The translations under genes were made by a program, and so were the position numbers. A stretch of 64,000 nt of DNA. Origin: Bacteroidaceae bacterium. GTDB taxonomy: Bacteria > Bacteroidota > Bacteroidia > Bacteroidales > Bacteroidaceae. The notes under the pieces are model-generated. The model did not search any database, was not told the DNA's origin, and saw nothing but the letters and a program-made list of their open reading frames with translations. Shown here piece after piece: positions 1-64,000 of this stretch (position 1 is the stretch's first letter; each line of letters opens with the position of its first letter). Location of the stretch: positions 1 through 64,000 of the forward strand of contig JAFWYF010000032.1 in assembly GCA_017522785.1 (NCBI GenBank), given 5' to 3'.

Positions 1-186
1 CAGGAGGAAGATTCTGCCCGAAACGGCTTGCCGCCTGACCTTTCAACTTTCAAGGGCTGATGTACTACCTTCGCAGACGAGCAAAGGAAAGGGGCGAATA
101 ACGGAATCGGGAAACTCCTAATATCGCAGATTGATGATAGACCAAATTCAAATATTACCCCGTAATAATGAAAAATGCACCGTCCT
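1..186. other. GC-richer DNA with no recognised gene
   Basis: No complete gene is visible. The first 120 nt have 63 G/C (about 52%), clearly above the AT-rich DNA that follows. A + frame is open from the window edge to a TAA at 117-119, and a - frame is also open through the edge, so this may be the tail of a neighbouring gene or a fragment of an acquired element. I do not recognise the peptide in either frame and assign no function. Confidence 0.3.
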
Positions 187-217
187 TTTGCTCGTTTATA
201 AAAAAGTTGTACCTTTG
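187..217 (+). promoter_or_regulatory. Perfect Bacteroidetes-type promoter
   Basis: TTTG at 187-190 and TACCTTTG at 210-217 are separated by exactly 19 nt, an exact match to the Bacteroidetes sigma-ABfr consensus (TTTG-N19-TAnnTTTG). Transcription should begin near 224, immediately before the ATG at 225. It is too far upstream to be the main xerD promoter, which has its own boxes. Confidence 0.6.
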
Positions 218-224
218 TTCCAAG

Positions 225-338
225 ATGAGTTGTACATCAATGCAAATCATGCAAGTATGTAGAAATCAGAACAGTTACCAACTCATTACCTCGTTCTTGA
301 ACTTTCCGCATAAACTTTTTATTCTTAGCGGATTATGA
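225..338 (+). other. Short ORF (37 codons) or structured leader/ncRNA
   Basis: An ATG at 225 lies at the predicted transcript start and opens a 37-codon frame ending at the TGA 336-338 (begins MSCTSMQIMQVC). The same RNA can fold: ATGAGTTG at 225-232 is the exact complement of CAACTCAT at 279-286, and an inner TACAT/ATGTA pair is available. A near-leaderless small protein and a small RNA are both possible. I recognise no family; the coding call is weak. Confidence 0.25.
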
Positions 339-402
339 GATTATTCCAAATATAAGCATTATTTTTTGTATTAAAATAAATGTGAAATAAACACCTCTTT
401 AA

Positions 403-433
403 TTTGTCGATTACATCTAAAATACGATATTTG
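403..433 (+). promoter_or_regulatory. xerD promoter
   Basis: TTTG at 403-406, 19-nt spacer, GATATTTG at 426-433. Only the first base of the -7 box departs from TAnnTTTG. Predicted start is about 440, leaving a very short leader before the ATG at 448. Confidence 0.55.
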
Positions 434-447
434 CATAAACAATTCAA

Positions 448-1395
448 ATGAAAAATAAAAACAGAGTAGCTGTTTCAAAGAACGATGTTTCTCCTTTGAA
501 TCGCTATAAAATATATATAAGGCTCGAAAAGTCTTTGTCCGAGAATACTTTGGAAGCATACATCTCCGATGTCGTAAAACTCGAGACTTTTTTACGTAGC
601 GAGCAACGCTCATTGCTAACAGCTACAATAGAAGATTTGCGTTCTTTTTTATCAACTCTTGCCGACGTTGGAATAAATGCTCGTTCACAAGCCAGAATAT
701 TATCTTCATTGCGCTCCTTTTATGCGTTTATGAAGTTAGATGGTTTCATAGAGTCTGACCCGACAGAACTTTTGAAATCCCCAAAACTGCCATTGCATCT
801 GCCCGAGGTGCTCACATTGGAAGAGATAGATCGCATGATAAATTCCATAGACTTATCAAAGATAGAAGGACAACGTAATCGTGCAATATTAGAGATGCTC
901 TATAGTTGTGGCCTGCGTGTATCGGAACTTTGTAATTTGCGATACTCCGATATCTATTTCGAAGAGGAGTTTGTGCGCGTGCTGGGCAAAGGAGACAAAC
1001 AGCGTTTGGTGCCAATGTCAGAACGTGTAATAGCAGAATTACAATCCTATAAACTGGACCGAGAAAGAATCTCAATTAAACCGGGTTATGGCGATTATGT
1101 TTTTTTGAGTTTCCGTCGTGGAACACCTCTTTCGCGCATTATGATTTTTCACCTCATAAAGGAACTGGCACAACTTGCTAATATCTCGAAAGTGATTAGC
1201 CCACATACCTTTCGCCACTCTTTTGCAACGCATCTGCTCGAAGGTGGTGCCAACTTGCGCGTCATTCAGGCGATGTTGGGGCATGAGAGCATTTCTACTA
1301 CCGAAATTTATACCCATATCGACCGCAAACGTTTGCGCGAGGAGGTAATTGAGCATCATCCGCGTAGTCATAAAAATCGATTATTCAATCATTGA
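448..1395 (+). CDS. xerD: Tyrosine recombinase XerD
   Basis: Site-specific recombinase that, with XerC, resolves chromosome dimers at dif. The N-terminal SAM-like DNA-binding domain spans about residues 16-105 and the catalytic domain about 120-305. The full catalytic set is visible: R157 (GLRVSEL), K181 (GKGDKQR), H253 and R256 (HTFRH), H279 (GHES) and nucleophile Y288 (EIYTH). At 315 residues it is slightly longer than usual because of a basic N-terminal tail; the promoter at 403-433 supports this start. The sequence looks like a housekeeping Xer protein and not a conjugative-element integrase, although the GC shift upstream means an element end nearby cannot be excluded. Confidence 0.9.
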   Translation: MKNKNRVAVSKNDVSPLNRYKIYIRLEKSLSENTLEAYISDVVKLETFLRSEQRSLLTATIEDLRSFLSTLADVGINARSQARILSSLRSFYAFMKLDGFIESDPTELLKSPKLPLHLPEVLTLEEIDRMINSIDLSKIEGQRNRAILEMLYSCGLRVSELCNLRYSDIYFEEEFVRVLGKGDKQRLVPMSERVIAELQSYKLDRERISIKPGYGDYVFLSFRRGTPLSRIMIFHLIKELAQLANISKVISPHTFRHSFATHLLEGGANLRVIQAMLGHESISTTEIYTHIDRKRLREEVIEHHPRSHKNRLFNH

Positions 1396-1461
1396 AATAA
1401 TAAAGAGATTAAATTCTGTTTAAATTTATTACTGTATGCTTATAATTTAACATCTTTGCAC

Positions 1462-1469
1462 TATATTTG
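1462..1469 (+). promoter_or_regulatory. -7 box for the TPR lipoprotein gene
   Basis: TATATTTG matches TAnnTTTG and is 68 nt before the ATG at 1538. No clear TTTG is found 19 nt upstream, so only the -7 element is claimed. Confidence 0.4.
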
Positions 1470-1537
1470 CATCTCAAATTATTGCAAAGAGCAATAGTGT
1501 AAAGGAGCATAATGTTTTTAAGAAAATAAATTTTAGT

Positions 1538-3241
1538 ATGTTGAAAAAATTATCTCTACTGCTCTCGTTAGTGGCAGTTTTTGTGTTAAGTTCTTGTAGC
1601 TCTAAAATGAAGGGATTACAGTCCGATTTCTTTACAGTAACACCTCAGGTTCTCGAGGTTGTTGGTACAGAAGTTCCTGTAACAATTGACGGACGTTTCC
1701 CTGCAAAGTTCTTTAACAAAAAATCGGTATTAACCGTAACACCCATTCTTAAATACAATGGCAATTCTGTTTCGGCTGAGTCTGTAACATTCCAAGGCGA
1801 AAAGGTGCAAGGAAATAACCGTACAATCTCTTACAACAATGGTGGAAACTTCACTATGAGATTCTCTTTCGATTACACCCCCGAAATGGAGAGATCCGAA
1901 CTCTATCTTGCCTTCTCAGTCACTAAGGGTAAAAAGAGCTATACACTTCCCGAGGTTAAGGTTGCCGACGGATGTATTGCAACATCTCAACTCTATCGTT
2001 CTACTGTAGCAAGCGCAAATAACGCAATTGGCGAAGATGCCTTCCAACGTGTAATTAAGCAGGCTAAAGAGGCTAATATCATGTTCCTCATTCAGCAGAC
2101 TAATTTGCGTAACAGCGAATTGAATAGTCAGGAACTAAAAGATTTGAAGGCTGCTATGAGCGACGTGGCAACAGACGAAAAGAACAAAGTTCTCGACAAT
2201 GTTGAGGTTGCTGCATTTGCATCACCCGACGGTGGCATGACCCTTAACGTAGATGTTGCTGCAGGACGTGAGAAGAGCACAGAAAAATATGTAAACAAAG
2301 AGATGAAGAAGGCTAAACTGGAAGGTTATGTTGATACCGACTACACAGCAGAGGATTGGGATGGTTTCCGCGAATTGGTTTCAAAATCAAATCTTCCCGA
2401 CAAAGATATCATCTTGCGCGTGCTCTCTATGTACAACGAGCCCGAGGAACGCGAACAACAGATAAAGAATATCTCTACAGTTTACAGCGATTTGGCAAAT
2501 GAGATTCTTCCCCAACTTCGTCGCGCACGCATCACCCTTAACTACCAATTGATTGGTCGTTCCGATGAAGAGATTCAGGCACAGTTCCAAGAAGATCCTA
2601 AAGCCCTCTCTTTGGAAGAAATCCTATATTCTGCAATTCTTACAGAAAATGTGAAAGAGCAAAAGAAAATTTACTCAACAGCAACAAGCATCTATCCCGA
2701 TGACTATCGTGGATACAATAACTTAGGTGTTCTTGCTTACAACGAGGGCGATTACTCATTGGCTACAGAATATTTCAATAAGGCTGCAAAGGTTGCTCCT
2801 ACAGCGGCAGAGGTAAATGTTAATCTTGGCTATATTGCTCTTATCAATGGTAATGTTGCAGATGCCGAGGCTTATATGGCAAAAGGCTCCTCTGCTAAGG
2901 TTGGCGATGAGGCTCTAGGTAACCTTTATATTGCTCAAGGACAATATGCACGTGCTGCTGAATATCTTTCGGGCGAGGTAACAAACAGTACAGCTCTCGC
3001 TCAAATATTGAACAAAGATTACAGCACTGCTAAATCTACTCTCAAATCTATAGCTAACCCCGATGCAACAACATATTATTTGCAAGCTGTTTTAGGTGCG
3101 CGCACCGATAATGCATCGTTGTTGTACGATGGTTTGAAGAATGCAATTAAACTAGAGCCTACTATGGCTAGAAAGGCTCTGGGCGACCTCGAATTTGCTA
3201 AGTATGTTAGCAGTGAGGCTTTCCAGTCTATAATTAAATAA
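1538..3241 (+). CDS. TPR-containing outer-membrane lipoprotein
   Basis: The N-terminus is a lipoprotein signal (LSSC lipobox, Cys at residue 20). A beta-rich region (about 30-140) is followed by a segment near residue 225 (VAAFASPDGG, then AGREKS) that resembles the SPEG...N..L..RA peptidoglycan-contact region of OmpA-like Bacteroidales proteins. Tetratricopeptide repeats follow (about 380-470, for example YNNLGVLAYNEGDYSLATEYF). Its role is not known; a scaffold between outer membrane and cell wall is inference. It has its own promoter and ends 9 nt before dprA, so the two are probably cotranscribed. Confidence 0.75.
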   Translation: MLKKLSLLLSLVAVFVLSSCSSKMKGLQSDFFTVTPQVLEVVGTEVPVTIDGRFPAKFFNKKSVLTVTPILKYNGNSVSAESVTFQGEKVQGNNRTISYNNGGNFTMRFSFDYTPEMERSELYLAFSVTKGKKSYTLPEVKVADGCIATSQLYRSTVASANNAIGEDAFQRVIKQAKEANIMFLIQQTNLRNSELNSQELKDLKAAMSDVATDEKNKVLDNVEVAAFASPDGGMTLNVDVAAGREKSTEKYVNKEMKKAKLEGYVDTDYTAEDWDGFRELVSKSNLPDKDIILRVLSMYNEPEEREQQIKNISTVYSDLANEILPQLRRARITLNYQLIGRSDEEIQAQFQEDPKALSLEEILYSAILTENVKEQKKIYSTATSIYPDDYRGYNNLGVLAYNEGDYSLATEYFNKAAKVAPTAAEVNVNLGYIALINGNVADAEAYMAKGSSAKVGDEALGNLYIAQGQYARAAEYLSGEVTNSTALAQILNKDYSTAKSTLKSIANPDATTYYLQAVLGARTDNASLLYDGLKNAIKLEPTMARKALGDLEFAKYVSSEAFQSIIK

Positions 3242-3250
3242 CAGAATCTC

Positions 3251-4381
3251 GTGTCGAGAGCAAATATTAATGAGCAACTCTCAATCCTTGCACTTACCAA
3301 AGTGCAGGGAATGAGAGTTGCTTTACTTCGTAGGTTTTATGATGTAATAGGTTCTGCATCGGAATTATTTGCAAACCTCGATAACATACATGATATACTA
3401 CCCGATGCAACCCCACAACTAATAAACGCACTCTCCGATAAATCCATACTCGATAGGGCAAAGAAAGAGATGGATTTCATAGAAGATAATGGTATAAAAT
3501 TAATATGCTTAGGCGATGATGATTATCCTTTTCGCTTGCAAGAGTGCGACGATGCCCCTATAGCTCTTTACACACTTGGAAATACAAATCTAAACGCTCG
3601 ACACATCATATCTATAGTGGGCACTCGTCATGCAACGCACTATGGGAAAGAACTATGTGAACATTTTGTTTCCGATATTGCCCGTATGTTACCCGACACG
3701 CTCATTGTGAGTGGCTTGGCCTATGGAATTGATGTATGTGCCCATCGTGCGGCATTAAATTCGGGTCTGCCCACTGTGGGAGTGTTGGCGCATGGACTCG
3801 ATCGCATCTATCCTTCGGCTCATCGTTCTGTGGCAAAGAATATGTTGGGAAATGGTGGTTTGCTAACCGAATTTATGAGTGAGACAAACTCTTTGCCGGC
3901 CTATTTTGTGCAACGCAACAGAATAGTCGCAGGAATGGCCGACGCAACGGTGGTTGTGGAATCGGCTTCGAGCGGTGGCTCTCTCATAACAGCCTCATTG
4001 GCACAAGGCTATGCTCGTGATTGCTTTGCGTTTCCCGGAAGAGTGAACGACCAATATTCATGTGGTTGCAACGAACTCATAAGCCGTAATCGTGCGGCCC
4101 TCATAACTTCGGCATACGACTTTGTCGAGGCAATGAATTGGAAATCTATGGCACCGAAGAGTGAAACTCCACAAGAATTGGAACTTTTCCCGAATCTTTC
4201 TCCCGAGGAAAATAATATTTTGGAGCATCTTCGCAAAAATCCCGATGGATTGCTCATAAATCAAATGGTTGTTGAACTTAATGAGCCAATCAACCGTCTT
4301 ATGTCATTACTTTTTGAGCTCGAAATGAGTGGGCTTGTCAAGGCTGTAGCAGGCGGACGCTATTTTGCTGTTAATCCTTAA
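3251..4381 (+). CDS. dprA: DNA-processing protein DprA
   Basis: Loads RecA on incoming single-stranded DNA during transformation or uptake. The N-terminal helical region precedes the Rossmann-like DprA core with GTRHATHYG, SGLAYGIDVCAHRAA and the SGGSLITA stretch; the last 70 residues form the winged-helix (DprA_WH) domain. Length 376 matches the family. The start is a GTG at 3251, 9 nt after the preceding stop; no in-frame ATG fits the conserved N-terminus as well. It is likely expressed with the upstream lipoprotein. Confidence 0.9.
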   Translation: MSRANINEQLSILALTKVQGMRVALLRRFYDVIGSASELFANLDNIHDILPDATPQLINALSDKSILDRAKKEMDFIEDNGIKLICLGDDDYPFRLQECDDAPIALYTLGNTNLNARHIISIVGTRHATHYGKELCEHFVSDIARMLPDTLIVSGLAYGIDVCAHRAALNSGLPTVGVLAHGLDRIYPSAHRSVAKNMLGNGGLLTEFMSETNSLPAYFVQRNRIVAGMADATVVVESASSGGSLITASLAQGYARDCFAFPGRVNDQYSCGCNELISRNRAALITSAYDFVEAMNWKSMAPKSETPQELELFPNLSPEENNILEHLRKNPDGLLINQMVVELNEPINRLMSLLFELEMSGLVKAVAGGRYFAVNP

Positions 4382-4402
4382 AATCATATAAATTTCTTGT
4401 TT

Positions 4403-4429
4403 GTCATTATAAGAATGACGCTGTTTTTT
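4403..4429 (+). terminator. Weak terminator after dprA
   Basis: GTCATT (4403-4408) pairs with AATGAC (4414-4419) and a run of six T follows at 4424-4429. Confidence 0.45.
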
Positions 4430-4558
4430 CTGCTTTCTCATTAAATTATAGTGTTACTTCCTTTTTGTGTGTTAAACAATCTTAAAAAGGAATATAAAAG
4501 TGGTCTGTAAAATTGCAGTTCGCTTTTTTATGCATATAATTTTGTGTGAAAAAACATA

Positions 4559-5032
4559 ATGGATAACATTCTATTCGAGCGCAGATTGTTGTTATTGCGA
4601 AAAGAACTAAAGGAGTTTGCTGTAAGTTTAACAGGTGGGGCAAATGACAATGCAAATGATTTATACCAAGAGACTCTCCTAAGAATATTGAAAAATAGAG
4701 ATAAATATAGGGTAGACTCTAATCTAAAGGCATGGGCATACACAATAATGAGTAATATCCATTACAACAACAATAGAAGTGGTGTTGTCATTATGGAACT
4801 GAATAGTTGTAAACCCGGAGAACTTCCCGATTATTATGATGATGAATTTGAACGTATTGAAATTGACGATATTATCAACCATTTATCATATAAATATCGT
4901 TCGTTAATAACGATGTTATCCGAAAATTATAGTTATAAAGAGATAGTTTTGGAAACAGGTCTGCCAATGACAACAATAAGCAACAGAATTCGCAGGGCCC
5001 GATGCAGTTTGAGAAGGCTGATGGAGTATTAG
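4559..5032 (+). CDS. ECF-type RNA polymerase sigma factor
   Basis: A 157-residue sigma-70 family protein with only regions 2 and 4. Region 2 includes NDLYQETLLRILKN and LKAWAYTIMSNIHYN; region 4 has the helix-turn-helix YSYKEIVLETGLPMTTISNRI followed by a basic recognition end. ECF factors redirect RNA polymerase to stress or surface-structure genes. No anti-sigma gene or regulated operon adjoins it: dprA precedes and hflX follows behind its own promoter. A TAATTTTG (4537-4544) just upstream could be its -7 box. Its regulon cannot be predicted from this window. Confidence 0.85.
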   Translation: MDNILFERRLLLLRKELKEFAVSLTGGANDNANDLYQETLLRILKNRDKYRVDSNLKAWAYTIMSNIHYNNNRSGVVIMELNSCKPGELPDYYDDEFERIEIDDIINHLSYKYRSLITMLSENYSYKEIVLETGLPMTTISNRIRRARCSLRRLMEY

Positions 5033-5097
5033 TCTTTACATATTTAATCGTAAATAAAAATAGTCTCTTATAATTTCTATTTTGTTAATTTATTTTG

Positions 5098-5113
5098 TAG
5101 CACAATTGTGCTA
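5098..5113. promoter_or_regulatory. 16-bp perfect palindrome upstream of hflX
   Basis: TAGCACAATTGTGCTA is an exact palindrome. It reaches into the place where the -33 element of the hflX promoter (-7 box TATCTTCG, 5131-5138) would sit, as a repressor operator would. It has no T-run like a terminator. The binding protein is unknown. Confidence 0.4.
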
Positions 5114-5130
5114 GCATAAAAAAATATCAC

Positions 5131-5138
5131 TATCTTCG
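5131..5138 (+). promoter_or_regulatory. hflX -7 box
   Basis: TATCTTCG, a frequent variant of TAnnTTTG, lies 64 nt before the ATG at 5202. Confidence 0.4.
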
Positions 5139-5201
5139 CAAATAGAATTTATCGCCTTTGTGCGATTTAATTTAAAAAGAGTATTAAACAATTGTTGCGT
5201 A

Positions 5202-6461
5202 ATGAAGGAGTTTGTCATATCGACATCGAAAAAAGAGACTGCGATACTCGTTGGAATTATTACCTCTACCCAAAACGAGCGTAAAACCAATGAATATCTC
5301 GATGAATTGGAATTTCTTGCTCATACGGCAGGTGCCGATGTGGTAAAGAGATTTACCCAACGCATCGAGCACCCGCATCCCGTAACATATGTCGGTAGCG
5401 GAAAACTGCTTGAGCTCGCCGAATATGTTGATATGCGTAAAGACACCGATGATGAAATCGGTATGGTGATATTCGATGACGAACTTTCGGCAAAGCAGTT
5501 GCGTAACATAGAAAAGGAGTTAAAAGTAAAAATCCTAGACCGTACTTCGCTCATACTCGACATTTTTGCAATGCGTGCTCAAACCGCACATGCAAAAGTG
5601 CAGGTTGAGCTTGCGCAATATAAATATATGCTTCCACGTTTGCAACGTTTGTGGACTCACCTCGAAAGACAAGGAGGTGGTTCAGGTAGTGGTAAAGGTG
5701 GTAGTGTGGGATTACGTGGCCCCGGTGAAACTCAGTTGGAGATGGACCGCCGTATAATCCTCAACCGAATGTCTTTGCTCAAAGAGCAATTATCGCAAAT
5801 AGACCGTCAAAAATCTATTCAGCGCAAGAATCGTGGTCGCCTCATACGTGTTGCACTTGTAGGATACACCAACGTAGGAAAGTCCACACTAATGAATCTT
5901 CTTGCCAAAAGTGAAGTGTTTGCCGAAAATAAACTGTTTGCAACGCTCGATACAACAGTTCGTAAAGTCATCATAGAAAATTTGCCATTCTTGCTTTCCG
6001 ACACAGTTGGATTCATTCGTAAATTGCCTACAGACCTAGTGGAATCGTTTAAATCTACTCTCGACGAAGTTCGTGAGGCCGACTTGCTATTACACATTGT
6101 CGATGTGTCTCATCCCGATTTCGAGGAACAAATCGAGGTTGTGAATAAAACACTTGCCGATTTAAAATGCGGAGATAAACCTATGATGGTGGTATTTAAT
6201 AAAGTCGATGCATTTACGTACGTCGAAAAAGAAGAGGATGACTTAACTCCAAAAACGCGTGAAAACATTACTCTCGATGAGCTGAAACAAACATGGATGG
6301 GTAAACTATCGGATAATTGTATTTTCATCTCGGCTCGTGAGAAACAGAATATCGATACTTTGAAAGATATAATTTATAAACGTGTGTGCGAACTGCACGT
6401 GCAAAAATATCCATATAACGATTTCCTTTATCAAACTTACGATGAAGGACAAGAACTATAA
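5202..6461 (+). CDS. hflX: GTPase HflX
   Basis: Ribosome-associated GTPase that splits stalled or stress-inactivated 70S ribosomes. The HflX N-terminal domain (about 20-115) and a glycine-rich linker with [10 protein letters not shown] (171-180) precede the G domain: Walker [10 protein letters not shown] (221-229), DTVGF switch II, NKVD and the SAR loop. Length from this ATG is 419 residues. The frame is open from a GTG at 5160, but the ATG at 5202 (MKEFVIS) matches the family N-terminus and is preferred. It ends 28 nt before the fumarase start. Confidence 0.92.
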
Positions 6462-6489
6462 CCTTAATAAAAAACAAAATAGTAAAACA

Positions 6490-8139
6490 ATGGCAACAGT
6501 TCCCGAATTCAAGTATGCCCACATGTTTCAAACGGGCAAAGACACCACAGAATATTATTTGCTCACAAAAGAGCATGTTTCTGTTGGCGATTTCGAGGGT
6601 ACACCGGTACTCAAAGTGGCTCCTGAGGCATTAACGCTTCTCTCACGCACAGCTTTTCGCGATGTTTCGTTCATGTTGCGTCGTGAACATAACGAGCAGG
6701 TTGCAAAAATTTTGAACGATCCCGAGGCTAGCGACAACGATAAATATGTTGCCCTCACCTTCTTGCGCAATGCCGAAGTTGCGGCAAAAGGTAAACTGCC
6801 TTTGTGCCAAGATACCGGAACCGCTATTATTCATGGCGAAAAGGGTCAGCAGGTTTGGACAGGATATTGCGACGAAGAGGCTTTGGCGCGTGGTGTATAT
6901 GATACATATACACAAGAGAATCTTCGTTATAGCCAAAATGCACCTCTAAATATGTACGACGAGGTAAATACAAAGTGTAACCTTCCCGCGCAAATAGACA
7001 TCGAGGCTACAGAAGGCATGGAGTATAAGTTCCTGATGGTAACAAAAGGTGGTGGCTCTGCCAATAAAACCTATCTCTATCAAGAGACAAAAGCACTTCT
7101 TAATCCGGCAACACTTGTGCCCTTCCTTGTAGAAAAAATGAAGAGTCTGGGTACTGCGGCATGTCCTCCCTATCATATAGCATTTGTAATTGGTGGTACA
7201 TCGGCCGAAAAGAATCTTCTTACTGTGAAACTTGCATCGACTCACTATTACGATGGCTTGCCCACAACCGGTGACGAAACAGGGCGTGCATTCCGCGATG
7301 TAGAACTTGAGAAACAGTTGCTCGATGAGGCACATCGCATAGGCTTGGGAGCTCAATTCGGTGGTAAATATCTTGCACATGATATCCGCGTGGTTCGTCT
7401 GCCACGTCATGGTGCTAGTTGCCCTGTCGGCATGGGTGTAAGTTGCTCTGCCGACCGTAACATAAAGGCAAAAATTAATAAAGATGGTATTTGGATTGAG
7501 AAACTCGATGACCAGCCGGCAACACTCATTCCCGAGCACCTACGTAATGCCGGTGAGGGAGAAGTTATAAGCGTCGATTTGAACCGTCCTATGAGCGAGG
7601 TCTGCAAACAGTTGTCTCAATATCCGGTTGCAACACGTCTCTCATTGAACGGAACTATAATTGTAGGACGTGATATTGCACACGCAAAACTAAAAGAGCG
7701 TATCGACAAAGGCGAGGGACTTCCTCAGTACATAAAAGACCATCCTATCTACTACGCAGGTCCTGCAAAAACTCCCGAAGGTATGCCATGTGGCTCCATG
7801 GGTCCCACAACTGCCGGAAGAATGGACTCTTATGTCGATTTATTCCAATCGCATGGTGGTAGCATGATTATGCTTGCAAAAGGAAACCGTTCACAACAGG
7901 TAACAGACGCTTGTCAAAAACATGGTGGTTTCTATTTGGGTTCAATCGGTGGCCCGGCTGCTATCCTTGCTCAGAATAATATTAAGAGCATAGAGTGTGT
8001 CGAGTATCCCGAGTTGGGCATGGAGGCTATTTGGAAAATAGAAGTTGAAAATTTCCCCGCATTTATATTGGTGGACGATAAGGGTAATGACTTTTTTAAG
8101 CAAATCAAACCTATCTGTCCTTGTAAATGCAATAAATAA
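6490..8139 (+). CDS. Class I fumarate hydratase (iron-sulfur)
   Basis: Interconverts fumarate and malate using an oxygen-sensitive [4Fe-4S] cluster. The alpha-type domain contains LPLCQDTG with a cluster cysteine and the central part [11 protein letters not shown]; the beta-type domain (about 370 onward) includes [11 protein letters not shown], and the protein ends in a Cys-rich tail (ICPCKC). It is the fused single-chain form of 549 residues. An upstream in-frame ATG at 6442 would overlap hflX; the ATG at 6490 (MATVPEFKY) fits the family start. In Bacteroidales the enzyme serves the reductive branch from oxaloacetate to fumarate and succinate. Confidence 0.92.
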
Positions 8140-8163
8140 AAACATTTTAAACACAAAACTATT

Positions 8164-8703
8164 ATGGAAAAGTCATTAAAAGGAACAAAAACTGAGGCGA
8201 ATCTATGGGAAGCATTCGCTGGTGAGAGCCAAGCACGCAACAAGTATACATACTATGCAAGCAAAGCTAAGAAAGATGGTTATGAGCAAATAGCGGCTCT
8301 TTTTCAAGAGACAGCTGACCAAGAGAAAGAGCATGCAAAAATCTGGTTCAAATTAGTTCATGGAATCGATGGCACAGCAGAGAACTTAACCGATGCGGCT
8401 GCCGGCGAGTACGAGGAGTGGACCGATATGTATCCCAGAATGGCCAACGAGGCTCGCGAAGAGGGTTTTGTTGAAATAGCCGCTCTCTTTGATATGGTTG
8501 CTCGTGTAGAGAAAGCACATGAGGAGCGTTATAAGAAACTTCTTGCTAATGTTCAAGGCAATTTGGTATTCAGCCGCGATGGCGATTGCATTTGGCAGTG
8601 TCGCAATTGTGGTCATTTACACATTGGAAAGGCTGCTCCCGAAATGTGTCCTGTATGTGCGCATCCCAAGGCTCATTTCCAAATTAAACCCGAAAACTAT
8701 TAA
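8164..8703 (+). CDS. rbr: Rubrerythrin
   Basis: Cytoplasmic peroxide reductase of anaerobes. The ferritin-like four-helix domain (residues 1-135) carries the diiron glutamates in [19 protein letters not shown] and EEGFVEIA...EKAHEER; the C-terminal rubredoxin-like domain has CRNC (146-149) and CPVC (162-165). Length 179 is normal. It follows the fumarase by 24 nt and is closed by a strong terminator, so the two may be read together; protecting an oxygen-sensitive fumarase is a plausible link but inference. Confidence 0.95.
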
Positions 8704-8731
8704 TTAAATTAATTAAAATAGTAGATTCATT

Positions 8732-8761
8732 AAAAAAGCGTTTCTGATGAAACGCTTTTTT
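8732..8761. terminator. Rho-independent terminator after rubrerythrin
   Basis: AAAAAAGCGTTTC (8732-8744), loop TGAT, GAAACGCTTTTTT (8749-8761). The stem is perfect and symmetric, so it can stop transcription in both directions. Confidence 0.85.
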
Positions 8762-8852
8762 AATGAAATATCCACATGTAGAGAAGATAAACTACAACTC
8801 CAACTATTGTGAGTATAATACTTTTAGTGATAATGTGTAATAATTCTTTCAT
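8760..8852 (-). CDS. Possible 30-residue single-pass membrane protein
   Basis: An ATG (8852-8850) opens a 30-codon frame encoding a short polar start (MKELLHIITK) and one hydrophobic helix with an aromatic end (YLLYMWIFH). The stop TTA lies in the tail of the terminator at 8732-8761, which would then serve both strands. It sits downstream of ferredoxin but beyond that gene's own terminator, so its expression is uncertain. AT-rich DNA can give such frames by chance. Confidence 0.35.
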   Translation of the reverse strand: MKELLHIITKSIILTIVGVVVYLLYMWIFH

Positions 8853-8866
8853 TGCTTTTTAGATTT

Positions 8867-8899
8867 AAAAAGAGGGATACCAATGAATAGGCATCCCTC
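8867..8899 (-). terminator. Terminator after ferredoxin
   Basis: On the - strand GAGGGAT (8899-8893) pairs with ATCCCTC (8878-8872) and is followed by TTTTT (8871-8867). Confidence 0.7.
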
Positions 8900-8940
8900 A
8901 CAATAATTCGGCATAAGCCGATAAAGGTGTTTTATATTTA

Positions 8941-9108
8941 TTAGCCCTCTATGATTGCCTCCGAAGGACAAACACCTGCGCATGTACCGCAGTCAATGCA
9001 CAAATCGGGGTTAATAGAATACTTCTCGCCTTCTGAAATTGCGCCCTGAGGGCACTCGTCGATGCAAGTACCGCATGCAACGCAGTCATCTGTAATTACG
9101 TAAGCCAT
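8941..9108 (-). CDS. 2[4Fe-4S] bacterial-type ferredoxin
   Basis: A 55-residue electron carrier with two classic CxxCxxCxxxCP motifs: C9, C12, C15, C19 and C37, C40, C43, C47. The size and the symmetric duplication are typical of clostridial-type ferredoxins that serve pyruvate:ferredoxin oxidoreductase and related anaerobic enzymes. It is a monocistronic gene on the - strand, with a -7 box (TATCTTCG) upstream and a terminator downstream. Confidence 0.95.
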   Translation of the reverse strand: MAYVITDDCVACGTCIDECPQGAISEGEKYSINPDLCIDCGTCAGVCPSEAIIEG

Positions 9109-9140
9109 AGTTGTAAGATTTAAATTTGTATTATCCGATG

Positions 9141-9148
9141 CGAAGATA
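9141..9148 (-). promoter_or_regulatory. Ferredoxin -7 box
   Basis: On the - strand this reads TATCTTCG, 33 nt before the ATG at 9108. Confidence 0.45.
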
Positions 9149-9313
9149 GTGCTTTTTGGATATACATCATCCTATTGGGCCCTTTTTAACATAATTTTAC
9201 AATTGGCAGTTTCTAAAACAATAATTTTTGGTTCTTTATTCCGGATATAATAAAAAATAGCGAATACTTTTGCTCGTATATTGGCATTTCTATTCACAAA
9301 AACGAGTGAATGG

Positions 9314-9367
9314 ATGGTTTTTGTTACTAAAATTATCCCAATTCTATTATTTCGTGTCATTTTGTAG
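9314..9367 (+). other. Candidate branched-chain leader peptide
   Basis: The frame [17 protein letters not shown] has 10 of 17 residues Val, Ile or Leu and lies between a TACTTTTG box and leuA, the right place for an attenuation leader. No convincing GC-rich terminator hairpin follows; only AT-rich stems are seen. It may be chance. Confidence 0.25.
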
Positions 9368-9409
9368 AAATATTGATACTGTTTTCCTAGTATTTATAAA
9401 TAAAAGAGT

Positions 9410-9417
9410 TATTTTTG
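9410..9417 (+). promoter_or_regulatory. leuA -7 box
   Basis: TATTTTTG matches TAnnTTTG and is 41 nt before the leuA ATG. The -33 position lacks TTTG. Confidence 0.4.
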
Positions 9418-9458
9418 CCGAAAATTCCGTTAATTTTGACATAAAACTATATAAGACT

Positions 9459-10955
9459 ATGAGCGATAGATTATTTATTTTTGATACAACGCTTCGTGAC
9501 GGTGAGCAGGTTCCCGGTTGTCAGTTGAACACAGTTGAGAAAATTCAGGTGGCAAAACAGTTGGAACTATTGGGTGTAGACTGCATCGAAGCGGGTTTCC
9601 CTATATCGAGTCCCGGAGATTTTAATTCAGTAATTGAGATTTCAAAGGCTGTTACATGGCCCACTATCTGTGCGCTTACACGTGCAGTAGAAAAAGATAT
9701 AGATGTAGCAGCCGATGCTCTTAAATTTGCAAAGCATAAACGTATACACACCGGTGTTGGCACTTCCGATTATCACATTAACTACAAGTTCCGTTCTACA
9801 CGTGAAAAAATCATTGAGACAGCAGTATCAGCTGTAAAATATGCTAAACGTTATGTCGAGGATGTAGAATTCTATGCCGAGGATGCAGGACGTACCGACA
9901 ATGAATATTTGGCACGTGTGGTTGAGGCTGTAATTAAAGCCGGTGCGACAGTGGTAAACATCCCCGACACCACAGGCTATTGCTTGCCTAGTGAATATGG
10001 AGAAAAAATAAAATATCTCATGGAACATGTGGACGGAATAGATAAGGCTATCATTTCGACACACTGCCATAACGACCTTGGTATGGCAACAGCCAATACT
10101 CTTTCGGGAGTTATAAATGGTGCTCGTCAGGTTGAGGTTACCATCAACGGTATTGGTGAGAGAGCAGGAAATACCTCACTCGAGGAGATTGTGATGATTA
10201 CAAAGTGCCATCCTACATTGAACATAGACACTAATATCAATACTCAAAAAATCTATCCTACAAGCCGCATGATTTCAAGTCTGATGAATATGCCGGTACA
10301 GCCCAATAAGGCTATTGTAGGAAGAAACGCATTTGCACACTCATCGGGTATCCATCAGGACGGTGTGCTGAAAGATGTCAGCACATACGAAATTATGAAC
10401 CCAAAAGATGTGGGTATAGATGATAACTCAATCGTTCTTACAGCTCGTAGCGGACGTGCTGCGCTAAAATATCGTTTGTCGGTTCTTGGTGTAACTCTCG
10501 AAGATGATAAATTGAACGAGGTATATCAAGATTTCTTGCGTCTTGCCGATAAAAAGAAAGAGATACACGACGACGATATCCTTGTACTTGCCGGTGCCGA
10601 GCGTAGCAGCAACAAAGGCATTAAACTCGATTATCTGCAAGTTACCACCGGACTTAATATTCGTTCAGTGGCAAGTATCGGTTTGCGCATAGCAGGAGAA
10701 CTCTTCGAGAGCGCGGCTACTGGTAACGGTCCAGTAGATGCGGCTATAAATGCACTTAAAAATATTATCCGTCGCGAGATGGTGTTACGCGAGTTTACAA
10801 TACAGGCTATCAGTAAAGGTAGCGACGACATGGGTAAAGTACACATGCAGGTAGAGCATAACAACCATGTATATTATGGCTTTGGTGCAAATACTGACAT
10901 AGTCAGTGCTTCGGTTGAGGCATATATCGACTGTATAAATAAATTCCAAGATTAA
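9459..10955 (+). CDS. leuA: 2-isopropylmalate synthase
   Basis: Condenses acetyl-CoA with 2-oxoisovalerate, the first committed step of leucine synthesis. The TIM-barrel domain opens with [13 protein letters not shown] (metal-binding Asp and catalytic Arg) and contains [14 protein letters not shown] (metal-binding His pair) and NGIGERAGN; the C-terminal LeuA regulatory domain (about 380-498) is the leucine feedback site. Length 498. The start is set at ATG 9459; upstream in-phase sequence is not LeuA-like. First gene of leuA-leuC-leuD-leuB, with gaps of 19, 11 and 61 nt. Confidence 0.95.
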
Positions 10956-10974
10956 TATTTTAGCGAACAGACAC

Positions 10975-12369
10975 ATGAACACCCTTTTCGATAAAATATG
11001 GGATGCGCATATTGTGCAAAAAGTCGAGGATGGCCCAACACAACTTTATATAGAAAGACTCTATTGCCACGAAGTTACATCGCCTCAGGCTTTTGATGAA
11101 CTTCGCAGTAGAGGTATTGGTTGTTTGCGCCCCGAAAGAATATACTGCATGCCCGACCATAACATCCCTACATTGGAACAGGAAAAACCAATTAAGGATG
11201 CAGTTTCTCGTAAACAGGTAGACACTCTTATGAGCAACGCCAAACAGTTTGGTCTGAGTATGTTTGGGATAAAGCATCCAAAGAATGGTATCATACATGT
11301 CGTAGGTCCTGAACTTGGACTAACTCTGCCGGGTATGACTATCGTTTGTGGCGACTCTCACACATCGACACATGGTGCAATGGGAGCAGTTGCATTCGGC
11401 ATTGGTACAAGTGAGGTTGGCATGGTTATGGCATCGCAATGCATCTTGCAACAAAAGCCAAAGGCTATGCGCATAAATGTCGAAGGTACACTAGGCAAAG
11501 GAGTTACATCAAAGGATGTAGCACTATATATTATGTCGCAAATGACAACAAGTGGTGCAACAGGCTACTTTGTGGAGTATGCAGGTAGTGTAGTGCGCGC
11601 AATGAGCATGGAGAGCCGTCTCACTCTTTGCAACTTGTCTATCGAGATGGGGGCGCGTGGTGGCATGGTGGCTCCCGACGAGGTTACATATGAATATATA
11701 AAAGGACGTGAATATGCTCCACAAGGAGAGGCTTGGGACAAGGCTTTAGCCTATTGGAAAACTCTTTATAGTGGCGACGATGCAATTTTTGATAAAGAGT
11801 ATACATTCCATGCCAAAGATATTGAACCACGTATAACTTATGGTACCAATCCCGGTATGGGAATAGGTATCACAGAGCAGGTCCCTGCAATAGACAGCAT
11901 CGACGAGGCGGGGAAAGTATCCTATTTGAAATCTCTTGAATACATGGGCTTCGAGGCCGGTAAGCAGCTTTTAGGACAGCCCATAGATTATGTCTTTATT
12001 GGTTCGTGTACCAATGGTCGAATAGAGGATTTCCGAGCATTTGCCCAAATTGTAAAAGGTAGAAAAAAGGCAGATACTGTAACAGCGTGGATAGTTCCCG
12101 GTTCGTGGAGCGTACAACGTCAAATAGTGGCAGAAGGAATAGATAAAATCCTCGAAGAGGCCGGTTTTGAATTACGACAACCCGGTTGTTCGGCATGTTT
12201 GGCAATGAACGACGATAAAGTCCCTGCCGGAAAATATTGTGTCTCTACAAGTAATAGAAACTTCGAAGGTCGTCAAGGTCCCGGAGCGCGCACAATATTG
12301 GCAAGCCCCTACGTTGCAGCAGCTGCGGCTATAACCGGTTGCATAACAGACCCTCGTGAGTTATTGTAA
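10975..12369 (+). CDS. leuC: 3-isopropylmalate dehydratase, large subunit
   Basis: Aconitase-family subunit that carries the [4Fe-4S] cluster for isomerising 2- to 3-isopropylmalate. Cluster cysteines are in GSCTNGR and in the CSACLAMN pair; [12 protein letters not shown] and the early DHN (MPDHNIPT) are substrate and cluster contacts. Length 464 is that of the bacterial LeuC type. It forms the holoenzyme with LeuD, encoded 11 nt downstream. Confidence 0.95.
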
Positions 12370-12380
12370 TAAAACAGCAG

Positions 12381-12977
12381 ATGATGAAAAAAGAAAAATT
12401 TGATATAATAACAGATAGTTGTATTCCTCTGCCTTTGGAAAATATCGATACCGACCAAATCGTTCCGGCACGTTTTCTAAAGGCAACAACACGTGAAGGG
12501 TTTGGCGATAACCTTTTCCGCGATTGGCGTTTCGACAAAGAGGGAAATAAAATCGAAAGTTTTGTAATGAATAATCCTGCATATAGTGGTCGAATATTGG
12601 TTGCAGGTAAAAACTTTGGTTGTGGTTCAAGTCGTGAACATGCTGCATGGGCCATTGCCGACTATGGCTTTCGTGTGGTTGTATCCAGTTTCTTTGCCGA
12701 CATACACAAAAACAACGAGCTCAACAATTTTGTGCTACCGGTAGTGGTGAGTGAACAATTTCTCAAAGAGTTATTCGATAGCATAGAAAAGAATCCAAAA
12801 ACAGAAGTAACTGTTAATTTACCAGAGCAGAGCATTAAAAATAATGCTACCGGTAACAAGGAGTACTTCGAAATAAATGCATACAAGAAACACTGTTTGA
12901 TGAATGGTCTCGATGACATAGATTTCTTGTTAAGCAACAAAGACAAAATTGAGCAGTGGGAGAAACGATTCAACTAA
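12381..12977 (+). CDS. leuD: 3-isopropylmalate dehydratase, small subunit
   Basis: Swivel-domain partner of LeuC. It has [13 protein letters not shown] near the N-terminus and the [13 protein letters not shown] loop that recognises the substrate. Length 198. Two consecutive ATG codons (12381 and 12384) are possible starts. A small hairpin (CTCCT/AGGAG, 13003-13015) lies in the gap before leuB and could be a processing or stability element. Confidence 0.95.
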
Positions 12978-13038
12978 TGGAATCACAAATTCAATAAAAA
13001 GGCTCCTGTTAGGAGTGCAGTAAACTTATTAATTTATC

Positions 13039-14112
13039 ATGAATTTTAATATAGCAGTTTTGCCGGGTGATGGAATAGGTCCCGAGATTATAGCAGAGGC
13101 ATTAGAGGTAACAAAGGCTGTGTGCAACAAATTTGGACACACAATGACATACGAGACAGGTTTGGTGGGTGCATGTGCCATAGATGCAACAGGCAACCCC
13201 TATCCCGACGCAACACACGAACTATGCATGAAAAGCGGTGCAGTGTTGTTTGGCGCTGTGGGCGACCTGCGTTTCGATAATAATCCTTCGGCAAAAGTGC
13301 GTCCCGAACAGGGGTTGCTTGCAATGCGCAAGAAACTGGGGTTATATGCCAATTTACGTCCGGTAACCACCTTCGAGGCTCTTATTCATAAATCGCCGTT
13401 GCGCACCGACATCGTTCAGGGTGCCGACTTCATGTGTATACGCGAATTAACCGGTGGCTTGTACTTTGGACGTCCGCAAGGTCGTAGCGAAGATGGCAAT
13501 GTCGCTTATGATACCTGCGTATATTCACGCGAAGAGATAGTACGCATCGTTAAATTGGCGTATGAATATGCTATGAAACGTCGAAAGAAGGTTACTGTGA
13601 TAGACAAAGCAAATGTGCTCGCAACTTCGCGTTTGTGGCGCGAGGTGGCAAAGGAGATTTCTAAAGATTATCCCGAGGTAGAAACCGAATTCATGTTTGT
13701 GGATAATGCGGCAATGCGTCTTATACAGTGGCCTACGTCGTTCGACGTAATGGTAACAGAAAATATGTTTGGCGATATTCTCACCGATGAGGGCTCTGTG
13801 ATTACAGGCTCATTAGGTTTGTTGCCTTCTGCATCAATAGGTGTACATACTTCGTTGTTTGAGCCGATACATGGCTCTTGGCCTCAGGCTGCGGGGCAGA
13901 ACATAGCCAATCCGCTTGCTACAATCTTGTCGGCAGCAATGATGTTCGAGTATGCGTTTGGTCTAATGGATGAGGGTAAGCTGATTCGTGAAGCTGTTAA
14001 TGCATCGTTGGAGGCAAACGTCAGAACTGCCGATATTCAGGTCGATGGTGTTGCTCCATATGGCACAAAAGAGGTTGGTGCATGGATTGTTAATTACATA
14101 AATGCTAAATAG
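13039..14112 (+). CDS. leuB: 3-isopropylmalate dehydrogenase
   Basis: NAD-dependent oxidative decarboxylation of 3-isopropylmalate to 2-oxoisocaproate. Motifs in order: [41 protein letters not shown], the active-site [23 protein letters not shown] and the NAD-binding EPIHGSWP. Length 357, standard for the family. Last leucine gene of the operon; the cell-wall amidase begins 18 nt later. Confidence 0.95.
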
Positions 14113-14129
14113 TAATACTCCGTAATAAG

Positions 14130-15275
14130 GTGAGACGGTTTTCATTAGAGATATTGGTTTTTCTGTTGTTACTATTGGTCGCAACTCCATGCTCATGGGC
14201 ACAAAAGACTGCAAAAGAGCAATTTGTGCTTGTAATAGACCCCGGACATGGAGGTGTAGACCCGGGCGCAATTGGCCCTAAAGGAACAAAAGAAAAGGTC
14301 GTGAATCTGAATGTCTCGAGGTTGCTCGGCGAAATGATTAACGATAAATATCCCGAAGTAAAAATCATATACACACGCAACAAAAAAGATGTAAAGGTTC
14401 CGCTTGTCAGTCGTGCAAAGATTGCAAACGATGCCAATGCCGACCTCTTTATCTCAATACATGCCAATGCCGCCAAAAACCGAAAGGCACGTGGTTGCGA
14501 AACATTCACTCTTGGTTCGGGAAGTAGTGCCGAGGCTAAAGCCGCCGCTATGTATGAGAACGAGGTAATTCTGCTCGAAGAGAACTTTGAACAGGTATAC
14601 AAAGGTTTCGACCCACGCTCAAGTGAAAGCTATATCATCTTTGAACTCATACGCGGACACGATATCGAAAAGAGTATATCGTGTGCAGAGCATATACAGA
14701 AAAACATGGTGAAACGCAGTAAATTGCAAAACCGTGGGGTCTCATCGGCCGGTTTTTTGGTGTTGCATAGAACTGTTATGCCAAGTATTTTGGTTGAGTT
14801 AGGTTTTATATCTAATCCCATAGAAGAGAAGTATTTAGCATCAAAGGCGGGTCAAAAAGAGTTGGCACAAGGTATTTTCGATGGCTTCTCCAATTATTAT
14901 GAATCATATAAGAAAACTAAGTTGTCGGCACAGTCGGTTGTAGTTAAAGACGATGTCTACAACTCCTCAGAACCGGTAATTTCAAAAGCAAAAAATAGCA
15001 AAGAGCAATCTCCAGTTTTTAAGGTTCAAATTCTCACATCTTCTAAAAAACTTAAAAGTAATGACCCACGATTAAAAGGTCTAAAAGCCGACTTTTATGT
15101 CGAAGGCGGTATCTATAAATATACCTATGGAGAAAGTTTCAATTACAATACCATTGCAAAAAAACGTAAAGAGATACTTCCTAAATTCAAAGAGGCATTC
15201 ATTGTCGCATTTAAGAATGGTGAAAAGGTGAACACAGCCAAGGCTATCGAAGAGTTCAAAAACAGTAAGAAATAG
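14130..15275 (+). CDS. N-acetylmuramoyl-L-alanine amidase (Amidase_3) with SPOR-like tail
   Basis: Zinc amidase that cleaves the bond between MurNAc and the stem peptide in the periplasm. The signal peptide (about 1-24) is followed by the catalytic domain: H40 in DPGHGGVDPGAIG, E55, H111 in SIHANA, and the catalytic VELGFISN. After a linker, the last 90 residues look like a SPOR-type peptidoglycan-binding domain (FKVQILTSS...). The start is a GTG at 14130, 18 nt after leuB, which gives a clean signal peptide. Likely used in daughter-cell separation. No terminator separates it from leuB. Confidence 0.9.
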   Translation: MRRFSLEILVFLLLLLVATPCSWAQKTAKEQFVLVIDPGHGGVDPGAIGPKGTKEKVVNLNVSRLLGEMINDKYPEVKIIYTRNKKDVKVPLVSRAKIANDANADLFISIHANAAKNRKARGCETFTLGSGSSAEAKAAAMYENEVILLEENFEQVYKGFDPRSSESYIIFELIRGHDIEKSISCAEHIQKNMVKRSKLQNRGVSSAGFLVLHRTVMPSILVELGFISNPIEEKYLASKAGQKELAQGIFDGFSNYYESYKKTKLSAQSVVVKDDVYNSSEPVISKAKNSKEQSPVFKVQILTSSKKLKSNDPRLKGLKADFYVEGGIYKYTYGESFNYNTIAKKRKEILPKFKEAFIVAFKNGEKVNTAKAIEEFKNSKK

Positions 15276-15388
15276 CTTTGTGGTCATAACCCTGCAATTT
15301 ATTCGTTTAATTAAGATTCATTTTCGCCTGTTATAAGATATTTTGTTCTACCGGCAATAAGTGAACATAAATTGCGTTATTATATTCG

Positions 15389-16090
15389 ATGAAAAGATTG
15401 TTATATATATTGCTCTTTGTTCTTCCATTTGCGACATTGGTGGCTCAAGAACGTAAACTGCAAAATAAGCCTTATATCGACTATCGCAGGTTGCATTATG
15501 GTTTTTTTGTTGGTTTACACATGCAAGATTTGGAAATTGCAAACAATGGCTTTATTACAGAAAATGGAGAGCAATGGTATGCTGATGTAAGTGCATACAG
15601 TCCCGGTTTCAGTGTGGGTGTTCTTGCCGATTTGCGCATAAACGGCCACCTCTCTTTACGTGCCATTCCATCGTTGCATTTTGGAGATAAGAAAGTGGTG
15701 TTTCGCGAGCGAAACAGCAAAGCAACCGAGCGCCAACAAATAAAATCTACTTACCTCTCTTTGCCATTAGAAGCAAAAATTGCAGCAGAGCGTTTCAATA
15801 ATTATCGTCCTTATGTTTTAACCGGTATAAATCCAATGATAGATTTGACTGTGAAAAAGCAAAAACCACTATTGGTTAAAAAGTTCGATTGTATGCTCGA
15901 AGTTGGTTTGGGTTGCGATTTCTATCTTCCATTCTTCAAACTAAATCCCGAACTGAAATTCTGTTTCAGTATTCTCGATGTTCTGGAGAAGAATCGTAAA
16001 GATTTGCTCGATGACAATTATCTGAAATTTACCCAGTCTGTTGATAAAGCTGTTGCCAAAATGATAGTTTTATCGTTCTATTTCGAATAA
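15389..16090 (+). CDS. porT: PorT-like outer-membrane beta-barrel protein
   Basis: A 233-residue protein with a signal peptide (to about residue 19, LVAQ) and alternating beta strands predicted to form an eight-stranded barrel. Overall plan and sequence (YIDYRRLHYGFFVGLHMQDL, PSLHFGDKK) resemble PorT, an outer-membrane component linked to the type IX secretion system in Porphyromonas. PorT-like proteins also occur in Bacteroidales that lack a complete system, so secretion cannot be inferred from this gene alone. No other por or gld gene is in the window. Confidence 0.7.
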   Translation: MKRLLYILLFVLPFATLVAQERKLQNKPYIDYRRLHYGFFVGLHMQDLEIANNGFITENGEQWYADVSAYSPGFSVGVLADLRINGHLSLRAIPSLHFGDKKVVFRERNSKATERQQIKSTYLSLPLEAKIAAERFNNYRPYVLTGINPMIDLTVKKQKPLLVKKFDCMLEVGLGCDFYLPFFKLNPELKFCFSILDVLEKNRKDLLDDNYLKFTQSVDKAVAKMIVLSFYFE

Positions 16091-16113
16091 AATAATATTT
16101 TTTTGCAAGATTA

Positions 16114-16144
16114 TTTGCGTAATTTGAATATGTACCTATCTTTG
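16114..16144 (+). promoter_or_regulatory. Promoter of the trp leader
   Basis: TTTG at 16114-16117, exactly 19 nt, then TATCTTTG at 16137-16144: a perfect Bacteroidetes promoter. Transcription should start near 16151, 14 nt before the leader-peptide ATG. Confidence 0.75.
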
Positions 16145-16164
16145 CAAAAGCAAATTGTATTTTT

Positions 16165-16218
16165 ATGAATAACCTATTGAACAACTTATGGTGGCGATGC
16201 TCAGAATTATATTCGTGA
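16165..16218 (+). CDS. trp leader peptide with tandem Trp codons
   Basis: A 17-residue peptide, MNNLLNNLWWRCSELYS, with two adjacent TGG codons at 16189-16194. It follows a perfect promoter and precedes an intrinsic terminator and a tryptophan synthase gene, so its function as an attenuation sensor is strongly implied: ribosomes stall at the Trp codons when charged tRNA-Trp is scarce. The stop is TGA 16216-16218. Confidence 0.8.
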   Translation: MNNLLNNLWWRCSELYS

Positions 16219-16285
16219 GCTGTTATCTTGTGTTCAGTTTATAGATATATACAAGGATTGTCTCACGAGGGGCAATCCTTTTTTT
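16178..16285 (+). promoter_or_regulatory. Transcription attenuator of trpB
   Basis: Three mutually exclusive pairings are visible. TGAACA (16178-16183, just before the Trp codons) can pair with TGTTCA (16231-16236). The overlapping TCTTGT (16226-16231) can pair with ACAAGG (16251-16256), acting as antiterminator. The terminator is AAGGATTG (16253-16260) with CAATCCTT (16273-16280) followed by T to 16285. A further hairpin, GCTCA (16199-16203) with TGAGC (16216-16220), surrounds the leader stop. Stalling at TGG would block the first pairing, favour the antiterminator and allow readthrough. Confidence 0.75.
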
Positions 16286-16313
16286 GTATAATATGTAGAT
16301 AAATATAAATGTC

Positions 16314-17666
16314 ATGAAGCAGAAACGTTATTTCTTGTCCGAGAGTGAATTGCCAAAGCAGTGGTATAACTTGCAGGCCGACATGCCAAAAAAACCACAA
16401 CCCATGTTAAGTGCAAAGACAAAAGAGCCTATAACAGTCGATGAACTTGCAAAATTAATATCACGTGAGGCTGCTTCACAGGAACTTAATATGACAGATC
16501 GCTGGATAGATATTCCCGAACCGGTAATGGAAATGTATCGTTACTACCGTTCCACTCCATTGGTGCGTGCTTATGGATTGGAAGACGCTTTGGGAACACC
16601 TGCACACATATATTTTAAAAACGAGAGTGTTAGTCCTGTTGGTTCTCACAAACTAAACTCGGCTCTACCACAAGCCTACTATTGCAAGCAAGAGGGTGCA
16701 ACAAACATAACAACAGAAACCGGTGCCGGACAGTGGGGTACAGCCTTGTCCTATGCTTCAAAGGTTTTTGGTTTGGAGTGTGCTGTTTATCAGGTCAAGA
16801 TTAGTTATAATCAGAAACCCTATCGTCGTAGTGTTATGCAGGCTTTTGGTGCTCAGGTAACTCCTTCACCCTCTATGTCTACACGTGCAGGAAAAGATAT
16901 CCTTACACTTTATCCAAATCATCAGGGTTCGCTGGGAACAGCAATCTCCGAGGCTGTAGAGCTGGCTTTGACTACTCCCAATTGTAAATATGCGCTTGGT
17001 TCTGTTATGGGGCATGTGAGCCTGCATCAAACAATAATAGGACTAGAGGCTGAACTGCAAATGCAAAAAGCCGGGGAGTATCCCGATGTTGTCATTGGTT
17101 GTTTTGGAGGTGGCTCGAACTTTTCAGGAATAGCCTTTCCGTTTATGCGTCATAATATTCTCGATGGAAAGAAAACACGCTTTGTAGCCGCCGAACCGGA
17201 ATCTTGTCCCAAACTTACACGCGGAAAATTCTGCTATGACTATGGCGATGAAAGTGGCTATACTCCGCTTATGCCAATGTTCTCTTTAGGACATAAATTC
17301 TGCCCGCCCAATATTCATGCCGGTGGTTTACGCTATCATGGAGCCGGTGTTATAATATCACAACTGCTAAAGGATGGTCTCATGGAGGCAGTCGATATGA
17401 GCCAGCTTAAAACATTCGAGGCCGGGTTGTTGTTTGCTAAAACCGAAGGTATAATTCCGGCTCCGGAATCGTGTCACGCAATAGCGGCTGCAATAGATGA
17501 GGCTAACCGTTGTAAGGAGAATGGCGAATCCAAAGTTATACTGTTCAACTTGTCGGGGCATGGATTGATGGACATGACAGCCTACGACCAATATCTATCG
17601 GGTAGTTTGACAAATTACTCAATTAGCGATGAAGATATAAACAAGAATATCGAACAGATAAAATAA
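16314..17666 (+). CDS. trpB: Tryptophan synthase beta chain, TrpB2 type
   Basis: PLP enzyme joining indole and serine to make tryptophan. At 450 residues, with a long N-terminal extension and internal insertions, it belongs to the TrpB2 group rather than the ~390-residue TrpB1. The PLP lysine is K113 in SPVGSHKLNSALPQ; ETGAGQWG and the phosphate loop GCFGGGSNFSG are present. No trpA or other trp gene is adjacent, so it may salvage indole or serve as a second TrpB; that is inference. Expression is controlled by the leader attenuator just upstream. Confidence 0.9.
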   Translation: MKQKRYFLSESELPKQWYNLQADMPKKPQPMLSAKTKEPITVDELAKLISREAASQELNMTDRWIDIPEPVMEMYRYYRSTPLVRAYGLEDALGTPAHIYFKNESVSPVGSHKLNSALPQAYYCKQEGATNITTETGAGQWGTALSYASKVFGLECAVYQVKISYNQKPYRRSVMQAFGAQVTPSPSMSTRAGKDILTLYPNHQGSLGTAISEAVELALTTPNCKYALGSVMGHVSLHQTIIGLEAELQMQKAGEYPDVVIGCFGGGSNFSGIAFPFMRHNILDGKKTRFVAAEPESCPKLTRGKFCYDYGDESGYTPLMPMFSLGHKFCPPNIHAGGLRYHGAGVIISQLLKDGLMEAVDMSQLKTFEAGLLFAKTEGIIPAPESCHAIAAAIDEANRCKENGESKVILFNLSGHGLMDMTAYDQYLSGSLTNYSISDEDINKNIEQIK

Positions 17667-17671
17667 AATAT

Positions 17672-18274
17672 ATGGATTATAGAAAAATAATGTACGTTCA
17701 TGGGTTTGCCTCTTCGGGTAGTTCGGGCACAGTCATGGCTTTGCGTCGCTATCTGCCACATTGGCGTGTAGTGGCTCCTGACTTGCCTATTAACCCTTTT
17801 GAGGCGATGGAACTTTTGCATAAGACAATAGAGAACGAACAGCCCGACTTAATCATAGGAACCTCAATGGGTGGCATGTTTGTTCAACAACTTTGGGGGC
17901 ATCGCCGCATTGTGGTAAATCCATCGTTTGAAATGTCGCGTTCACTCCTTTTTGGTAAAATGGGCCGAAACAAATATATGTCGAAGCGCAAAGATGGTGC
18001 AACGGAATTTCGTGTAGATAAGAATGTTGTTGAACAATTCAAACAGATGGAAAAGACGCAATTCGATGGCATAAATGATAATGAAAAGCAGCTGGTTATA
18101 GGACTGTTTGGGGATAAAGACCCTGTAGTTCATTATCAACCGTTGATGGCAGAACTCTATGGCGAGGAACGTTGTCGTTGGTTTGCCGGTGAGCATCGTT
18201 TGAATGACGAGGTGGTGAAAAATGTGTTGCTTCCATTGATAGACGAAATAATGGGTGGTGAATCGTTTCTATAA
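17672..18274 (+). CDS. YqiA/YcfP-type alpha/beta-fold hydrolase
   Basis: A 200-residue esterase-like protein without a signal peptide. It shows the oxyanion region YVHGFASSGSSGT, nucleophile elbow GTSMGG with S65, and a C-terminal His in AGEHRLND. Substrate unknown; relatives are small cytoplasmic carboxylesterases. It starts 5 nt after trpB with no terminator between, so it should share the tryptophan-controlled transcript. Confidence 0.75.
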   Translation: MDYRKIMYVHGFASSGSSGTVMALRRYLPHWRVVAPDLPINPFEAMELLHKTIENEQPDLIIGTSMGGMFVQQLWGHRRIVVNPSFEMSRSLLFGKMGRNKYMSKRKDGATEFRVDKNVVEQFKQMEKTQFDGINDNEKQLVIGLFGDKDPVVHYQPLMAELYGEERCRWFAGEHRLNDEVVKNVLLPLIDEIMGGESFL

Positions 18275-18344
18275 ATATTCATAAAACAGGCGTTGTTCCA
18301 GATAGGATAATTGTATAATTATATATTATTTTCGAAAAAAATAG

Positions 18345-18352
18345 TATCTTTG
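18345..18352 (+). promoter_or_regulatory. -7 box of the NTase-GHMP operon
   Basis: TATCTTTG matches TAnnTTTG; no TTTG at the -33 position. Confidence 0.45.
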
Positions 18353-18356
18353 CATT

Positions 18357-18380
18357 CTAGGGAGATAAACTTCTCTCTAG
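18357..18380 (+). promoter_or_regulatory. 5' UTR hairpin of the NTase-GHMP operon
   Basis: CTAGGGAGA (18357-18365) pairs with TCTCTCTAG (18372-18380) through one G-U wobble. It would form at the very 5' end of the transcript and may stabilise it or act as a binding site. No known riboswitch is recognised. Confidence 0.4.
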
Positions 18381-18413
18381 GGTATAACTTGTTAATAACT
18401 AAAACAGAGAATA

Positions 18414-19550
18414 ATGAGTAAGAAGGTTTTTGTTTCGGGATGTTACGATATGTTGCACTCCGGACATGTCGCATTCTTCGAAGAGGCATCGCGTCATGGC
18501 GATTTATACGTTGGAATTGGCTCCGATAAAACAATCCATGAGTTGAAAGACCGCAAAACAATCAACACCGAACGTGAACGATTGTATATGGTTAAATCTA
18601 TACGTTATGTAAAAGATGCTTTTGTGAATTCCGGTAGCGGTATAATGGATTTTGCCGAGGATGTAAAACGTTTGAAACCCGATATATTCTTTGTAAATAC
18701 CGATGGTTATACTCCCGAAAAGAAACGTTTTTGCGAAGAAAACGGAATAGAATTGCTTGTTAGCAATAGAGTCCCTGCTGCAGGACTGCCCCGTCGTTCT
18801 ACAACAGCACTTCGACAAGAATGTAAAATACCTTATCGTATCGATTTGGCCGGTGGATGGCTCGACCAACCCTATGTAAACAAATTTGCAAAAGGACCGG
18901 TGCTTACAATAAGCATTGAACCCGATTACGAATTTAATAATCGTAGTGGCATGAGTACATCATCACGTAAAGCCGCTGTCGAGATGTGGCAGGTTGATAT
19001 ACCCGAGGGCGACAAAGAGACTCTTGCACGAATGTTATTCTGTTTTGAGAATCCTCCCGGTACAGAATATGTCAGTGGCTCACAAGATGCAATAGGTATT
19101 GTTATGCCCGGTTTGAATCGTCTCGATTACGATAATAACTATTGGCCTGTAAATATTGATAGTGTGCTCGATGCCGATATTCTCGATTTTATAGAAAAAA
19201 ATATATGGTTAATACCATTGTCGCCTCGTCGTGGCGATTACGATGTGCTTGCCGATACAAAAATAGATGAGGCTGGAGCACGCTGTTTGGCTGCCGCCGC
19301 CGACAAATGTTGGAAAGCAATATTAAATAAAGATATCGATGCATGGGGAAAGGCTGCAACAGAGTCTTTCCGTGCACAGATTGCTATGTTCCCTAACATG
19401 GCACCCGATTACGTCCTCGATGCTGTTAATGAGCATATCGATAATGTAAAAGGTATAAAAATATCGGGAGCAGGTGGTGGAGGATATCTTGTCATAGTAA
19501 ATGATGAACCTGTTAAGAATGCAATTCAAATAAGAATACGACGTAAATAA
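18414..19550 (+). CDS. Nucleotidyltransferase fused to a GHMP-kinase-like domain
   Basis: Residues 1-135 form a cytidylyl/adenylyltransferase fold with GCYDMLHSGH (HxGH at 15-18) and an RSTT (128-131) in the place of the ISTT-type motif. From 139 a GHMP-kinase-like domain begins: IPYRIDLAGGWLDQP (139-153), a possible degenerate ATP loop GMSTSSRKAA (179-188), SGSQDAIG (221-228) as in heptose kinases, and ISGAGGGGYLVIV (350-362). The kinase part (~240 residues) is shorter than a normal GHMP kinase. The combination suggests sugar phosphorylation plus nucleotide activation, like HldE or FKP but built differently. Product unknown. Confidence 0.75.
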   Translation: MSKKVFVSGCYDMLHSGHVAFFEEASRHGDLYVGIGSDKTIHELKDRKTINTERERLYMVKSIRYVKDAFVNSGSGIMDFAEDVKRLKPDIFFVNTDGYTPEKKRFCEENGIELLVSNRVPAAGLPRRSTTALRQECKIPYRIDLAGGWLDQPYVNKFAKGPVLTISIEPDYEFNNRSGMSTSSRKAAVEMWQVDIPEGDKETLARMLFCFENPPGTEYVSGSQDAIGIVMPGLNRLDYDNNYWPVNIDSVLDADILDFIEKNIWLIPLSPRRGDYDVLADTKIDEAGARCLAAAADKCWKAILNKDIDAWGKAATESFRAQIAMFPNMAPDYVLDAVNEHIDNVKGIKISGAGGGGYLVIVNDEPVKNAIQIRIRRK

Positions 19551-19558
19551 TTTTGCCT

Positions 19559-21763
19559 GTGAACTATATTGTTGCATTGTTATATCTATTTTTACCTTTT
19601 ACAGAAGAGCCATTGGACTCTATTGTATTGCAAGGGGTAGATGTCGTTGCTTCAATGAAAACATCCGATGTTGAAAAAGGAGCCTACTCCTCATCAAATT
19701 TCGGACGAGTAGATTTAGAAAATCGCCATATAACCTCTATAAAAGAGTTATCGGCTTTAGCTCCTAACTTCTACCAACCCGATTACGGTTCACGAATGAC
19801 GTCATCTATCTATGTTCGTGGCTTTGGCTCACGTATCGATCAACCTGTGGTTGGTATGAATATCGACCAACAACCGGTGATGAATAAAAACAACTACGAT
19901 TTCGACCTATTCGATATTGCCAGTATTCAAATTGTGCGAGGTGCACAAAGTACCCTCTTTGGGCGTAACACTTCGGGTGGTGCAATCAACATAGAGACTT
20001 TGTCGCCTTTGGTGTTTCAGGGTAAGCGACTCACATTGGAATATGGGAACGAAAACACAATAAGGCTTAAGGCATCGCATTTTGCAGCACCAAGCAAGCG
20101 ATTTGGCTGGTCGGCTGCAGTCTATTATGCCCACACCGATGGCTACTTCATGAATAAAGAGCGTGGCGAAAATTGCGATGAAGGCGACAACATCTCTACT
20201 CGTCTGCGTTTTCAATATCTACCTTCCGATGCATGGAGCATAGACAACTCTTTAACAATTGGCTTTGTAGATGAAGGCGGGTATGCCTATCGTAACTACA
20301 ATCCCGAAACAAAATTTCTGGCACCTGTTGCTTATAACGATGCTTGTTCGTACCAACGCTTTAACTTGTCAAATGGGTTGGTTGTAAAGCGTTTCTTCGA
20401 CAATTTTACACTATCCTCCATCACCGGTTATAGTTACACCGATGACCGAATGGACATGGACAACGACTTTTTGCCCTTGGACTATTTTACGCTGGGACAA
20501 TATCAAAAGGAGCACTCCTTGTCGCAAGAATTTGTGACAAAATCATCCGATGACAAACCACTTAAATGGTTGGGTGGTCTATCCCTGTTCTATAAACATC
20601 TGAACCTCGATGCTCCGGTTCTTTTTAAAAAATATGGAATAGATAATCTTATTCTCAAGAATGCCAATGAACATTTCTATCATCCCAATGGCTACGATTT
20701 GCAGTTCCGAGATGATACATTCCCCATCGAAGATAAGTTTGTCATTCCTACCTTTGGAACAGCACTCTATGGCAGATTAAGTTATGCCGTTGGCTCTTTT
20801 GAATTTACGGCAGGTCTTCGTCTCGACTATGAGTACTCTTTTATGGACTATAACAGCTACGCAAATCTTTACTTTAAATACGATAAAAACAGTAACGAGT
20901 ATATTCCTCTGGAGTCGCGTTTCAAAGGAGACGACAACTTAGATGCTCTAGAACTTCTTCCTCGTTTTTCTGTTACATATAGCCGTGAATGGGGTAGCGT
21001 ATATGCGTCGGCAAGCAGAGGCTTTAAAGCTGGCGGCTTTAACACCCAGCTCTTTTCCGACATCCTGCAAAAAAGAATAACAGATGATATTATAGGTAAC
21101 AGAACCGATAATGATGCTTCGGCAACAGTATATAAGCCCGAAACAAATTGGACCTATGAAATTGGTGCACATATCTCTCCATTCAAAGACGAACTATTGA
21201 CTATTTCGGGAACAATGTTTTTTATCGATTGTCGCGACCAACAACTTACCGTATTTCCCAAGGGAATGTCCACCGGACGCATGATGTCAAATGCCGGAAA
21301 GTCGCATAGTTACGGTGCAGAAATGGAGTTATCGTCTAAGATTGGACCTATTACCCTGCATGGTAGTTATGGCTATGTTCATGCGACTTTCAAGAACTAT
21401 ATAAGTGGAAACGACGACTATTCGGGTAACTATTTGCCGTTTGCACCGTCAGAGACGGCCTCGGCCAATATCTCCTATAATATTCCGGTACCACGTACTT
21501 TAGCAAATTTCTTAATACTTAACATTGGCTGGAATAGAGTGGGACGCATCTATTGGAACGAGGAAAATTCTCTATCTCAACCATTTTACGACCTATTCTA
21601 TGCATCCCTATCATGGGAAAAGGGCCATTTTGGTGCGTCGCTCTGGGGTAAGAATCTGCTCAACGAAGAGTATAATACCTTCTATTTTAAATCTATTAAC
21701 AACGACTTTTTTGCACAAGGCAAGCCATTACAGTTTGGACTTTCGTTACATTTGAATTTATAA
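19559..21763 (+). CDS. TonB-dependent outer-membrane receptor
   Basis: Energised outer-membrane importer of about 734 residues. A signal peptide is followed directly by the TonB box/plug region (VDVVAS, then GFGSRIDQPVVGMNID, IQIVRGAQSTLFGRNTSGGAINI) and a 22-strand barrel ending in a typical aromatic-rich C-terminus (LQFGLSLHLNL). It lacks the carboxypeptidase-regulatory extension of SusC proteins and has no SusD partner. No ATG gives a signal peptide; GTG at 19559 is preferred, TTG at 19553 is the alternative. The start is only 8 nt after the fused enzyme's stop, implying coupling. Substrate unknown. Confidence 0.88.
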   Translation: MNYIVALLYLFLPFTEEPLDSIVLQGVDVVASMKTSDVEKGAYSSSNFGRVDLENRHITSIKELSALAPNFYQPDYGSRMTSSIYVRGFGSRIDQPVVGMNIDQQPVMNKNNYDFDLFDIASIQIVRGAQSTLFGRNTSGGAINIETLSPLVFQGKRLTLEYGNENTIRLKASHFAAPSKRFGWSAAVYYAHTDGYFMNKERGENCDEGDNISTRLRFQYLPSDAWSIDNSLTIGFVDEGGYAYRNYNPETKFLAPVAYNDACSYQRFNLSNGLVVKRFFDNFTLSSITGYSYTDDRMDMDNDFLPLDYFTLGQYQKEHSLSQEFVTKSSDDKPLKWLGGLSLFYKHLNLDAPVLFKKYGIDNLILKNANEHFYHPNGYDLQFRDDTFPIEDKFVIPTFGTALYGRLSYAVGSFEFTAGLRLDYEYSFMDYNSYANLYFKYDKNSNEYIPLESRFKGDDNLDALELLPRFSVTYSREWGSVYASASRGFKAGGFNTQLFSDILQKRITDDIIGNRTDNDASATVYKPETNWTYEIGAHISPFKDELLTISGTMFFIDCRDQQLTVFPKGMSTGRMMSNAGKSHSYGAEMELSSKIGPITLHGSYGYVHATFKNYISGNDDYSGNYLPFAPSETASANISYNIPVPRTLANFLILNIGWNRVGRIYWNEENSLSQPFYDLFYASLSWEKGHFGASLWGKNLLNEEYNTFYFKSINNDFFAQGKPLQFGLSLHLNL

Positions 21764-21782
21764 ACCAATGAAATAAAATAAT

Positions 21783-22247
21783 ATGAAAAAACTTCTTTTA
21801 TTACCGCTATTTGCAATTTTGTTTTTAATGCCGTCATGCTCAAGCGATGACGATAAGACACCTCCTCCGGCAGGAACAACCAGCTTTGGTACACTTCAGG
21901 CTTATGCACCCGGAGCAACAGAGGGCTTTATTATGGAGAATGTAGAGACTGAAGCTATTGTAAACAGTGAAAGAACAGCACTCACACTAACTATTTATGA
22001 TGTAAAATTTGCAGAGGCAATGCAAAGTACATATGATATTACATTGCAGGATATTCCTTGTGTTGTAACAGAAGATGCTGTTGTTTTTGAGAATAATGAC
22101 GATATAATTCCTCTCTTGGGAACAACATCATCACCAATGCTTAAATTTTCTAAGGTAGAAGGTAGTATCGATAGAGCAGGTAATATCTCTTTCAATGCCG
22201 AAATGACCCGTGGAACTTTTACATATACAGGTACTGCAAGTAATTAA
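21783..22247 (+). CDS. Small lipoprotein, possibly calycin-like
   Basis: A 154-residue lipoprotein (LMPSC lipobox with Cys at 19, then acidic SSDDDK, a typical Bacteroidetes surface-export signal). The remainder is beta-rich without cysteines and resembles the lipocalin/calycin-like lipoproteins common in Bacteroides; that family call is tentative. It follows the TonB receptor by 19 nt and closes the operon, so it may be a surface partner binding the receptor's ligand (inference). Confidence 0.65.
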   Translation: MKKLLLLPLFAILFLMPSCSSDDDKTPPPAGTTSFGTLQAYAPGATEGFIMENVETEAIVNSERTALTLTIYDVKFAEAMQSTYDITLQDIPCVVTEDAVVFENNDDIIPLLGTTSSPMLKFSKVEGSIDRAGNISFNAEMTRGTFTYTGTASN

Positions 22248-22263
22248 GTCATGTTTTAGGACT

Positions 22264-22303
22264 ATTAAACCTCCAAAACCAATTTTGGTTTTGGAGGTTT
22301 AAT
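22264..22303. terminator. Strong palindromic terminator
   Basis: The arms ATTAAACCTCCAAAACCAA (22264-22282) and its exact complement (22285-22303) enclose only TT. It ends the NTase-GHMP/TonB/lipoprotein operon. Confidence 0.85.
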
Positions 22304-22313
22304 TATTTTCACC

Positions 22314-22321
22314 TATCTTCG
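22314..22321 (+). promoter_or_regulatory. -7 box of the esterase-GH123 operon
   Basis: TATCTTCG, 24 nt before the ATG at 22346, directly after the preceding terminator. Confidence 0.45.
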
Positions 22322-22345
22322 TACATATAAATATTTTGAAACAAT

Positions 22346-24508
22346 ATGAGAAGAATACTATTACTATTTTTTATTTTGACAACACTATTTTCAACTGCAC
22401 AAGAGAAGGTTCGTGTAGCATGCATTGGAAACAGTGTAACTTATGGCTATGGGCACGATAATCCATCCGAAACATCCTATCCTTCACAATTGGCCAAGAT
22501 GTTGGGCGATAACTACAATGTTGCCAATTTCGGACATTCCGGTGCAACATTGCTGAACAAAGGGCATCGTCCATACACTAAGCAGAAAGCATATACCGAT
22601 GCACTTGCTTTTGCTCCCGACGTTGCCGTAATACATTTGGGGCTTAACGACACCGACCCTCGCAATTGGCCTAACTACCGCGATGAGTTTGTTGGAGATT
22701 ATCTCTCATTGATAGATACATTGCGCACAATAAATCCCGATGTAAAGATATGGATATGTCGTATGACACCAATATTTAATCATCATCGTCGTTTTAAGTC
22801 GGGAACACGAGAATGGTTCTGGCAAATACAAAAAGCAATAGAGCACGAGGTATTGCCTTTGGCTGCCCCACAGTTACAAGATGCAACAAGTAATTTGCAA
22901 GAACTTCCACAAGTGCAACTTATAGATTTGCATACACCGCTGTATAATCGTCCCGACCTCTTCTCCGACGCTCTTCATCCAAATCCCGAAGGTGCCGGTA
23001 TAATTGCTCAAACGGTCTACTCTGCCATAACAGGAGACTATGGCGGGCTCTCTATGCCTGCTATATATAGCGATAACATGGTCATTCAGCGTGGTAAATA
23101 TTTCAATGTTAGTGGTAAAGCCAATGCTTGTGCAAAGGTGGTTGTTACTTTAGGAAAACAGAAACGTACAGAATATGCTTCGGCAGATGGTACATGGCAG
23201 TGCAGTTTCAATCCCATGGAGCCCGACGGAAAAGAGTACACGCTTACTGTTGAGAGTGAAGACAGAACATTGCAGTTCAAAAACATAGTCGTTGGCGAGG
23301 TATGGCTCTGCTCCGGACAATCCAACATGGCATGGATGGTTAAGCAAACTAATGGTGCAGAACAATACATACAAAATGCGGTAGATAAGAATATTCGTAT
23401 ATACGATATGAAACCTCGTATCTTTACCGATAATTATGCGTGGCCAAAAGAGGAGTTAGAAAACCTAAACAAACATAACCATTATAAACCCGCATCGTGG
23501 CAGAACGTTACAACAGAAAATATTGCCAATTTCTCGGCTGTTGCATATCACTTTGGCGCTATGCTTGCTGACTCACTAAAGATGCCGGTGGGGCTTATAT
23601 GCAATGCTATTGGTGGTGCACCCACAGAATCATTTATCGACCGTAAAACATTGGAATTTGATCCAGTGCTTGTTGATATACTATATCATTGGCGCAAGAA
23701 CGACATGGTACAAGACTGGGTACGTGGTCGTGCCGAAAAGAATATAGAATTGGCACAAAACCCACTGCAACGTCATCCCTATGAACCAGCATATCTTTTT
23801 GAGACTGCTATTGAACCACTTACTTGCTATCCTTTGCGTGGCTTTGTTTGGTATCAGGGAGAGTCCAATGCTCACAATGTAGAACTATACGATTATATGT
23901 TCCCGCGTATGGTAGATAGTTGGCGTCGTGCGTGGAGTTCACATCTTACAAATGAAATTCTCCCATTTATATATGTACAACTATCAAGTATAAATCGTCC
24001 TTCGTGGCCACATTTCCGTAATGTACAGCGTTTGCATCAGTATAGTGTAGATAATTGCTATATGGCTGTATCGAGCGATAAAGGGCATCCCACCGATGTG
24101 CATCCTCGTGATAAGAAACCTATTGGAGAGCGTTTGGCGCGTCAAGCATTGTACAATGTATATAAAAATAAAAATATCGTATCTTCGGGGCCAACACCAA
24201 TAAATGCAGAGGCTTCTGGTCAAGGTATCCTAATAACCTTTGAGAATAGCGATGGTATGCATCTTTCAAATGGAGATAATATCACCACCTTCGAACTTGC
24301 GGGTGAATATGGGAAATTCTATCCGGCAGAGGTTGTAAAAATTGATAACAACAGCATATATGTGGAATCTTCAAAAGTGGCAAATCCTTTACGTGTACGC
24401 TATGCATGGCAACCATATACAACAGCCAATCTTGTAAACTTACAAGGATTGCCGGCCGGCACATTTATGTTGGAATTAAATCAAGAGAAAGGAACATTAG
24501 TAAAGTAA
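22346..24508 (+). CDS. Two-domain sialate O-acetylesterase
   Basis: Exported esterase of 720 residues (signal peptide to about residue 18). It contains two SGNH hydrolase domains. The N-terminal one (about 20-230) has GNSVTYG with S30, HSGA, HLGLNDTD and DALHPN. The C-terminal sialate O-acetylesterase domain (about 300-640) has GQSNMAW with S326, GGAPTESF, WYQGESNAHN and HPRDKKPIGERLA. The same two-domain plan is known from Tannerella NanS. Removing O-acetyl groups from sialic acid opens mucin glycans to sialidases. It is followed after 16 nt by the GH123-like gene. Confidence 0.88.
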   Translation: MRRILLLFFILTTLFSTAQEKVRVACIGNSVTYGYGHDNPSETSYPSQLAKMLGDNYNVANFGHSGATLLNKGHRPYTKQKAYTDALAFAPDVAVIHLGLNDTDPRNWPNYRDEFVGDYLSLIDTLRTINPDVKIWICRMTPIFNHHRRFKSGTREWFWQIQKAIEHEVLPLAAPQLQDATSNLQELPQVQLIDLHTPLYNRPDLFSDALHPNPEGAGIIAQTVYSAITGDYGGLSMPAIYSDNMVIQRGKYFNVSGKANACAKVVVTLGKQKRTEYASADGTWQCSFNPMEPDGKEYTLTVESEDRTLQFKNIVVGEVWLCSGQSNMAWMVKQTNGAEQYIQNAVDKNIRIYDMKPRIFTDNYAWPKEELENLNKHNHYKPASWQNVTTENIANFSAVAYHFGAMLADSLKMPVGLICNAIGGAPTESFIDRKTLEFDPVLVDILYHWRKNDMVQDWVRGRAEKNIELAQNPLQRHPYEPAYLFETAIEPLTCYPLRGFVWYQGESNAHNVELYDYMFPRMVDSWRRAWSSHLTNEILPFIYVQLSSINRPSWPHFRNVQRLHQYSVDNCYMAVSSDKGHPTDVHPRDKKPIGERLARQALYNVYKNKNIVSSGPTPINAEASGQGILITFENSDGMHLSNGDNITTFELAGEYGKFYPAEVVKIDNNSIYVESSKVANPLRVRYAWQPYTTANLVNLQGLPAGTFMLELNQEKGTLVK

Positions 24509-24524
24509 AATTAAATAAATCATT

Positions 24525-26180
24525 ATGAAAAAAAGTATTATTGTTGTTCTTGCAACTCTTTGTGCATTGCCTTCGTTTGCGCAAATCGCTACACGCTGGG
24601 GAAACGTCGATACACGTTATCCGGTAGAGGCAGGTGCAAAAATTGCTACAGAGGGTATCAACAGCACTATGGCGTGGCGTGGTGAACGTGTAAATCTTCA
24701 ACTATTGGTAACAAACAGTTCCGATAGCACATCGGTTAATTACTATTTCAGTGAGTTAAAGTGTGGCAAGCACACTATTCCTTCAACAAATGTTGTAGGT
24801 GGTTTTGTGCAACCTGTCATAACCGATAAATTTACAGGTTGTGGTCGTCACGAGGTAGACGCGTATGGCTCCAATCTCTCTGCAGACAGAATTACCGATA
24901 CCAACCCTACAGTTATTGAACCAAATGTTTCGCGAGGCTTGTGGCTTACAGTGCAGGTGCCTCAGGATGCAACTCCCGGAACATATACAGGATATGTTGA
25001 GATTGAAGCAAATGGCTCAAAATCGAAACATAAATATAGTATAAAGGTGCTTGAGCGCACCCTGCCTGCTCCTGCACAATGGCGCTTTCATCTCGATTTC
25101 TGGCAGAATCCCTATGCGGTTGCACGTGTTCATAACGTAGATTTGTGGTCGCAGGAACATTTTGATGTGTTGCGTCCTTATATGAAGAAACTTGCTTCTG
25201 CCGGTCAGAAAGTTATTACAGCAACACTTATACACAAACCTTGGAATGGACAAACATACGACCACTTTGGCAGTATGGTAACATGGATACGCAAGATAGA
25301 CGGAACATGGTTGTACGATTTTACAATCTTCGACCGTTGGGTAGAATTCATGATGCAGTGTGGAATTGATAAAGAGATAACATGTTTCTCTATGATTCCT
25401 TGGCATCTCACTTTCCGTTATTATGACCAAGCCAGCGATGGACATAAAGAACTTAAATGTACTCCCGGTGATGAGGCCTATGAAAAGTTCTGGGGTGGCA
25501 TGTTGAATGCTTTTTCGGCTCATTTAAAGGCTAAAGGTTGGTTCGACAAGACATTTATTGCAATGGATGAACGTAGCTTAGCGCAAATGCAGGCTGCCAT
25601 AAAAGTGATTAACAAATATGCTCCGGGCATGAAAATCTCGATGGCAGGTCTTTATCATCCCGAGATTGAGGCCGATATCACCGATTATTGTCTCGATATA
25701 GAAACATACCATTCATATACTCCGGAACTGCTTGCTCGTCGTCGTGCCGAAGGCAAAATATCTACATATTACACCTGTTGTTCGGCCGAATATCCCAATC
25801 TTTTTACATTCACCGACCCTGCCGATGCTGAATTTATTGCATTGGAGGCTCTGGCAAAAGACCTCGATGGCTATTTGCGTTGGGCATACAACAGTTGGAC
25901 AGAGGAGCCTGAACTCGATTCGCGCTTTACCGCATGGCCTGCCGGAGATACATACGTTGTATATCCATTCAGCATAAGTTCTGTGCGCTGGGAACGTTTA
26001 GTGCAGGGAATTCAGCAGTTCGAGAAATATAAGATTCTTCTCGATGAAGCAGAGCGCAGTGGCAATAAACAGCGCGTGGCTCGTTTACAAAAAATTCTAA
26101 GCAAGGTGGATATCTCAAAGATTGCCAATGAGAGCGAGAGAATTGTAAAAGAGTTCCGAACATCAATCAACCGATTTTAA
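24525..26180 (+). CDS. GH123-like (DUF4091) glycoside hydrolase
   Basis: Exported protein (signal peptide to about residue 20) with an N-terminal beta-sandwich (about 25-185) and a TIM-barrel domain of the DUF4091/GH123 type. An Asp-Glu pair, D348-E349 in IAMDERSL, lies where Bacteroides vulgatus GH123 has its substrate-assisted catalytic Asp-Glu pair. GH123 enzymes are exo-beta-N-acetylgalactosaminidases; activity on terminal GalNAc is therefore likely, while the exact linkage is inference. Length 551. Cotranscribed with the sialate esterase. Confidence 0.78.
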   Translation: MKKSIIVVLATLCALPSFAQIATRWGNVDTRYPVEAGAKIATEGINSTMAWRGERVNLQLLVTNSSDSTSVNYYFSELKCGKHTIPSTNVVGGFVQPVITDKFTGCGRHEVDAYGSNLSADRITDTNPTVIEPNVSRGLWLTVQVPQDATPGTYTGYVEIEANGSKSKHKYSIKVLERTLPAPAQWRFHLDFWQNPYAVARVHNVDLWSQEHFDVLRPYMKKLASAGQKVITATLIHKPWNGQTYDHFGSMVTWIRKIDGTWLYDFTIFDRWVEFMMQCGIDKEITCFSMIPWHLTFRYYDQASDGHKELKCTPGDEAYEKFWGGMLNAFSAHLKAKGWFDKTFIAMDERSLAQMQAAIKVINKYAPGMKISMAGLYHPEIEADITDYCLDIETYHSYTPELLARRRAEGKISTYYTCCSAEYPNLFTFTDPADAEFIALEALAKDLDGYLRWAYNSWTEEPELDSRFTAWPAGDTYVVYPFSISSVRWERLVQGIQQFEKYKILLDEAERSGNKQRVARLQKILSKVDISKIANESERIVKEFRTSINRF

Positions 26181-26189
26181 TAAAAGTGT

Positions 26190-26230
26190 ATTAACTAAAA
26201 AAACAGCCCTAGGGCTGTTTTTTAGTTAAT
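26190..26230. terminator. Shared bidirectional terminator
   Basis: The sequence from ATTAACTAAA to TTTAGTTAAT is a palindrome centred on CAGCCCTAGGGCTG with one unpaired A. It serves the + strand GH123 gene and the - strand GH20 gene, whose stop codon (26224-26222) lies inside it. Confidence 0.85.
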
Positions 26231-28282
26231 TACTATTTCGTCTGTAAAGAGCCATGCTCCCGGTCTGTCGTTTCTTGTAGCATGAACTCTAATGTATCTT
26301 GCTTTCCCGTTGCATACAACAGAATATTGCTTAAACAGAATTTTGGGTATCTCATTTGGAATGTCTCCCCACACAGTGCCAACAAGTGTAAATTCTTCTC
26401 CATCCTCCGATAGATAAACATCCATCTTTTTGGGAACATGCACCCACGCACCGGCTGAATGCATAAAAGATGCTCCTACGTACTTTATTGGTTGTACAGT
26501 GCCTAAGTCAATAGTTACATCTACGTCCTTCATTGTGCCTTGCCAACATTTGTCGAGATAGGTCCAGCCACCTAACACTCCGTCGGTCAATGTCGCATCT
26601 CCATTTGCTGAGTATTTTGAGTTATAGGGTAATTTGTAGCTTACTTTGCATCCTTTGCCCAAGTGCTCAATAGGTTGCAAACTCTCTTTTCGCTCACCAA
26701 ACTCATTAGCTAAATCAAATGTTGTGTAACCTTGTGCCTGCAACAGAGAGCATAGCCCTAATGCTCTGCTCCTAAAGTTTTCATAATCCTTATTCTCGGG
26801 TCTGCTCCAACCGGTCTCGGCTATTGCAAAGGCTCGTGGGTAATACATATATTCGGCATGACTGTCCTCAGTAATATATTCGCTCCAAAGGTTTCCTTGC
26901 AGGCCAAGAAGATGCTTTGCCTCCTCTGCACTAATATTCTGCTCCAATGGTTCATACATATATACTTTTTTCAAAGGAGTGTAGCCACCAATGGATACAG
27001 GTTCTTTGAATGCAGCATCCTGTGTGAAATCGAGATAACAGCTCTCTCCGGGGGTCATAATAACATCGTGTCCGGCTTTCATGGCCTTAATGCCACCTTC
27101 AGTGCCACGCCACGACATTACCGTTGCATTTGGGGCAAGTCCTCCCTCTAGAATCTCATCCCAACCGATAATCTTGTGTCCTTTACTATTTACAAATTTT
27201 TCTATTCGGTGTATGAGATAACTTTGGAGTTCATCAACATTCTCCAACCCCTCTTCCTGCATGCGTCTTTTGCAATGGGGACAATCTTTCCAGCCTTGCT
27301 TAACTGCCTCGTCGCCACCTATGTGAATATATTCCGAAGGAAAAAGTTCCATAACTTCTGTCAGAACATTCTCCAAAAATGTGAATGTCTCCTCTTTCCC
27401 TATGCAATAGTCGGAGTTCTTGTAAGGCTCTCCACTGCACGATAGTTCGGGGTATGCGGCAAGCACCTCCTCGCTATGTCCGGGCATTTCAATATCGGGA
27501 ATAACTGTTATGTGTCTGGCCTCTGCATACTTTAAAATCTCTTTTATATCCTCTTTTGTATAGTAGCCACCATAGGCGGTAGGGTAGTTGCTTTCGCAAT
27601 ATCTTGTGTCGTCGGCCCAATCCATCCACGACCTATAGGGCCTCCATGCCGCAAACTCTGTTAGTCTTGGATAGCGCTCTATCTCAATTCTCCAACCTGC
27701 ACCATTGGTCATGTGCAGATGCATCTTGTTTAGCTTCATGAGTGCCATGGCATCCATTTGCTTCATGAGAAACTCTTTTGAACGGAAATGTCTGGAAACG
27801 TCAAATAGCAAACCACGATAGGAGAAACGTGGTGCATCGCTCAGTGAGCAACATTGTAGTTCTCTTTTTGCACCGCCTTCACTCATTTGCAGAATAGTCT
27901 GTATTGCATAAAATGCACCGGCCTCGTCTGTTGCCTTAATACTTACACGCTTGGGAGTAATGTGTAGTTCATAAGCCTCACGATTGTTCTCCCCTTTTTT
28001 GTTGCTAATCTCTATCAGGATGTTGGCACTGCCTGCTTTATTAGCCTGCTGTAGTGCTAATGACGATGTCCTAAGATATTCGCCAAGCGTGCAATCTTTC
28101 TCCCCTTTTATGTAAAAGGTTGCACCGTTGTCTGGCAGTTTGTATGTTCCTTTAGTAATCTCTATCTTATTTGGAACAGGGATAATACTAAAAGGAGAAC
28201 CGACAGATGGCATTAAGCCATCTGTCGCGTACACTGTTGCCACTATAATTGTTGCAATTATAGAACTTATAAGTTTTCTCAT
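26222..28282 (-). CDS. GH20 beta-N-acetylhexosaminidase
   Basis: Exported exo-hexosaminidase of 686 residues that removes terminal GlcNAc or GalNAc. After the signal peptide (about 1-19) come the GH20b domain (about 30-150) and the GH20 barrel with GLLFDVSRHF, MHLHMTNGAGWRIE and the catalytic D324-E325 pair in HIGGDEAVKQGW. The C-terminal ~120 residues form an F5/8-type (CBM32-like) module. The frame is open 18 codons further upstream, but ATG 28282 (MRKLISS) begins a proper signal peptide and avoids overlap with the GH84 gene. The gap to GH84 is 10 nt. Confidence 0.92.
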   Translation of the reverse strand: MRKLISSIIATIIVATVYATDGLMPSVGSPFSIIPVPNKIEITKGTYKLPDNGATFYIKGEKDCTLGEYLRTSSLALQQANKAGSANILIEISNKKGENNREAYELHITPKRVSIKATDEAGAFYAIQTILQMSEGGAKRELQCCSLSDAPRFSYRGLLFDVSRHFRSKEFLMKQMDAMALMKLNKMHLHMTNGAGWRIEIERYPRLTEFAAWRPYRSWMDWADDTRYCESNYPTAYGGYYTKEDIKEILKYAEARHITVIPDIEMPGHSEEVLAAYPELSCSGEPYKNSDYCIGKEETFTFLENVLTEVMELFPSEYIHIGGDEAVKQGWKDCPHCKRRMQEEGLENVDELQSYLIHRIEKFVNSKGHKIIGWDEILEGGLAPNATVMSWRGTEGGIKAMKAGHDVIMTPGESCYLDFTQDAAFKEPVSIGGYTPLKKVYMYEPLEQNISAEEAKHLLGLQGNLWSEYITEDSHAEYMYYPRAFAIAETGWSRPENKDYENFRSRALGLCSLLQAQGYTTFDLANEFGERKESLQPIEHLGKGCKVSYKLPYNSKYSANGDATLTDGVLGGWTYLDKCWQGTMKDVDVTIDLGTVQPIKYVGASFMHSAGAWVHVPKKMDVYLSEDGEEFTLVGTVWGDIPNEIPKILFKQYSVVCNGKARYIRVHATRNDRPGAWLFTDEIVIN

Positions 28283-28292
28283 TACAATGTAA

Positions 28293-30866
28293 TTATTTTG
28301 CTTTTTCAGTGATAATCTCAAAGATTTCGGCAGCACCCTCTATCTTCACCTTAACCACTTTCTTTGCATCTGCAATCTCTATCTTTGAGAAAGGTTTGTC
28401 GAGTAATGTCTCTGCAACCATGTTACCTTTTTTGTCCCATTGAGTGCATTTTACAGGAGCTTGCAATTTATTCATGAGCAATGTGTAACCCAAAGTCCCT
28501 TGTGTAACCTCCATTGTAATATCGATATTCTCGCTCTTATATGATGTGCCAAGATTGCAGTCAAGAGCATATAAGGTCTCTTTAGGTTCTTTAGTGTCGA
28601 GTGCAAAACCCAGTCCCTCAATAGTCAAAGGATTTACATCAAATGAGCGAACAGCAGCATAGTTGGTACGTTTTGAATCCAATCTTCTGATACGTACGTA
28701 GCGTGCTTTAACAGCATCTCCTTCCCAATTAATGATATACTGTTTTTTCATTCCGTCTATCATTGGCGACCAATCTCTTCCGTTTGCGGAGTACTCGAGT
28801 ACTGCATGGTCAAAATAGTCCACGTCGTCGATAGAGTTGCGTCCTTGTAAAATAGAAACTTTTGTAACGTCGCGTACACTTCTCAAATCTACACCAATCC
28901 AGTCGTTAGCTTTTTGAGACATTCCCGATGTGTAATGTGTTGTACTGTCGTCGTCGAACATCTGTTTTGTTAGAATGGTTCTTGCACTGCTGAATGAGCC
29001 TATACCTTTGTAATCCTTAGGAACCTCGCCTGTAAGTCTCTTCAAGAATCCATGTGCCATGTCATCGGTTATATTCTCGTAGAAGGGTTGCAACTTCATT
29101 GTACCCGATTTATGTGCGTTGTAATTCTCTCTGTCCTCTTTGCTCATAAGATTCTCAATGAATTTCTCCCAGAATAGAGCGTCATCATTTTGGCTACGGT
29201 AAATTCTGGCAAGTTCAATGGCGCGGTAGCCTCTGGTTCCCAGTTTGCCGAACTCGGTGAGCCATGGGCGTAACTCATTAAGAAGAATTTGATTGTCGCA
29301 ACCATTCTCCATGACAGCAGGTACACTCTCAATCTTCTTAAACTCGCTTTCTAATGCTTTTGCTTTGTTATCATCCCAGTTTGCAAGTGAGAATATCTCT
29401 GTCTCCCACGATTCATCGCGACGGTAACCATTTTCTGTGTCTGCTGAGTGAATTGCAAATGTACGGTATGCATCGCTTGCTTTGGGTGCCAGTTCTTTCA
29501 ATCCTCTCTCCCAGCTGTCAATAGCATTATACGATTTCATGTTCCAACAATAATCAGCAACACTATATAATGCAAGCTTCGATGCTTCGCCATGCTCCAT
29601 AGGATTACTGATAACACCACAAACATCGTTGTTGGTTAGTGAAGTCTCCAAACCATATACAGGGCCTTGCATCAATATGTGGCGGGCATAGTCTGTTACA
29701 GGGAAGTTCCACCAATAGTATGCTGGGCGTTTAATACGGCTGTTAATAAAATCCAATGTCGATGCAGTAAGGTCGCTACATACTACGTCGCCGGTCCAGA
29801 ACACCTTAATATCGTTGTATAGTGTACGACCATAAATAGCAAGCGCACCATCCTCTCCCGGTTTTGCCCACAATTTAGAGTAGTCGGTAGGGCAAACTGT
29901 CAAAGGCGAAACATCGCCCTTTGCTTTCACAAAGTCATCGGTAAGGCGGTTTAACAATTCGGTTTGTTTCAATGGGTTTGTACCTTCGCCATCAATATCG
30001 TCGAAGAATATCGCAAAATGACGTACACCAAGGTCGTACATCCAGTTGAATTTTTGCACTAAATTCTGATAGTCCTCTTCGTTCCATTTAATATCCTGTC
30101 CCGGGTGAATAGCCCAAACAAAATCTACTCTGTTGCGGCGGCTTGCTTCAACAAGGTCCTTGATATTCTGAGCCTCTTTCTCGGGATAACGCTGACGCCA
30201 GTTGGGACAACTGTGATAGGGGTCGTCCTTAGGACCATAAAGGTAACTGTTCATTTTGAACTTACCATAAAAATCTATTAACGATGTTCTCACCTCGTGC
30301 GACCAAGGTGTGCCATAGAATCCCTCTACTACTCCGCGATTGGGTAGGTCGGGGTAGTCGTTAATTTGGGTATATGGCAGTACATTGGCAATTACTTTGT
30401 TCTCTACCAATTGCTTTAGTGTCTGTATGCCGTAGAAGGCACCTCTCTCGTCAAAACCAACAATTGAGATTCCCTTTTTGTCGATATTTAAAACATACGC
30501 ACCAGAAACTTCCTTAACTCCATTTTTCTTTGCAACCTTTACTCCGAAATCGATAGTGAGTTTGTTGCCCTTTTTTGCTTGTTTCAGAAAAGAGAGTTCT
30601 TCGGTAAATTTCTTTTGTTTATCTTTAATAACCAATCCATCTTCTATTAGCAAAGTGTTGTCCCAATTATATGTAAACTCGTGTGGGGTGGGGTTAATCA
30701 CTATACCTTTATGGTCCACTTTGTAACCGGGTACAGGTAGTACGTCCTGCACCTCTGAGCGTTGAGATGACAAGTCGAATCCATCATCTTGTGCTTGTGC
30801 GTTGCCTAGTGCTAAAATAGATAGTATACCGGCAAGAAACATCTTTTTGTAGTTAGAGATATTCAT
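28293..30866 (-). CDS. GH84 beta-N-acetylglucosaminidase (O-GlcNAcase-like)
   Basis: Exported enzyme of 857 residues resembling the Bacteroides thetaiotaomicron GH84 enzyme. Signal peptide to about residue 26; N-terminal alpha/beta domain (about 45-170); catalytic barrel from RGVVEGFYGTPWSHE with the catalytic aspartates D289-D290 in FFDDIDGEGT; helical domain; and a C-terminal F5/8-type module (about 640-760) plus a further beta domain. It hydrolyses terminal beta-GlcNAc by substrate assistance. First gene of a two-gene operon with GH20. Confidence 0.92.
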   Translation of the reverse strand: MNISNYKKMFLAGILSILALGNAQAQDDGFDLSSQRSEVQDVLPVPGYKVDHKGIVINPTPHEFTYNWDNTLLIEDGLVIKDKQKKFTEELSFLKQAKKGNKLTIDFGVKVAKKNGVKEVSGAYVLNIDKKGISIVGFDERGAFYGIQTLKQLVENKVIANVLPYTQINDYPDLPNRGVVEGFYGTPWSHEVRTSLIDFYGKFKMNSYLYGPKDDPYHSCPNWRQRYPEKEAQNIKDLVEASRRNRVDFVWAIHPGQDIKWNEEDYQNLVQKFNWMYDLGVRHFAIFFDDIDGEGTNPLKQTELLNRLTDDFVKAKGDVSPLTVCPTDYSKLWAKPGEDGALAIYGRTLYNDIKVFWTGDVVCSDLTASTLDFINSRIKRPAYYWWNFPVTDYARHILMQGPVYGLETSLTNNDVCGVISNPMEHGEASKLALYSVADYCWNMKSYNAIDSWERGLKELAPKASDAYRTFAIHSADTENGYRRDESWETEIFSLANWDDNKAKALESEFKKIESVPAVMENGCDNQILLNELRPWLTEFGKLGTRGYRAIELARIYRSQNDDALFWEKFIENLMSKEDRENYNAHKSGTMKLQPFYENITDDMAHGFLKRLTGEVPKDYKGIGSFSSARTILTKQMFDDDSTTHYTSGMSQKANDWIGVDLRSVRDVTKVSILQGRNSIDDVDYFDHAVLEYSANGRDWSPMIDGMKKQYIINWEGDAVKARYVRIRRLDSKRTNYAAVRSFDVNPLTIEGLGFALDTKEPKETLYALDCNLGTSYKSENIDITMEVTQGTLGYTLLMNKLQAPVKCTQWDKKGNMVAETLLDKPFSKIEIADAKKVVKVKIEGAAEIFEIITEKAK

Positions 30867-31160
30867 ATTTTAAATTTTTAAATAGTTTGCAGTCGTTATT
30901 AAGAAAATACCAATATTATGCAAAGAAAGAACTTTTTGGCTAAATATGAAATCATTTGTTGTATTTATTTATAGCGATGAACAATAACTCAATATAAACT
31001 TATATAAATATATAGTTAAAAATATATTCATTAAAATGCCTCATTTCAAAAATGATAAAAGAATATAAAAAGCATACTTCGATGTAAAGGAAATTCCCTA
31101 TTTTTCTTATTTTTGCATCTACAAATAGAAAATTATTACATAATAAAAGAGTAAAATACT
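30867..31160. other. Divergent control region between GH84 and fprA
   Basis: 294 nt of very AT-rich DNA. It contains the fprA -7 box (31108-31115) and must contain the GH84/GH20 promoter, for which only a poor match (TTCTTTG on the - strand) is seen. No ORF or strong hairpin was noticed. Confidence 0.4.
31108..31115 (+). promoter_or_regulatory. fprA -7 box
   Basis: TATTTTTG, 46 nt before the fprA ATG; no TTTG at -33. Confidence 0.4.
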
Positions 31161-32312
31161 ATGGAAATATCATCAACAATTAAATATATCGGCGTAGATG
31201 ATACAGATATCGACTTTTTTGAGTCGCAATATCCTGTTCCGGCCGGAATATCATATAACTCTTATGTTATTTTCGACGAGAAGATTGCAGTTGTAGATAC
31301 AGCCGATGCACGCAAAGGAGCAGAGTGGTGGAGTAATCTAAACGATGCACTAGCCGGTCGTACACCCGATTACCTCTTAGTACAGCACATGGAACCCGAC
31401 CACTCCTCTTTAATAGCAGAGGCTATGGAGCGTTTCCCTGCGATGCAGGTAGTGTGTACTGCTAAGGCTGTTCAAATGCTTACTCAATTCTTTGAGACGG
31501 CAGATACATCGCGTTGCATTGCTGTAAAAGAGGGCGATACTCTTTCACTAGGAAATCGTGTTCTACGTTTCTTGCTTGCACCTATGGTTCATTGGCCCGA
31601 AGTTATGGTAATCTATGACGAGCAAGAACGCACACTCTTCTCTGCCGATGCATTCGGTACATTTGGTGCATTGTCTAATGGTGGAGGTTGGGACGATGAG
31701 GCTCGACGCTACTACATAAATATTTGTGGAAAATATGGTGCGCAGGTACAAGTCTTGCTAAAGAAAGTGGCTTCTCTCGATGTTGCTAGAATTTGCCCAT
31801 TGCATGGTCCTATGTTGTCCGAAAATCTTGCTCATTACGTAGCTCTCTACGATACATGGAGCAGTTATAAACCCGAGACGGAAGGAGTACTCGTTGCCTA
31901 TGCCTCAATTTATGGAGGAACTGCTGCTACTGCGCTTTGGATTGCGGATGCACTACGCCAACGTGGTGCAAATGTAATAACTCACGACCTTTGCCGTTGC
32001 GATGTATCTCTGGCAGTCAGTGATGCATTTCGTATGAGTCGTATGTTGCTGTGTGCATCCTCTTACGATGCCGGCCTTTTTCCACCGATGCACAAATTTC
32101 TACATTATCTAAAAATAAAGGGTTATCAAAGCCGCAAAGTGGGAATTTTGGAGAATGGCTCATGGGCGCCTACTGCAGGTCGTGTGATGCGTTCTATGCT
32201 CGAAGAGATGAAAGGGCTCGATGTTCTGCCCGAAAATGTAACAATTAAATCGCGAATGAAAAGTAGCGATATTCCTCAACTAGAGGTTCTTGTAAACGAT
32301 ATATTGTTATAA
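31161..32312 (+). CDS. fprA: FprA-family flavodiiron protein
   Basis: Cytoplasmic A-type flavoprotein that reduces oxygen to water (or NO to N2O) in anaerobes. The beta-lactamase-like domain (1-250) holds the diiron site: HMEPDHSS supplies the H-x-E-x-D-H ligands, and later histidines are seen in MVHWPEVM and CPLHGPML. The flavodoxin-like domain (about 255-383) starts VLVAYASIYGGTAATA for FMN. Length 383. It is monocistronic between two glycosidase groups and is functionally separate from them. Confidence 0.92.
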   Translation: MEISSTIKYIGVDDTDIDFFESQYPVPAGISYNSYVIFDEKIAVVDTADARKGAEWWSNLNDALAGRTPDYLLVQHMEPDHSSLIAEAMERFPAMQVVCTAKAVQMLTQFFETADTSRCIAVKEGDTLSLGNRVLRFLLAPMVHWPEVMVIYDEQERTLFSADAFGTFGALSNGGGWDDEARRYYINICGKYGAQVQVLLKKVASLDVARICPLHGPMLSENLAHYVALYDTWSSYKPETEGVLVAYASIYGGTAATALWIADALRQRGANVITHDLCRCDVSLAVSDAFRMSRMLLCASSYDAGLFPPMHKFLHYLKIKGYQSRKVGILENGSWAPTAGRVMRSMLEEMKGLDVLPENVTIKSRMKSSDIPQLEVLVNDILL

Positions 32313-32320
32313 CTATAAAT

Positions 32321-32373
32321 ACAATACAAAAAGATACCCGCTGATTTTTTCAGCGGGTATCTTTTTGTATTGT
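32321..32373. terminator. Shared terminator of fprA and GH95
   Basis: A 24-nt arm ending GATACCCGCTGA (32321-32344) is exactly complementary to 32350-32373, with loop TTTTT. It separates convergent genes. Confidence 0.88.
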
Positions 32374-32386
32374 ATGGTGTTGGAAA

Positions 32387-35300
32387 TTACTTCACCAAGA
32401 ACTTTTCACCACCTTTAACGTAGATACCTTTTACAGTGGGGTTCTCTACTTTGCGACCCATTAAGTCATAAACAACCTCAGCGTCTTCAACCTCTTCTGC
32501 AAGAGTATCTTCAACGGCTGTCTCTTCTGTGTAGTTGATAACAATGTAGTCTCCTTTCTGTGCCGAAGGTATACGATATACGTCGTTGCCCAAAGCTTCT
32601 ACCTGAACTTTCTCGTGGTTTACGAATACATAGGCATTTTCAATTCCGGAAGATTTAACTTTACACTCCTGACCTTGATTGTTGTGGATGCGTACAATTG
32701 TCGCTTTGTTATCTTCCCACTCAAAGTCTACAGTAAAATCTCCAATAGCCTTCATTCCGGTAACAGCACCCTCTTTCCAGACATTTGGCAGTGCTGGTAA
32801 TATACTTATATAGCCGTGTGCACTTTGCATCAACATTTCGGCAATACCGGAGCATACACCAAAGTTACCATCAATCTGGAACGGTGCATGGCTATCGAAC
32901 AGGTTGTAGTAGATACCACCTTGTCCTTGGTCGGTTCCGTATGTTGTAGAGTGCTTGAGAGCATTCTTAATAATAACGTGTGCATGGTTACCATCTTGTG
33001 CACGTGCCCAAAGATTAACCTTCCAACCCATTGACCAACCGGTAGCTGCATCACCGCGAAGTTTCAATGAGTTAACAGCCGGTGTAAAATATTCGCTCTC
33101 GGGTGTAACCTGATCGTAGGGGTATAGGCACATCAAATGTGATATATGACGGTGTCCTTTGTCGCCACTTACATCGTAGTCGGTATATTTCCACTCTCTT
33201 ATCAAAAGGTCGCCCTTGCTTACACCATTTTGTGTTCCCCAGCTTGCCCATGTGCCACCTTTGAACTCTTCGGTGTGCAAACCTTGGTCGGTATTTGCTA
33301 TGTAATCGTCGAGTTTTGCAACTTGTTCATCGGTCAAACCGCATGCTTCCTGTCCCAAAACTTCTATTGCTTCTTTTACAAATACAAAATGCATGTAAAC
33401 CATTTGCTGAGCGTGTGCAGTTGCATCCTCTTTTGGGTGGTCGTTCTGCTCGGGCGAATATTCATCAGGACATACCCATGTTCCATCGTTCACTTTTCTA
33501 TCTTTAATCATACGCTCAAACCAGAACTCAGCGCAACTCCACATTGCAGGGAATGCTTTTGCAAGGAACTCTTTGTCGAGTGTGTAGCGATAGTGTTGCC
33601 ACAAGTGTGAGCAATACCAAACGTTTGCTACAAAATAGTTGTCGCCCCATGTGCTCATACTGTTGTATAGCGAAGACTCGGTAAGTACGCTCCAACCTTT
33701 ACTCTTGTTATATTTCTCAGCAACCGTCTTCCAACCCTTGCTTTGTGCACCACGAACAATAAAGTTTACAAAAGGTTTGTGCAAGTCGCTTAGGTTTGTT
33801 GGCTCTGTGGGCCAATAGTTCATCTGAATGTTAATGTTGGTATGTATATCGGAGTTCCATGGAGAATCTGTACCGCGGTCGTTCCAAATACCTTGTAGGT
33901 TGTTGGGGGCTGCAATAGGTTTACGGTTAGAACTTATAGCTAAGTAGCGTCCGTAGTGGAAGTATAACTGCTCAAGGAACAAGTGGTCGTTGTCGGTACT
34001 GTTTGCTTGTTGGTTATTGGGGAAGTAATAATCAACAAGTTCTTTTGTGTCTCTTGTAGGTGTTTGAAGACCAAGGTCCAATGTCATTCGCTTTGTAATA
34101 TTGGTGAAATCCTCAATATGGTCAGCCTCTATTTCTTCATACTTCTTTGTTGCAACTTTCTCAAGCTCGCTCTTTATGCGATTATCTACATCATTTGCAG
34201 TTTCGCTTGTGAAGTAGTTATCAAAAACATCCATATCGCCATTGAAGTTTGTCGCACCCTTCAAGAAGAATGTTACCTCTGTCGCATCTTTTACGCTAAT
34301 ACCTTTTGATGATGCTGTTATTGTAGCACCTTCGTTTACAGTAACATGTAAGCGTGTTGCATATTTAACAGCTGTCATATTTCCGGTAAATGATGCAGTA
34401 CCATTCTCGTATGTAACATTGCCTGCGCCTATGTCGTTGCCGGGCTCCAGTCTAAAGAGAAGGTTAATTTTGTCATCACCTTCAACAGTATAATGTCCTA
34501 CTATGGTTTGGTCGGGTGCCGAACTAAAGAATCTACGAATCTGTTTTGTTCCATTAGCATTCTTGAACTCAACACCTGCAATTCCCTCTTCGATATCCAA
34601 GAAACGAACATAATCGGTAACACCTTCCCAGATGGCTTTGTCTTGGTTTGTAATAAGCAACGAACCAAAGTTCATATATGTACGGTTACCGCTAGCTGCT
34701 CCAACTGTATTTGCAGGACCGCTCCACAATGTCTTCTCGTTGAACTGAAGTTCTTCGTTGTGTACTCCACCAAATACCATACAACCAAGTTCTCCATTAC
34801 CTAAAGGCAATGCATACTCCATCCATGGATAACTTACCCCTGTTGCCACTGCAGATGTTCTGTACCATAAAGTATTTGGGTTTTTGGGTGAATAAGATTC
34901 AATTCCTTCAATATCCGATACTTCGTAGTAATATTCGTCGGGGAAATCGGCGAAATTAACTTCCTCCATAAAGAATTTGCTACCAACATCTCCCGTAACA
35001 TCACCAAATGTCCACAATGCAAGATAATCGCCACGCATGTTCCACCAATCAGATGTTCCATCTTTCTTAATGTATGATTCAGTTCCGTCAAGGTTTATTT
35101 TACCACTAAAAGATGTACTATGTGTTGTAGCCTCAGGAGAAACCATGCTTGTACGTGCATTAGCCTCGCTACCTGTGATACCTACAACCTTTGATAGTCC
35201 TGTTGAATAGTTGTAAATTTTATATGTGTTGTTGCTCTGTTTTTCAAAAGCCCAAATACCCATGTTGTCTTGAGGTGTATCAGAATTAGAAAGCAACATA

Positions 35301-36079
35301 CTTGTACCGCTCATATAATCGGGACTAATGCTTACATAGCCTCCCTTGCCGTTTCTAATTGTATAGAACTTTGTATTTTCATCAAAGTAACTTACATAAA
35401 TAGATGACTCATCAACTGTTACAACCGGGATTTTGCCTTCAACTACATTTGGTGTAAAATCTGATTTTTTAAGAAGTGCATCGGATGTAAATGTAGCATT
35501 GGCATTGTACTCCACCTCGTTATATACAACACCGGCATTGCTGTCGTCTGTACCTAGAACTTGTATGGTGTAATTCACCGGCTCAATCTCTGCTATTTCA
35601 ATAATATAGCAGTTTCCTTCATCTGTTTTTGTATGACTGTTTACAACAATACCAGAAGCCATTTGATTATTTATTTGTGAATTCAAACCATTGCCACCCA
35701 ATAATAGCTTCCAAGGGTATGTCCCACCAACATTTTCAAAAGTCAATGGTGCCGACGGAGTTTCTTCGTAATTACCGTTGGCGTTTACATATTTCTCGGC
35801 ACCAACACTGTAGAGATAGTAGTTGTCTCCGTCTTTTTCAATCTTGAACTGTTGTGCAGGGTCTAGTGGGTTTTGCGTTACGGTGCCTACTGCAGTACCT
35901 GTATTTGAACAAATCTGTCCCGATACTCCCGATGCTTTACTGTATAACAGGAAAGCACGTGCACTGCGCAGGGTGTAGATGCTGTTGTTCCTCAACTGCG
36001 ATAAATCAGTAATACTCTCGGCATGTACAACAAAAATTGCACATAGCAGAAAAATTAACATTGAAATAATCTTTTTCAT
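32387..36079 (-). CDS. Large GH95 glycoside hydrolase with N-terminal modules and sorting-like tail
   Basis: Exported 1230-residue enzyme. Signal peptide to about residue 20; then two beta-trefoil-like or related modules (about 25-380) that probably bind carbohydrate; then the GH95 catalytic region from WYRTSAVATG to about 1165, with LPLGNGELGCMVFGG, PWNSDIHTNINIQMNYWP (catalytic Asn region) and HAPFQIDGNFGV. GH95 members are mainly alpha-1,2-L-fucosidases, some alpha-L-galactosidases. The end (VYDLMGRKVENPTVKGIYVK, then a short Lys-rich stretch) is a T9SS-like C-terminal segment after an acidic linker. It lies 44 nt after the second GH95 gene. Confidence 0.88.
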   Translation of the reverse strand: MKKIISMLIFLLCAIFVVHAESITDLSQLRNNSIYTLRSARAFLLYSKASGVSGQICSNTGTAVGTVTQNPLDPAQQFKIEKDGDNYYLYSVGAEKYVNANGNYEETPSAPLTFENVGGTYPWKLLLGGNGLNSQINNQMASGIVVNSHTKTDEGNCYIIEIAEIEPVNYTIQVLGTDDSNAGVVYNEVEYNANATFTSDALLKKSDFTPNVVEGKIPVVTVDESSIYVSYFDENTKFYTIRNGKGGYVSISPDYMSGTSMLLSNSDTPQDNMGIWAFEKQSNNTYKIYNYSTGLSKVVGITGSEANARTSMVSPEATTHSTSFSGKINLDGTESYIKKDGTSDWWNMRGDYLALWTFGDVTGDVGSKFFMEEVNFADFPDEYYYEVSDIEGIESYSPKNPNTLWYRTSAVATGVSYPWMEYALPLGNGELGCMVFGGVHNEELQFNEKTLWSGPANTVGAASGNRTYMNFGSLLITNQDKAIWEGVTDYVRFLDIEEGIAGVEFKNANGTKQIRRFFSSAPDQTIVGHYTVEGDDKINLLFRLEPGNDIGAGNVTYENGTASFTGNMTAVKYATRLHVTVNEGATITASSKGISVKDATEVTFFLKGATNFNGDMDVFDNYFTSETANDVDNRIKSELEKVATKKYEEIEADHIEDFTNITKRMTLDLGLQTPTRDTKELVDYYFPNNQQANSTDNDHLFLEQLYFHYGRYLAISSNRKPIAAPNNLQGIWNDRGTDSPWNSDIHTNINIQMNYWPTEPTNLSDLHKPFVNFIVRGAQSKGWKTVAEKYNKSKGWSVLTESSLYNSMSTWGDNYFVANVWYCSHLWQHYRYTLDKEFLAKAFPAMWSCAEFWFERMIKDRKVNDGTWVCPDEYSPEQNDHPKEDATAHAQQMVYMHFVFVKEAIEVLGQEACGLTDEQVAKLDDYIANTDQGLHTEEFKGGTWASWGTQNGVSKGDLLIREWKYTDYDVSGDKGHRHISHLMCLYPYDQVTPESEYFTPAVNSLKLRGDAATGWSMGWKVNLWARAQDGNHAHVIIKNALKHSTTYGTDQGQGGIYYNLFDSHAPFQIDGNFGVCSGIAEMLMQSAHGYISILPALPNVWKEGAVTGMKAIGDFTVDFEWEDNKATIVRIHNNQGQECKVKSSGIENAYVFVNHEKVQVEALGNDVYRIPSAQKGDYIVINYTEETAVEDTLAEEVEDAEVVYDLMGRKVENPTVKGIYVKGGEKFLVK

Positions 36080-36123
36080 CTTAATTATTATTTATAGGTT
36101 AGTAATTATTATCCAATCTGTAA

Positions 36124-38580
36124 TTAAAAGCGTATTAAAACTTTATCTCCTTTTTTTGAACGTATTGTGTATGTTTCGTTTCCGCACTTCTTGTATTTGG
36201 CTGTTTTGCCATTGACAGTAACAGTGGCACTCTCCATGTTTGGTACTCTCACTTTCAACTCTTGTCCTTTGTTATTGCTAATTTCTACTTTGCTGGCATT
36301 CCCGTTTTTCCAATGAATGTCTACAGTGAAATCTCCAACCGCCTTTAATCCTGTTATCGAACCGCTTTCCCAAACCTCGGGCAATGCAGGAAGTATATGT
36401 ATCACATTATTCTGGCTTTGCATAAGCATCTCGGCAATACCGGCACATACTCCAAAGTTTCCATCAATCTGGAATGGGGCATGTGAGTCCCAAAGGTTGT
36501 AATAGATACCACCTCTGTATTGGTCTACTCCAAACGATGTAGAATGTTTCAGTGCATTACGAATTATACGGTGTGCATGATTGCCATCGAGTGCTCTTGC
36601 CCAAAGGTTTACTTTCCATCCCATGGACCAACCGGTAGCTTCGTCGCCACGCAATTTAAGTGCATTTACAGCCGGCTCAAAATATTCGCTCTCGGGTGAT
36701 ATCTGGTTTAATGGATAAAGACACATCAAGTGCGACATGTGGCGGTGTGCTTTGTCGTTGCTCACATCGTAACCTGCGTATTTCCACTCTTTCAATAGAA
36801 TATCTCCGGGTTTAATACCGTTTTTTGCTCCCCAGTCTGTCCAACCTTCGCCTTTAAATGTCTCGGTATGTAGTCCTCTGTCGGTCTTTTGCAGGTAATC
36901 ATCGAGTTGTGATATTTGTTCTTTGCTCAATCCACATGCTTTACGTCCTAGGATGTTCACAGCCTCCTTAACACTTTGTAAATGGGTGTAAACCATTTGT
37001 TGTGCATGTGCTGTTCCGTCTTCTTTAGGGTGGTCGTTCTGTTCAGCCGAATATTCATCGGGGCATACAAAAGTGCCATCTTTTGCTACGCGGTCGGGAA
37101 TCATACGCTCAAACCAAAACTCGGCACAACTCCACATCACAGGAAAGGCTTTTGCAAGGAACTCCTTGTCGAGTGTGTAGCGATAGTGTTGCCACAAATG
37201 TGAGCAATACCAAACGTTTGCTACAAAATAGTTGTCGCCCCATGTGCTCATTCCACCAAAGATGTTGTTCTCGGTAAAGCAGGTCCATCCTTTTGTTTGT
37301 CCTCCACGTCTTGCAGCTCTTTTCCAATTTTCGCCATTAGCCATTGTTATTATGTATTCAAGGAATGGCTTGTGCAATTCGCTAAGGCCTGTTGGCTCTG
37401 CAGGCCAATAGTTCATCTGAATGTTTATGTTTGAGTGAATATCGGAATTCCAAGGTGCGTTTTCGAGGTTGTTCCAAATTCCTTGTAGGTTGTTGGGAAC
37501 ATTTATGCCACGTGAACTGGAAATTAGTAGGTAGCGTCCGTAGGCAAAATACAATTGCTCTAAGAAAAGTACATGTGCCTCTTTTCCGGTAATATTTAAT
37601 GCTTTGTTGTTGTAATCTTCGATTAGTTGTTTTGTGTTTACATTGCATGTTGCACCATCGAAATTCAACGAGACACGCCCCATGTAACTCTGGAACTCTT
37701 TTACATGGTCGTTGTAAATGACATTCCAACCCTTTTTTGCTGCATTGTCAATACGACTTTGCATTGTTGTGGCAAGCTTGTCTGTTCCCGAAACAAATGA
37801 TGCCGATGAAGCGTCATAATCGGTTCCTGCAGCTAAAAGCAGTATAATCTCATGGGCATTTTTTACTGTTATACCATTGCTGTCGCTTGTTGTAGTTGCG
37901 TCATTACCCATTGGAACAACCTTAACTTTTGCACAATAACTTATAGTGCTTAGCTTTCCGTTAAATGTAGCATCTCCATTGTTGTATTCTACAGTCGATG
38001 CATTAATTCCGCTACCCGGTTTAACAATAAATCTCATGCTTAATTTATTGTTGCCTACTGCATTGTAGCGCACAGCTATAACTTGATCGGGAGCCGATGC
38101 AATATATTTTCTTTCGTATGCAGTGCTACCACTGTTGTATTTTACTCCGGCTGTTGCTGTTTCGATATCCAAATATCGTACATAGTCTGTCGCAGAGTTC
38201 TCTTCGTTGTTTCCGATGTTGCCACTGATATCCTCGGCATACACCCAACCGAAATTCTTATAACCTCCGTAACTGCCCATGTCGTTAGGGCTTCCTTCCC
38301 ATAAAGTCTTTTCGTTAAACTGAATTTCGTCTACAGCAATTCCGCCAAAAAGAGCTGCACCCAATTGGCCATTGCCAATAGGTAGTGAATACTCCATCCA
38401 ACGATTATTACTCTCGGTCAATGTAACGGGGGTGTCGTACCACAATGTTAATTTATTATCCGAAACAAATGATTTAATTCCATTTACTTTGAACTCTTCT
38501 GGAGTTTGTAGCATTGTTGTTGCCAGTACAGTAATAGTGCAACATAATAAAATTGCAGACATGTAAATTTTCTTTGCCAT
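36124..38580 (-). CDS. GH95 alpha-fucosidase-type glycoside hydrolase
   Basis: Exported 818-residue enzyme with a signal peptide (to about residue 21) and the common GH95 layout: N-terminal beta domain from LWYDTPVTLTESNNRWMEYS, the (alpha/alpha)6 barrel with PWNSDIHSNINIQMNYWP and HAPFQIDGNFGV, and a C-terminal beta domain. It lacks the extra N-terminal modules and tail of its neighbour. The two are close paralogues, and one stretch is almost identical at DNA level (see findings). It is the promoter-proximal gene of the pair. Confidence 0.9.
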   Translation of the reverse strand: MAKKIYMSAILLCCTITVLATTMLQTPEEFKVNGIKSFVSDNKLTLWYDTPVTLTESNNRWMEYSLPIGNGQLGAALFGGIAVDEIQFNEKTLWEGSPNDMGSYGGYKNFGWVYAEDISGNIGNNEENSATDYVRYLDIETATAGVKYNSGSTAYERKYIASAPDQVIAVRYNAVGNNKLSMRFIVKPGSGINASTVEYNNGDATFNGKLSTISYCAKVKVVPMGNDATTTSDSNGITVKNAHEIILLLAAGTDYDASSASFVSGTDKLATTMQSRIDNAAKKGWNVIYNDHVKEFQSYMGRVSLNFDGATCNVNTKQLIEDYNNKALNITGKEAHVLFLEQLYFAYGRYLLISSSRGINVPNNLQGIWNNLENAPWNSDIHSNINIQMNYWPAEPTGLSELHKPFLEYIITMANGENWKRAARRGGQTKGWTCFTENNIFGGMSTWGDNYFVANVWYCSHLWQHYRYTLDKEFLAKAFPVMWSCAEFWFERMIPDRVAKDGTFVCPDEYSAEQNDHPKEDGTAHAQQMVYTHLQSVKEAVNILGRKACGLSKEQISQLDDYLQKTDRGLHTETFKGEGWTDWGAKNGIKPGDILLKEWKYAGYDVSNDKAHRHMSHLMCLYPLNQISPESEYFEPAVNALKLRGDEATGWSMGWKVNLWARALDGNHAHRIIRNALKHSTSFGVDQYRGGIYYNLWDSHAPFQIDGNFGVCAGIAEMLMQSQNNVIHILPALPEVWESGSITGLKAVGDFTVDIHWKNGNASKVEISNNKGQELKVRVPNMESATVTVNGKTAKYKKCGNETYTIRSKKGDKVLIRF

Positions 38581-38621
38581 TGCTGTAGTCTTACTTGTTT
38601 TATTGGGGTATGTACAAAGTG

Positions 38622-38652
38622 CAAATATAAAATATTATATTTGTTTTTGCAA
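38622..38652 (-). promoter_or_regulatory. Promoter of the GH95 pair
   Basis: On the - strand TTGC (38652-38649), 19 nt, TATATTTG (38629-38622), 42 nt before the GH95 start. The -33 element is a near match. Confidence 0.5.
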
Positions 38653-38696
38653 TAGCAAACGTTTTTTAACAGATATAATGATCTTGAGTACACTCT

Positions 38697-38744
38697 ATTA
38701 CACAAAAAAAAGGATATGTCGACATATCCTTTTTTTTGTGTAAT
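38697..38744. terminator. 48-bp perfect palindromic terminator
   Basis: Two 24-nt arms (38697-38720 and 38721-38744) meet at GTCGAC and each carries a run of eight A or T. On the - strand it follows the 37-residue ORF and separates it from the GH95 promoter. Confidence 0.8.
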
Positions 38745-38753
38745 AGATAATTT

Positions 38754-38867
38754 TTATCTCTTCTTTTCTGTTTTGGTCGCAGGTTTGGTCGCTTGGGTCG
38801 AACAGCTTTTTTTACTGCTGGTACACTGTACATTTTCCTGTTTCTTTTCGCTTTTCTTAGTCTCCAT
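38754..38867 (-). CDS. Small Lys-rich protein of 37 residues
   Basis: An ATG at 38867 opens a 37-codon frame (METKKSEKKQENV...) with 11 lysines, two cysteines and repeated Thr/Ala-Thr-Lys units (TKPATKTEKK). It lies 64 nt after the YtxH-like gene on the same strand and 10 nt before a perfect terminator, which supports real expression as the last gene of that operon. No family is recognised; it is probably soluble and disordered. Confidence 0.5.
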   Translation of the reverse strand: METKKSEKKQENVQCTSSKKSCSTQATKPATKTEKKR

Positions 38868-38931
38868 AATACAAATAATTAAGTTAAACAATATGCAACT
38901 TTTGTTGCTTTCATAAATCGTTGTTGCAGAA

Positions 38932-39201
38932 TTATCCTTTTAGGCTTTGAGCAATGTTGTGTGCTCTATCTCTTGCCTCTTCGGCTTTCTCTGCAACTTT
39001 GTCTGCTACTTTCACTCCGGTGTCAATTGCTTTATCTCTCATTTCATCGAGATAATCGCCTGTTTTGCCTCCCATGTTTCTGATTCTTTCACATAGTTCG
39101 GCTCTAATCCTTTTTGCTCTCTTAGAACATGCGCAGTGGTACACCAAAACTCCGGCAACCATGCCTGCTACCATGCCAATCCAAAATTTTCCACTTCCCA
39201 T
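38932..39201 (-). CDS. YtxH-like small membrane protein
   Basis: 89 residues: a short N-terminal glycine-rich transmembrane helix (FWIGMVAGMVAGVLVYH) followed by a basic, then amphipathic Ala/Glu/Lys-rich helix (VADKVAEKAEEARDRAHNIA), the plan of YtxH-type general stress proteins. Function is unknown. It starts 30 nt after the GlsB-type gene. Confidence 0.75.
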   Translation of the reverse strand: MGSGKFWIGMVAGMVAGVLVYHCACSKRAKRIRAELCERIRNMGGKTGDYLDEMRDKAIDTGVKVADKVAEKAEEARDRAHNIAQSLKG

Positions 39202-39231
39202 AATTAAAGATTTTAAATTATTAAAATTGTA

Positions 39232-39474
39232 TTAGGTTCGTCGAAACATTGAGGCAATCCACAATAGCAGAATTGCTCCAACAATCGATGCCGCTAATGA
39301 ACCAATAACTCCTCCACTTGGAATTCCGAGTAAACCAAACAGCCATCCACCAATAACTCCTCCTACGATACCCAACAACAAGTTTACCACAATTCCGAAA
39401 CCTCCGCCTCGCATAATTTTTCCTGCAACAAATCCCGAAATAATACCAATTACAATAAACCAGATAAAATACAT
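39232..39474 (-). CDS. GlsB/YeaQ/YmgE family membrane protein
   Basis: 80 residues with three hydrophobic, glycine-rich helices (FIVIGIISGFVAGKIMRGGG, LLGIVGGVIGGWLFGLLG, IGSLAASIVGAILLLWI), typical of the transglycosylase-associated or stress family. Start placed at ATG 39474 (MYFIWF); the longer frame from 39558 adds a polar segment not found in the family. First gene of a GlsB-YtxH-37mer group. Members are often stress-induced; the molecular role is unknown. Confidence 0.82.
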   Translation of the reverse strand: MYFIWFIVIGIISGFVAGKIMRGGGFGIVVNLLLGIVGGVIGGWLFGLLGIPSGGVIGSLAASIVGAILLLWIASMFRRT

Positions 39475-39513
39475 AATATTTAATAATTTTATTAATATAA
39501 AATATTGAGAACT

Positions 39514-39550
39514 AAGATGTTCTGCAACTGTTTGATGAAAACAACATCTT
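39514..39550. repeat. Inverted repeat upstream of the GlsB-type gene
   Basis: AAGATGTT (39514-39521) and AACATCTT (39543-39550) are exact complements around a 21-nt loop, 40-76 nt before the start. Operator or leader hairpin; not classified. Confidence 0.3.
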
Positions 39551-39590
39551 TTTGCCATTGGTTCGTTTAGATTCTGTTTTTAACAACAAT

Positions 39591-39632
39591 TATAAAGGGA
39601 GCATAAGCTGAACAGCCTATGCTCCCTTTATA
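39591..39632 (-). terminator. Terminator after the nucleoside-recognition gene
   Basis: TATAAAGGGAGCATA (39591-39605) is complementary to TATGCTCCCTTTATA (39618-39632); the inner GCTG/AGC can extend it. It lies 23 nt after the - strand stop. Confidence 0.7.
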
Positions 39633-39654
39633 TACTATTTTACTAAGTTTCTAC

Positions 39655-40812
39655 TTATAGTATTGTGTACAATACATAGCACCAATGGGCGACTATTGCT
39701 GCGACAACACCACCTATTGTGTGGGCAAGAATTGCTTTCGATGTTAAATTTCTATACCCCAATGTGTCCAGCATGGCTGTGTGAGTACTAAGGTATCCAC
39801 TCCAGCACATTCCTATTGCTGTAAATACTGCTATTGCATTTGCATCAACCCAGCCGGCCTCAATGAAATTGGGGATGAGGCCAAGAGCCGCACCAACAGC
39901 ACCCAATGCAGTAATGGGGAATGCAATGAGGTGTGGGTCGTTAAAACCAAACAGCCAATCGAAAATGAAACTCAACTTTTCACCAATCCATGGCAATAGC
40001 TCCACACCCTCGTATGCCGCACCTGTGAACTCTCCCGATGCTGCAGGGCCAAATGTTAGTATCATCACCAATGTCGATATAATGAGTACACCCGGTATAA
40101 TAGCCATACCCACATCTACTCCGGTACGGCCTCCATCGAGCAATGAATCGAGAATACGTTGAAAAAGAGGTTTCTTTATTCCTTCATCTTCTAGCTCTTC
40201 AATTTCTCGTGCAGAGCAAACATCCTCGTTTTTATATTGTGGATATGCCTTAAGTATAAATCGTTGCATCAGTCGAGTCGATACTATGCAGCCACATACT
40301 GCTCCAAATAATCCAATGAAGGGTGCTACATAGAATCCTTGTCCAACCATGTATACAATAACCAGCAAACCCATTCCAAAAGCAGTACCAAAGTTTGTGA
40401 GCGAAATAAATTGATATTTCTTGAAATATCCACTGAATCGTTTGTCTTGTGCCAACGAAATAATTGCAGGGTTGTCCGACAAAAACGTTAATACAGCACC
40501 CAGCGATGCAACTCCCGGCAAATTGAATAGAGGTTTCATCAGAGGACGTAAAATTTTCTCTAGCAGGCTTACAACACCAAACTCCACAAACAAACGTCCT
40601 AAGGCTCCTGTAATTACACAAATTGCCATAAGGTAGAATACTGTATTTAGCAATAGGTCGTGTGCTGTTTTCATTATAGTGTTGAGCATCTGGGGTGTTC
40701 CCATCTGCGAGGCAATATATGCAAATAGGGAAAATACAACTACAAGGCATATAATACCATTGGGTATCCAGCTAAACAATTTGTCGAATGAAGGTTTCAT
40801 GGTTGAAATCAA
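39655..40812 (-). CDS. Nucleoside-recognition (Gate) domain membrane protein
   Basis: 385-residue inner-membrane protein with about ten hydrophobic segments and two Gate-type (nucleoside recognition/spore-maturation-like) regions, for example FGVVSLLEKILRPLMKPLF with LTFLSDNPAIISLA, and DGGRTGVDVGMAIIPGVLII. Substrate is unknown; relatives have been linked to nucleoside or ion transport. The second Met at 40800 (MKPSFDK) is an equally good start. It starts 22 nt after the porin gene, with which it probably forms an operon. Confidence 0.75.
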   Translation of the reverse strand: MISTMKPSFDKLFSWIPNGIICLVVVFSLFAYIASQMGTPQMLNTIMKTAHDLLLNTVFYLMAICVITGALGRLFVEFGVVSLLEKILRPLMKPLFNLPGVASLGAVLTFLSDNPAIISLAQDKRFSGYFKKYQFISLTNFGTAFGMGLLVIVYMVGQGFYVAPFIGLFGAVCGCIVSTRLMQRFILKAYPQYKNEDVCSAREIEELEDEGIKKPLFQRILDSLLDGGRTGVDVGMAIIPGVLIISTLVMILTFGPAASGEFTGAAYEGVELLPWIGEKLSFIFDWLFGFNDPHLIAFPITALGAVGAALGLIPNFIEAGWVDANAIAVFTAIGMCWSGYLSTHTAMLDTLGYRNLTSKAILAHTIGGVVAAIVAHWCYVLYTIL

Positions 40813-40834
40813 TATCTTTAATTTGTGTTACTTC

Positions 40835-41863
40835 TTATTTTCTTTTAAAGCTCAACAGGTCCATTTTCCATGTTACGCCCGCATCTATAATTGTCTGCTT
40901 GTCGGACAATGCTCCTAAGGGATTGTTACTACCCCAAGTGTAGCAACCGTTTAGGTGCAGACGAACATCTTTGGAGTTCTTTATAGGGAAGAACTCAACA
41001 CCAAGTCCGGCACGTGTGATTTCTGTTCCGGGCAATACACAATAATCTCCCTGTTTGTTGGTGTTGTTTACATCGTATGATATATGTGTAAAAATATTTA
41101 GACAATTTATGGGGCTCCACATAAGCTCACCCATAACCGACATATCTTTGCCAAGATATGCATGTCCGCTTACCGCACGATTCATAATATCCAGTTCCAT
41201 TGAGAAATCACCTACGTTCAGTTTATGTCCAAGAACAATGTAATTGATGAATTTTTCCGGCAGATACTCAATCATATTTACAGAATATATGGTATTAAAC
41301 CAGTCGTGAGAACCGTACCACATAACATTGTATGCAAGCATCTCTTTGTTCTCAATGTTTCCTGCATTTTTACGAAAGGGACTTTCGCATATCTGTGCCA
41401 CAAATTTGTCGTTTTTGTTGTTGGTGGTAAATGCTACACTTGCTCCTAACTGATAACAAGGAATGTTGTTCCAATACTCCGATGCATAATAAATGTCTAT
41501 TGGCGCACGGTCGTACTCATATCCACCAAGGCCAACTACTAATTTACCTGCCGAAACACTCCAGTTCTTTTTGGTATATGTAAGATATATCCAGTCTGTA
41601 GCATCAAAAAATGAGGCATCTTTGTTAGGCTTGTTAAGGCGTTGGCGATAGGAATATGAGAACTCTTCGCTAATATTTCCATCCATGCGAATATTTAGAA
41701 ATTTTCCTTTGAAACCACTGTTGTTGTGGATTTTGTCGCCATCTATGGTCTCGTGTTGGTAATCTCCACGTGCTTCGATACGAAGGTTCAATAACTCATT
41801 GCTTTGAGCAAAGATGTTTGCGAAAGATAGAGCGAAAAGCCCTACAAGGATAAGTTTTCTCAT
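40835..41863 (-). CDS. Porin of the OprO/OprP (Porin_O_P) type
   Basis: 342-residue outer-membrane barrel with signal peptide (MRKLILVGLFALSFANIFAQ) and alternating strands with many aromatic girdle residues (FSYSYRQRLNKPNKD, WIYLTYTKKNWSVSAGK). It resembles Bacteroidetes phosphate-selective-porin-like proteins, though phosphate specificity is not shown. It lies in one operon with the Gate-domain protein, suggesting outer- and inner-membrane steps for one small substrate (inference). Confidence 0.75.
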   Translation of the reverse strand: MRKLILVGLFALSFANIFAQSNELLNLRIEARGDYQHETIDGDKIHNNSGFKGKFLNIRMDGNISEEFSYSYRQRLNKPNKDASFFDATDWIYLTYTKKNWSVSAGKLVVGLGGYEYDRAPIDIYYASEYWNNIPCYQLGASVAFTTNNKNDKFVAQICESPFRKNAGNIENKEMLAYNVMWYGSHDWFNTIYSVNMIEYLPEKFINYIVLGHKLNVGDFSMELDIMNRAVSGHAYLGKDMSVMGELMWSPINCLNIFTHISYDVNNTNKQGDYCVLPGTEITRAGLGVEFFPIKNSKDVRLHLNGCYTWGSNNPLGALSDKQTIIDAGVTWKMDLLSFKRK

Positions 41864-41914
41864 AGTAATATGATGTTTATAAACAGCCTATTGGCCTGAT
41901 GTTTGCTGTGGGTG

Positions 41915-41922
41915 CAAATATA
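41915..41922 (-). promoter_or_regulatory. -7 box of the porin operon
   Basis: TATATTTG on the - strand, 52 nt before the ATG at 41863. Confidence 0.45.
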
Positions 41923-42008
41923 GTGTATTTTTTTAATCTATTTATACACTATAAAAATATATTGCTTCTTCTGTAATAGTAAACTATGTATAAATAGGGT
42001 GAAAAATA

Positions 42009-42033
42009 AGAGGCCGACCTTTGGTCGGCCTCT
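42009..42033 (-). terminator. GC-rich terminator hairpin
   Basis: AGAGGCCGACC (42009-42019) pairs perfectly with GGTCGGCCTCT (42023-42033), loop TTT. On the - strand it is followed by TATTTTTC, so it probably ends transcripts coming from the acyltransferase gene or from the element at 42072-42137. Confidence 0.7.
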
Positions 42034-42071
42034 ATCGGCCTGTCTACATCACATATCAACCACAAACCAGA

Positions 42072-42137
42072 CCGTTACGTAAGTGTCGCAGACAAAGGTT
42101 AAAACCGCGACTCATATATATAAATACTTACGAACGG
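42072..42137. ncRNA. Candidate structured RNA or 3' UTR element
   Basis: Nested pairs: CCGTT (42072-42076) with AACGG (42133-42137); CGTAAGT (42078-42084) with ACTTACG (42126-42132), leaving A42077 bulged; GTCGC (42085-42089) with GCGAC (42107-42111); GGTT (42097-42100) with AACC (42103-42106). AGACA in the internal bulge (42090-42094) can also pair with TGTCT at 42041-42045, a possible pseudoknot. The - strand is favoured because a terminator follows there. No known RNA family is recognised. Confidence 0.4.
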
Positions 42138-42164
42138 TTTTTGTTCAATTGATATACAAATTTC

Positions 42165-43313
42165 TTATTTTGTCGCTTTCAAATAGTTGATAAGCGGGTT
42201 TGCATACATCTCAAGTATTTTGGTGCGCAGGAATGCTTCGTCCTTGTTCGGAAGGTCCACTTTCTCGATGCGCTCGGCAAGGTATTTGTCGAGTTGCTCT
42301 TTGTCGGCCTCGGTGTATTTGTCGGCAAATTGGCTATCGCCTGTGAGCAGTTCGTAATAGTAGTAATTAACGGGCCATAGACGATAGTTTTTGTGTATGA
42401 TGTGGTCTATGATACGAGCAACTGTTGCAGTTTTTTCATTTTTTGTTAGTTCACGGTCTATCTGTGCAATCTGCTCATTAATTACATCGGCAACATGGTA
42501 ATGTATAGCTCCTTTGTAGCCAAATAGGCCCGTTTGCATGTTTATAAGATCGTCTATTGGCGATTTCTTATGCTCGGGGTTGTCGCGTTTCTGTTGGAAT
42601 TCCTTTGCCTTAAGATAATCACATGGGTCGAACTCATACGATATGGTGGTAGGTGCAATATTCAATACCTTCAATGAGTCTATGATATCTTCATTGCTAT
42701 ACATAGAGAACATCTTTATGAGTCCCTCTTGTGTTGTGTCATTAGAATCCTTTGCGCGTCCTTCGCGTTGCGCAATCCAAACTGGCTGTTTGCGCTCTGT
42801 TATAGCATGGTGTATATAAGAAGAAAGGCGTTTCGATGATGCTAACATCTCGCGAATAGAGGCTGAGCGCTGTACAATGAAACTGCGGTTTACGCGTACC
42901 AATTTCTTTATCCATGGACGTATGAGTAGGTTATCGCCAATTGCAATTTCTACTGTATTGTCTATGTTTTGAACCATCAGCAGACACAAGAAAGCGGAAT
43001 CCAATATTATATCGCGGTGGTTTGATATTGACAAGATTGCTCCAAGGTGCTCTTTATTGTCGTAGCTCATGGTTATTCCACGACTGAATTTTTGTATCAA
43101 AGTACCAAGGAATGGGTAAACTAACGCTTTCTGAAAGTCTAGGTTGGTTTTGCTGTTACGCATCATTTCGGCCACTTTCTCAAACGGTATTTGTGGAAAA
43201 ATGTGCTCTATCACCATTTTAAATTCCGGGTCAGCGATAAGTTCTTCATACACAGCCGGTAACTCTTCCGGTACATACGGACGAATTTCGTCAAATTCTT
43301 TTGGGATAGTCAT
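42165..43313 (-). CDS. PlsC/PlsB-like acyltransferase
   Basis: 382-residue glycerol-phosphate or lysophospholipid acyltransferase-like protein. The catalytic block is SNHRDIILDS (His with nearby Asp), followed by the glycerol-phosphate-binding type region RSFIVQRSASIRE and the EGRAKDSND stretch. No signal peptide; probably membrane-associated on the cytoplasmic side. Bacteroides genomes carry similar proteins annotated as 1-acyl-sn-glycerol-3-phosphate acyltransferases. It is monocistronic, with a TATCTTCG box upstream. Confidence 0.78.
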   Translation of the reverse strand: MTIPKEFDEIRPYVPEELPAVYEELIADPEFKMVIEHIFPQIPFEKVAEMMRNSKTNLDFQKALVYPFLGTLIQKFSRGITMSYDNKEHLGAILSISNHRDIILDSAFLCLLMVQNIDNTVEIAIGDNLLIRPWIKKLVRVNRSFIVQRSASIREMLASSKRLSSYIHHAITERKQPVWIAQREGRAKDSNDTTQEGLIKMFSMYSNEDIIDSLKVLNIAPTTISYEFDPCDYLKAKEFQQKRDNPEHKKSPIDDLINMQTGLFGYKGAIHYHVADVINEQIAQIDRELTKNEKTATVARIIDHIIHKNYRLWPVNYYYYELLTGDSQFADKYTEADKEQLDKYLAERIEKVDLPNKDEAFLRTKILEMYANPLINYLKATK

Positions 43314-43341
43314 AATATCTGTATTTTAAGTCTTATAAATG

Positions 43342-43349
43342 CGAAGATA
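43342..43349 (-). promoter_or_regulatory. Acyltransferase -7 box
   Basis: TATCTTCG on the - strand, 29 nt before the ATG at 43313. Confidence 0.45.
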
Positions 43350-43387
43350 TGTAAAATTTATTTAAAAAAAACAATACTTCTCTTTTT

Positions 43388-45622
43388 TTATGCGTAACTA
43401 TGAATTCCTCCAAGTATGAAATTTACTCCAAAATAGGTCATTAACACTGTAATAAATGCCACTATGCAAAAAACATGAAAAGTTAGTGGCCGGCGAAATA
43501 TAGATAACGATTTATCGTGTAATGCCAAAGAGTATACAAGCATGGTAATCAGGGCCCACACCTCTTTGGGGTCCCACCCCCAATATCTGCCCCAAGAGAC
43601 ATTTGCCCACACTGCTCCTATAAATATTCCTGCAGTAATAAGAAACACTGCCGGATACAAAATAATTTTGCTGATTACAGCCAAATGCTCAACCTGTCTG
43701 TAATCCTTTTTAATATACCATAGAGTGAGTGCGGTAACTCCATTAAGCATGGCAAACGCAAACAAAGAGTATGAAATCATTATAACTACAACATGCAGGC
43801 TCAATAGTGGTGATTGTAAAACAGGAATCAATTGTGTTATTTGTGGGTTGCTTTCTCCAATCATCGCAACCATGAGTGCCAGCCCGCAAAGCAGAAAGCC
43901 AAATGGAACTGCCATTGTGAATTTACTATTAACAATGAGTGTAAGTAGTGTTACACACCATGCCATGAATACCATAGTCTCAAACCCGTTGGAAAGGGGC
44001 AAATGTCCACCGATATATCCGCGTAATACCATGAATATTGACAAGTAAGCAAGAATAAGTATTAACAGAGCTGTTAAAGGCTTGTGTAGTGGATTTTGTA
44101 TGTTTACAACAAAAGCAATTATGCGACAGTAATAAATGAATGTGAAGATTCCAATTGTAGCGCATAGCATTGCCAATATGCGTATGTAGTTGTGTGTATT
44201 GTATATTTTCTCTGCTTCGAAACGGGCGTCGGATGGGCATGAACTACCTGCTGTAAAACGTTGTAAATCTCTTATTATATACAACTCTTCAATGGATTTG
44301 TCGTAGTTTTGCGTCTTTATTAATTTTGCAACATTGCCTAAATGATGCTCCATAAATGGCCATTGTTCAGCCTCGAAGTTCTCAGGCTTTTTCTCTGACA
44401 TGGAATACCATACAGGCGTTTCATTATCGCCTTTGTAATGTGGATATAGTTTTAGTATGGTGCCATTACACACCATCTCAATAAGGTTGTACTTCTCATG
44501 AGCTTTTAGTGCAGCGCGTCGCAAAGCATTGTTATTACTGTTGCGTAATGTGTTTTCTAGCTTGTATTTCCCATTTGGCAATGTGAAATCGTTGTACGAT
44601 GCGTATTTACCTTCAATACCTAAGATAGTGGCTATTTCCCTATCTTTTATCTTTATCATAGGCTCTTTGCTCCATGTTTCCGGATAAAAGCACCAACCGG
44701 CAAGAACCTCTTCGGCTGTAGCTCCATTGTACGTCGCTTTGCCATATAGTTTTATAGTGAAATCCTTTGCGAAAGTCTGCAAGGGGCAAACCCTGTTATT
44801 GTAATATATGTATAAATTCCCAAACTCTTTGGTGAAATCGTGCGATAGTGTGTTTGCACTATTTGCCAATCCAATAGAAGCAAACAGAAACAGAACCACT
44901 GTTGTTCCTCTTTTGAGCAATGGGCTCTGTAATAGCTTACGGAACCGGCAGTTTTTATCAAAGAAATATGCCAGCATACTCAGCAACAACATAACATATC
45001 CTGTGTATGTTATGGCTATACCATAGGGGTCGTGTGATACGTATAAGGTAGTCCCTTGCATGTCATCGTCGTATCCCGATTGATATAAACGATAGCCTTT
45101 GTATTTGAAAATGTTATTCATGGATATTACACCTTCAAAATCTTTTCCATTCTCAATTATTGTTATTTTGCTGACATAATCCATTGGGGCAAATGTTCCC
45201 GGATAACACTCCAAACGAAATTCATTCAGAGAAATTTGGAATGGGAAGCGTCCTATGCTTCCGTCTGATATCATGTAAATAGTTGTAGGTGGAGCTTCGG
45301 TGCGCAAATGAAGTAGCCCTTGTTTACCAAATAGGTAGGTAGTTAATGCGCCTGCAAGAATAACCAAAAAAGATATATGCAACATACACGATGCAATGTG
45401 CTTATATATTTTGCTAAGTAACGTAAACAAGGCTCCGCTTATTGCCAAAACTGTCCATAACGCTATCATCCACGGTGAACGATAAATGTGTTCCGACACA
45501 AATGGTGTTCCGTGTTGCTTTTCCAATATGGTGGCAAAGACAAGCATCAACAAAATTTCTCCCACCGTACTGAATGACAAATATTTTAAGAACCTTTTCA
45601 CAATTACAAATGTAGAAAACAT
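43388..45622 (-). CDS. Fused ResB/CcsA cytochrome c biogenesis protein
   Basis: 744-residue System II haem exporter and cytochrome c synthetase with both parts in one chain. The ResB-like half (1-460) has N-terminal membrane helices and a large periplasmic domain; the CcsA half (about 480-744) has the haem-handling tryptophan-rich WWD-type motif WGRYWGWDPKEVWALI and conserved histidines (LHVVVIMISYSLFAFA). Such fusions often adjoin nrfHA in Bacteroidetes, but no cytochrome c gene is nearby here, so its client is elsewhere. Confidence 0.88.
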   Translation of the reverse strand: MFSTFVIVKRFLKYLSFSTVGEILLMLVFATILEKQHGTPFVSEHIYRSPWMIALWTVLAISGALFTLLSKIYKHIASCMLHISFLVILAGALTTYLFGKQGLLHLRTEAPPTTIYMISDGSIGRFPFQISLNEFRLECYPGTFAPMDYVSKITIIENGKDFEGVISMNNIFKYKGYRLYQSGYDDDMQGTTLYVSHDPYGIAITYTGYVMLLLSMLAYFFDKNCRFRKLLQSPLLKRGTTVVLFLFASIGLANSANTLSHDFTKEFGNLYIYYNNRVCPLQTFAKDFTIKLYGKATYNGATAEEVLAGWCFYPETWSKEPMIKIKDREIATILGIEGKYASYNDFTLPNGKYKLENTLRNSNNNALRRAALKAHEKYNLIEMVCNGTILKLYPHYKGDNETPVWYSMSEKKPENFEAEQWPFMEHHLGNVAKLIKTQNYDKSIEELYIIRDLQRFTAGSSCPSDARFEAEKIYNTHNYIRILAMLCATIGIFTFIYYCRIIAFVVNIQNPLHKPLTALLILILAYLSIFMVLRGYIGGHLPLSNGFETMVFMAWCVTLLTLIVNSKFTMAVPFGFLLCGLALMVAMIGESNPQITQLIPVLQSPLLSLHVVVIMISYSLFAFAMLNGVTALTLWYIKKDYRQVEHLAVISKIILYPAVFLITAGIFIGAVWANVSWGRYWGWDPKEVWALITMLVYSLALHDKSLSIFRRPLTFHVFCIVAFITVLMTYFGVNFILGGIHSYA

Positions 45623-45636
45623 TTTTTACAAAAAAC

Positions 45637-45670
45637 AGAACCCCGAAGATTTTTCGTACTTCGGAGTTCT
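45637..45670 (-). terminator. Terminator of the xus-like operon
   Basis: On the - strand AGAAC-TCCGAAG pairs with CTTCGG-GGTTCT (one mismatch) and is followed by GTTTTTTG. Confidence 0.65.
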
Positions 45671-45723
45671 ACATGCTTTATGATTAACTTTCTCAAAAGT
45701 TACTTTAACACCTTCTTTAGATA

Positions 45724-46818
45724 TTACTTCCTTTTAATAAAAGTTCGTTTTATCCACAGATAGTAGCCTGTCAAAGGTAGTGAAGCACCTAACATTGCTA
45801 CAAGAAAATAGAGTATACGGGTTAAAAGGCCACCCCATGAGCCAACGTGAACAGAATAAATCCAACCTTTCATCTTATCTTGTGGCTTGCTGTTCTCGTA
45901 TACAATTCTATCGGTAATTTCTCCCGTTTTAACATCGAATGTGTATTTGTCGCTTGCACGTTGGTTGCCAAATGATTCTGTTGAAACAGTGGCACTTCCA
46001 TTTGATACGGAAATCTGTTTATAATCGGGGTTCTCTTGTGCTATTTTATCAACAACTGCTTGCCAATGTGCAAAAGATAACTCTCTTTCTTTCTTCTCTC
46101 CTTTTTTTGTGCTCTTTTTGTCATTATTAGTAGCCGATTTCGCCGTTTCTACACCAAAAATATTGTAGAATGAATTACGATACCATTGAAACGACCATGT
46201 CAGTCCGGTAAGGGCCATTGCCAATAAAAGTATCAATGCATAGAAACCTCCTGCAACATGAAGGTCGTACCAAAAACGTCGCCACCCTTTGTTCGAAACA
46301 ATTTTAACTCTATTCTTCAGAAGTTTCTTGTTGTGTGGCAACCAAATCGCAAATCCGGTTATCAGTATGAACACAAAAATTATTGTGGATACTCCAACAA
46401 GTGGTCGCCCCCATGTCCCACCGTTTCTTGGTGCATCATCCATGAACCAACGATGCAGGCGTAGCATTACATTGAAGAATGGCAATCGTTCTTTTTTGCC
46501 CATTATCTCACCTGTATATTGGTCAATGTAAATACCCGCATGGTGTGGTTTGGAAATATTTACTGTATATGCCTTGTTGGGGTCGTTTGTAATTGTTACA
46601 CCGGTAACTTCAACTCCATTTGGAATATTCTCTGCAACGATACCTGCTAAAGTGTCAATTGGTAGAATCTTCTCCTTTGCATCAACTGTTGTGTTGATGC
46701 AAAGGGCTGTTATCTCTTTTTCGAATATGAGCATGGCCCCCGAAAAACATGTAGTTGAAATTATCAGTCCTACAGGAATCGATAGCCACAGATGCAGTTT
46801 CTTAAATAATCTTTTCAT
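45724..46818 (-). CDS. xusC: PepSY-domain inner-membrane protein, XusC-like
   Basis: 364-residue PepSY_TM (iron-regulated membrane protein) with four membrane helices: about 12-32, 140-162, 190-215 and 335-355. PepSY segments lie in the periplasmic loops (AHWQAVVDKIAQENPDYK), and conserved histidines sit near the helices (RLHRWFMDD, YDLHVAGGFY, YSVHVGSWGG). In B. thetaiotaomicron the equivalent gene follows xusB and is thought to act on the siderophore or its iron at the inner membrane. Third gene of the operon, 25 nt after xusB. Confidence 0.82.
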   Translation of the reverse strand: MKRLFKKLHLWLSIPVGLIISTTCFSGAMLIFEKEITALCINTTVDAKEKILPIDTLAGIVAENIPNGVEVTGVTITNDPNKAYTVNISKPHHAGIYIDQYTGEIMGKKERLPFFNVMLRLHRWFMDDAPRNGGTWGRPLVGVSTIIFVFILITGFAIWLPHNKKLLKNRVKIVSNKGWRRFWYDLHVAGGFYALILLLAMALTGLTWSFQWYRNSFYNIFGVETAKSATNNDKKSTKKGEKKERELSFAHWQAVVDKIAQENPDYKQISVSNGSATVSTESFGNQRASDKYTFDVKTGEITDRIVYENSKPQDKMKGWIYSVHVGSWGGLLTRILYFLVAMLGASLPLTGYYLWIKRTFIKRK

Positions 46819-46843
46819 GTAACAATCTTTAGTACAACGGTTT

Positions 46844-48250
46844 CTAGTTCAAAGGTAACAATTTACCTATACCCTCCAACGATGTAACCTCAATAGTCGC
46901 TCCTTTTACGGACTCGCCTGTGTTGCTGTCAATTTTATATATTGCAGGATAAAGACCGCTGGTCGCATCATAGGTTACAGGCATATATGCATAGCCATTC
47001 TCCATGTATGGTGCTTTGCCAAACGCCGAAAGGTTCTCGGGCAATCCTGTTACCTCGGTTAATGTCTTGTTGGAAACATTGAAAATAGCAAGGCTTAGTG
47101 CTGTTGGTGCTTTCCCACCCAAAGTGAAAGGTGCATCGTACATCTGCAAAAGGAAACAGTCGCCACCAATATACCAAGAACGTAGGAATGAGCGGCCCTC
47201 TGAAAGCTCTTCGATATTTACATAGTAGTTCTCGTCGAACTCCTCTTCACCCGCTTTTATACGTATAACTCCTGCCGGCAATGTGGTTTGTTGGCGCGCA
47301 TCGCTCATTGTTTTTGCATAAGATGGCGAGAATACATATATATCACCATTGTCTGTAGCCCATAACATCTGATAGTATTGCGACTTGTTACGTCCGCAAG
47401 CATAGCTTATCTTGTCGCTCTTTATTATCTTTTTTGTAGTGAATGTTGCATCGTCAAAAATAGCTATATGACACTCGTTTGGATATTGAGTCCATTGTAG
47501 TTCACCTTTTTTATATGAACTGCTGTTGCTACCACCATCTTCACTTTTTACAAGGTCCTCATTGCCGGGTAGCACCCATTTACCTCCTTCTACTGCGGCA
47601 CCATATTGGCTTAATCCCATTGGAATAGTTGCAGCAAATATTTTATCACCACGTTCCTGAATTCCTGCAAGTGTAACAAATTCGCCATTTCCTAAGAAGT
47701 TCTCGGATAGGAGCTTCTTGTCGGGCTGTGGTGTGTTATAAGTCTCGTCATCGGTGTCCAGATACGAAATAAGGAACATTTTTGGTATATAGCCGTTTGC
47801 ATCCTTCCACGACGCATCGCCATCACCTGTAGATGTCGTAATAATGTAGTCTTTATAAATTCCGTATGTTGTAAAACGTTTAACGGAAAACTCGGAACTG
47901 CGAGCCTCTACATTGTAATTGTCGTTCATGATAAATGAACGTGAAAGTCCTGCATTTCCTTGGTTGTATGCTAAACCATACAGGTAGCTAGTACCATGAA
48001 ACACCCAGTATGCCGCCGCATCTGTAACTTCACCTTGGTTCACCGCCGATACAGTTCCCTCGTCTAACGATTCTGTGTTCAGCAGCACAGTTGTTGTATT
48101 GTTGGAACCTGTAATTGACGCTGCTATAACATAGGGCTTCTCATCTGCCGGTGGTGGAGCAGGTGTGGAATCACTGTCGGAACATGCAACAAAAAGAGAG
48201 TATGTCGCAATTGAAAAAAGAAGTTTTTTAAAAGTAAATGAATTTTTCAT
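46844..48250 (-). CDS. xusB: DUF4374 surface lipoprotein, XusB-like
   Basis: 468-residue lipoprotein (VAC lipobox, Cys at 23, followed by acidic SDSDS), with a beta-propeller-like DUF4374 body. XusB of B. thetaiotaomicron captures foreign catecholate siderophores such as enterobactin and hands them to XusA. Gene order TonB receptor-DUF4374-PepSY is the same here, with 24- and 25-nt gaps; this synteny is the main support for the name. The ligand here is unproven. Confidence 0.85.
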
Positions 48251-48274
48251 GACGTTTTAATTTATTGTTATTAT

Positions 48275-50662
48275 TTAGTTGCCAAAACAAACTCGTATCT
48301 TTCCATAAAAAGCTCTGCCGGCTTTTTGTAGACTGAAATTGTCGTATAGACGTTCATCAGTTATATTACGGCACTCAAACGAAAAGTTGTATCTCCCGTT
48401 TTTTATGCTGTATGTTAGCGATAAATCATGTGATAACTGGTTTGGGACCATGTAGTCGCCTTTGTTTGCACCAATCTTTGAAGAATAATAGCTGAACTCC
48501 TCTACAAAACGGGTGTCGTATGTAACTGTAAGCAAATTCCCTTTTTTGAGAAGATTGTGCCAATAGAGGGTAGCATCAAAATCGGCAAATATGCAAGGTA
48601 AATTGGGCATACGCTCTTTGTAGCCAATGTTTGGAGCAGAACTGCCAATTGCGTATTTCATATTGTCAAGCACCTCCATTTGTGTAAAATTTCCTCCGAC
48701 GGACAATATATTTTCAAAAGTGTATCTGAGTGAAATGTTATATCCTTTAGTGAGAACTTTACCATAATTTATATATGAAGCTCCGGCACGTCCTCCGCTC
48801 AAGTCAATAATGTTTCGCTGTATATAGTCGTGCGTATCGCGATATACTAACCCTCCTTCGGCATACACAGAATGTTTGCCGAATGTACCATTATAACTTA
48901 TATTGAAATTTATATTATGACTATTCTCGGGAGAGATATTTATATCTCCACTCTCCAAATCTTCATCGCCGAATATCTCTTCTGTTGTGGGTAAACGGTA
49001 TGCTTTTTCGTATGATAGTTTTGCTTGCAAACCATCGATAATAAAATATGTTCCTGCTATGCCATATCCAAAACAGTTCATGGAACGCTCATTCTTTACA
49101 TAATCGTCTTGGTTGCTTGTGGTTGGAATGGGTCCGCTCACCTCCAAACCATAGTATTTGCCAAAGGTTGTTATATTCCACTTGGTGCTTGGCATAAAAC
49201 GATATGACAAACCTGTAATGTTTTTATATGTTATTTTGTCGATAGGGTCCTCAACTTTTTGTGGTAACAGTAGTGAGGTATTTTTGCGTTTGAATGTGTT
49301 AAATACATGATGCAATGTAAAAAGGTGTGTGTGTGAACCACCTAAACGGTAATTGACATTGAATGTAGCGTTCCAATTATCGTTCTGTGATTTTGTATGT
49401 ATATACGACTGCTCACCGGGGGAGTTCATCTTCATGGTTTCACCTCGCCAATTATATTTATATTTTGCAGTGTCTACATTGGTGGTGGAATTCATGTTAT
49501 AGTTGGCAGTAAATGCAACATCTAGGCCATTTAGTAGGAAATTGCGTTTGCTATACTCAGCAGATGGCATTATAGAGTACCCTTTACGATGTTTTTCTCC
49601 ATAAACAATCTCTTGGCGAACACCGTTCTGAATATCTTTGTACATTTGTGAATAGGTGAAACCAAACAATAAACGGTCGGCCCAACTCTTGCCTGTTAAA
49701 CCGGCTTTAATAGCAACAGCCTCGTTATGGTATTTATCGTTAAATCGTTTTACTCTATATAGTTTTTTCTTCTCAATGCGTCCGGTTTCGAAATCCTCTA
49801 TCGGGGCATTTACATGGTAGTCGTTGTCGGAGTAGTTTTGAAAGGCATGTATTTCGTATGTAAATCCATTTTTGAACTTGTGATTATAATTTACAAACGA
49901 TTTATGTGTGTTGAACGAGCCATAGGAATAAGACGCTTCAATATTCCAACCTTCACGACGCTTGTTGGTTACGATGTTTATAACCCCACCCATTGCATCT
50001 GTACCAAAATTCACAGGTACTACACCTCGATAAACCTCAATGTGTTTTGCATAGTTCACAGGGATATTGTTCAAACTAAATGATTTACCAACTCCCTCTT
50101 GTGGCACTCCATCGATGAATACCTTTACATGCTTGCCACTGAACCCATCTAAAGATATTTGAATATCAGAACCAACACCGCCGGCTTCGCGCAATTTCAA
50201 ACCCGGAGTTTTTGCAAGCATGTCGCTAAGGTTTTTAGTGCTGTTCAAATACTCCTTAGTGTCAATTGTTACTACATTGTATGCCGACCGTTTAGTGCGA
50301 GATATACCTGAATAGTTGGCCGATATTACTACATCGTTAAGTTTGGTGGTCGATTCGTGTAACGTAACGTTGTATTCTACCGGATTGTTACCTATAAATG
50401 TAAAATCTTTTCTAATGGTGCTATAACCAACAGCCGAAACCGACAAAGTATAACTACCTAAAGGAACTTCCATACTATAGTAACCATTATCGTCGGCATT
50501 ACAACCAATAGCTACTCCTTCGAGCCCAACAGTTGCTAAAGGAATGGCATTTTCCCCGGCATCTGTAATATATCCCGAAATGGTTATATTATCGGCTTTT
50601 GCCGAATATAATGCCGCGAAAAACAAAAAAAATATTGTTGCAAGTGAATCTTTATATCTCAT
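48275..50662 (-). CDS. xusA: TonB-dependent xenosiderophore receptor, XusA-like
   Basis: 795-residue outer-membrane receptor: signal peptide (to about 23), carboxypeptidase-regulatory-like domain (about 26-110, ITISGYITDAGENAIPLATV), plug (about 120-240, LSDMLAKTPGLKLREAGGVGS, VEVYRGVVPVNFGTDAMGG-type region) and barrel. Located first in the operon with a DUF4374 lipoprotein and a PepSY protein, the arrangement of the xusABC system. It is expected to import iron-loaded siderophores made by other bacteria. Confidence 0.87.
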   Translation of the reverse strand: MRYKDSLATIFFLFFAALYSAKADNITISGYITDAGENAIPLATVGLEGVAIGCNADDNGYYSMEVPLGSYTLSVSAVGYSTIRKDFTFIGNNPVEYNVTLHESTTKLNDVVISANYSGISRTKRSAYNVVTIDTKEYLNSTKNLSDMLAKTPGLKLREAGGVGSDIQISLDGFSGKHVKVFIDGVPQEGVGKSFSLNNIPVNYAKHIEVYRGVVPVNFGTDAMGGVINIVTNKRREGWNIEASYSYGSFNTHKSFVNYNHKFKNGFTYEIHAFQNYSDNDYHVNAPIEDFETGRIEKKKLYRVKRFNDKYHNEAVAIKAGLTGKSWADRLLFGFTYSQMYKDIQNGVRQEIVYGEKHRKGYSIMPSAEYSKRNFLLNGLDVAFTANYNMNSTTNVDTAKYKYNWRGETMKMNSPGEQSYIHTKSQNDNWNATFNVNYRLGGSHTHLFTLHHVFNTFKRKNTSLLLPQKVEDPIDKITYKNITGLSYRFMPSTKWNITTFGKYYGLEVSGPIPTTSNQDDYVKNERSMNCFGYGIAGTYFIIDGLQAKLSYEKAYRLPTTEEIFGDEDLESGDINISPENSHNINFNISYNGTFGKHSVYAEGGLVYRDTHDYIQRNIIDLSGGRAGASYINYGKVLTKGYNISLRYTFENILSVGGNFTQMEVLDNMKYAIGSSAPNIGYKERMPNLPCIFADFDATLYWHNLLKKGNLLTVTYDTRFVEEFSYYSSKIGANKGDYMVPNQLSHDLSLTYSIKNGRYNFSFECRNITDERLYDNFSLQKAGRAFYGKIRVCFGN

Positions 50663-50688
50663 CTCTTGTTTTTGTTACATCTTAATTC

Positions 50689-50709
50689 TACAACAACCAA
50701 AGTGTTGTA
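50689..50709. repeat. Inverted repeat in the xusA leader
   Basis: TACAACA (50689-50695) and TGTTGTA (50703-50709) are exact complements around 7 nt, downstream of the -7 box. It could be a leader hairpin or an operator; it does not look like a Fur box. Confidence 0.3.
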
Positions 50710-50726
50710 TGGTAATTTTTATGTAG

Positions 50727-50734
50727 CAAAAGTA
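50727..50734 (-). promoter_or_regulatory. xusA -7 box
   Basis: TACTTTTG on the - strand, 65 nt before the ATG at 50662; TTGT lies near the -33 position. Confidence 0.45.
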
Positions 50735-50861
50735 GAGACGGGCAGAGCAATACACAATAGCAAATTCTAACTAAAATGTAATGTTTCTTTAACTATATGT
50801 AATGTAATTTGATTTATTTTGTATAGAAAGTAAGGCAAAACAGCATTTAAAAAGAGTATTT

Positions 50862-51437
50862 TTAGCAACAGGTGTGTTCTATTAAAACTTTAGCACCAAT
50901 GGCAATAAGAATGACTCCTCCCCATAGCTCGGCATGTAGTTTCTCAGCGTATTTTTTACCAAATTTTATTCCAAAGAGAAGCCCAACCAGCGACATTGTA
51001 AATGCTGTAGCGCCAATAGCAAAAAGTGGATACAATAGACTACTTAAAGAAGAAATACCCATGCACGAGAAAGATATTCCTACCGCAAAAGCATCTATGC
51101 TGGTGGCTATTGCCATTGTGAATATAACCTTTAGAGATTCGGGGTTAAAACGTTTTTCATCCTCCTCCTTGAACGATTCTTTAATCATTCGTACTCCCAA
51201 AATAAAAAGAATGGTGAATGCAATCCAATGGTCGATACTCTCTATTAATTCTTTGAAATAGTCTGTACCAATCCATCCAATCAACGGGTTGAATGCCTGA
51301 AAGAAACCAAAGAGCGATGCTGTCAGTAGAATAGGTCTCCATTTAATTTGTTTTAGGATTATTCCACTTGCAATAGATACGGCAAAGCAGTCCATTGCTA
51401 GTGCAAAAGCCATTAGCCATGTTTCTAAATGAGTCAT
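50862..51437 (-). CDS. mntP: Manganese efflux pump MntP
   Basis: 191-residue, six-helix inner-membrane protein with the two MntP repeat signatures AMDCFAVSIASG and SIDAFAVGISFS carrying the conserved aspartates. It exports Mn(II). It is the last gene of dxs-trkA-trkH-mntP, 24 nt after trkH, so no yybP-ykoY manganese riboswitch is expected and none is seen directly upstream. Confidence 0.9.
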   Translation of the reverse strand: MTHLETWLMAFALAMDCFAVSIASGIILKQIKWRPILLTASLFGFFQAFNPLIGWIGTDYFKELIESIDHWIAFTILFILGVRMIKESFKEEDEKRFNPESLKVIFTMAIATSIDAFAVGISFSCMGISSLSSLLYPLFAIGATAFTMSLVGLLFGIKFGKKYAEKLHAELWGGVILIAIGAKVLIEHTCC

Positions 51438-51461
51438 ATCTCTTTATTGTCTGTATGTTGT

Positions 51462-52916
51462 TTATTGCTTTTTCCAGAATACAGGGGTAAACAGCAGTAG
51501 AACGGCAAAGAATTCCAAACGACCAACAAGCATCTGAAAACAGTAGAACCATTTAAGAACATCGGGAAGTGTTGCCATTGCATTTGCCGAGCTATAGTTA
51601 CCTAGTCCGGGGCCTACATTACTCACACTGGATAGTGAAAGTCCATAAGCATCTACAAGATTCAAACCAAAACACATGTTCACAAAAATGCCTACAGCAA
51701 CCATTCCAAAATATAGTACAGTAAATGCCAATATAGCCGATTGCACCTGTTCCGATATAATCTTACCACCCATTCTCACCGGAATAACAGCATTGGGGTG
51801 CACAATGCGTTTAAACTCATTCACCATGACTCTGCCTAGTATTGCAACACGAATACTCTTCATAGCACCTGTTGTTGAACCCGAACATGCTCCTACAAAC
51901 ATTGCGGCACTAAGGGTGAGCCATAATACCGGCGCCCATTGCGAATAGTTTGTAGTAGAAAAACCGGTAGTACTTATCACCGATGCTACTTGAAAAAGTG
52001 ATGTGCGAAGCGACTCTTCGACACCCATAGGCTCGGTAATCAACAAACCTCCACAAATTATAATGGTGAATATTAGCAGTAATGAAATATACGATTTAAA
52101 CTCTGCATCACGGAACATCTCGCCAAAGCGCCCTTTGAAGAAAGAGAGATAAAGCAAAGAGAAACTGGTACCGCCAATAATCATGAATATTATTATAATA
52201 TATTCAATGATTGGAGAGTTGAACGATGCTATACCGCCGTTACGGGTAGATATACCACCGGTGGACATTGTAGACATTGCATGGCATATAGCATCAAAGA
52301 AACTCATTCCTGCAAGTTTCAAACATATTGCTTCTATTAGTGTGAAACAGATGTAAATAGTTAATATCCAACGTGCAGTAACAGAAATTCGCGGGTGCAG
52401 TTTTGCACGTGCTACACCAACTGTCTCAGCGGCAAAAAGATTAATATCGCCTAGGCCAAATATTGGAATTACGGCTATTGTAAAAAATACAATACCCAAA
52501 CCTCCAATCCACTGGGTCATTATACGCCAAAAGATTAGGCTACGTGGCAATTCGTCTATATTCGAGATAATAGATGCTCCGGTGGTGGTAAATCCTGCCA
52601 ATGTTTCAAAAAAGGCATCTGTAACACTCGATATATAACCACTCAAATAGTAGGGCAGTGCTCCATATATTGAAAACACAATCCAACATAGTGTAACTAC
52701 AACATAACTATCTTTACGCGAAATATTTCGCTCCTTGCCCTTGCCAAGATAGGCAAACAAGAAACCACTTCCAACAAGTGCTGCCAAGGTTAGCAAGAAT
52801 GGCTGTAGCATGTTATCGTTATAGTAAATGGCAACGCCGATGCATGTTGTTAAGAAGAGCGATTCAATTAATAACAACAGACCAATTATGCGTAATATGA
52901 TTTTTGGATGAAACAT
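51462..52916 (-). CDS. trkH: Potassium uptake protein TrkH
   Basis: 484-residue channel-like subunit of the Trk potassium system with four M1-P-M2 repeats; selectivity-filter loops are seen at TTGASI, STGGIS, STTGFST and the fourth GVGP-like site VSNVGPGLG. Works with TrkA, encoded 11 nt upstream. Length normal. Confidence 0.93.
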   Translation of the reverse strand: MFHPKIILRIIGLLLLIESLFLTTCIGVAIYYNDNMLQPFLLTLAALVGSGFLFAYLGKGKERNISRKDSYVVVTLCWIVFSIYGALPYYLSGYISSVTDAFFETLAGFTTTGASIISNIDELPRSLIFWRIMTQWIGGLGIVFFTIAVIPIFGLGDINLFAAETVGVARAKLHPRISVTARWILTIYICFTLIEAICLKLAGMSFFDAICHAMSTMSTGGISTRNGGIASFNSPIIEYIIIIFMIIGGTSFSLLYLSFFKGRFGEMFRDAEFKSYISLLLIFTIIICGGLLITEPMGVEESLRTSLFQVASVISTTGFSTTNYSQWAPVLWLTLSAAMFVGACSGSTTGAMKSIRVAILGRVMVNEFKRIVHPNAVIPVRMGGKIISEQVQSAILAFTVLYFGMVAVGIFVNMCFGLNLVDAYGLSLSSVSNVGPGLGNYSSANAMATLPDVLKWFYCFQMLVGRLEFFAVLLLFTPVFWKKQ

Positions 52917-52927
52917 GAGCCAACGGT

Positions 52928-54265
52928 TTACTCAAAATACTTTTCCAATTTCTTCAAAACATTCTCGAGACAGAAAATGATTACATGGTCGCCTGCCTGT
53001 ATAATGGTATTACCACTAACATGAACGCCCTCTCCATTGCGAATCAAGCCTCCAATGTTAGCTCCCGACGGTAGTCCTAAATTCTTTACCGGTTTACGGG
53101 TTATTCCCACTCCTTCGCGCACCGGAAACTCTACGACAACAGCTTGAATGAATGTAAGACATTTTACACTGGAGACATCGGTCTTTAACATCATCTGGAA
53201 AATATTACTTGCCGCAAGTTTCTTTTTGTTGATAACTGAGCCAATGTCCATGCTTTCGGCCATAGAAATATATTCAATGTTTTCAACCTCTGCAACAGTA
53301 CGATAAACACCTGAACGTTTCGCCGATAGGCAAGCAAGAATATTTGTTTCGGAGTTGTCGCTCAATGCAATGAACGCATCGGTGTGGTCTATCCCTTCAC
53401 TCAACAGCAGTTCGGGGTCGCGAGCATCTCCATTTATAATCATGATTCTGTCGTCAACCATCTCGACAAGCTTGCGACAACGGTTTATATCGCTCTCTAT
53501 TATTTTAACACGCATGCTGTCGGGAATAAGATTCACAGTGCGCACTGCGATACGACTTCCGCCCATAATAATTATGCTCTTTACCTCGGTAAAGTCCTCT
53601 TTTCCGCAAATCTTTCTCACATGTGCAATCTGTTCCTTTGTTGTCATGAAACAGACTAAATCATCGGCCTCTATAATATCGTGTCCATGTGGAATAATAG
53701 TCTCATCTCCACGTTGAATTGCAACAATGTGGTATGGAACTTCGCGCACTAATTCTTTAAATGGGATATTTATGATAGAAGAATTGCTACGTACTTTTAC
53801 TCCAATCATAACAAGTGCTCCATTGCCAAATTCAAGCATCTGTCGCATCCAGCTATATTTGATGCTGGTGGTAATCTCCTCTGCTGCCAATTGCTCGGGG
53901 TAAATTAGAGAGTCTACACCAAGCGAGGCAAAGTATGCCTTGTTCTTTGGTTGCAGATATTCGTAGTTGTCGATACGAGCGATTGTTTTTTTAGCTCCCA
54001 AATAATGAGCTAATATGCAGGCTGTTATGTTAGAACTTTCGTCGGGTGTAACAGCAACGAAAAGGTCTGCATCACCGGCACCGGCAGACTTTAACGATGA
54101 TATTCGTGTTGGGAATCCGGTTACAGCTTTAAGGTCGAAAAGCGATTCCATTTTCCCTAAACGCTCTTCGTTCTCGTCCATTAGAATCACGTTCTCGTGT
54201 TCCGATGATAGCAGTTTGGCAAGGTGTGTACCTACTGCTCCTGCACCAACAATCACAATCTTCAT
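52928..54265 (-). CDS. trkA: Trk potassium system regulator TrkA
   Basis: 445-residue cytoplasmic protein with two RCK_N (NAD-binding Rossmann, first GAGAVGTHLAKLL, second IIMGGSRIAV) and two RCK_C domains, gating TrkH in response to nucleotides. It starts 2 nt after the dxs stop, indicating tight coupling with the isoprenoid gene. Confidence 0.93.
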   Translation of the reverse strand: MKIVIVGAGAVGTHLAKLLSSEHENVILMDENEERLGKMESLFDLKAVTGFPTRISSLKSAGAGDADLFVAVTPDESSNITACILAHYLGAKKTIARIDNYEYLQPKNKAYFASLGVDSLIYPEQLAAEEITTSIKYSWMRQMLEFGNGALVMIGVKVRSNSSIINIPFKELVREVPYHIVAIQRGDETIIPHGHDIIEADDLVCFMTTKEQIAHVRKICGKEDFTEVKSIIIMGGSRIAVRTVNLIPDSMRVKIIESDINRCRKLVEMVDDRIMIINGDARDPELLLSEGIDHTDAFIALSDNSETNILACLSAKRSGVYRTVAEVENIEYISMAESMDIGSVINKKKLAASNIFQMMLKTDVSSVKCLTFIQAVVVEFPVREGVGITRKPVKNLGLPSGANIGGLIRNGEGVHVSGNTIIQAGDHVIIFCLENVLKKLEKYFE

Positions 54266-54267
54266 AA

Positions 54268-56166
54268 CTACTGTTGTTTAATGTTCAGTATGGTATTAAG
54301 TACCGACTCGCAATCCATGCCACACAGACGATAAAGTTCCTGTGTAGTACCATGTTCAACAAACTTGTCGGGAATACCTATCGATTTTATTATAGGGGTG
54401 TAACCGTTTGCACTCATGTATTCGGTAACAGCTGTACCTAGTCCACCAAGCAGAACACCATCCTCTATTGTGATAACCTTTTTATATTTCTCTCCAACCT
54501 CTTTAAGGAGTTCAGTGTCTAATGGCTTTAGGAAACGCATATCATAGTGTGCTACACTAACTCCTTGCTTTTCTGCTTCTGCAATTACAGGCTCCATAAG
54601 CTTGCCGATAGGGCCAATAGAGAGTAGTGCAACATCGTCTCCTTTATGTAAATATCGTCCTTTTCCTACTTGCAACGTGGTTAGCGGACAGCGCCAATCG
54701 ACAAGAGAACCACAGCCACGTGGATAACGTATGACAAATGTGCCCATGTTGGGTTGTTGGGCTGTATACATCATGCGTCGCAATTCACATTCGTCGTAGG
54801 GAGAGGCTATAGTTATATTTGGGATGGGACGTAGATAGGCAAGGTCGAATGCTCCATGGTGTGTCGGTCCATCTTCGCCAACAATGCCTGCGCGGTCCAA
54901 GCAAAGCACCATATTTATTCTCTGCAAAGCAGCATCGTGAATAATATTATCGTATGCGCGTTGCATGAATGATGAATAGATGTTACAGAAAGGCATGGCT
55001 CCTCCTCGTGCCAAGCCGGCCGAGAAAGTAACGGCATGTCCTTCGGCTATGCCAACATCAAAGAAACGGTCGGGCATCTCTTTTCCCAGAATGTTCATTG
55101 AGCATCCCGAAGGCATAGCAGGGGTAATACCTACAACATTGGGGTTTTCTTTTGCAATCTCCAACAATGTTTCGCCAAAAACATCCTGAAAGCGTGGTGT
55201 GCCACCTTTTCTTACAATTCTTTCGCCTGTCTCTGCATCGAAGAGACCGGGTTGATGCCATATAGTCGCATTCTTTTCTGCCGGTTCATATCCCTTTCCT
55301 TTGACAGTGTGAATATGCAACATCTTAGGTCCTTTCATCTCTTTAATAAGATTGAGCATCCTCACAAGTTCGCGAACATCATGGCCATCGATAGGGCCGA
55401 AATAGCGCACCGACATACCTTCGAATATGTTACGCTGTTTGAACAGCATGGCTTTCAAACCGTTGTTGAAACGTGTAAGCGAACTGGCACGCCCTTTGTC
55501 TAGCAAGCCAATCTTTGTCAATAAGCGTGCTATTTTATAACGTATTTTATTATATAGTTTCGACGAGTGCATAGATATTAGCAATTGGCTCATGCCACCA
55601 ACACTCTTGTCTATTGACATGTCGTTATCGTTCAGAATTATAAGCAGATTGTTTGGGGTAGAAGATACATTGTTCAATCCCTCGTAGGCTAATCCTCCAC
55701 TCATTGAGCCATCGCCTATCACTGCCACAATATGCTCGTCATTGCGTTTCTCTATTTGTGCGGCAACAGCAAGTCCTAATGCCGCCGATATTGAATTAGA
55801 GGCGTGCCCTGCTACAAAAGAGTCATATTCACTCTCATCGGGAGAGGGAAACGGTTTCATTCCTCCAAACTTTCTGTTTGTGTGAAATTTATCTCTGCGA
55901 CCGGTGAGTATCTTGTGCCCATAAGCCTGATGCCCAACATCCCAAACAATTTTGTCATAGGGGGTTGCATATACATAGTGTAGTGCAACGGTAAGTTCCA
56001 CACTGCCAAGACTCGATGCAAAATGACCCGGATTTTGCGACAACGATTCAATGATAAACGCTCTCAGTTCTGCACACACTTCCGGCAGTTGCTCTTCGGG
56101 CAATCGTCGCAAATCCTCGGGGGTGTTAATCTTGTCTAAAAGCTTGTATGTCATCTTTTCGGTCAT
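54268..56166 (-). CDS. dxs: 1-deoxy-D-xylulose-5-phosphate synthase
   Basis: Thiamine-diphosphate enzyme of the MEP isoprenoid pathway: pyruvate plus glyceraldehyde-3-phosphate gives DXP. Three domains: ThDP-binding N-terminal ([31 protein letters not shown]), pyrimidine-binding ([18 protein letters not shown]) and C-terminal. Length 632; the Met at 56154 (MTYKLLDK) is an alternative start. First gene of the dxs-trkA-trkH-mntP operon. Confidence 0.94.
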
Positions 56167-56237
56167 GTTCGTTGAATCGGTTTTTGTAAATACAAAAGCG
56201 GTACAGCTATGTGTCGCCTATTTTTGCATTTTCGATG

Positions 56238-56245
56238 CAAAGATA
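56238..56245 (-). promoter_or_regulatory. dxs operon -7 box
   Basis: TATCTTTG on the - strand, 71 nt before the start at 56166. Confidence 0.45.
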
Positions 56246-56378
56246 AATCTTTTTAGAGAAAAAGTGATAATATTTATAAACTGTTTAATTTTTATTTTAA
56301 TAACGTCTATTTTGTAAATATAATATCTTTTAAGTAAAATAAGTTAGGGGCTGATGAATGAAATTAAAACAAGTTGAT

Positions 56379-56386
56379 TATTTTTG
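56379..56386 (+). promoter_or_regulatory. -7 box of the GSCFA-murF/alr operon
   Basis: TATTTTTG, 25 nt before the ATG at 56412. Confidence 0.45.
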
Positions 56387-56411
56387 CACATAATATCTCT
56401 AAACTAACATA

Positions 56412-57416
56412 TTGCAAAGTATGCAACTATCCACTGTCGTTGAACTGCCTATCAAGAAACATGCGATAACTCACAAAAGTAATTTGTTGCTTTTGGGCTC
56501 ATGCTTCTCTAACAATATAGGGACAAAGCTTGTTGAGCGAAAGTTCGTGGCAGATGTTAATCCATTTGGTATTTTGTATAATCCAATATCGATAGCGACG
56601 GCTTTGAATCGTATAATCGATGGCACTCCTTTTGATGAAAATTCTATGGAACTACAGTATCACCAAGAGAGGTGGCACAGCATGTTACATCATGGCGATT
56701 TCTCGCATGCAGAATGTTCTCAAATGCTCTCAATGGTAAATAACAGACTGATGTCGGCACACGATGGAATAGAACATTGCGATGTGGTTATGATAACATT
56801 TGGTACTGCGTATGTCTATCGTCGCTTGTCCGATAATATCGTTGTTGGAAATTGCCACAAGATGCCGGCAAATATGTTTAGTCGTGAATTGTTGAATGTC
56901 GCAACAATCGTCGATACAATGCATTCGACAATGGAACATCTGCTTAGCGTTGCTCCTAAAGCAAAGGTGCTATTTACGGTGAGCCCAATAAGGCATCTGC
57001 GTGATGGCGCTCACGATAACCAAATAAGTAAATCGACACTTTTGATAGCAATAGATGAACTTTGTCGTCACTTCCCACAAAATACAATATATTTCCCTGC
57101 ATACGAGATTATGCTCGATGAATTACGTGATTACAGGTTCTATGCCGACGATATGCTACATCCATCCTCTTTGGCTGTAGAGTACATTTGGGAGTGTTTT
57201 GGTAGATGCTTTTTCGATAATGCTACAGAAGCGTTGAACAGAGATATAGAAACTATAAACAGAGCTCTTTTGCATCGTCCTTTTGATGATTCCTCAAAAG
57301 CTTATATCGGTTTCATAAAGGATACCAAATGCAAAATAGAGAAGATAATAGAGAAAAATCCACATTTAGATTTTGATAAGGAAATTTCGAAATGCAATAC
57401 AATACTGAACAGATAG
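56412..57416 (+). CDS. GSCFA-domain protein
   Basis: 334-residue protein of the GSCFA family (named after its GSCFS-type motif, here LLLGSCFSNNIGTKL at about residues 29-43), an SGNH-like fold. Further family blocks: NPFGILYNPISI, ITFGTAYVYR, FTVSPIRHLRDG and PAYEIMLDELRDYRFY, with DMLHPS. Function not established; an acyl hydrolase or transferase acting on cell-wall material fits the fold and context. Its end overlaps murF-alr by 25 nt. Confidence 0.88.
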   Translation: MQSMQLSTVVELPIKKHAITHKSNLLLLGSCFSNNIGTKLVERKFVADVNPFGILYNPISIATALNRIIDGTPFDENSMELQYHQERWHSMLHHGDFSHAECSQMLSMVNNRLMSAHDGIEHCDVVMITFGTAYVYRRLSDNIVVGNCHKMPANMFSRELLNVATIVDTMHSTMEHLLSVAPKAKVLFTVSPIRHLRDGAHDNQISKSTLLIAIDELCRHFPQNTIYFPAYEIMLDELRDYRFYADDMLHPSSLAVEYIWECFGRCFFDNATEALNRDIETINRALLHRPFDDSSKAYIGFIKDTKCKIEKIIEKNPHLDFDKEISKCNTILNR

Positions 57417-59872
57417 CAAAAATAGTTAATGCAAAGTTTGTTGGCGGTGCAGGGACAAGAACTGTTACAAGGTTACTCACCGATAGCCGTTCACTCAGTT
57501 TCCCCGAGGAGACTCTGTTCTTTGCAATAAAAACAGCTCATGGTAACGGACACCGATATATCGATGATTTATACCGTCGCGGTGTGCGTAACTTTGTTGT
57601 AAATGAGCAAGAGGGCATAGAAAAGTTTTCCGATGCCAATTTTGTTGTTGTAAAAGATGTAGTGCGCGCCTTGCAACTTTTGGCAACCCACCATCGTAAA
57701 CTGTATAATATTCCAATAGTTGGCATAACAGGTAGCGATGGCAAAACAATGGTCAAAGAGTGGCTTTATCAGCTTACAGCCGGTAAATATACTGTTACAC
57801 GCTCTCCACGTAGCTATAACTCGCAAATAGGTGTGCCTTTGTCGGTTTGGTTGTTAAATGACGATAGCACTTTGGGTATCTTCGAGGCCGGAATATCACA
57901 GACACTCGAAATGGATAATCTTCATAGGATAATTCAACCAACAATTGGTATTCTGACAAACATCAGCAGTGCACATCAAGAGAATTTTAACAGTTTGCAA
58001 GAAAAGTGTGATGAAAAAATATCTCTGTTCAAGAATTGTGATGTGATAATCTACAATGGCGATAACCCGTTGCTTGCCAATGGGGTAAGCAGAGCTTTGC
58101 TCTCGTCGCGTGAAATTGCATGGTCGCGAGAAGATCCCAGTCGTCCTCTTTATATTAGTTCTATTGAGAAAGATGACACAGGTACTACAATAAAATACCG
58201 ATATCTGACATTTGAAAATAGTTATAGAATACCTTTCCTTGACGATGCTTCGATAGAGGACTCCATAAACTGTCTGGCAGCAGCACTATACCTAATGATC
58301 TCGCCCGAAGTTGTCGTTGAACGTATGGCAAAGTTGGAGCCTGTTGCTATGCGCCTCGAGGTAAAAGAGGGCAATCGTGGTTGCATGATTATAAATGATA
58401 GTTATAATTCGGACACCGCATCATTAGACATTGCACTCGATTTCATGGAACGTAGGTGCAAAACTCGTCCCGATCTCAAAAGAACACTTATATTGGGAGA
58501 TATAAAGCAGACAGGAATGACTGCTCGTTCCTTATATCGCACTGTAAGGTTCTTTATGGAAAAGCGTGGTGTGCAAAAATTTATAGGAATAGGCAAAGAT
58601 ATCTGCTCCGAATCCTCGCGTCTTGCAAAGAGTGGTATCGAGTGCCATTTCTTCGAAGATACAGAGTCTTTTATACTCTCTTCTCTTTTTAGTGAATTGC
58701 ACGATGAGGCTGTTCTCATCAAAGGGCCTCGTTCTCTGCATTTCGAGGATATATCCGAAGCATTGGAAAAAAAGGTTCATCAAACAATTCTCGAAGTAAA
58801 TCTGAGTGCACTACGCGATAATCTGAATTACTATAGAAGTAAATTGAATCCCGATACAAAGATTGTATGTATGGTAAAAGCTTCGGCCTATGGTGCAGGG
58901 TCGTTGGAGGTTGGTCGCACTTTGCAGGAGTGTAATGTCGATTATTTGGCTGTTGCTGTTGCCGATGAGGGTGCAGAACTGCGCAAAGAGGGCATAACTT
59001 CGGGAATAATAGTGATGAATCCAGAGCCTAGTTCGCATCGTGTGCTTTTTAGTAATAAACTAGAGCCCGAGGTGTATAGTATGGATATGTTGCAGTCGTT
59101 GCTAAGAACGGCCTGTCGCGAAGGAATCACAGACTATCCAATTCACATAAAAATAGATACGGGAATGCATCGTTTGGGTTTCTTGCCCGAGGAAATTCCC
59201 CATTTGATAAAGGTCTTGAAGCATCAGAATGCCTTTACTCCACGTTCTGTATTTACCCATTTTGTAGGTAGCGACAGTGCTGTTTTCGATGATTTCTCTA
59301 AAGTGCAAATAGCGCGTTTTGAACAGGCTGCCAATGAGTTGCAAAGCTCCTTCTCGCATCGCATATTACGCCATATATGCAATAGTGCCGGTGCCGAACG
59401 CTTTACAGATGTACAGTATGAAATGGTGCGTTTGGGTATTGGCCTCTATGGCGTTTCTCCAATAGGCGAAGATAAAGGATTACATCCTATCTCTGCTCTT
59501 AAAACCATTATATTGCAAGTTCACGATGTCCCGGCTACTGAAACCATCGGGTACAGCCGTCGTGGACTCCTTACACGCCCATCGCGTATTGCTGCATTGC
59601 CCATAGGCTATGCCGATGGTTTGAACCGTAAATTTGGTAATGGTAATGGCTACTGTATCATAAATGGCAAAGAGGCTCCATACATTGGGAATATATGTAT
59701 GGATGTTTGTATGGTCGATGTTACCGATGTCGATTGCAAAGCGGGCGACGAGGTTGAAATATTTGGTACTCATCTGCCGGTTACAAAACTTGCAGAGTGG
59801 ATAGACACTATACCATACGAAATATTGACATCTGTGTCGACAAGAATTAAGCGGGTATATTACAGCGAATAA
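57392..59872 (+). CDS. Fused MurF ligase and alanine racemase
   Basis: 826-residue bifunctional peptidoglycan enzyme. The MurF half (1-460) adds D-Ala-D-Ala to UDP-MurNAc-tripeptide and has the ATP loop GITGSDGKTMVKEW and NDSYNSD. The alanine racemase half (about 465-826) makes D-Ala and carries the PLP lysine K496 (MVKASAYGAG) and the C-terminal YTxR-type region (GYSRRGLL, GNICMDVCMVD). Such fusions are common in Bacteroidetes. It overlaps the GSCFA gene, so translation is probably coupled. Confidence 0.93.
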   Translation: MQYNTEQIAKIVNAKFVGGAGTRTVTRLLTDSRSLSFPEETLFFAIKTAHGNGHRYIDDLYRRGVRNFVVNEQEGIEKFSDANFVVVKDVVRALQLLATHHRKLYNIPIVGITGSDGKTMVKEWLYQLTAGKYTVTRSPRSYNSQIGVPLSVWLLNDDSTLGIFEAGISQTLEMDNLHRIIQPTIGILTNISSAHQENFNSLQEKCDEKISLFKNCDVIIYNGDNPLLANGVSRALLSSREIAWSREDPSRPLYISSIEKDDTGTTIKYRYLTFENSYRIPFLDDASIEDSINCLAAALYLMISPEVVVERMAKLEPVAMRLEVKEGNRGCMIINDSYNSDTASLDIALDFMERRCKTRPDLKRTLILGDIKQTGMTARSLYRTVRFFMEKRGVQKFIGIGKDICSESSRLAKSGIECHFFEDTESFILSSLFSELHDEAVLIKGPRSLHFEDISEALEKKVHQTILEVNLSALRDNLNYYRSKLNPDTKIVCMVKASAYGAGSLEVGRTLQECNVDYLAVAVADEGAELRKEGITSGIIVMNPEPSSHRVLFSNKLEPEVYSMDMLQSLLRTACREGITDYPIHIKIDTGMHRLGFLPEEIPHLIKVLKHQNAFTPRSVFTHFVGSDSAVFDDFSKVQIARFEQAANELQSSFSHRILRHICNSAGAERFTDVQYEMVRLGIGLYGVSPIGEDKGLHPISALKTIILQVHDVPATETIGYSRRGLLTRPSRIAALPIGYADGLNRKFGNGNGYCIINGKEAPYIGNICMDVCMVDVTDVDCKAGDEVEIFGTHLPVTKLAEWIDTIPYEILTSVSTRIKRVYYSE

Positions 59873-61225
59873 TTACAGTAGGCCTATATTCTTTATGAAT
59901 ATGTAAAGAATGAGCAGGGGAGTTATATACCTTAGCATAAATATTATTATAGCTATTGTAGCTCCCTTTAGGTTGCCGTAATTACTAATTTCGTCATGTA
60001 TGAAATTACGTTTCATGAACCACGAAACGAATATACATGTAAACATGGCTCCAAGTGGCATTAAAATGTTGGCTGTAAATTTGTCGAAGATATCTATAAA
60101 GGTTACATTGGCTATCTTTATTCCTAAGAAATCGATATCAAAGATGCAGCAGGTAGTTAGTATGCTTAACGCAATTGATACTATCGATGTAGTACGTGCC
60201 GCCCACTTGCGACTCAACTTAAACTCCTCGGCAAAATATGCTGTAAGAACTTCGTGAAACGATATCGTAGAGGTTAGAGATGCCAACATCACCAATGTGA
60301 AGAAAATAACCGACCATAATGATGCTAATGGCATGTCTTTAAATATCTCGGGAAGAGTAACAAAAATAAGAGATGCTCCTTCTGTAGGTTGTAGCCCGGC
60401 ACTGAATACCGCGGGGAATATTACAAGTCCTGCCAAAACCGATACTAATAGGGTTAGTCCGGCAACATTGAACGATGTCGAAATAAGATTATTCTTTTTC
60501 TTGAAATACGAAGCGTATGTAACCATGCATCCCATTCCCACTGAAAGTGAGAAGAATGCCTGCCCAATAGCCATCATTATTGTCTTTGGCGAGAATGCTT
60601 TCTCAAAGTCTGGCGAAAGAAAGAAACGATATCCCTCTATTGCATTGGGCATAAAGGCTACACGTACAGCCATTATCAATAAAATGATAAACAGAGCCGG
60701 CATCATTATGCGTGATGCCTTCTCTATACCTTTTTCTACTCCTCTGGCAATTATAACATGGGTTAGCAATATAAATACAATTGCATAGAATAGTGGGCGC
60801 CATGAGCCCTGAAACTCAGCAAATTGTTCTGTAAAAGATAGCGGTGAATTGTACAAGCTCCCTACAGCGGAATTTGTAAGATACTCGAGAGACCAACCGG
60901 CTATTATATAATAGTATCCCGAAATAAGCAATGCTCCCAGTACTCCATTATATCCCAGCCAACTCCATTTCTTCGACAAAGCGCGGAAAGCACCTACAGC
61001 ATTTTTACGAGAATGTCTTCCTACTGCAAATTCGGCTACCATTGCAGGAATACCAACCGCAAACACGCTAATTGCAAATACTAAAAGGAAGGCTGCTCCA
61101 CCATATTCTCCTGCAATATATGGGAAACGCCAAATTGCTCCTAATCCAATTGCACTACCTGCGGCAACCAGTATAACGCTTAATTTTCCACCAAAAGATG
61201 CTCTCTTTTCTTCGCTCATATTCAC
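59873..61225 (-). CDS. Neurotransmitter:sodium symporter family transporter
   Basis: 450-residue LeuT-fold transporter with about 11-12 helices. Signature regions: helix 1 VAAGSAIGLGAIWRFPYIAGEYGG (sodium and substrate site, unwound GS/GL) and helix 6 GQAFFSLSVGMGCMVTYASY. It likely imports an amino acid with sodium. The second Met (61219) is an alternative start. Its stop codon directly abuts the stop of the convergent murF-alr gene. Confidence 0.9.
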   Translation of the reverse strand: MNMSEEKRASFGGKLSVILVAAGSAIGLGAIWRFPYIAGEYGGAAFLLVFAISVFAVGIPAMVAEFAVGRHSRKNAVGAFRALSKKWSWLGYNGVLGALLISGYYYIIAGWSLEYLTNSAVGSLYNSPLSFTEQFAEFQGSWRPLFYAIVFILLTHVIIARGVEKGIEKASRIMMPALFIILLIMAVRVAFMPNAIEGYRFFLSPDFEKAFSPKTIMMAIGQAFFSLSVGMGCMVTYASYFKKKNNLISTSFNVAGLTLLVSVLAGLVIFPAVFSAGLQPTEGASLIFVTLPEIFKDMPLASLWSVIFFTLVMLASLTSTISFHEVLTAYFAEEFKLSRKWAARTTSIVSIALSILTTCCIFDIDFLGIKIANVTFIDIFDKFTANILMPLGAMFTCIFVSWFMKRNFIHDEISNYGNLKGATIAIIIFMLRYITPLLILYIFIKNIGLL

Positions 61226-61245
61226 TCTTTCTTAAATTTAGAGCG

Positions 61246-61253
61246 CGAAAGTA
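61246..61253 (-). promoter_or_regulatory. Symporter -7 box
   Basis: TACTTTCG on the - strand, 21 nt before the ATG at 61225. Confidence 0.4.
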
Positions 61254-61327
61254 CTAAAAATGGAGCAAATACACAATATTGTGAATGTCAAAGAATAACA
61301 AATCGATACAAGTGTGTGGTAAAAATA

Positions 61328-61372
61328 AATCCTCCCTGCATCTCTTCGAAATAGTTAGATGCAGGGAGGATT
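61328..61372 (-). terminator. Terminator after ddh
   Basis: AATCCTCCCTGCATCT (61328-61343) is fully complementary to 61357-61372; on the - strand it is followed by TATTTTTA. Confidence 0.85.
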
Positions 61373-61392
61373 GTAGTACTTTTAATCAGGTA

Positions 61393-62292
61393 TTATACTA
61401 AATGTGATATAAGTTCTTCGCGGTCGCCATGTAAAAGGTCGAGTACAGGAACTTCTACCATTGTGTAACATCCGGGTTGCTGACGCATTGTAGCACGTGC
61501 AGCACAAACAAGTACCTGCCCGGTTAGTGCAGGGTTGTTTATGTGCATGTTGAACTCAAATAGTTGGTTTTGTGTTGTGCCTGACACGCCTTTACGTGTC
61601 AAATTTACTCCATGCCCCATATCCAAAAGTTGATCAACGCAAGGAACATTTATTACATGAGTCTCATCGTTTACAAAATAGGGGTCAGCTTTAATGGCTT
61701 CGGCAACCTGATTGAAATTGTAACCATCTTCAATCTCAACATATACCATGCGGCGATGAATGCCTGTTCCAACAGGGATTGTCATTGAAAGAGCTGCTTT
61801 AACTCCTTCAATCGCTTTAACTGCAACTGTATGTCCCATGCTCATTCCGGGACCAAAGTTTGTGTATGTTATTCCTTTTGGAGCAATTGCCTGTAATAGT
61901 GTTCGCACAACTGAATCGCTTCCGGGGTCCCAACCTGCCGAAATAATAGATACGGCATTACCAGCTTTTGCACTCTCGTTGAGAGAACGACGCAAAGAAA
62001 CTATTTGCGAGTGTATGTCGAAACTGTCTACGGTGTTTATGCCTAATGCCAGAATATCTTTTGCATACTTCTCGACACTGCGTGTGGGAGTCGATAAAAT
62101 AGCTACATCCACCTCGCCAAGTTCACGAATGTCCTTTACCACTGTATACCCTTGCAATTCGGCAGGGCAATTCTCGTTACCCGAACGTCTTACAATACCT
62201 GCAACTTCAAAATCGGGCGCTGCAATCAATGCCTGTAATGTATATTTACCTATATTGCCGTAGCCGACAATTGCTGCTCTAATCTTTTTCAT
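61393..62292 (-). CDS. ddh: meso-Diaminopimelate dehydrogenase
   Basis: 299-residue NADPH enzyme that aminates tetrahydrodipicolinate to meso-DAP in one step, for lysine and cell-wall synthesis. It has the N-terminal VGYGNIGKYTLQAL nucleotide loop, VDSFDIH, SAGWDPGSDSVVR and NFGPGMSMGHTVAVKAI, all typical of Ddh. Monocistronic with its own -7 box and terminator. Confidence 0.94.
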   Translation of the reverse strand: MKKIRAAIVGYGNIGKYTLQALIAAPDFEVAGIVRRSGNENCPAELQGYTVVKDIRELGEVDVAILSTPTRSVEKYAKDILALGINTVDSFDIHSQIVSLRRSLNESAKAGNAVSIISAGWDPGSDSVVRTLLQAIAPKGITYTNFGPGMSMGHTVAVKAIEGVKAALSMTIPVGTGIHRRMVYVEIEDGYNFNQVAEAIKADPYFVNDETHVINVPCVDQLLDMGHGVNLTRKGVSGTTQNQLFEFNMHINNPALTGQVLVCAARATMRQQPGCYTMVEVPVLDLLHGDREELISHLV

Positions 62293-62323
62293 CTTCTTAT
62301 TAAGTTAAAATGTTAATGTGATG

Positions 62324-62331
62324 CGAATATA
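62324..62331 (-). promoter_or_regulatory. ddh -7 box
   Basis: TATATTCG on the - strand, 32 nt before the ATG at 62292. Confidence 0.4.
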
Positions 62332-62405
62332 TATAAAATGAGTTTAGCAATGATTTTATTTTTGTTTAAAAAAAATTAATGAAGTGAGATTTTTATTAAG
62401 TATAT

Positions 62406-62441
62406 AAAAAATAGTCGCAAGAGCTCTTGCGACTATTTTTT
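62406..62441. terminator. Palindromic terminator after pnp
   Basis: A 36-bp perfect palindrome centred at GAGCTC, with A6 and T6 ends (stem AAAAAATAGTCGCAAGAG). It lies 5 nt after the PNPase stop. Confidence 0.85.
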
Positions 62442-62445
62442 GCGA

Positions 62446-64000
62446 TTATTCATTGTTGCGGGGTTTGCGATCGCGAGGCTCGCGACGGGGACGACGCTCA
62501 CGCTCTTCATAACCCTCGGGTTTCTCAATTAACGCTCTGCGTGATAATTTGAATTTGCCTGTTTTGGGGTCAATCTCTAGAAGTTTAACGGTAACTTTGT
62601 CTCCTTCTTTAATACCGGTCTCTTCCATTGTCTCGAAGCGTTTCCAATCAATTTCCGAAATATGAAGCAAGCCATCTTTGCCGGCCATGAATTCAACAAA
62701 TGCACCGTAAGGCATTACACTGCGAACAACACCCTCGTAAACCTCGCCGGCCTCGGGAATAGCAACGATAGCTTTAATTTTTGCCAAGGCTTCGTTAATG
62801 GCATTGCCGTTTGTTGCAGAAATCTCAACGATGCCTTCGCCTTCTACCTCTTCAATAGAAACTGTTGCACCGGTCTCCTCTTGTATGCCTTGAATAATCT
62901 TTCCGCCCGGGCCAATTACAGCACCAATGAACTCCTTAGGTATACGTATAGTCTCAATTCTGGGAGCATGAGGTTTCAATTCTGCACGAGGCTCTGCTAT
63001 GCACTCTGTAATCTTGCCAAGAATGTGCATGCGACCTTCACGTGCTTGGTTAAGAGCCTTCTCTAGAATCTCGTAAGACAAACCATCTACTTTAATATCC
63101 ATTTGTGTTGCTGTGATACCATCGACAGTTCCTGTAACTTTAAAGTCCATGTCTCCCAAGTGGTCCTCATCGCCTAAGATGTCGCTAAGAACAGCGTATT
63201 TCTCTTCACCGGCGTTTTTGATAAGTCCCATTGCGATACCCGAAACGGGTTTGTTGATTTTTACGCCGGCATCCATTAGTGCAAGTGTTCCGGCACATAC
63301 GGTTGCCATAGAAGAAGAACCGTTAGACTCCAAAATATCCGATACTACACGAACACAATAGGGGTAGTCGGCAGGCACCATGTTCTTAAGTGCACGACAT
63401 GCAAGGTTTCCATGGCCAATTTCGCGACGACCTACACCACGTTGAGCGCGTGCCTCGCCTGTTGAGAAGGGAGGAAAGTTGTAGTGAAGAAGGAAACGGT
63501 CTGTTCCTTGGTTCATTACATCGTCAATGATTTTCTCATCACGTTTCGTTCCAAGTGTTACAGAGGTGAGTGATTGTGTCTCGCCACGTGTGAACACTGC
63601 TGAACCGTGAGGACCGGGAAGGTAACCAACCTCGCACCAAATGGGGCGAATCTCGGTTGTCTTACGACCGTCGAGACGTTTGCCCTCGTCGAGAATGCAA
63701 CGACGCATTGCCTCTTTTTCAACATCGTGATAGTAACGGTCGATAAGTGCTGCTTTCTCTTCCAACTCTTCCTCGGTGAACTGTGCTTTGAACTCTTCAC
63801 GTATAGCCTCAAATGCAGCAGCACGACCATGTTTGTCGCAATTTCCGCTTGCTGCTACTTCGTATGCTTTTGCATAACAAGCCTCGTGAACCTGTGCACG
63901 TAGCTCTTCGTCGTTCTCCTCGTGGCAATATTCACGTTTAACGGTTGAACCAACCTCTTCCATTAACTCCATTTGAGCCTTGCAATGTACTTTGATTGCC
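62446..64000 (-). CDS. pnp: Polynucleotide phosphorylase (5' end outside the window)
   Basis: 3'-to-5' phosphorolytic exoribonuclease of the RNA degradosome. The frame is still open at base 64000 (AIKVHCKAQ precedes the first visible Met), so the gene continues beyond the window and about the first 200 residues, the first RNase PH domain, are missing. Present: the helical domain, the second RNase PH core ([20 protein letters not shown]), KH domain ([11 protein letters not shown]) and S1 domain ([21 protein letters not shown]). It ends in an Arg-rich tail of about 20 residues. Confidence 0.95.

Follow-up and report, generated by a model that had tools for sequence, protein, structure and literature searches.

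We identified a ribosome-mediated transcription attenuator in front of a lone trpB2 gene in the draft genome (2.1 Mb, 98.6% complete) of a Bacteroidaceae bacterium, and it is highly probable that this attenuator controls the gene and that the encoded enzyme makes Trp from external indole. The attenuator is real, conserved and mechanistically classic, and its target is unusual but sensible. The gene occupies positions 16314..17666 of the 64,000-nucleotide stretch analysed here (the window) and encodes a TrpB-like PLP enzyme of 450 aa (TIGR01415 / NF009057); it and all features described below at this site lie on the forward strand. Upstream stands a PorT/SprT gene (15389..16090), which is conserved beside leader-bearing trpB2 in the genus. 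A YqiA-like alpha/beta hydrolase gene (17672..18274; a weak NF008291 match of 44 bits against a cut-off of 252) follows, is likewise conserved shortly downstream of trpB2 in the genus, and may be co-transcribed with it. A leuA-leuC-leuD-leuB operon (leuA identified by test, leuC, leuD and leuB by eye) is located just upstream, at 9420-14112 of the window; a Leu-rich leader was sought before this neighbouring leuA and none was recognisable.

The promoter (16114..16144) consists of a -33 element TTTG at 16114-16117, a 19-nt spacer and the -7 element TATCTTTG at 16137-16144. The original prediction had called it perfect, and TTTG-N19-TATCTTTG indeed fits the sigma-ABfr consensus of Bacteroidota, TTTG / TAnnTTTG (PMC7366714). 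The pattern matches five times in the 64 kb, both strands counted, and in relatives a TAnnTT(T/C)G box is also found upstream of the leader. Downstream of the promoter, the leader peptide ORF at 16165..16218 starts with ATG at 16165, encodes the 17-residue peptide MNNLLNNLWWRCSELYS with adjacent TGG codons at 16189-16194, and ends with TGA at 16216-16218, as had been proposed. The Trp codons lie in the 5' arm of a 1:2 hairpin (16190..16227; 16190-16207 with 16211-16227), which is present in the minimum-energy fold and has a core in which GCUCA at 16199-16203 pairs with UGAGC at 16216-16220; the previously suggested pairing of 16178-16183 with 16231-16236 appears in the same fold as the outer part of this hairpin. 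The 5' strand of the antiterminator, UUCGUGAG (16212..16219), overlaps the leader stop codon and is an 8-bp complement to the 3' strand CUCACGAG (16262..16269), which lies within the terminator, in its loop and the upper part of its 5' arm. A second suggested pairing, 16226-16231 with 16251-16256, fell near the inner part of the antiterminator but missed this conserved, covarying core. The intrinsic terminator (16253..16285), also foreseen by the original prediction, has a 12-pair stem at 16253-16280 with the loop ACGA and a T-run to 16285, a folding energy of about -16 kcal/mol, and an end 28 nt upstream of the trpB2 start.

RNA folding reproduced the alternative states expected of such a leader. 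The 141 nt from 16150-16290 fold with z = -4.6 relative to dinucleotide shuffles. Without a ribosome, the 1:2 hairpin and the terminator hairpin form, and with a ribosome placed at the stop codon, the terminator forms. When the ribosome was stalled at the Trp codons and the 3' arm of the terminator was still unmade, the two antiterminator strands paired at -16.1 kcal/mol. Once the whole RNA is present, the terminator state has the lower energy (-26.8 kcal/mol, against -17.2 kcal/mol for the antiterminator state), and the antiterminator must therefore win through the order in which the strands are transcribed, as it does in the classic model. The site thus carries the sequence features of the ribosome-mediated Trp attenuator class: a Trp-codon ORF, a terminator and, from covariation and folding, a mutually exclusive antiterminator.

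The enzyme behind this leader belongs clearly to TrpB2, scoring 588 bits against TIGR01415 (cut-off 519) and 139 bits against the trpB1 model TIGR00263 (cut-off 392). TIGR01415 is a hypothetical-equivalog model, so homology does not fix the function of TrpB2. In searches that covered trpA, trpB1, trpC, trpD and trpE, the genome contained none of these genes and no second TrpB, and thus TrpA and the upstream pathway genes covered are missing from the genome that holds TrpB2, as expected of an indole-salvage synthase. Within the genus, none of the 37 genomes searched for trpA had that gene, and none of 44 had trpC. In a draft genome the absence of a single gene is not absolute, but gaps would hardly account for the lack of five pathway genes, one of which is missing throughout the genus. 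With trpA, trpB1, trpC, trpD and trpE absent, no Trp-forming enzyme other than TrpB2 is recognisable in the genome. The original prediction had left open a Trp-responsive or an indole-salvage enzyme; the salvage reading has gained from these absences, and with the high indole affinity described for TrpB2 enzymes (PMC11917138) and a role in indole salvage in Thermococcus, as cited in PMC11085991, TrpB2 most likely serves salvage with external indole as its substrate.

To follow the leader across genomes, we used a covariance model built from 23 leaders, that of this site included. The site itself scored 88 bits, and other matches in its own genome reached at most 28 bits. Exactly one strong match (47-102 bits) was found in each of 21 of the 44 genus genomes, 14 of these 21 being in the training set of the model, and all other matches scored at most 35 bits; genus matches of 20-35 bits were not counted as leaders, many being partial or antisense to the hairpin region. 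The strong leader precedes trpB2 in 15 of the 21 genomes, nearly always with PorT upstream, and trpB1 in the other six (G002, G012, G021, G025, G029 and G065). No trp genes follow trpB1 in G012, G025 and G029, the three of these six whose contigs were read, and trpA was not found in any of the five searched. The four with a readable trpB2 upstream region (G002, G021, G025 and G029) have trpB2 at another locus, without a leader. In the tree, these four leader-less trpB2 genes group as a single clade within the leader-bearing ones, so the leader on trpB1 reflects one evolutionary event rather than four. Three loci (L102, L103 and L104, in G012, G025 and G029) show an RF01692-type leader on a stand-alone trpB1 in trpA-free genomes. 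Beside the trpB1 of G025, divergent neighbours resemble by eye an indolepyruvate oxidoreductase pair, which could link indole-acids to Trp. At a separate locus (L097, G042:C131), two tandem WWW leader ORFs, MNTNRLNNYWWWQFTYSFYREEGKLS and MNNSNLHIWWWHNSGIKP, lie before trpE, at about 1478-1611 and in the stretch from there to trpE, an arrangement that suggests a double attenuator.

The strongest competing explanation accepts the attenuator and assigns TrpB2 another task, making or using a different amino acid needed at Trp shortage, for example by beta-replacement of serine or phosphoserine with another nucleophile. The open function of TIGR01415 leaves room for it, about half of the genus genomes are without TrpB2 and must import Trp anyway, and families possessing trpA likewise have Trp-codon leaders before trpB2. 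Nevertheless, regulation through Trp codons suggests that Trp is what the enzyme makes, the published descriptions of TrpB2 (PMC11917138 and PMC11085991) speak of high indole affinity and indole salvage, and a sister lineage carries the leader on a stand-alone trpB1 in a genome without trpA. We therefore regard another amino acid as unlikely, and Trp formation from indole as the preferred reading.

The leader was further examined in relatives, for which 80 TrpB2 homologues and further ones from whole genomes were compared. Leaders with Trp runs stand ahead of trpB2 in 13 of 17 distinct same-genus genes compared, and WW or WWW leaders are found about 130-300 nt before trpB2 both among the closest relatives and in several further clades of Bacteroidales. 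Four more distant trpB2 leaders are Trp-rich with patterns such as WRW, WCW and WRWRW; no Trp leader was found before trpB2 in the sampled Bacteroides and named Phocaeicola genes. On supported branches of a tree of 45 TrpB2 proteins, the leader has been gained or lost at least five times. Among 23 aligned leaders, 11 of the 15 consensus pairs show at least one double compensatory change each, including most pairs of the terminator stem, while in the 1:2 hairpin the CUCA:UGAG pairing is conserved, three sequences having double changes from CG to UA. The original prediction had staked its case on conserved Trp codons and stems in relatives, and both are conserved, with compensatory changes.

The antiterminator also covaries. 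In 40 leaders (L004, which has a terminator, is left out of this set, and the terminators of relatives were located by folding), the best helices formed from each leader's own sequence had a summed score of 722, against 608 +/- 17 for permuted partners, and none of 20000 permutations was as high in this test, which ignores relatedness. Distant leaders form the same antiterminator pairing with other sequences, GAGCGC:GUGCUC in L017, UUAAACAAUC:GAUUGUUUAA in L131 and GUGAAA:UUUCAC in L095, and a further independent solution is UGAGCAC:GUGCUCA in L020. These data support three mutually exclusive helices, the 1:2 hairpin, the antiterminator and the terminator. At one PorT-trpB2 locus (L117, in G017) the leader has kept WW and shows a late stop, a different terminator and loss of the UCGUGAG element, and is probably a decaying or rebuilt attenuator.

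Leader peptides affect translation or stability in other systems, and the leader described here might likewise act mainly on access to the trpB2 start or on mRNA stability or processing rather than on termination. We consider this very improbable, as the terminator that ends so close before trpB2 is strong and conserved, has a T-run and shows double compensatory changes. The window holds a single case of a short ATG ORF that contains TGGTGG and has a strong terminator no more than 110 nt downstream, and 40 random 64-kb sequences generated by a second-order model of the window yielded none. A terminator after porT is expected and short ORFs are common, but the idea of a chance two-Trp ORF ahead of an unrelated terminator (the porT end or a constitutive one) is refuted by the comparative data and has practically no likelihood left, given these random sequences, the conserved WWW runs and covarying antiterminator of relatives, and a promoter that precedes the leader.

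In E. coli trpL, the ribosome stalls at tandem Trp codons, and the 1:2, 2:3 and 3:4 helices are mutually exclusive. The leader of trpB2 shares tandem-Trp stalling, as predicted from its anatomy, and mutually exclusive helices with this proteobacterial attenuator, whose target is trpEDCBA rather than a lone trpB2. The original prediction held attenuation to be best known from proteobacteria; the lone trpB2 target is indeed unusual, but the mechanism is already known in Bacteroidota, where RF01692 (Bacteroid-trp) is the Bacteroidete tryptophan peptide leader RNA (Weinberg et al. 2010, PMC2864571) and the trp operon of Flavobacterium psychrophilum is preceded by a conserved Bacteroid-trp element whose structure resembles that of its E. 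coli counterpart (PMC6414381). The unusual part is thus the target gene only. RF01692 is the best Rfam match of the 301-bp stretch, at 32.8 bits (E = 0.037; below the gathering score of 49), and the alignment is full-length, covering model positions 1-131 with UGGUGG in register; no Rfam family reached its gathering score anywhere in the window. In a survey of 61 genomes, the RF01692 model detects leaders upstream of trpE and of trpB, and it picks up trpB2 leaders at 32-40 bits, below the gathering score. The two share, in the same phylum, a Trp-codon leader peptide, a hairpin holding the Trp codons and a downstream terminator, whereas RF01692 targets genes of the trp operon. The trpB2 leaders are part of the Bacteroid-trp class, scored below threshold by the Rfam model. 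A second RF01692 match in the same genome (C5:101749, 31.7 bits) had no WW leader and was judged to be chance, and GibS and other sub-threshold Rfam matches at the site were judged to be chance or a shared terminator.

Retention of a tryptophan synthase part under Trp-responsive control, with the rest of the pathway lost, is also seen in trpRBA of Chlamydia trachomatis. There, according to the abstract of PMC7755916, control is by the TrpR repressor with YtgR-dependent attenuation, and trpA has been retained alongside trpB, whereas the site described here has leader-peptide control and TrpB2 alone. Bifidobacterium is likewise a gut bacterium turning external indole into Trp, but by a TrpC-TrpB fusion, and the passages of PMC11085991 consulted do not describe an attenuator of a lone trpB2. 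Our literature search, which covered open-access papers, turned up no account of trpB2 being under Trp attenuation.

The genus also contains candidate indole producers. Of 37 genus genomes, 10 encode a tryptophanase of the P. gingivalis type (NF053783) or a homologue with an equal score; one copy is a fragment, and the NF053783 assignment was checked in three proteins from two genomes. None of these 10 genomes has TrpB2 (Fisher p = 1.3e-4, uncorrected for phylogeny). A divergent tryptophanase/tyrosine phenol-lyase-like protein, whose best-scoring solved relatives are tyrosine phenol-lyases, is present in 16 of 19 TrpB2-bearing and in none of 18 TrpB2-less genus genomes; one example is G000:C10:217696-219039 (L141). 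On a broader view, which we rate a little short of an even chance, this gut genus, having lost Trp biosynthesis, has retained the attenuator on, or transferred it to, the one enzyme that makes Trp from community indole, so that the attenuator goes with whichever enzyme does the salvage (trpB2, or a stand-alone trpB1 where there is one), and the genus is split into non-overlapping indole consumers with TrpB2 and producers with the P. gingivalis-type tryptophanase. This consumer/producer split fails if the tryptophanase-like protein of the TrpB2 genomes is a tryptophanase.

We propose the following mechanism. When Trp-tRNA is plentiful, the ribosome would reach the leader stop at 16216-16218 and cover UUCGUGAG, the terminator at 16253-16285 would form, and transcription would stop. 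When Trp-tRNA is scarce, the ribosome would stall at the two Trp codons and break the 1:2 hairpin; the freed UUCGUGAG would pair with CUCACGAG while the terminator is still incomplete, letting transcription continue into trpB2. Without translation of the leader, the 1:2 hairpin and the terminator would both form and transcription would be off. Expressed through this Trp-dependent readthrough, which we infer from leader anatomy and covariation, TrpB2 is predicted to make Trp from indole, presumably supplied by the gut community, and serine or phosphoserine, without the remaining Trp pathway.

These results place the poorly understood TrpB2 family in a functional setting, as its expression is apparently tied to the charging of Trp-tRNA in an organism without the known route to indole. 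Indole cross-feeding among gut bacteria would thereby become a regulated, testable trait, with predictions as to the species that consume indole and those that produce it, a compound that affects both host and community. The results also extend the Bacteroid-trp class to a target below the threshold of the Rfam model.

Follow-up and report, generated by a model that had tools for sequence, protein, structure and literature searches.

A candidate small-RNA family beside an acyltransferase gene, very probably restricted to one uncultured genus of Bacteroidaceae

Few small RNAs are known from uncultured gut Bacteroidaceae, and the question raised by this locus is whether the region between an acyltransferase gene and a porin gene, in a window of 64,000 nucleotides (the whole stretch of DNA analysed; assembly GCA_017522785.1), encodes an RNA in its own right. 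A preliminary description had proposed a structured RNA on the minus strand ending in an intrinsic terminator; this part held, although the best-conserved part of the element, the core hairpin P3 with its loop, had been missed (Table 1). Judging from the comparison of related genomes, the locus very probably belongs to a genuine family of small RNAs that had not been catalogued before and that is confined to a single uncultured genus. The preferred reading, to which a probability of about 0.62 is given, is a single-copy, independently transcribed sRNA of about 105–111 nt on the minus strand, composed of a 5' hairpin (P2), P3 with its conserved loop as the putative seed, and the terminator.

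Table 1. Coordinates in the window of the elements and genes discussed
Feature	Position	Strand	Description
Upstream gene	42165..43313	-	Acyltransferase (Pfam PF01553)
Upstream promoter-like box	42140..42146	-	GAACAAA; RAACA at near-equal distance in 14 aligned homologues
P1, 5' arm (closing stem of the preliminary description)	42126..42137	-	CCGTTCGTAAGT; within the promoter-like spacer; pairs with 42084-42072
Second promoter-like box	42113..42123	-	TTATATATATG; ends 1-2 nt before the P2 helix; constant span from GAACAAA
P2 (5' hairpin)	42085..42111	-	GUCGCGG/CUGCGAC, 7 bp (42111-42105 with 42091-42085); 7/7 pairs kept in G006, 3 compensatory double changes
P1, 3' arm	42072..42084	-	ACTTACGTAACGG; overlaps the 5' strand of P3
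P3 (core hairpin)	42036..42074	-	CGGUCUG...CAGGCCG; covariance models R1/R2 and pair counts
G/U-rich loop of P3, proposed seed	42047..42066	-	UUUGUGGUUGAUAUGUGAUG here; conserved in family alignments
Intrinsic terminator	42002..42033	-	11-bp stem (42033-42009), then TATTTTT
Downstream gene	40835..41863	-	Porin_O_P (PF07396)

The 146-nt stretch 42145-42000 of the minus strand folds with −52.8 kcal/mol, compared with −33.2±3.7 kcal/mol for dinucleotide shuffles (z −5.35), and none of 200 shuffles was as good. The T-run of the terminator is found on the minus strand only, so that the terminator is directional, and no ORF of at least 80 aa covers 41864-42164. The 12-bp closing stem with one bulge (here P1) and the 11-bp terminator claimed earlier are both present, while the inner GTCGC/GCGAC stem is longer than had been described, forming the 7-bp helix GTCGCGG/CTGCGAC. 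As for the GGTT/AACC tip, it can be read in the sequence (GGTTTTAACC), but its GG is already taken by this helix; likewise, the letters TGTCT/AGACA of the suggested pseudoknot (42041-42045 with 42090-42094) exist, but a by-eye check did not find it conserved in the homologues, since it could be drawn in G006 only by using the P3 stem and was not seen in the others.

The acyltransferase orthologues of 44 genomes of the genus were collected and both flanks were read, and a recurrent arrangement was found, consisting of a hairpin CGGUC...GACCG around a U-U-G-A-U-N-U-G-U-G-R-Y-G loop, with a strong terminator, unrelated in sequence, after it. The core was turned into a covariance model (R1), refined to a second one (R2), and both, searched across the genomes of the genus, gave a single copy in any one genome, next to the acyltransferase (E=1.3e-5 in the genome of the window, G000), R2 adding G010 at the expected site. 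In total, one copy per genome was found in 18 of the 44 genomes (~40%), a figure which includes G010, with its terminator region interrupted by a repeat, as well as the diverged G005 and G064, both read by eye. A DNA search gave no second copy in the genome of the window, and at the DNA level similarity among 60 relatives was limited to G006 (78%, E=1.6e-14). Two side observations belong here: the G010 repeat is of ~100 bp (CGTTACGCTTGCCTTCAAAATCCTCATTTACGC..., about 1915-2050 of L137), with a near-identical copy after the acyltransferase of the same genome (L041); and in G033, upstream of the acyltransferase (L049), TTGTGCTGTTGATTATGTGCTGTTGAGC stands right before a terminator and was missed by the models, being a possible diverged member.

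Beyond the genus, the search of 301 genomes of the family, from 30 genera, gave matches confined to genomes of the genus, so that no homologue was found in the at least 258 same-family genomes outside it. Among 295 genomes of the order there were two weak matches (G273 and G072), neither followed by a terminator, which were taken as chance. When 84,980 species genomes were scanned for the exact motif, 22 matches were obtained, four of them true homologues, all Bacteroidales/Bacteroidaceae MAGs matching genomes of the genus; where a title names their source, it is roe deer or water buffalo gut. No Rfam 15 family was matched either at the gathering threshold or at E≤10, and a mobile origin was rejected, phages and plasmids giving no match.

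The homologous intergenic regions, in which the preliminary description had proposed to look for covariation, therefore exist, and they covary. In the family alignment, which was fitted to the covariance model and is thus biased towards the structure, 91.8% of the P3 cells are paired, five of them changed on both sides, and the covariation score is 0.248 versus 0.160±0.028 in shuffles, none of 500 reaching 0.248; shifting the partner by one column lowers pairing to ~40%. Fully exchanged P3 stems are directly readable in G009 (GACAGUC/GACUGUC) and G005 (GCCCGU/ACGGGC). For P2, a plain MAFFT alignment of the two closest homologues, G000 and G006, kept 7/7 pairs with three double compensatory changes; P3 and the terminator are not brought into register there and score poorly, although each sequence alone pairs well. 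P2 is missing in G010, G014 and G015, the loop consensus across the family is approximately U-U-G-A-U-N-U-G-U-G-R-Y-G, and P3 is followed in most homologues by a terminator hairpin of unrelated sequence, G026 having P3 only. In a separate observation, G011 carries near its acyltransferase start (L047), in the 5' flank, a short tandem repeat of approximately TTTACTGTTGA in 4-5 copies, partly loop-like.

In a short intergenic region, a fold arising by chance could be suspected, or nothing more than a terminator accompanied by incidental hairpins, the more so as strong terminators inflate folding scores; P2/P3 covariation, the conservation of the loop and the single-copy occurrence at syntenic sites make this extremely unlikely. 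In fact, the claim that the region holds more structure than a simple terminator was borne out by both the folding score and the covariation. The absence of a protein frame was also confirmed, as the short frames are not conserved among the homologues. A small ORF starting from the TATG box (e.g. MRPVVVDVW..., MYDAFPKSAIGHRGLSVVDV) was considered and rejected as not coding, since frames and peptides vary from one homologue to another; what is conserved is a secondary structure, with P2 and P3 covarying while the peptides differ. Coding and riboswitch readings of the RNA are both disfavoured.

The second of these depends on the neighbouring genes. Upstream of the RNA stands a co-directional acyltransferase in ten loci (counting G008), a divergent one in seven, and ldcA in G001, where the acyltransferase lies 5 kb from the RNA. 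Downstream, in the 17 loci other than G001, there is a porin gene in seven, a qdtA-like gene in five (qdtA in G032), an spmA-like gene in three and a gene on the opposite strand in two (G016 and G035). Since P3, and mostly the terminator, is kept beside three downstream gene kinds and in two orientations to the acyltransferase, the RNA appears as a gene in its own right. As to the arrangement itself, one part of the genus, as sampled by the 18 RNA-bearing genomes, has the acyltransferase turned round with respect to the RNA and spmA/qdtA, and Porin_O_P was seen at the RNA site only in the co-directional arrangement.

If the element acted in cis as the leader of the downstream gene, as a riboswitch or attenuator, the alternative pairing of P1 and P3 would be its switch, and indeed the two are mutually exclusive, as the 3' arm of the former shares nucleotides with the 5' strand of the latter, and at most loci the terminator is followed by a co-directional gene. 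Nevertheless, P3 and the terminator have no nucleotides in common, so that a P1/P3 switch would not control the terminator, and in G016 and G035 the gene that follows is encoded on the opposite strand. Moreover, three unrelated kinds of gene are found downstream and, where checked, they have their own −7-like boxes beyond the terminator (read from the sequence; in the porin gene, TATATTTG at 41922-41915), which makes a leader very unlikely.

The preferred reading of an independently transcribed sRNA requires a promoter of its own. In 14 homologues an RAACA... box is followed, after a variable spacer, by a TTA-rich box that mostly ends in (A)TG; the two together span 32-34 nt, and they precede P2, or P3 in the P2-less G010, G014 and G015. 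As far as their placement goes, the boxes look like a promoter with the start at the first helix, the predicted start being within a few nt of 42112. Nonetheless, the Bacteroides consensus is TTTG/TAnnTTTG (PMC7366714), and the boxes match TAnnTTTG poorly, so they are not a clean promoter of this type. A wider regulon sharing the same boxes was discarded, as a search of the 44 genomes gave 18 exact matches, four of which are the RNA itself, against 10 for the reversed-pattern control. Transcription from these boxes would run from ~42112 to ~42002 on the minus strand.

The position of P1 is what bears on the extent of the transcript. The closing stem of the preliminary description can be read in the sequence, but it is present in some relatives only and its 5' arm lies in the apparent promoter spacer. 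For this reason the discrete RNA is predicted to be probably ~105-111 nt long rather than the ~140 nt suggested earlier, with P1 probably lying partly outside it. P1 arms vary between species yet remain complementary. In the nine loci that place the RNA downstream of the acyltransferase, P1 pairing amounts to −14.0 kcal/mol versus −9.0 kcal/mol with swapped partners (0/20000 permutations); the 16 loci together give p=1e-4 (permutation), the remaining seven (six divergent and G001) p=0.45, and against dinucleotide-shuffled stretches p≤0.05 was reached in 7/9 downstream loci versus 0/7 others, all being statistics that ignore relatedness and a split that was noticed before it was tested. G001, in which the RNA is co-directional with its upstream gene (ldcA), is without P1. 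Because complementarity is non-random only where the RNA is downstream of the acyltransferase, P1 probably forms in transcripts reading in from that gene, masking the core.

These data could also be accommodated by taking the RNA as the acyltransferase mRNA's own 3' UTR, or as an sRNA processed from it, starting upstream of GAACAAA, with P1 as the true closing stem and a P1/P3 switch. P1 is part of the minimum-energy fold of the minus-strand stretch, its complementarity is non-random in co-directional loci, and there a separate promoter would be unnecessary. As in 3'-UTR-derived sRNAs, the RNA stands in ten loci directly downstream of a co-directional acyltransferase, whose terminator it would share. 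Unlike them, it is transcribed away from the acyltransferase in seven genomes and needs its own promoter there; these loci, in which the RNA is on the opposite strand, have the core and mostly the same boxes, and lack P1. Furthermore, the constant 32-34-nt box span with its variable spacer resembles promoter DNA, and the 3'-UTR origin is judged unlikely. Also doubtful, to a similar degree, is a two-faced locus, in which an sRNA from the internal promoter would be active, with its seed exposed, whereas the read-through acyltransferase mRNA, carrying the anti-core in the promoter spacer, would adopt an inactive fold.

For the independently transcribed sRNA, analogy with the sRNAs of Bacteroides makes a trans-acting RNA with the P3 loop as seed the most likely mechanism. 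P3 would display the G/U-rich loop, which may base-pair with mRNAs in trans, as in the sRNA regulation of Bacteroides; where the acyltransferase precedes the RNA on the same strand, the sequence following the acyltransferase stop codon would be complementary to the core, and read-through transcripts would fold P1 and hide it. In the search for targets, the 13-mer complement of the loop, with one mismatch allowed, occurred in six genomes modestly more often than the reversed control, and neither this search nor a comparison of the nanA 5' UTR found a target site conserved among relatives. In the genome of the window, the 5' UTR of a nanA-like gene (N-acetylneuraminate lyase family) holds a perfect 12-bp loop complement 27 nt before the start (AUCAACCACAAA; G000:C10 about 130111-130084, minus strand); it was rejected as a target, with ~9-10 bp kept in G006 and the site absent elsewhere. 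The porin mRNA was likewise set aside, as its start came 11th among 47 in the window.

Alternatively, the G/U-rich loop might bind a protein instead of mRNAs, the RNA acting as a regulator sponge or in a 6S-like manner. The loop is the sole part conserved in sequence and is held in a hairpin, and the searches gave no conserved mRNA target; with no Rfam match, 6S included, and no RRM_1 protein in the genome of the window, this is considered improbable. Like 6S RNA (RF00013), the element is a small, highly structured bacterial RNA with what appears to be its own transcription unit; unlike it, it is without a long double strand with a central bubble and matches no Rfam family.

Among known systems, the closest comparison is with FopS and GibS, intergenic sRNAs of Bacteroides in which a conserved stretch outside the terminator hairpin pairs with mRNA starts; FopS occurs as 12-15 paralogues in a genome, its seed is 5' and single-stranded, and its partner is RbpB, an RRM protein (PMC11697453, PMC7366714). 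Here too, a Bacteroidaceae intergenic RNA has a conserved stretch outside an intrinsic terminator, mRNA pairing being shown for FopS/GibS and only proposed in this case. The present RNA differs in being single-copy, in holding its conserved stretch in a hairpin loop, in having no Rfam match and in the lack of an RRM_1 protein in the genome; it does not belong to the FopS/GibS class, which is a multicopy family with an R1 seed, bound by RRM-1. Since no RRM_1 protein resembling RbpB is encoded in the genome of the window, the link to RbpB/FopS was rejected and this circuit of Bacteroides is not transferable. The Bacteroidaceae lack homologues of the classical RNA chaperones as a group (PMC11697453), and none of the known sRNA-binding proteins of Bacteroides is apparent in this genome.

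The family is compact, covarying and single-copy; its candidate seed is clear and its distribution can be defined. Orientation-dependent P1 is one unusual feature of an otherwise known sRNA type and, if the pattern is real, it would show how an sRNA encoded at a gene's 3' end can be shielded from read-through transcription.
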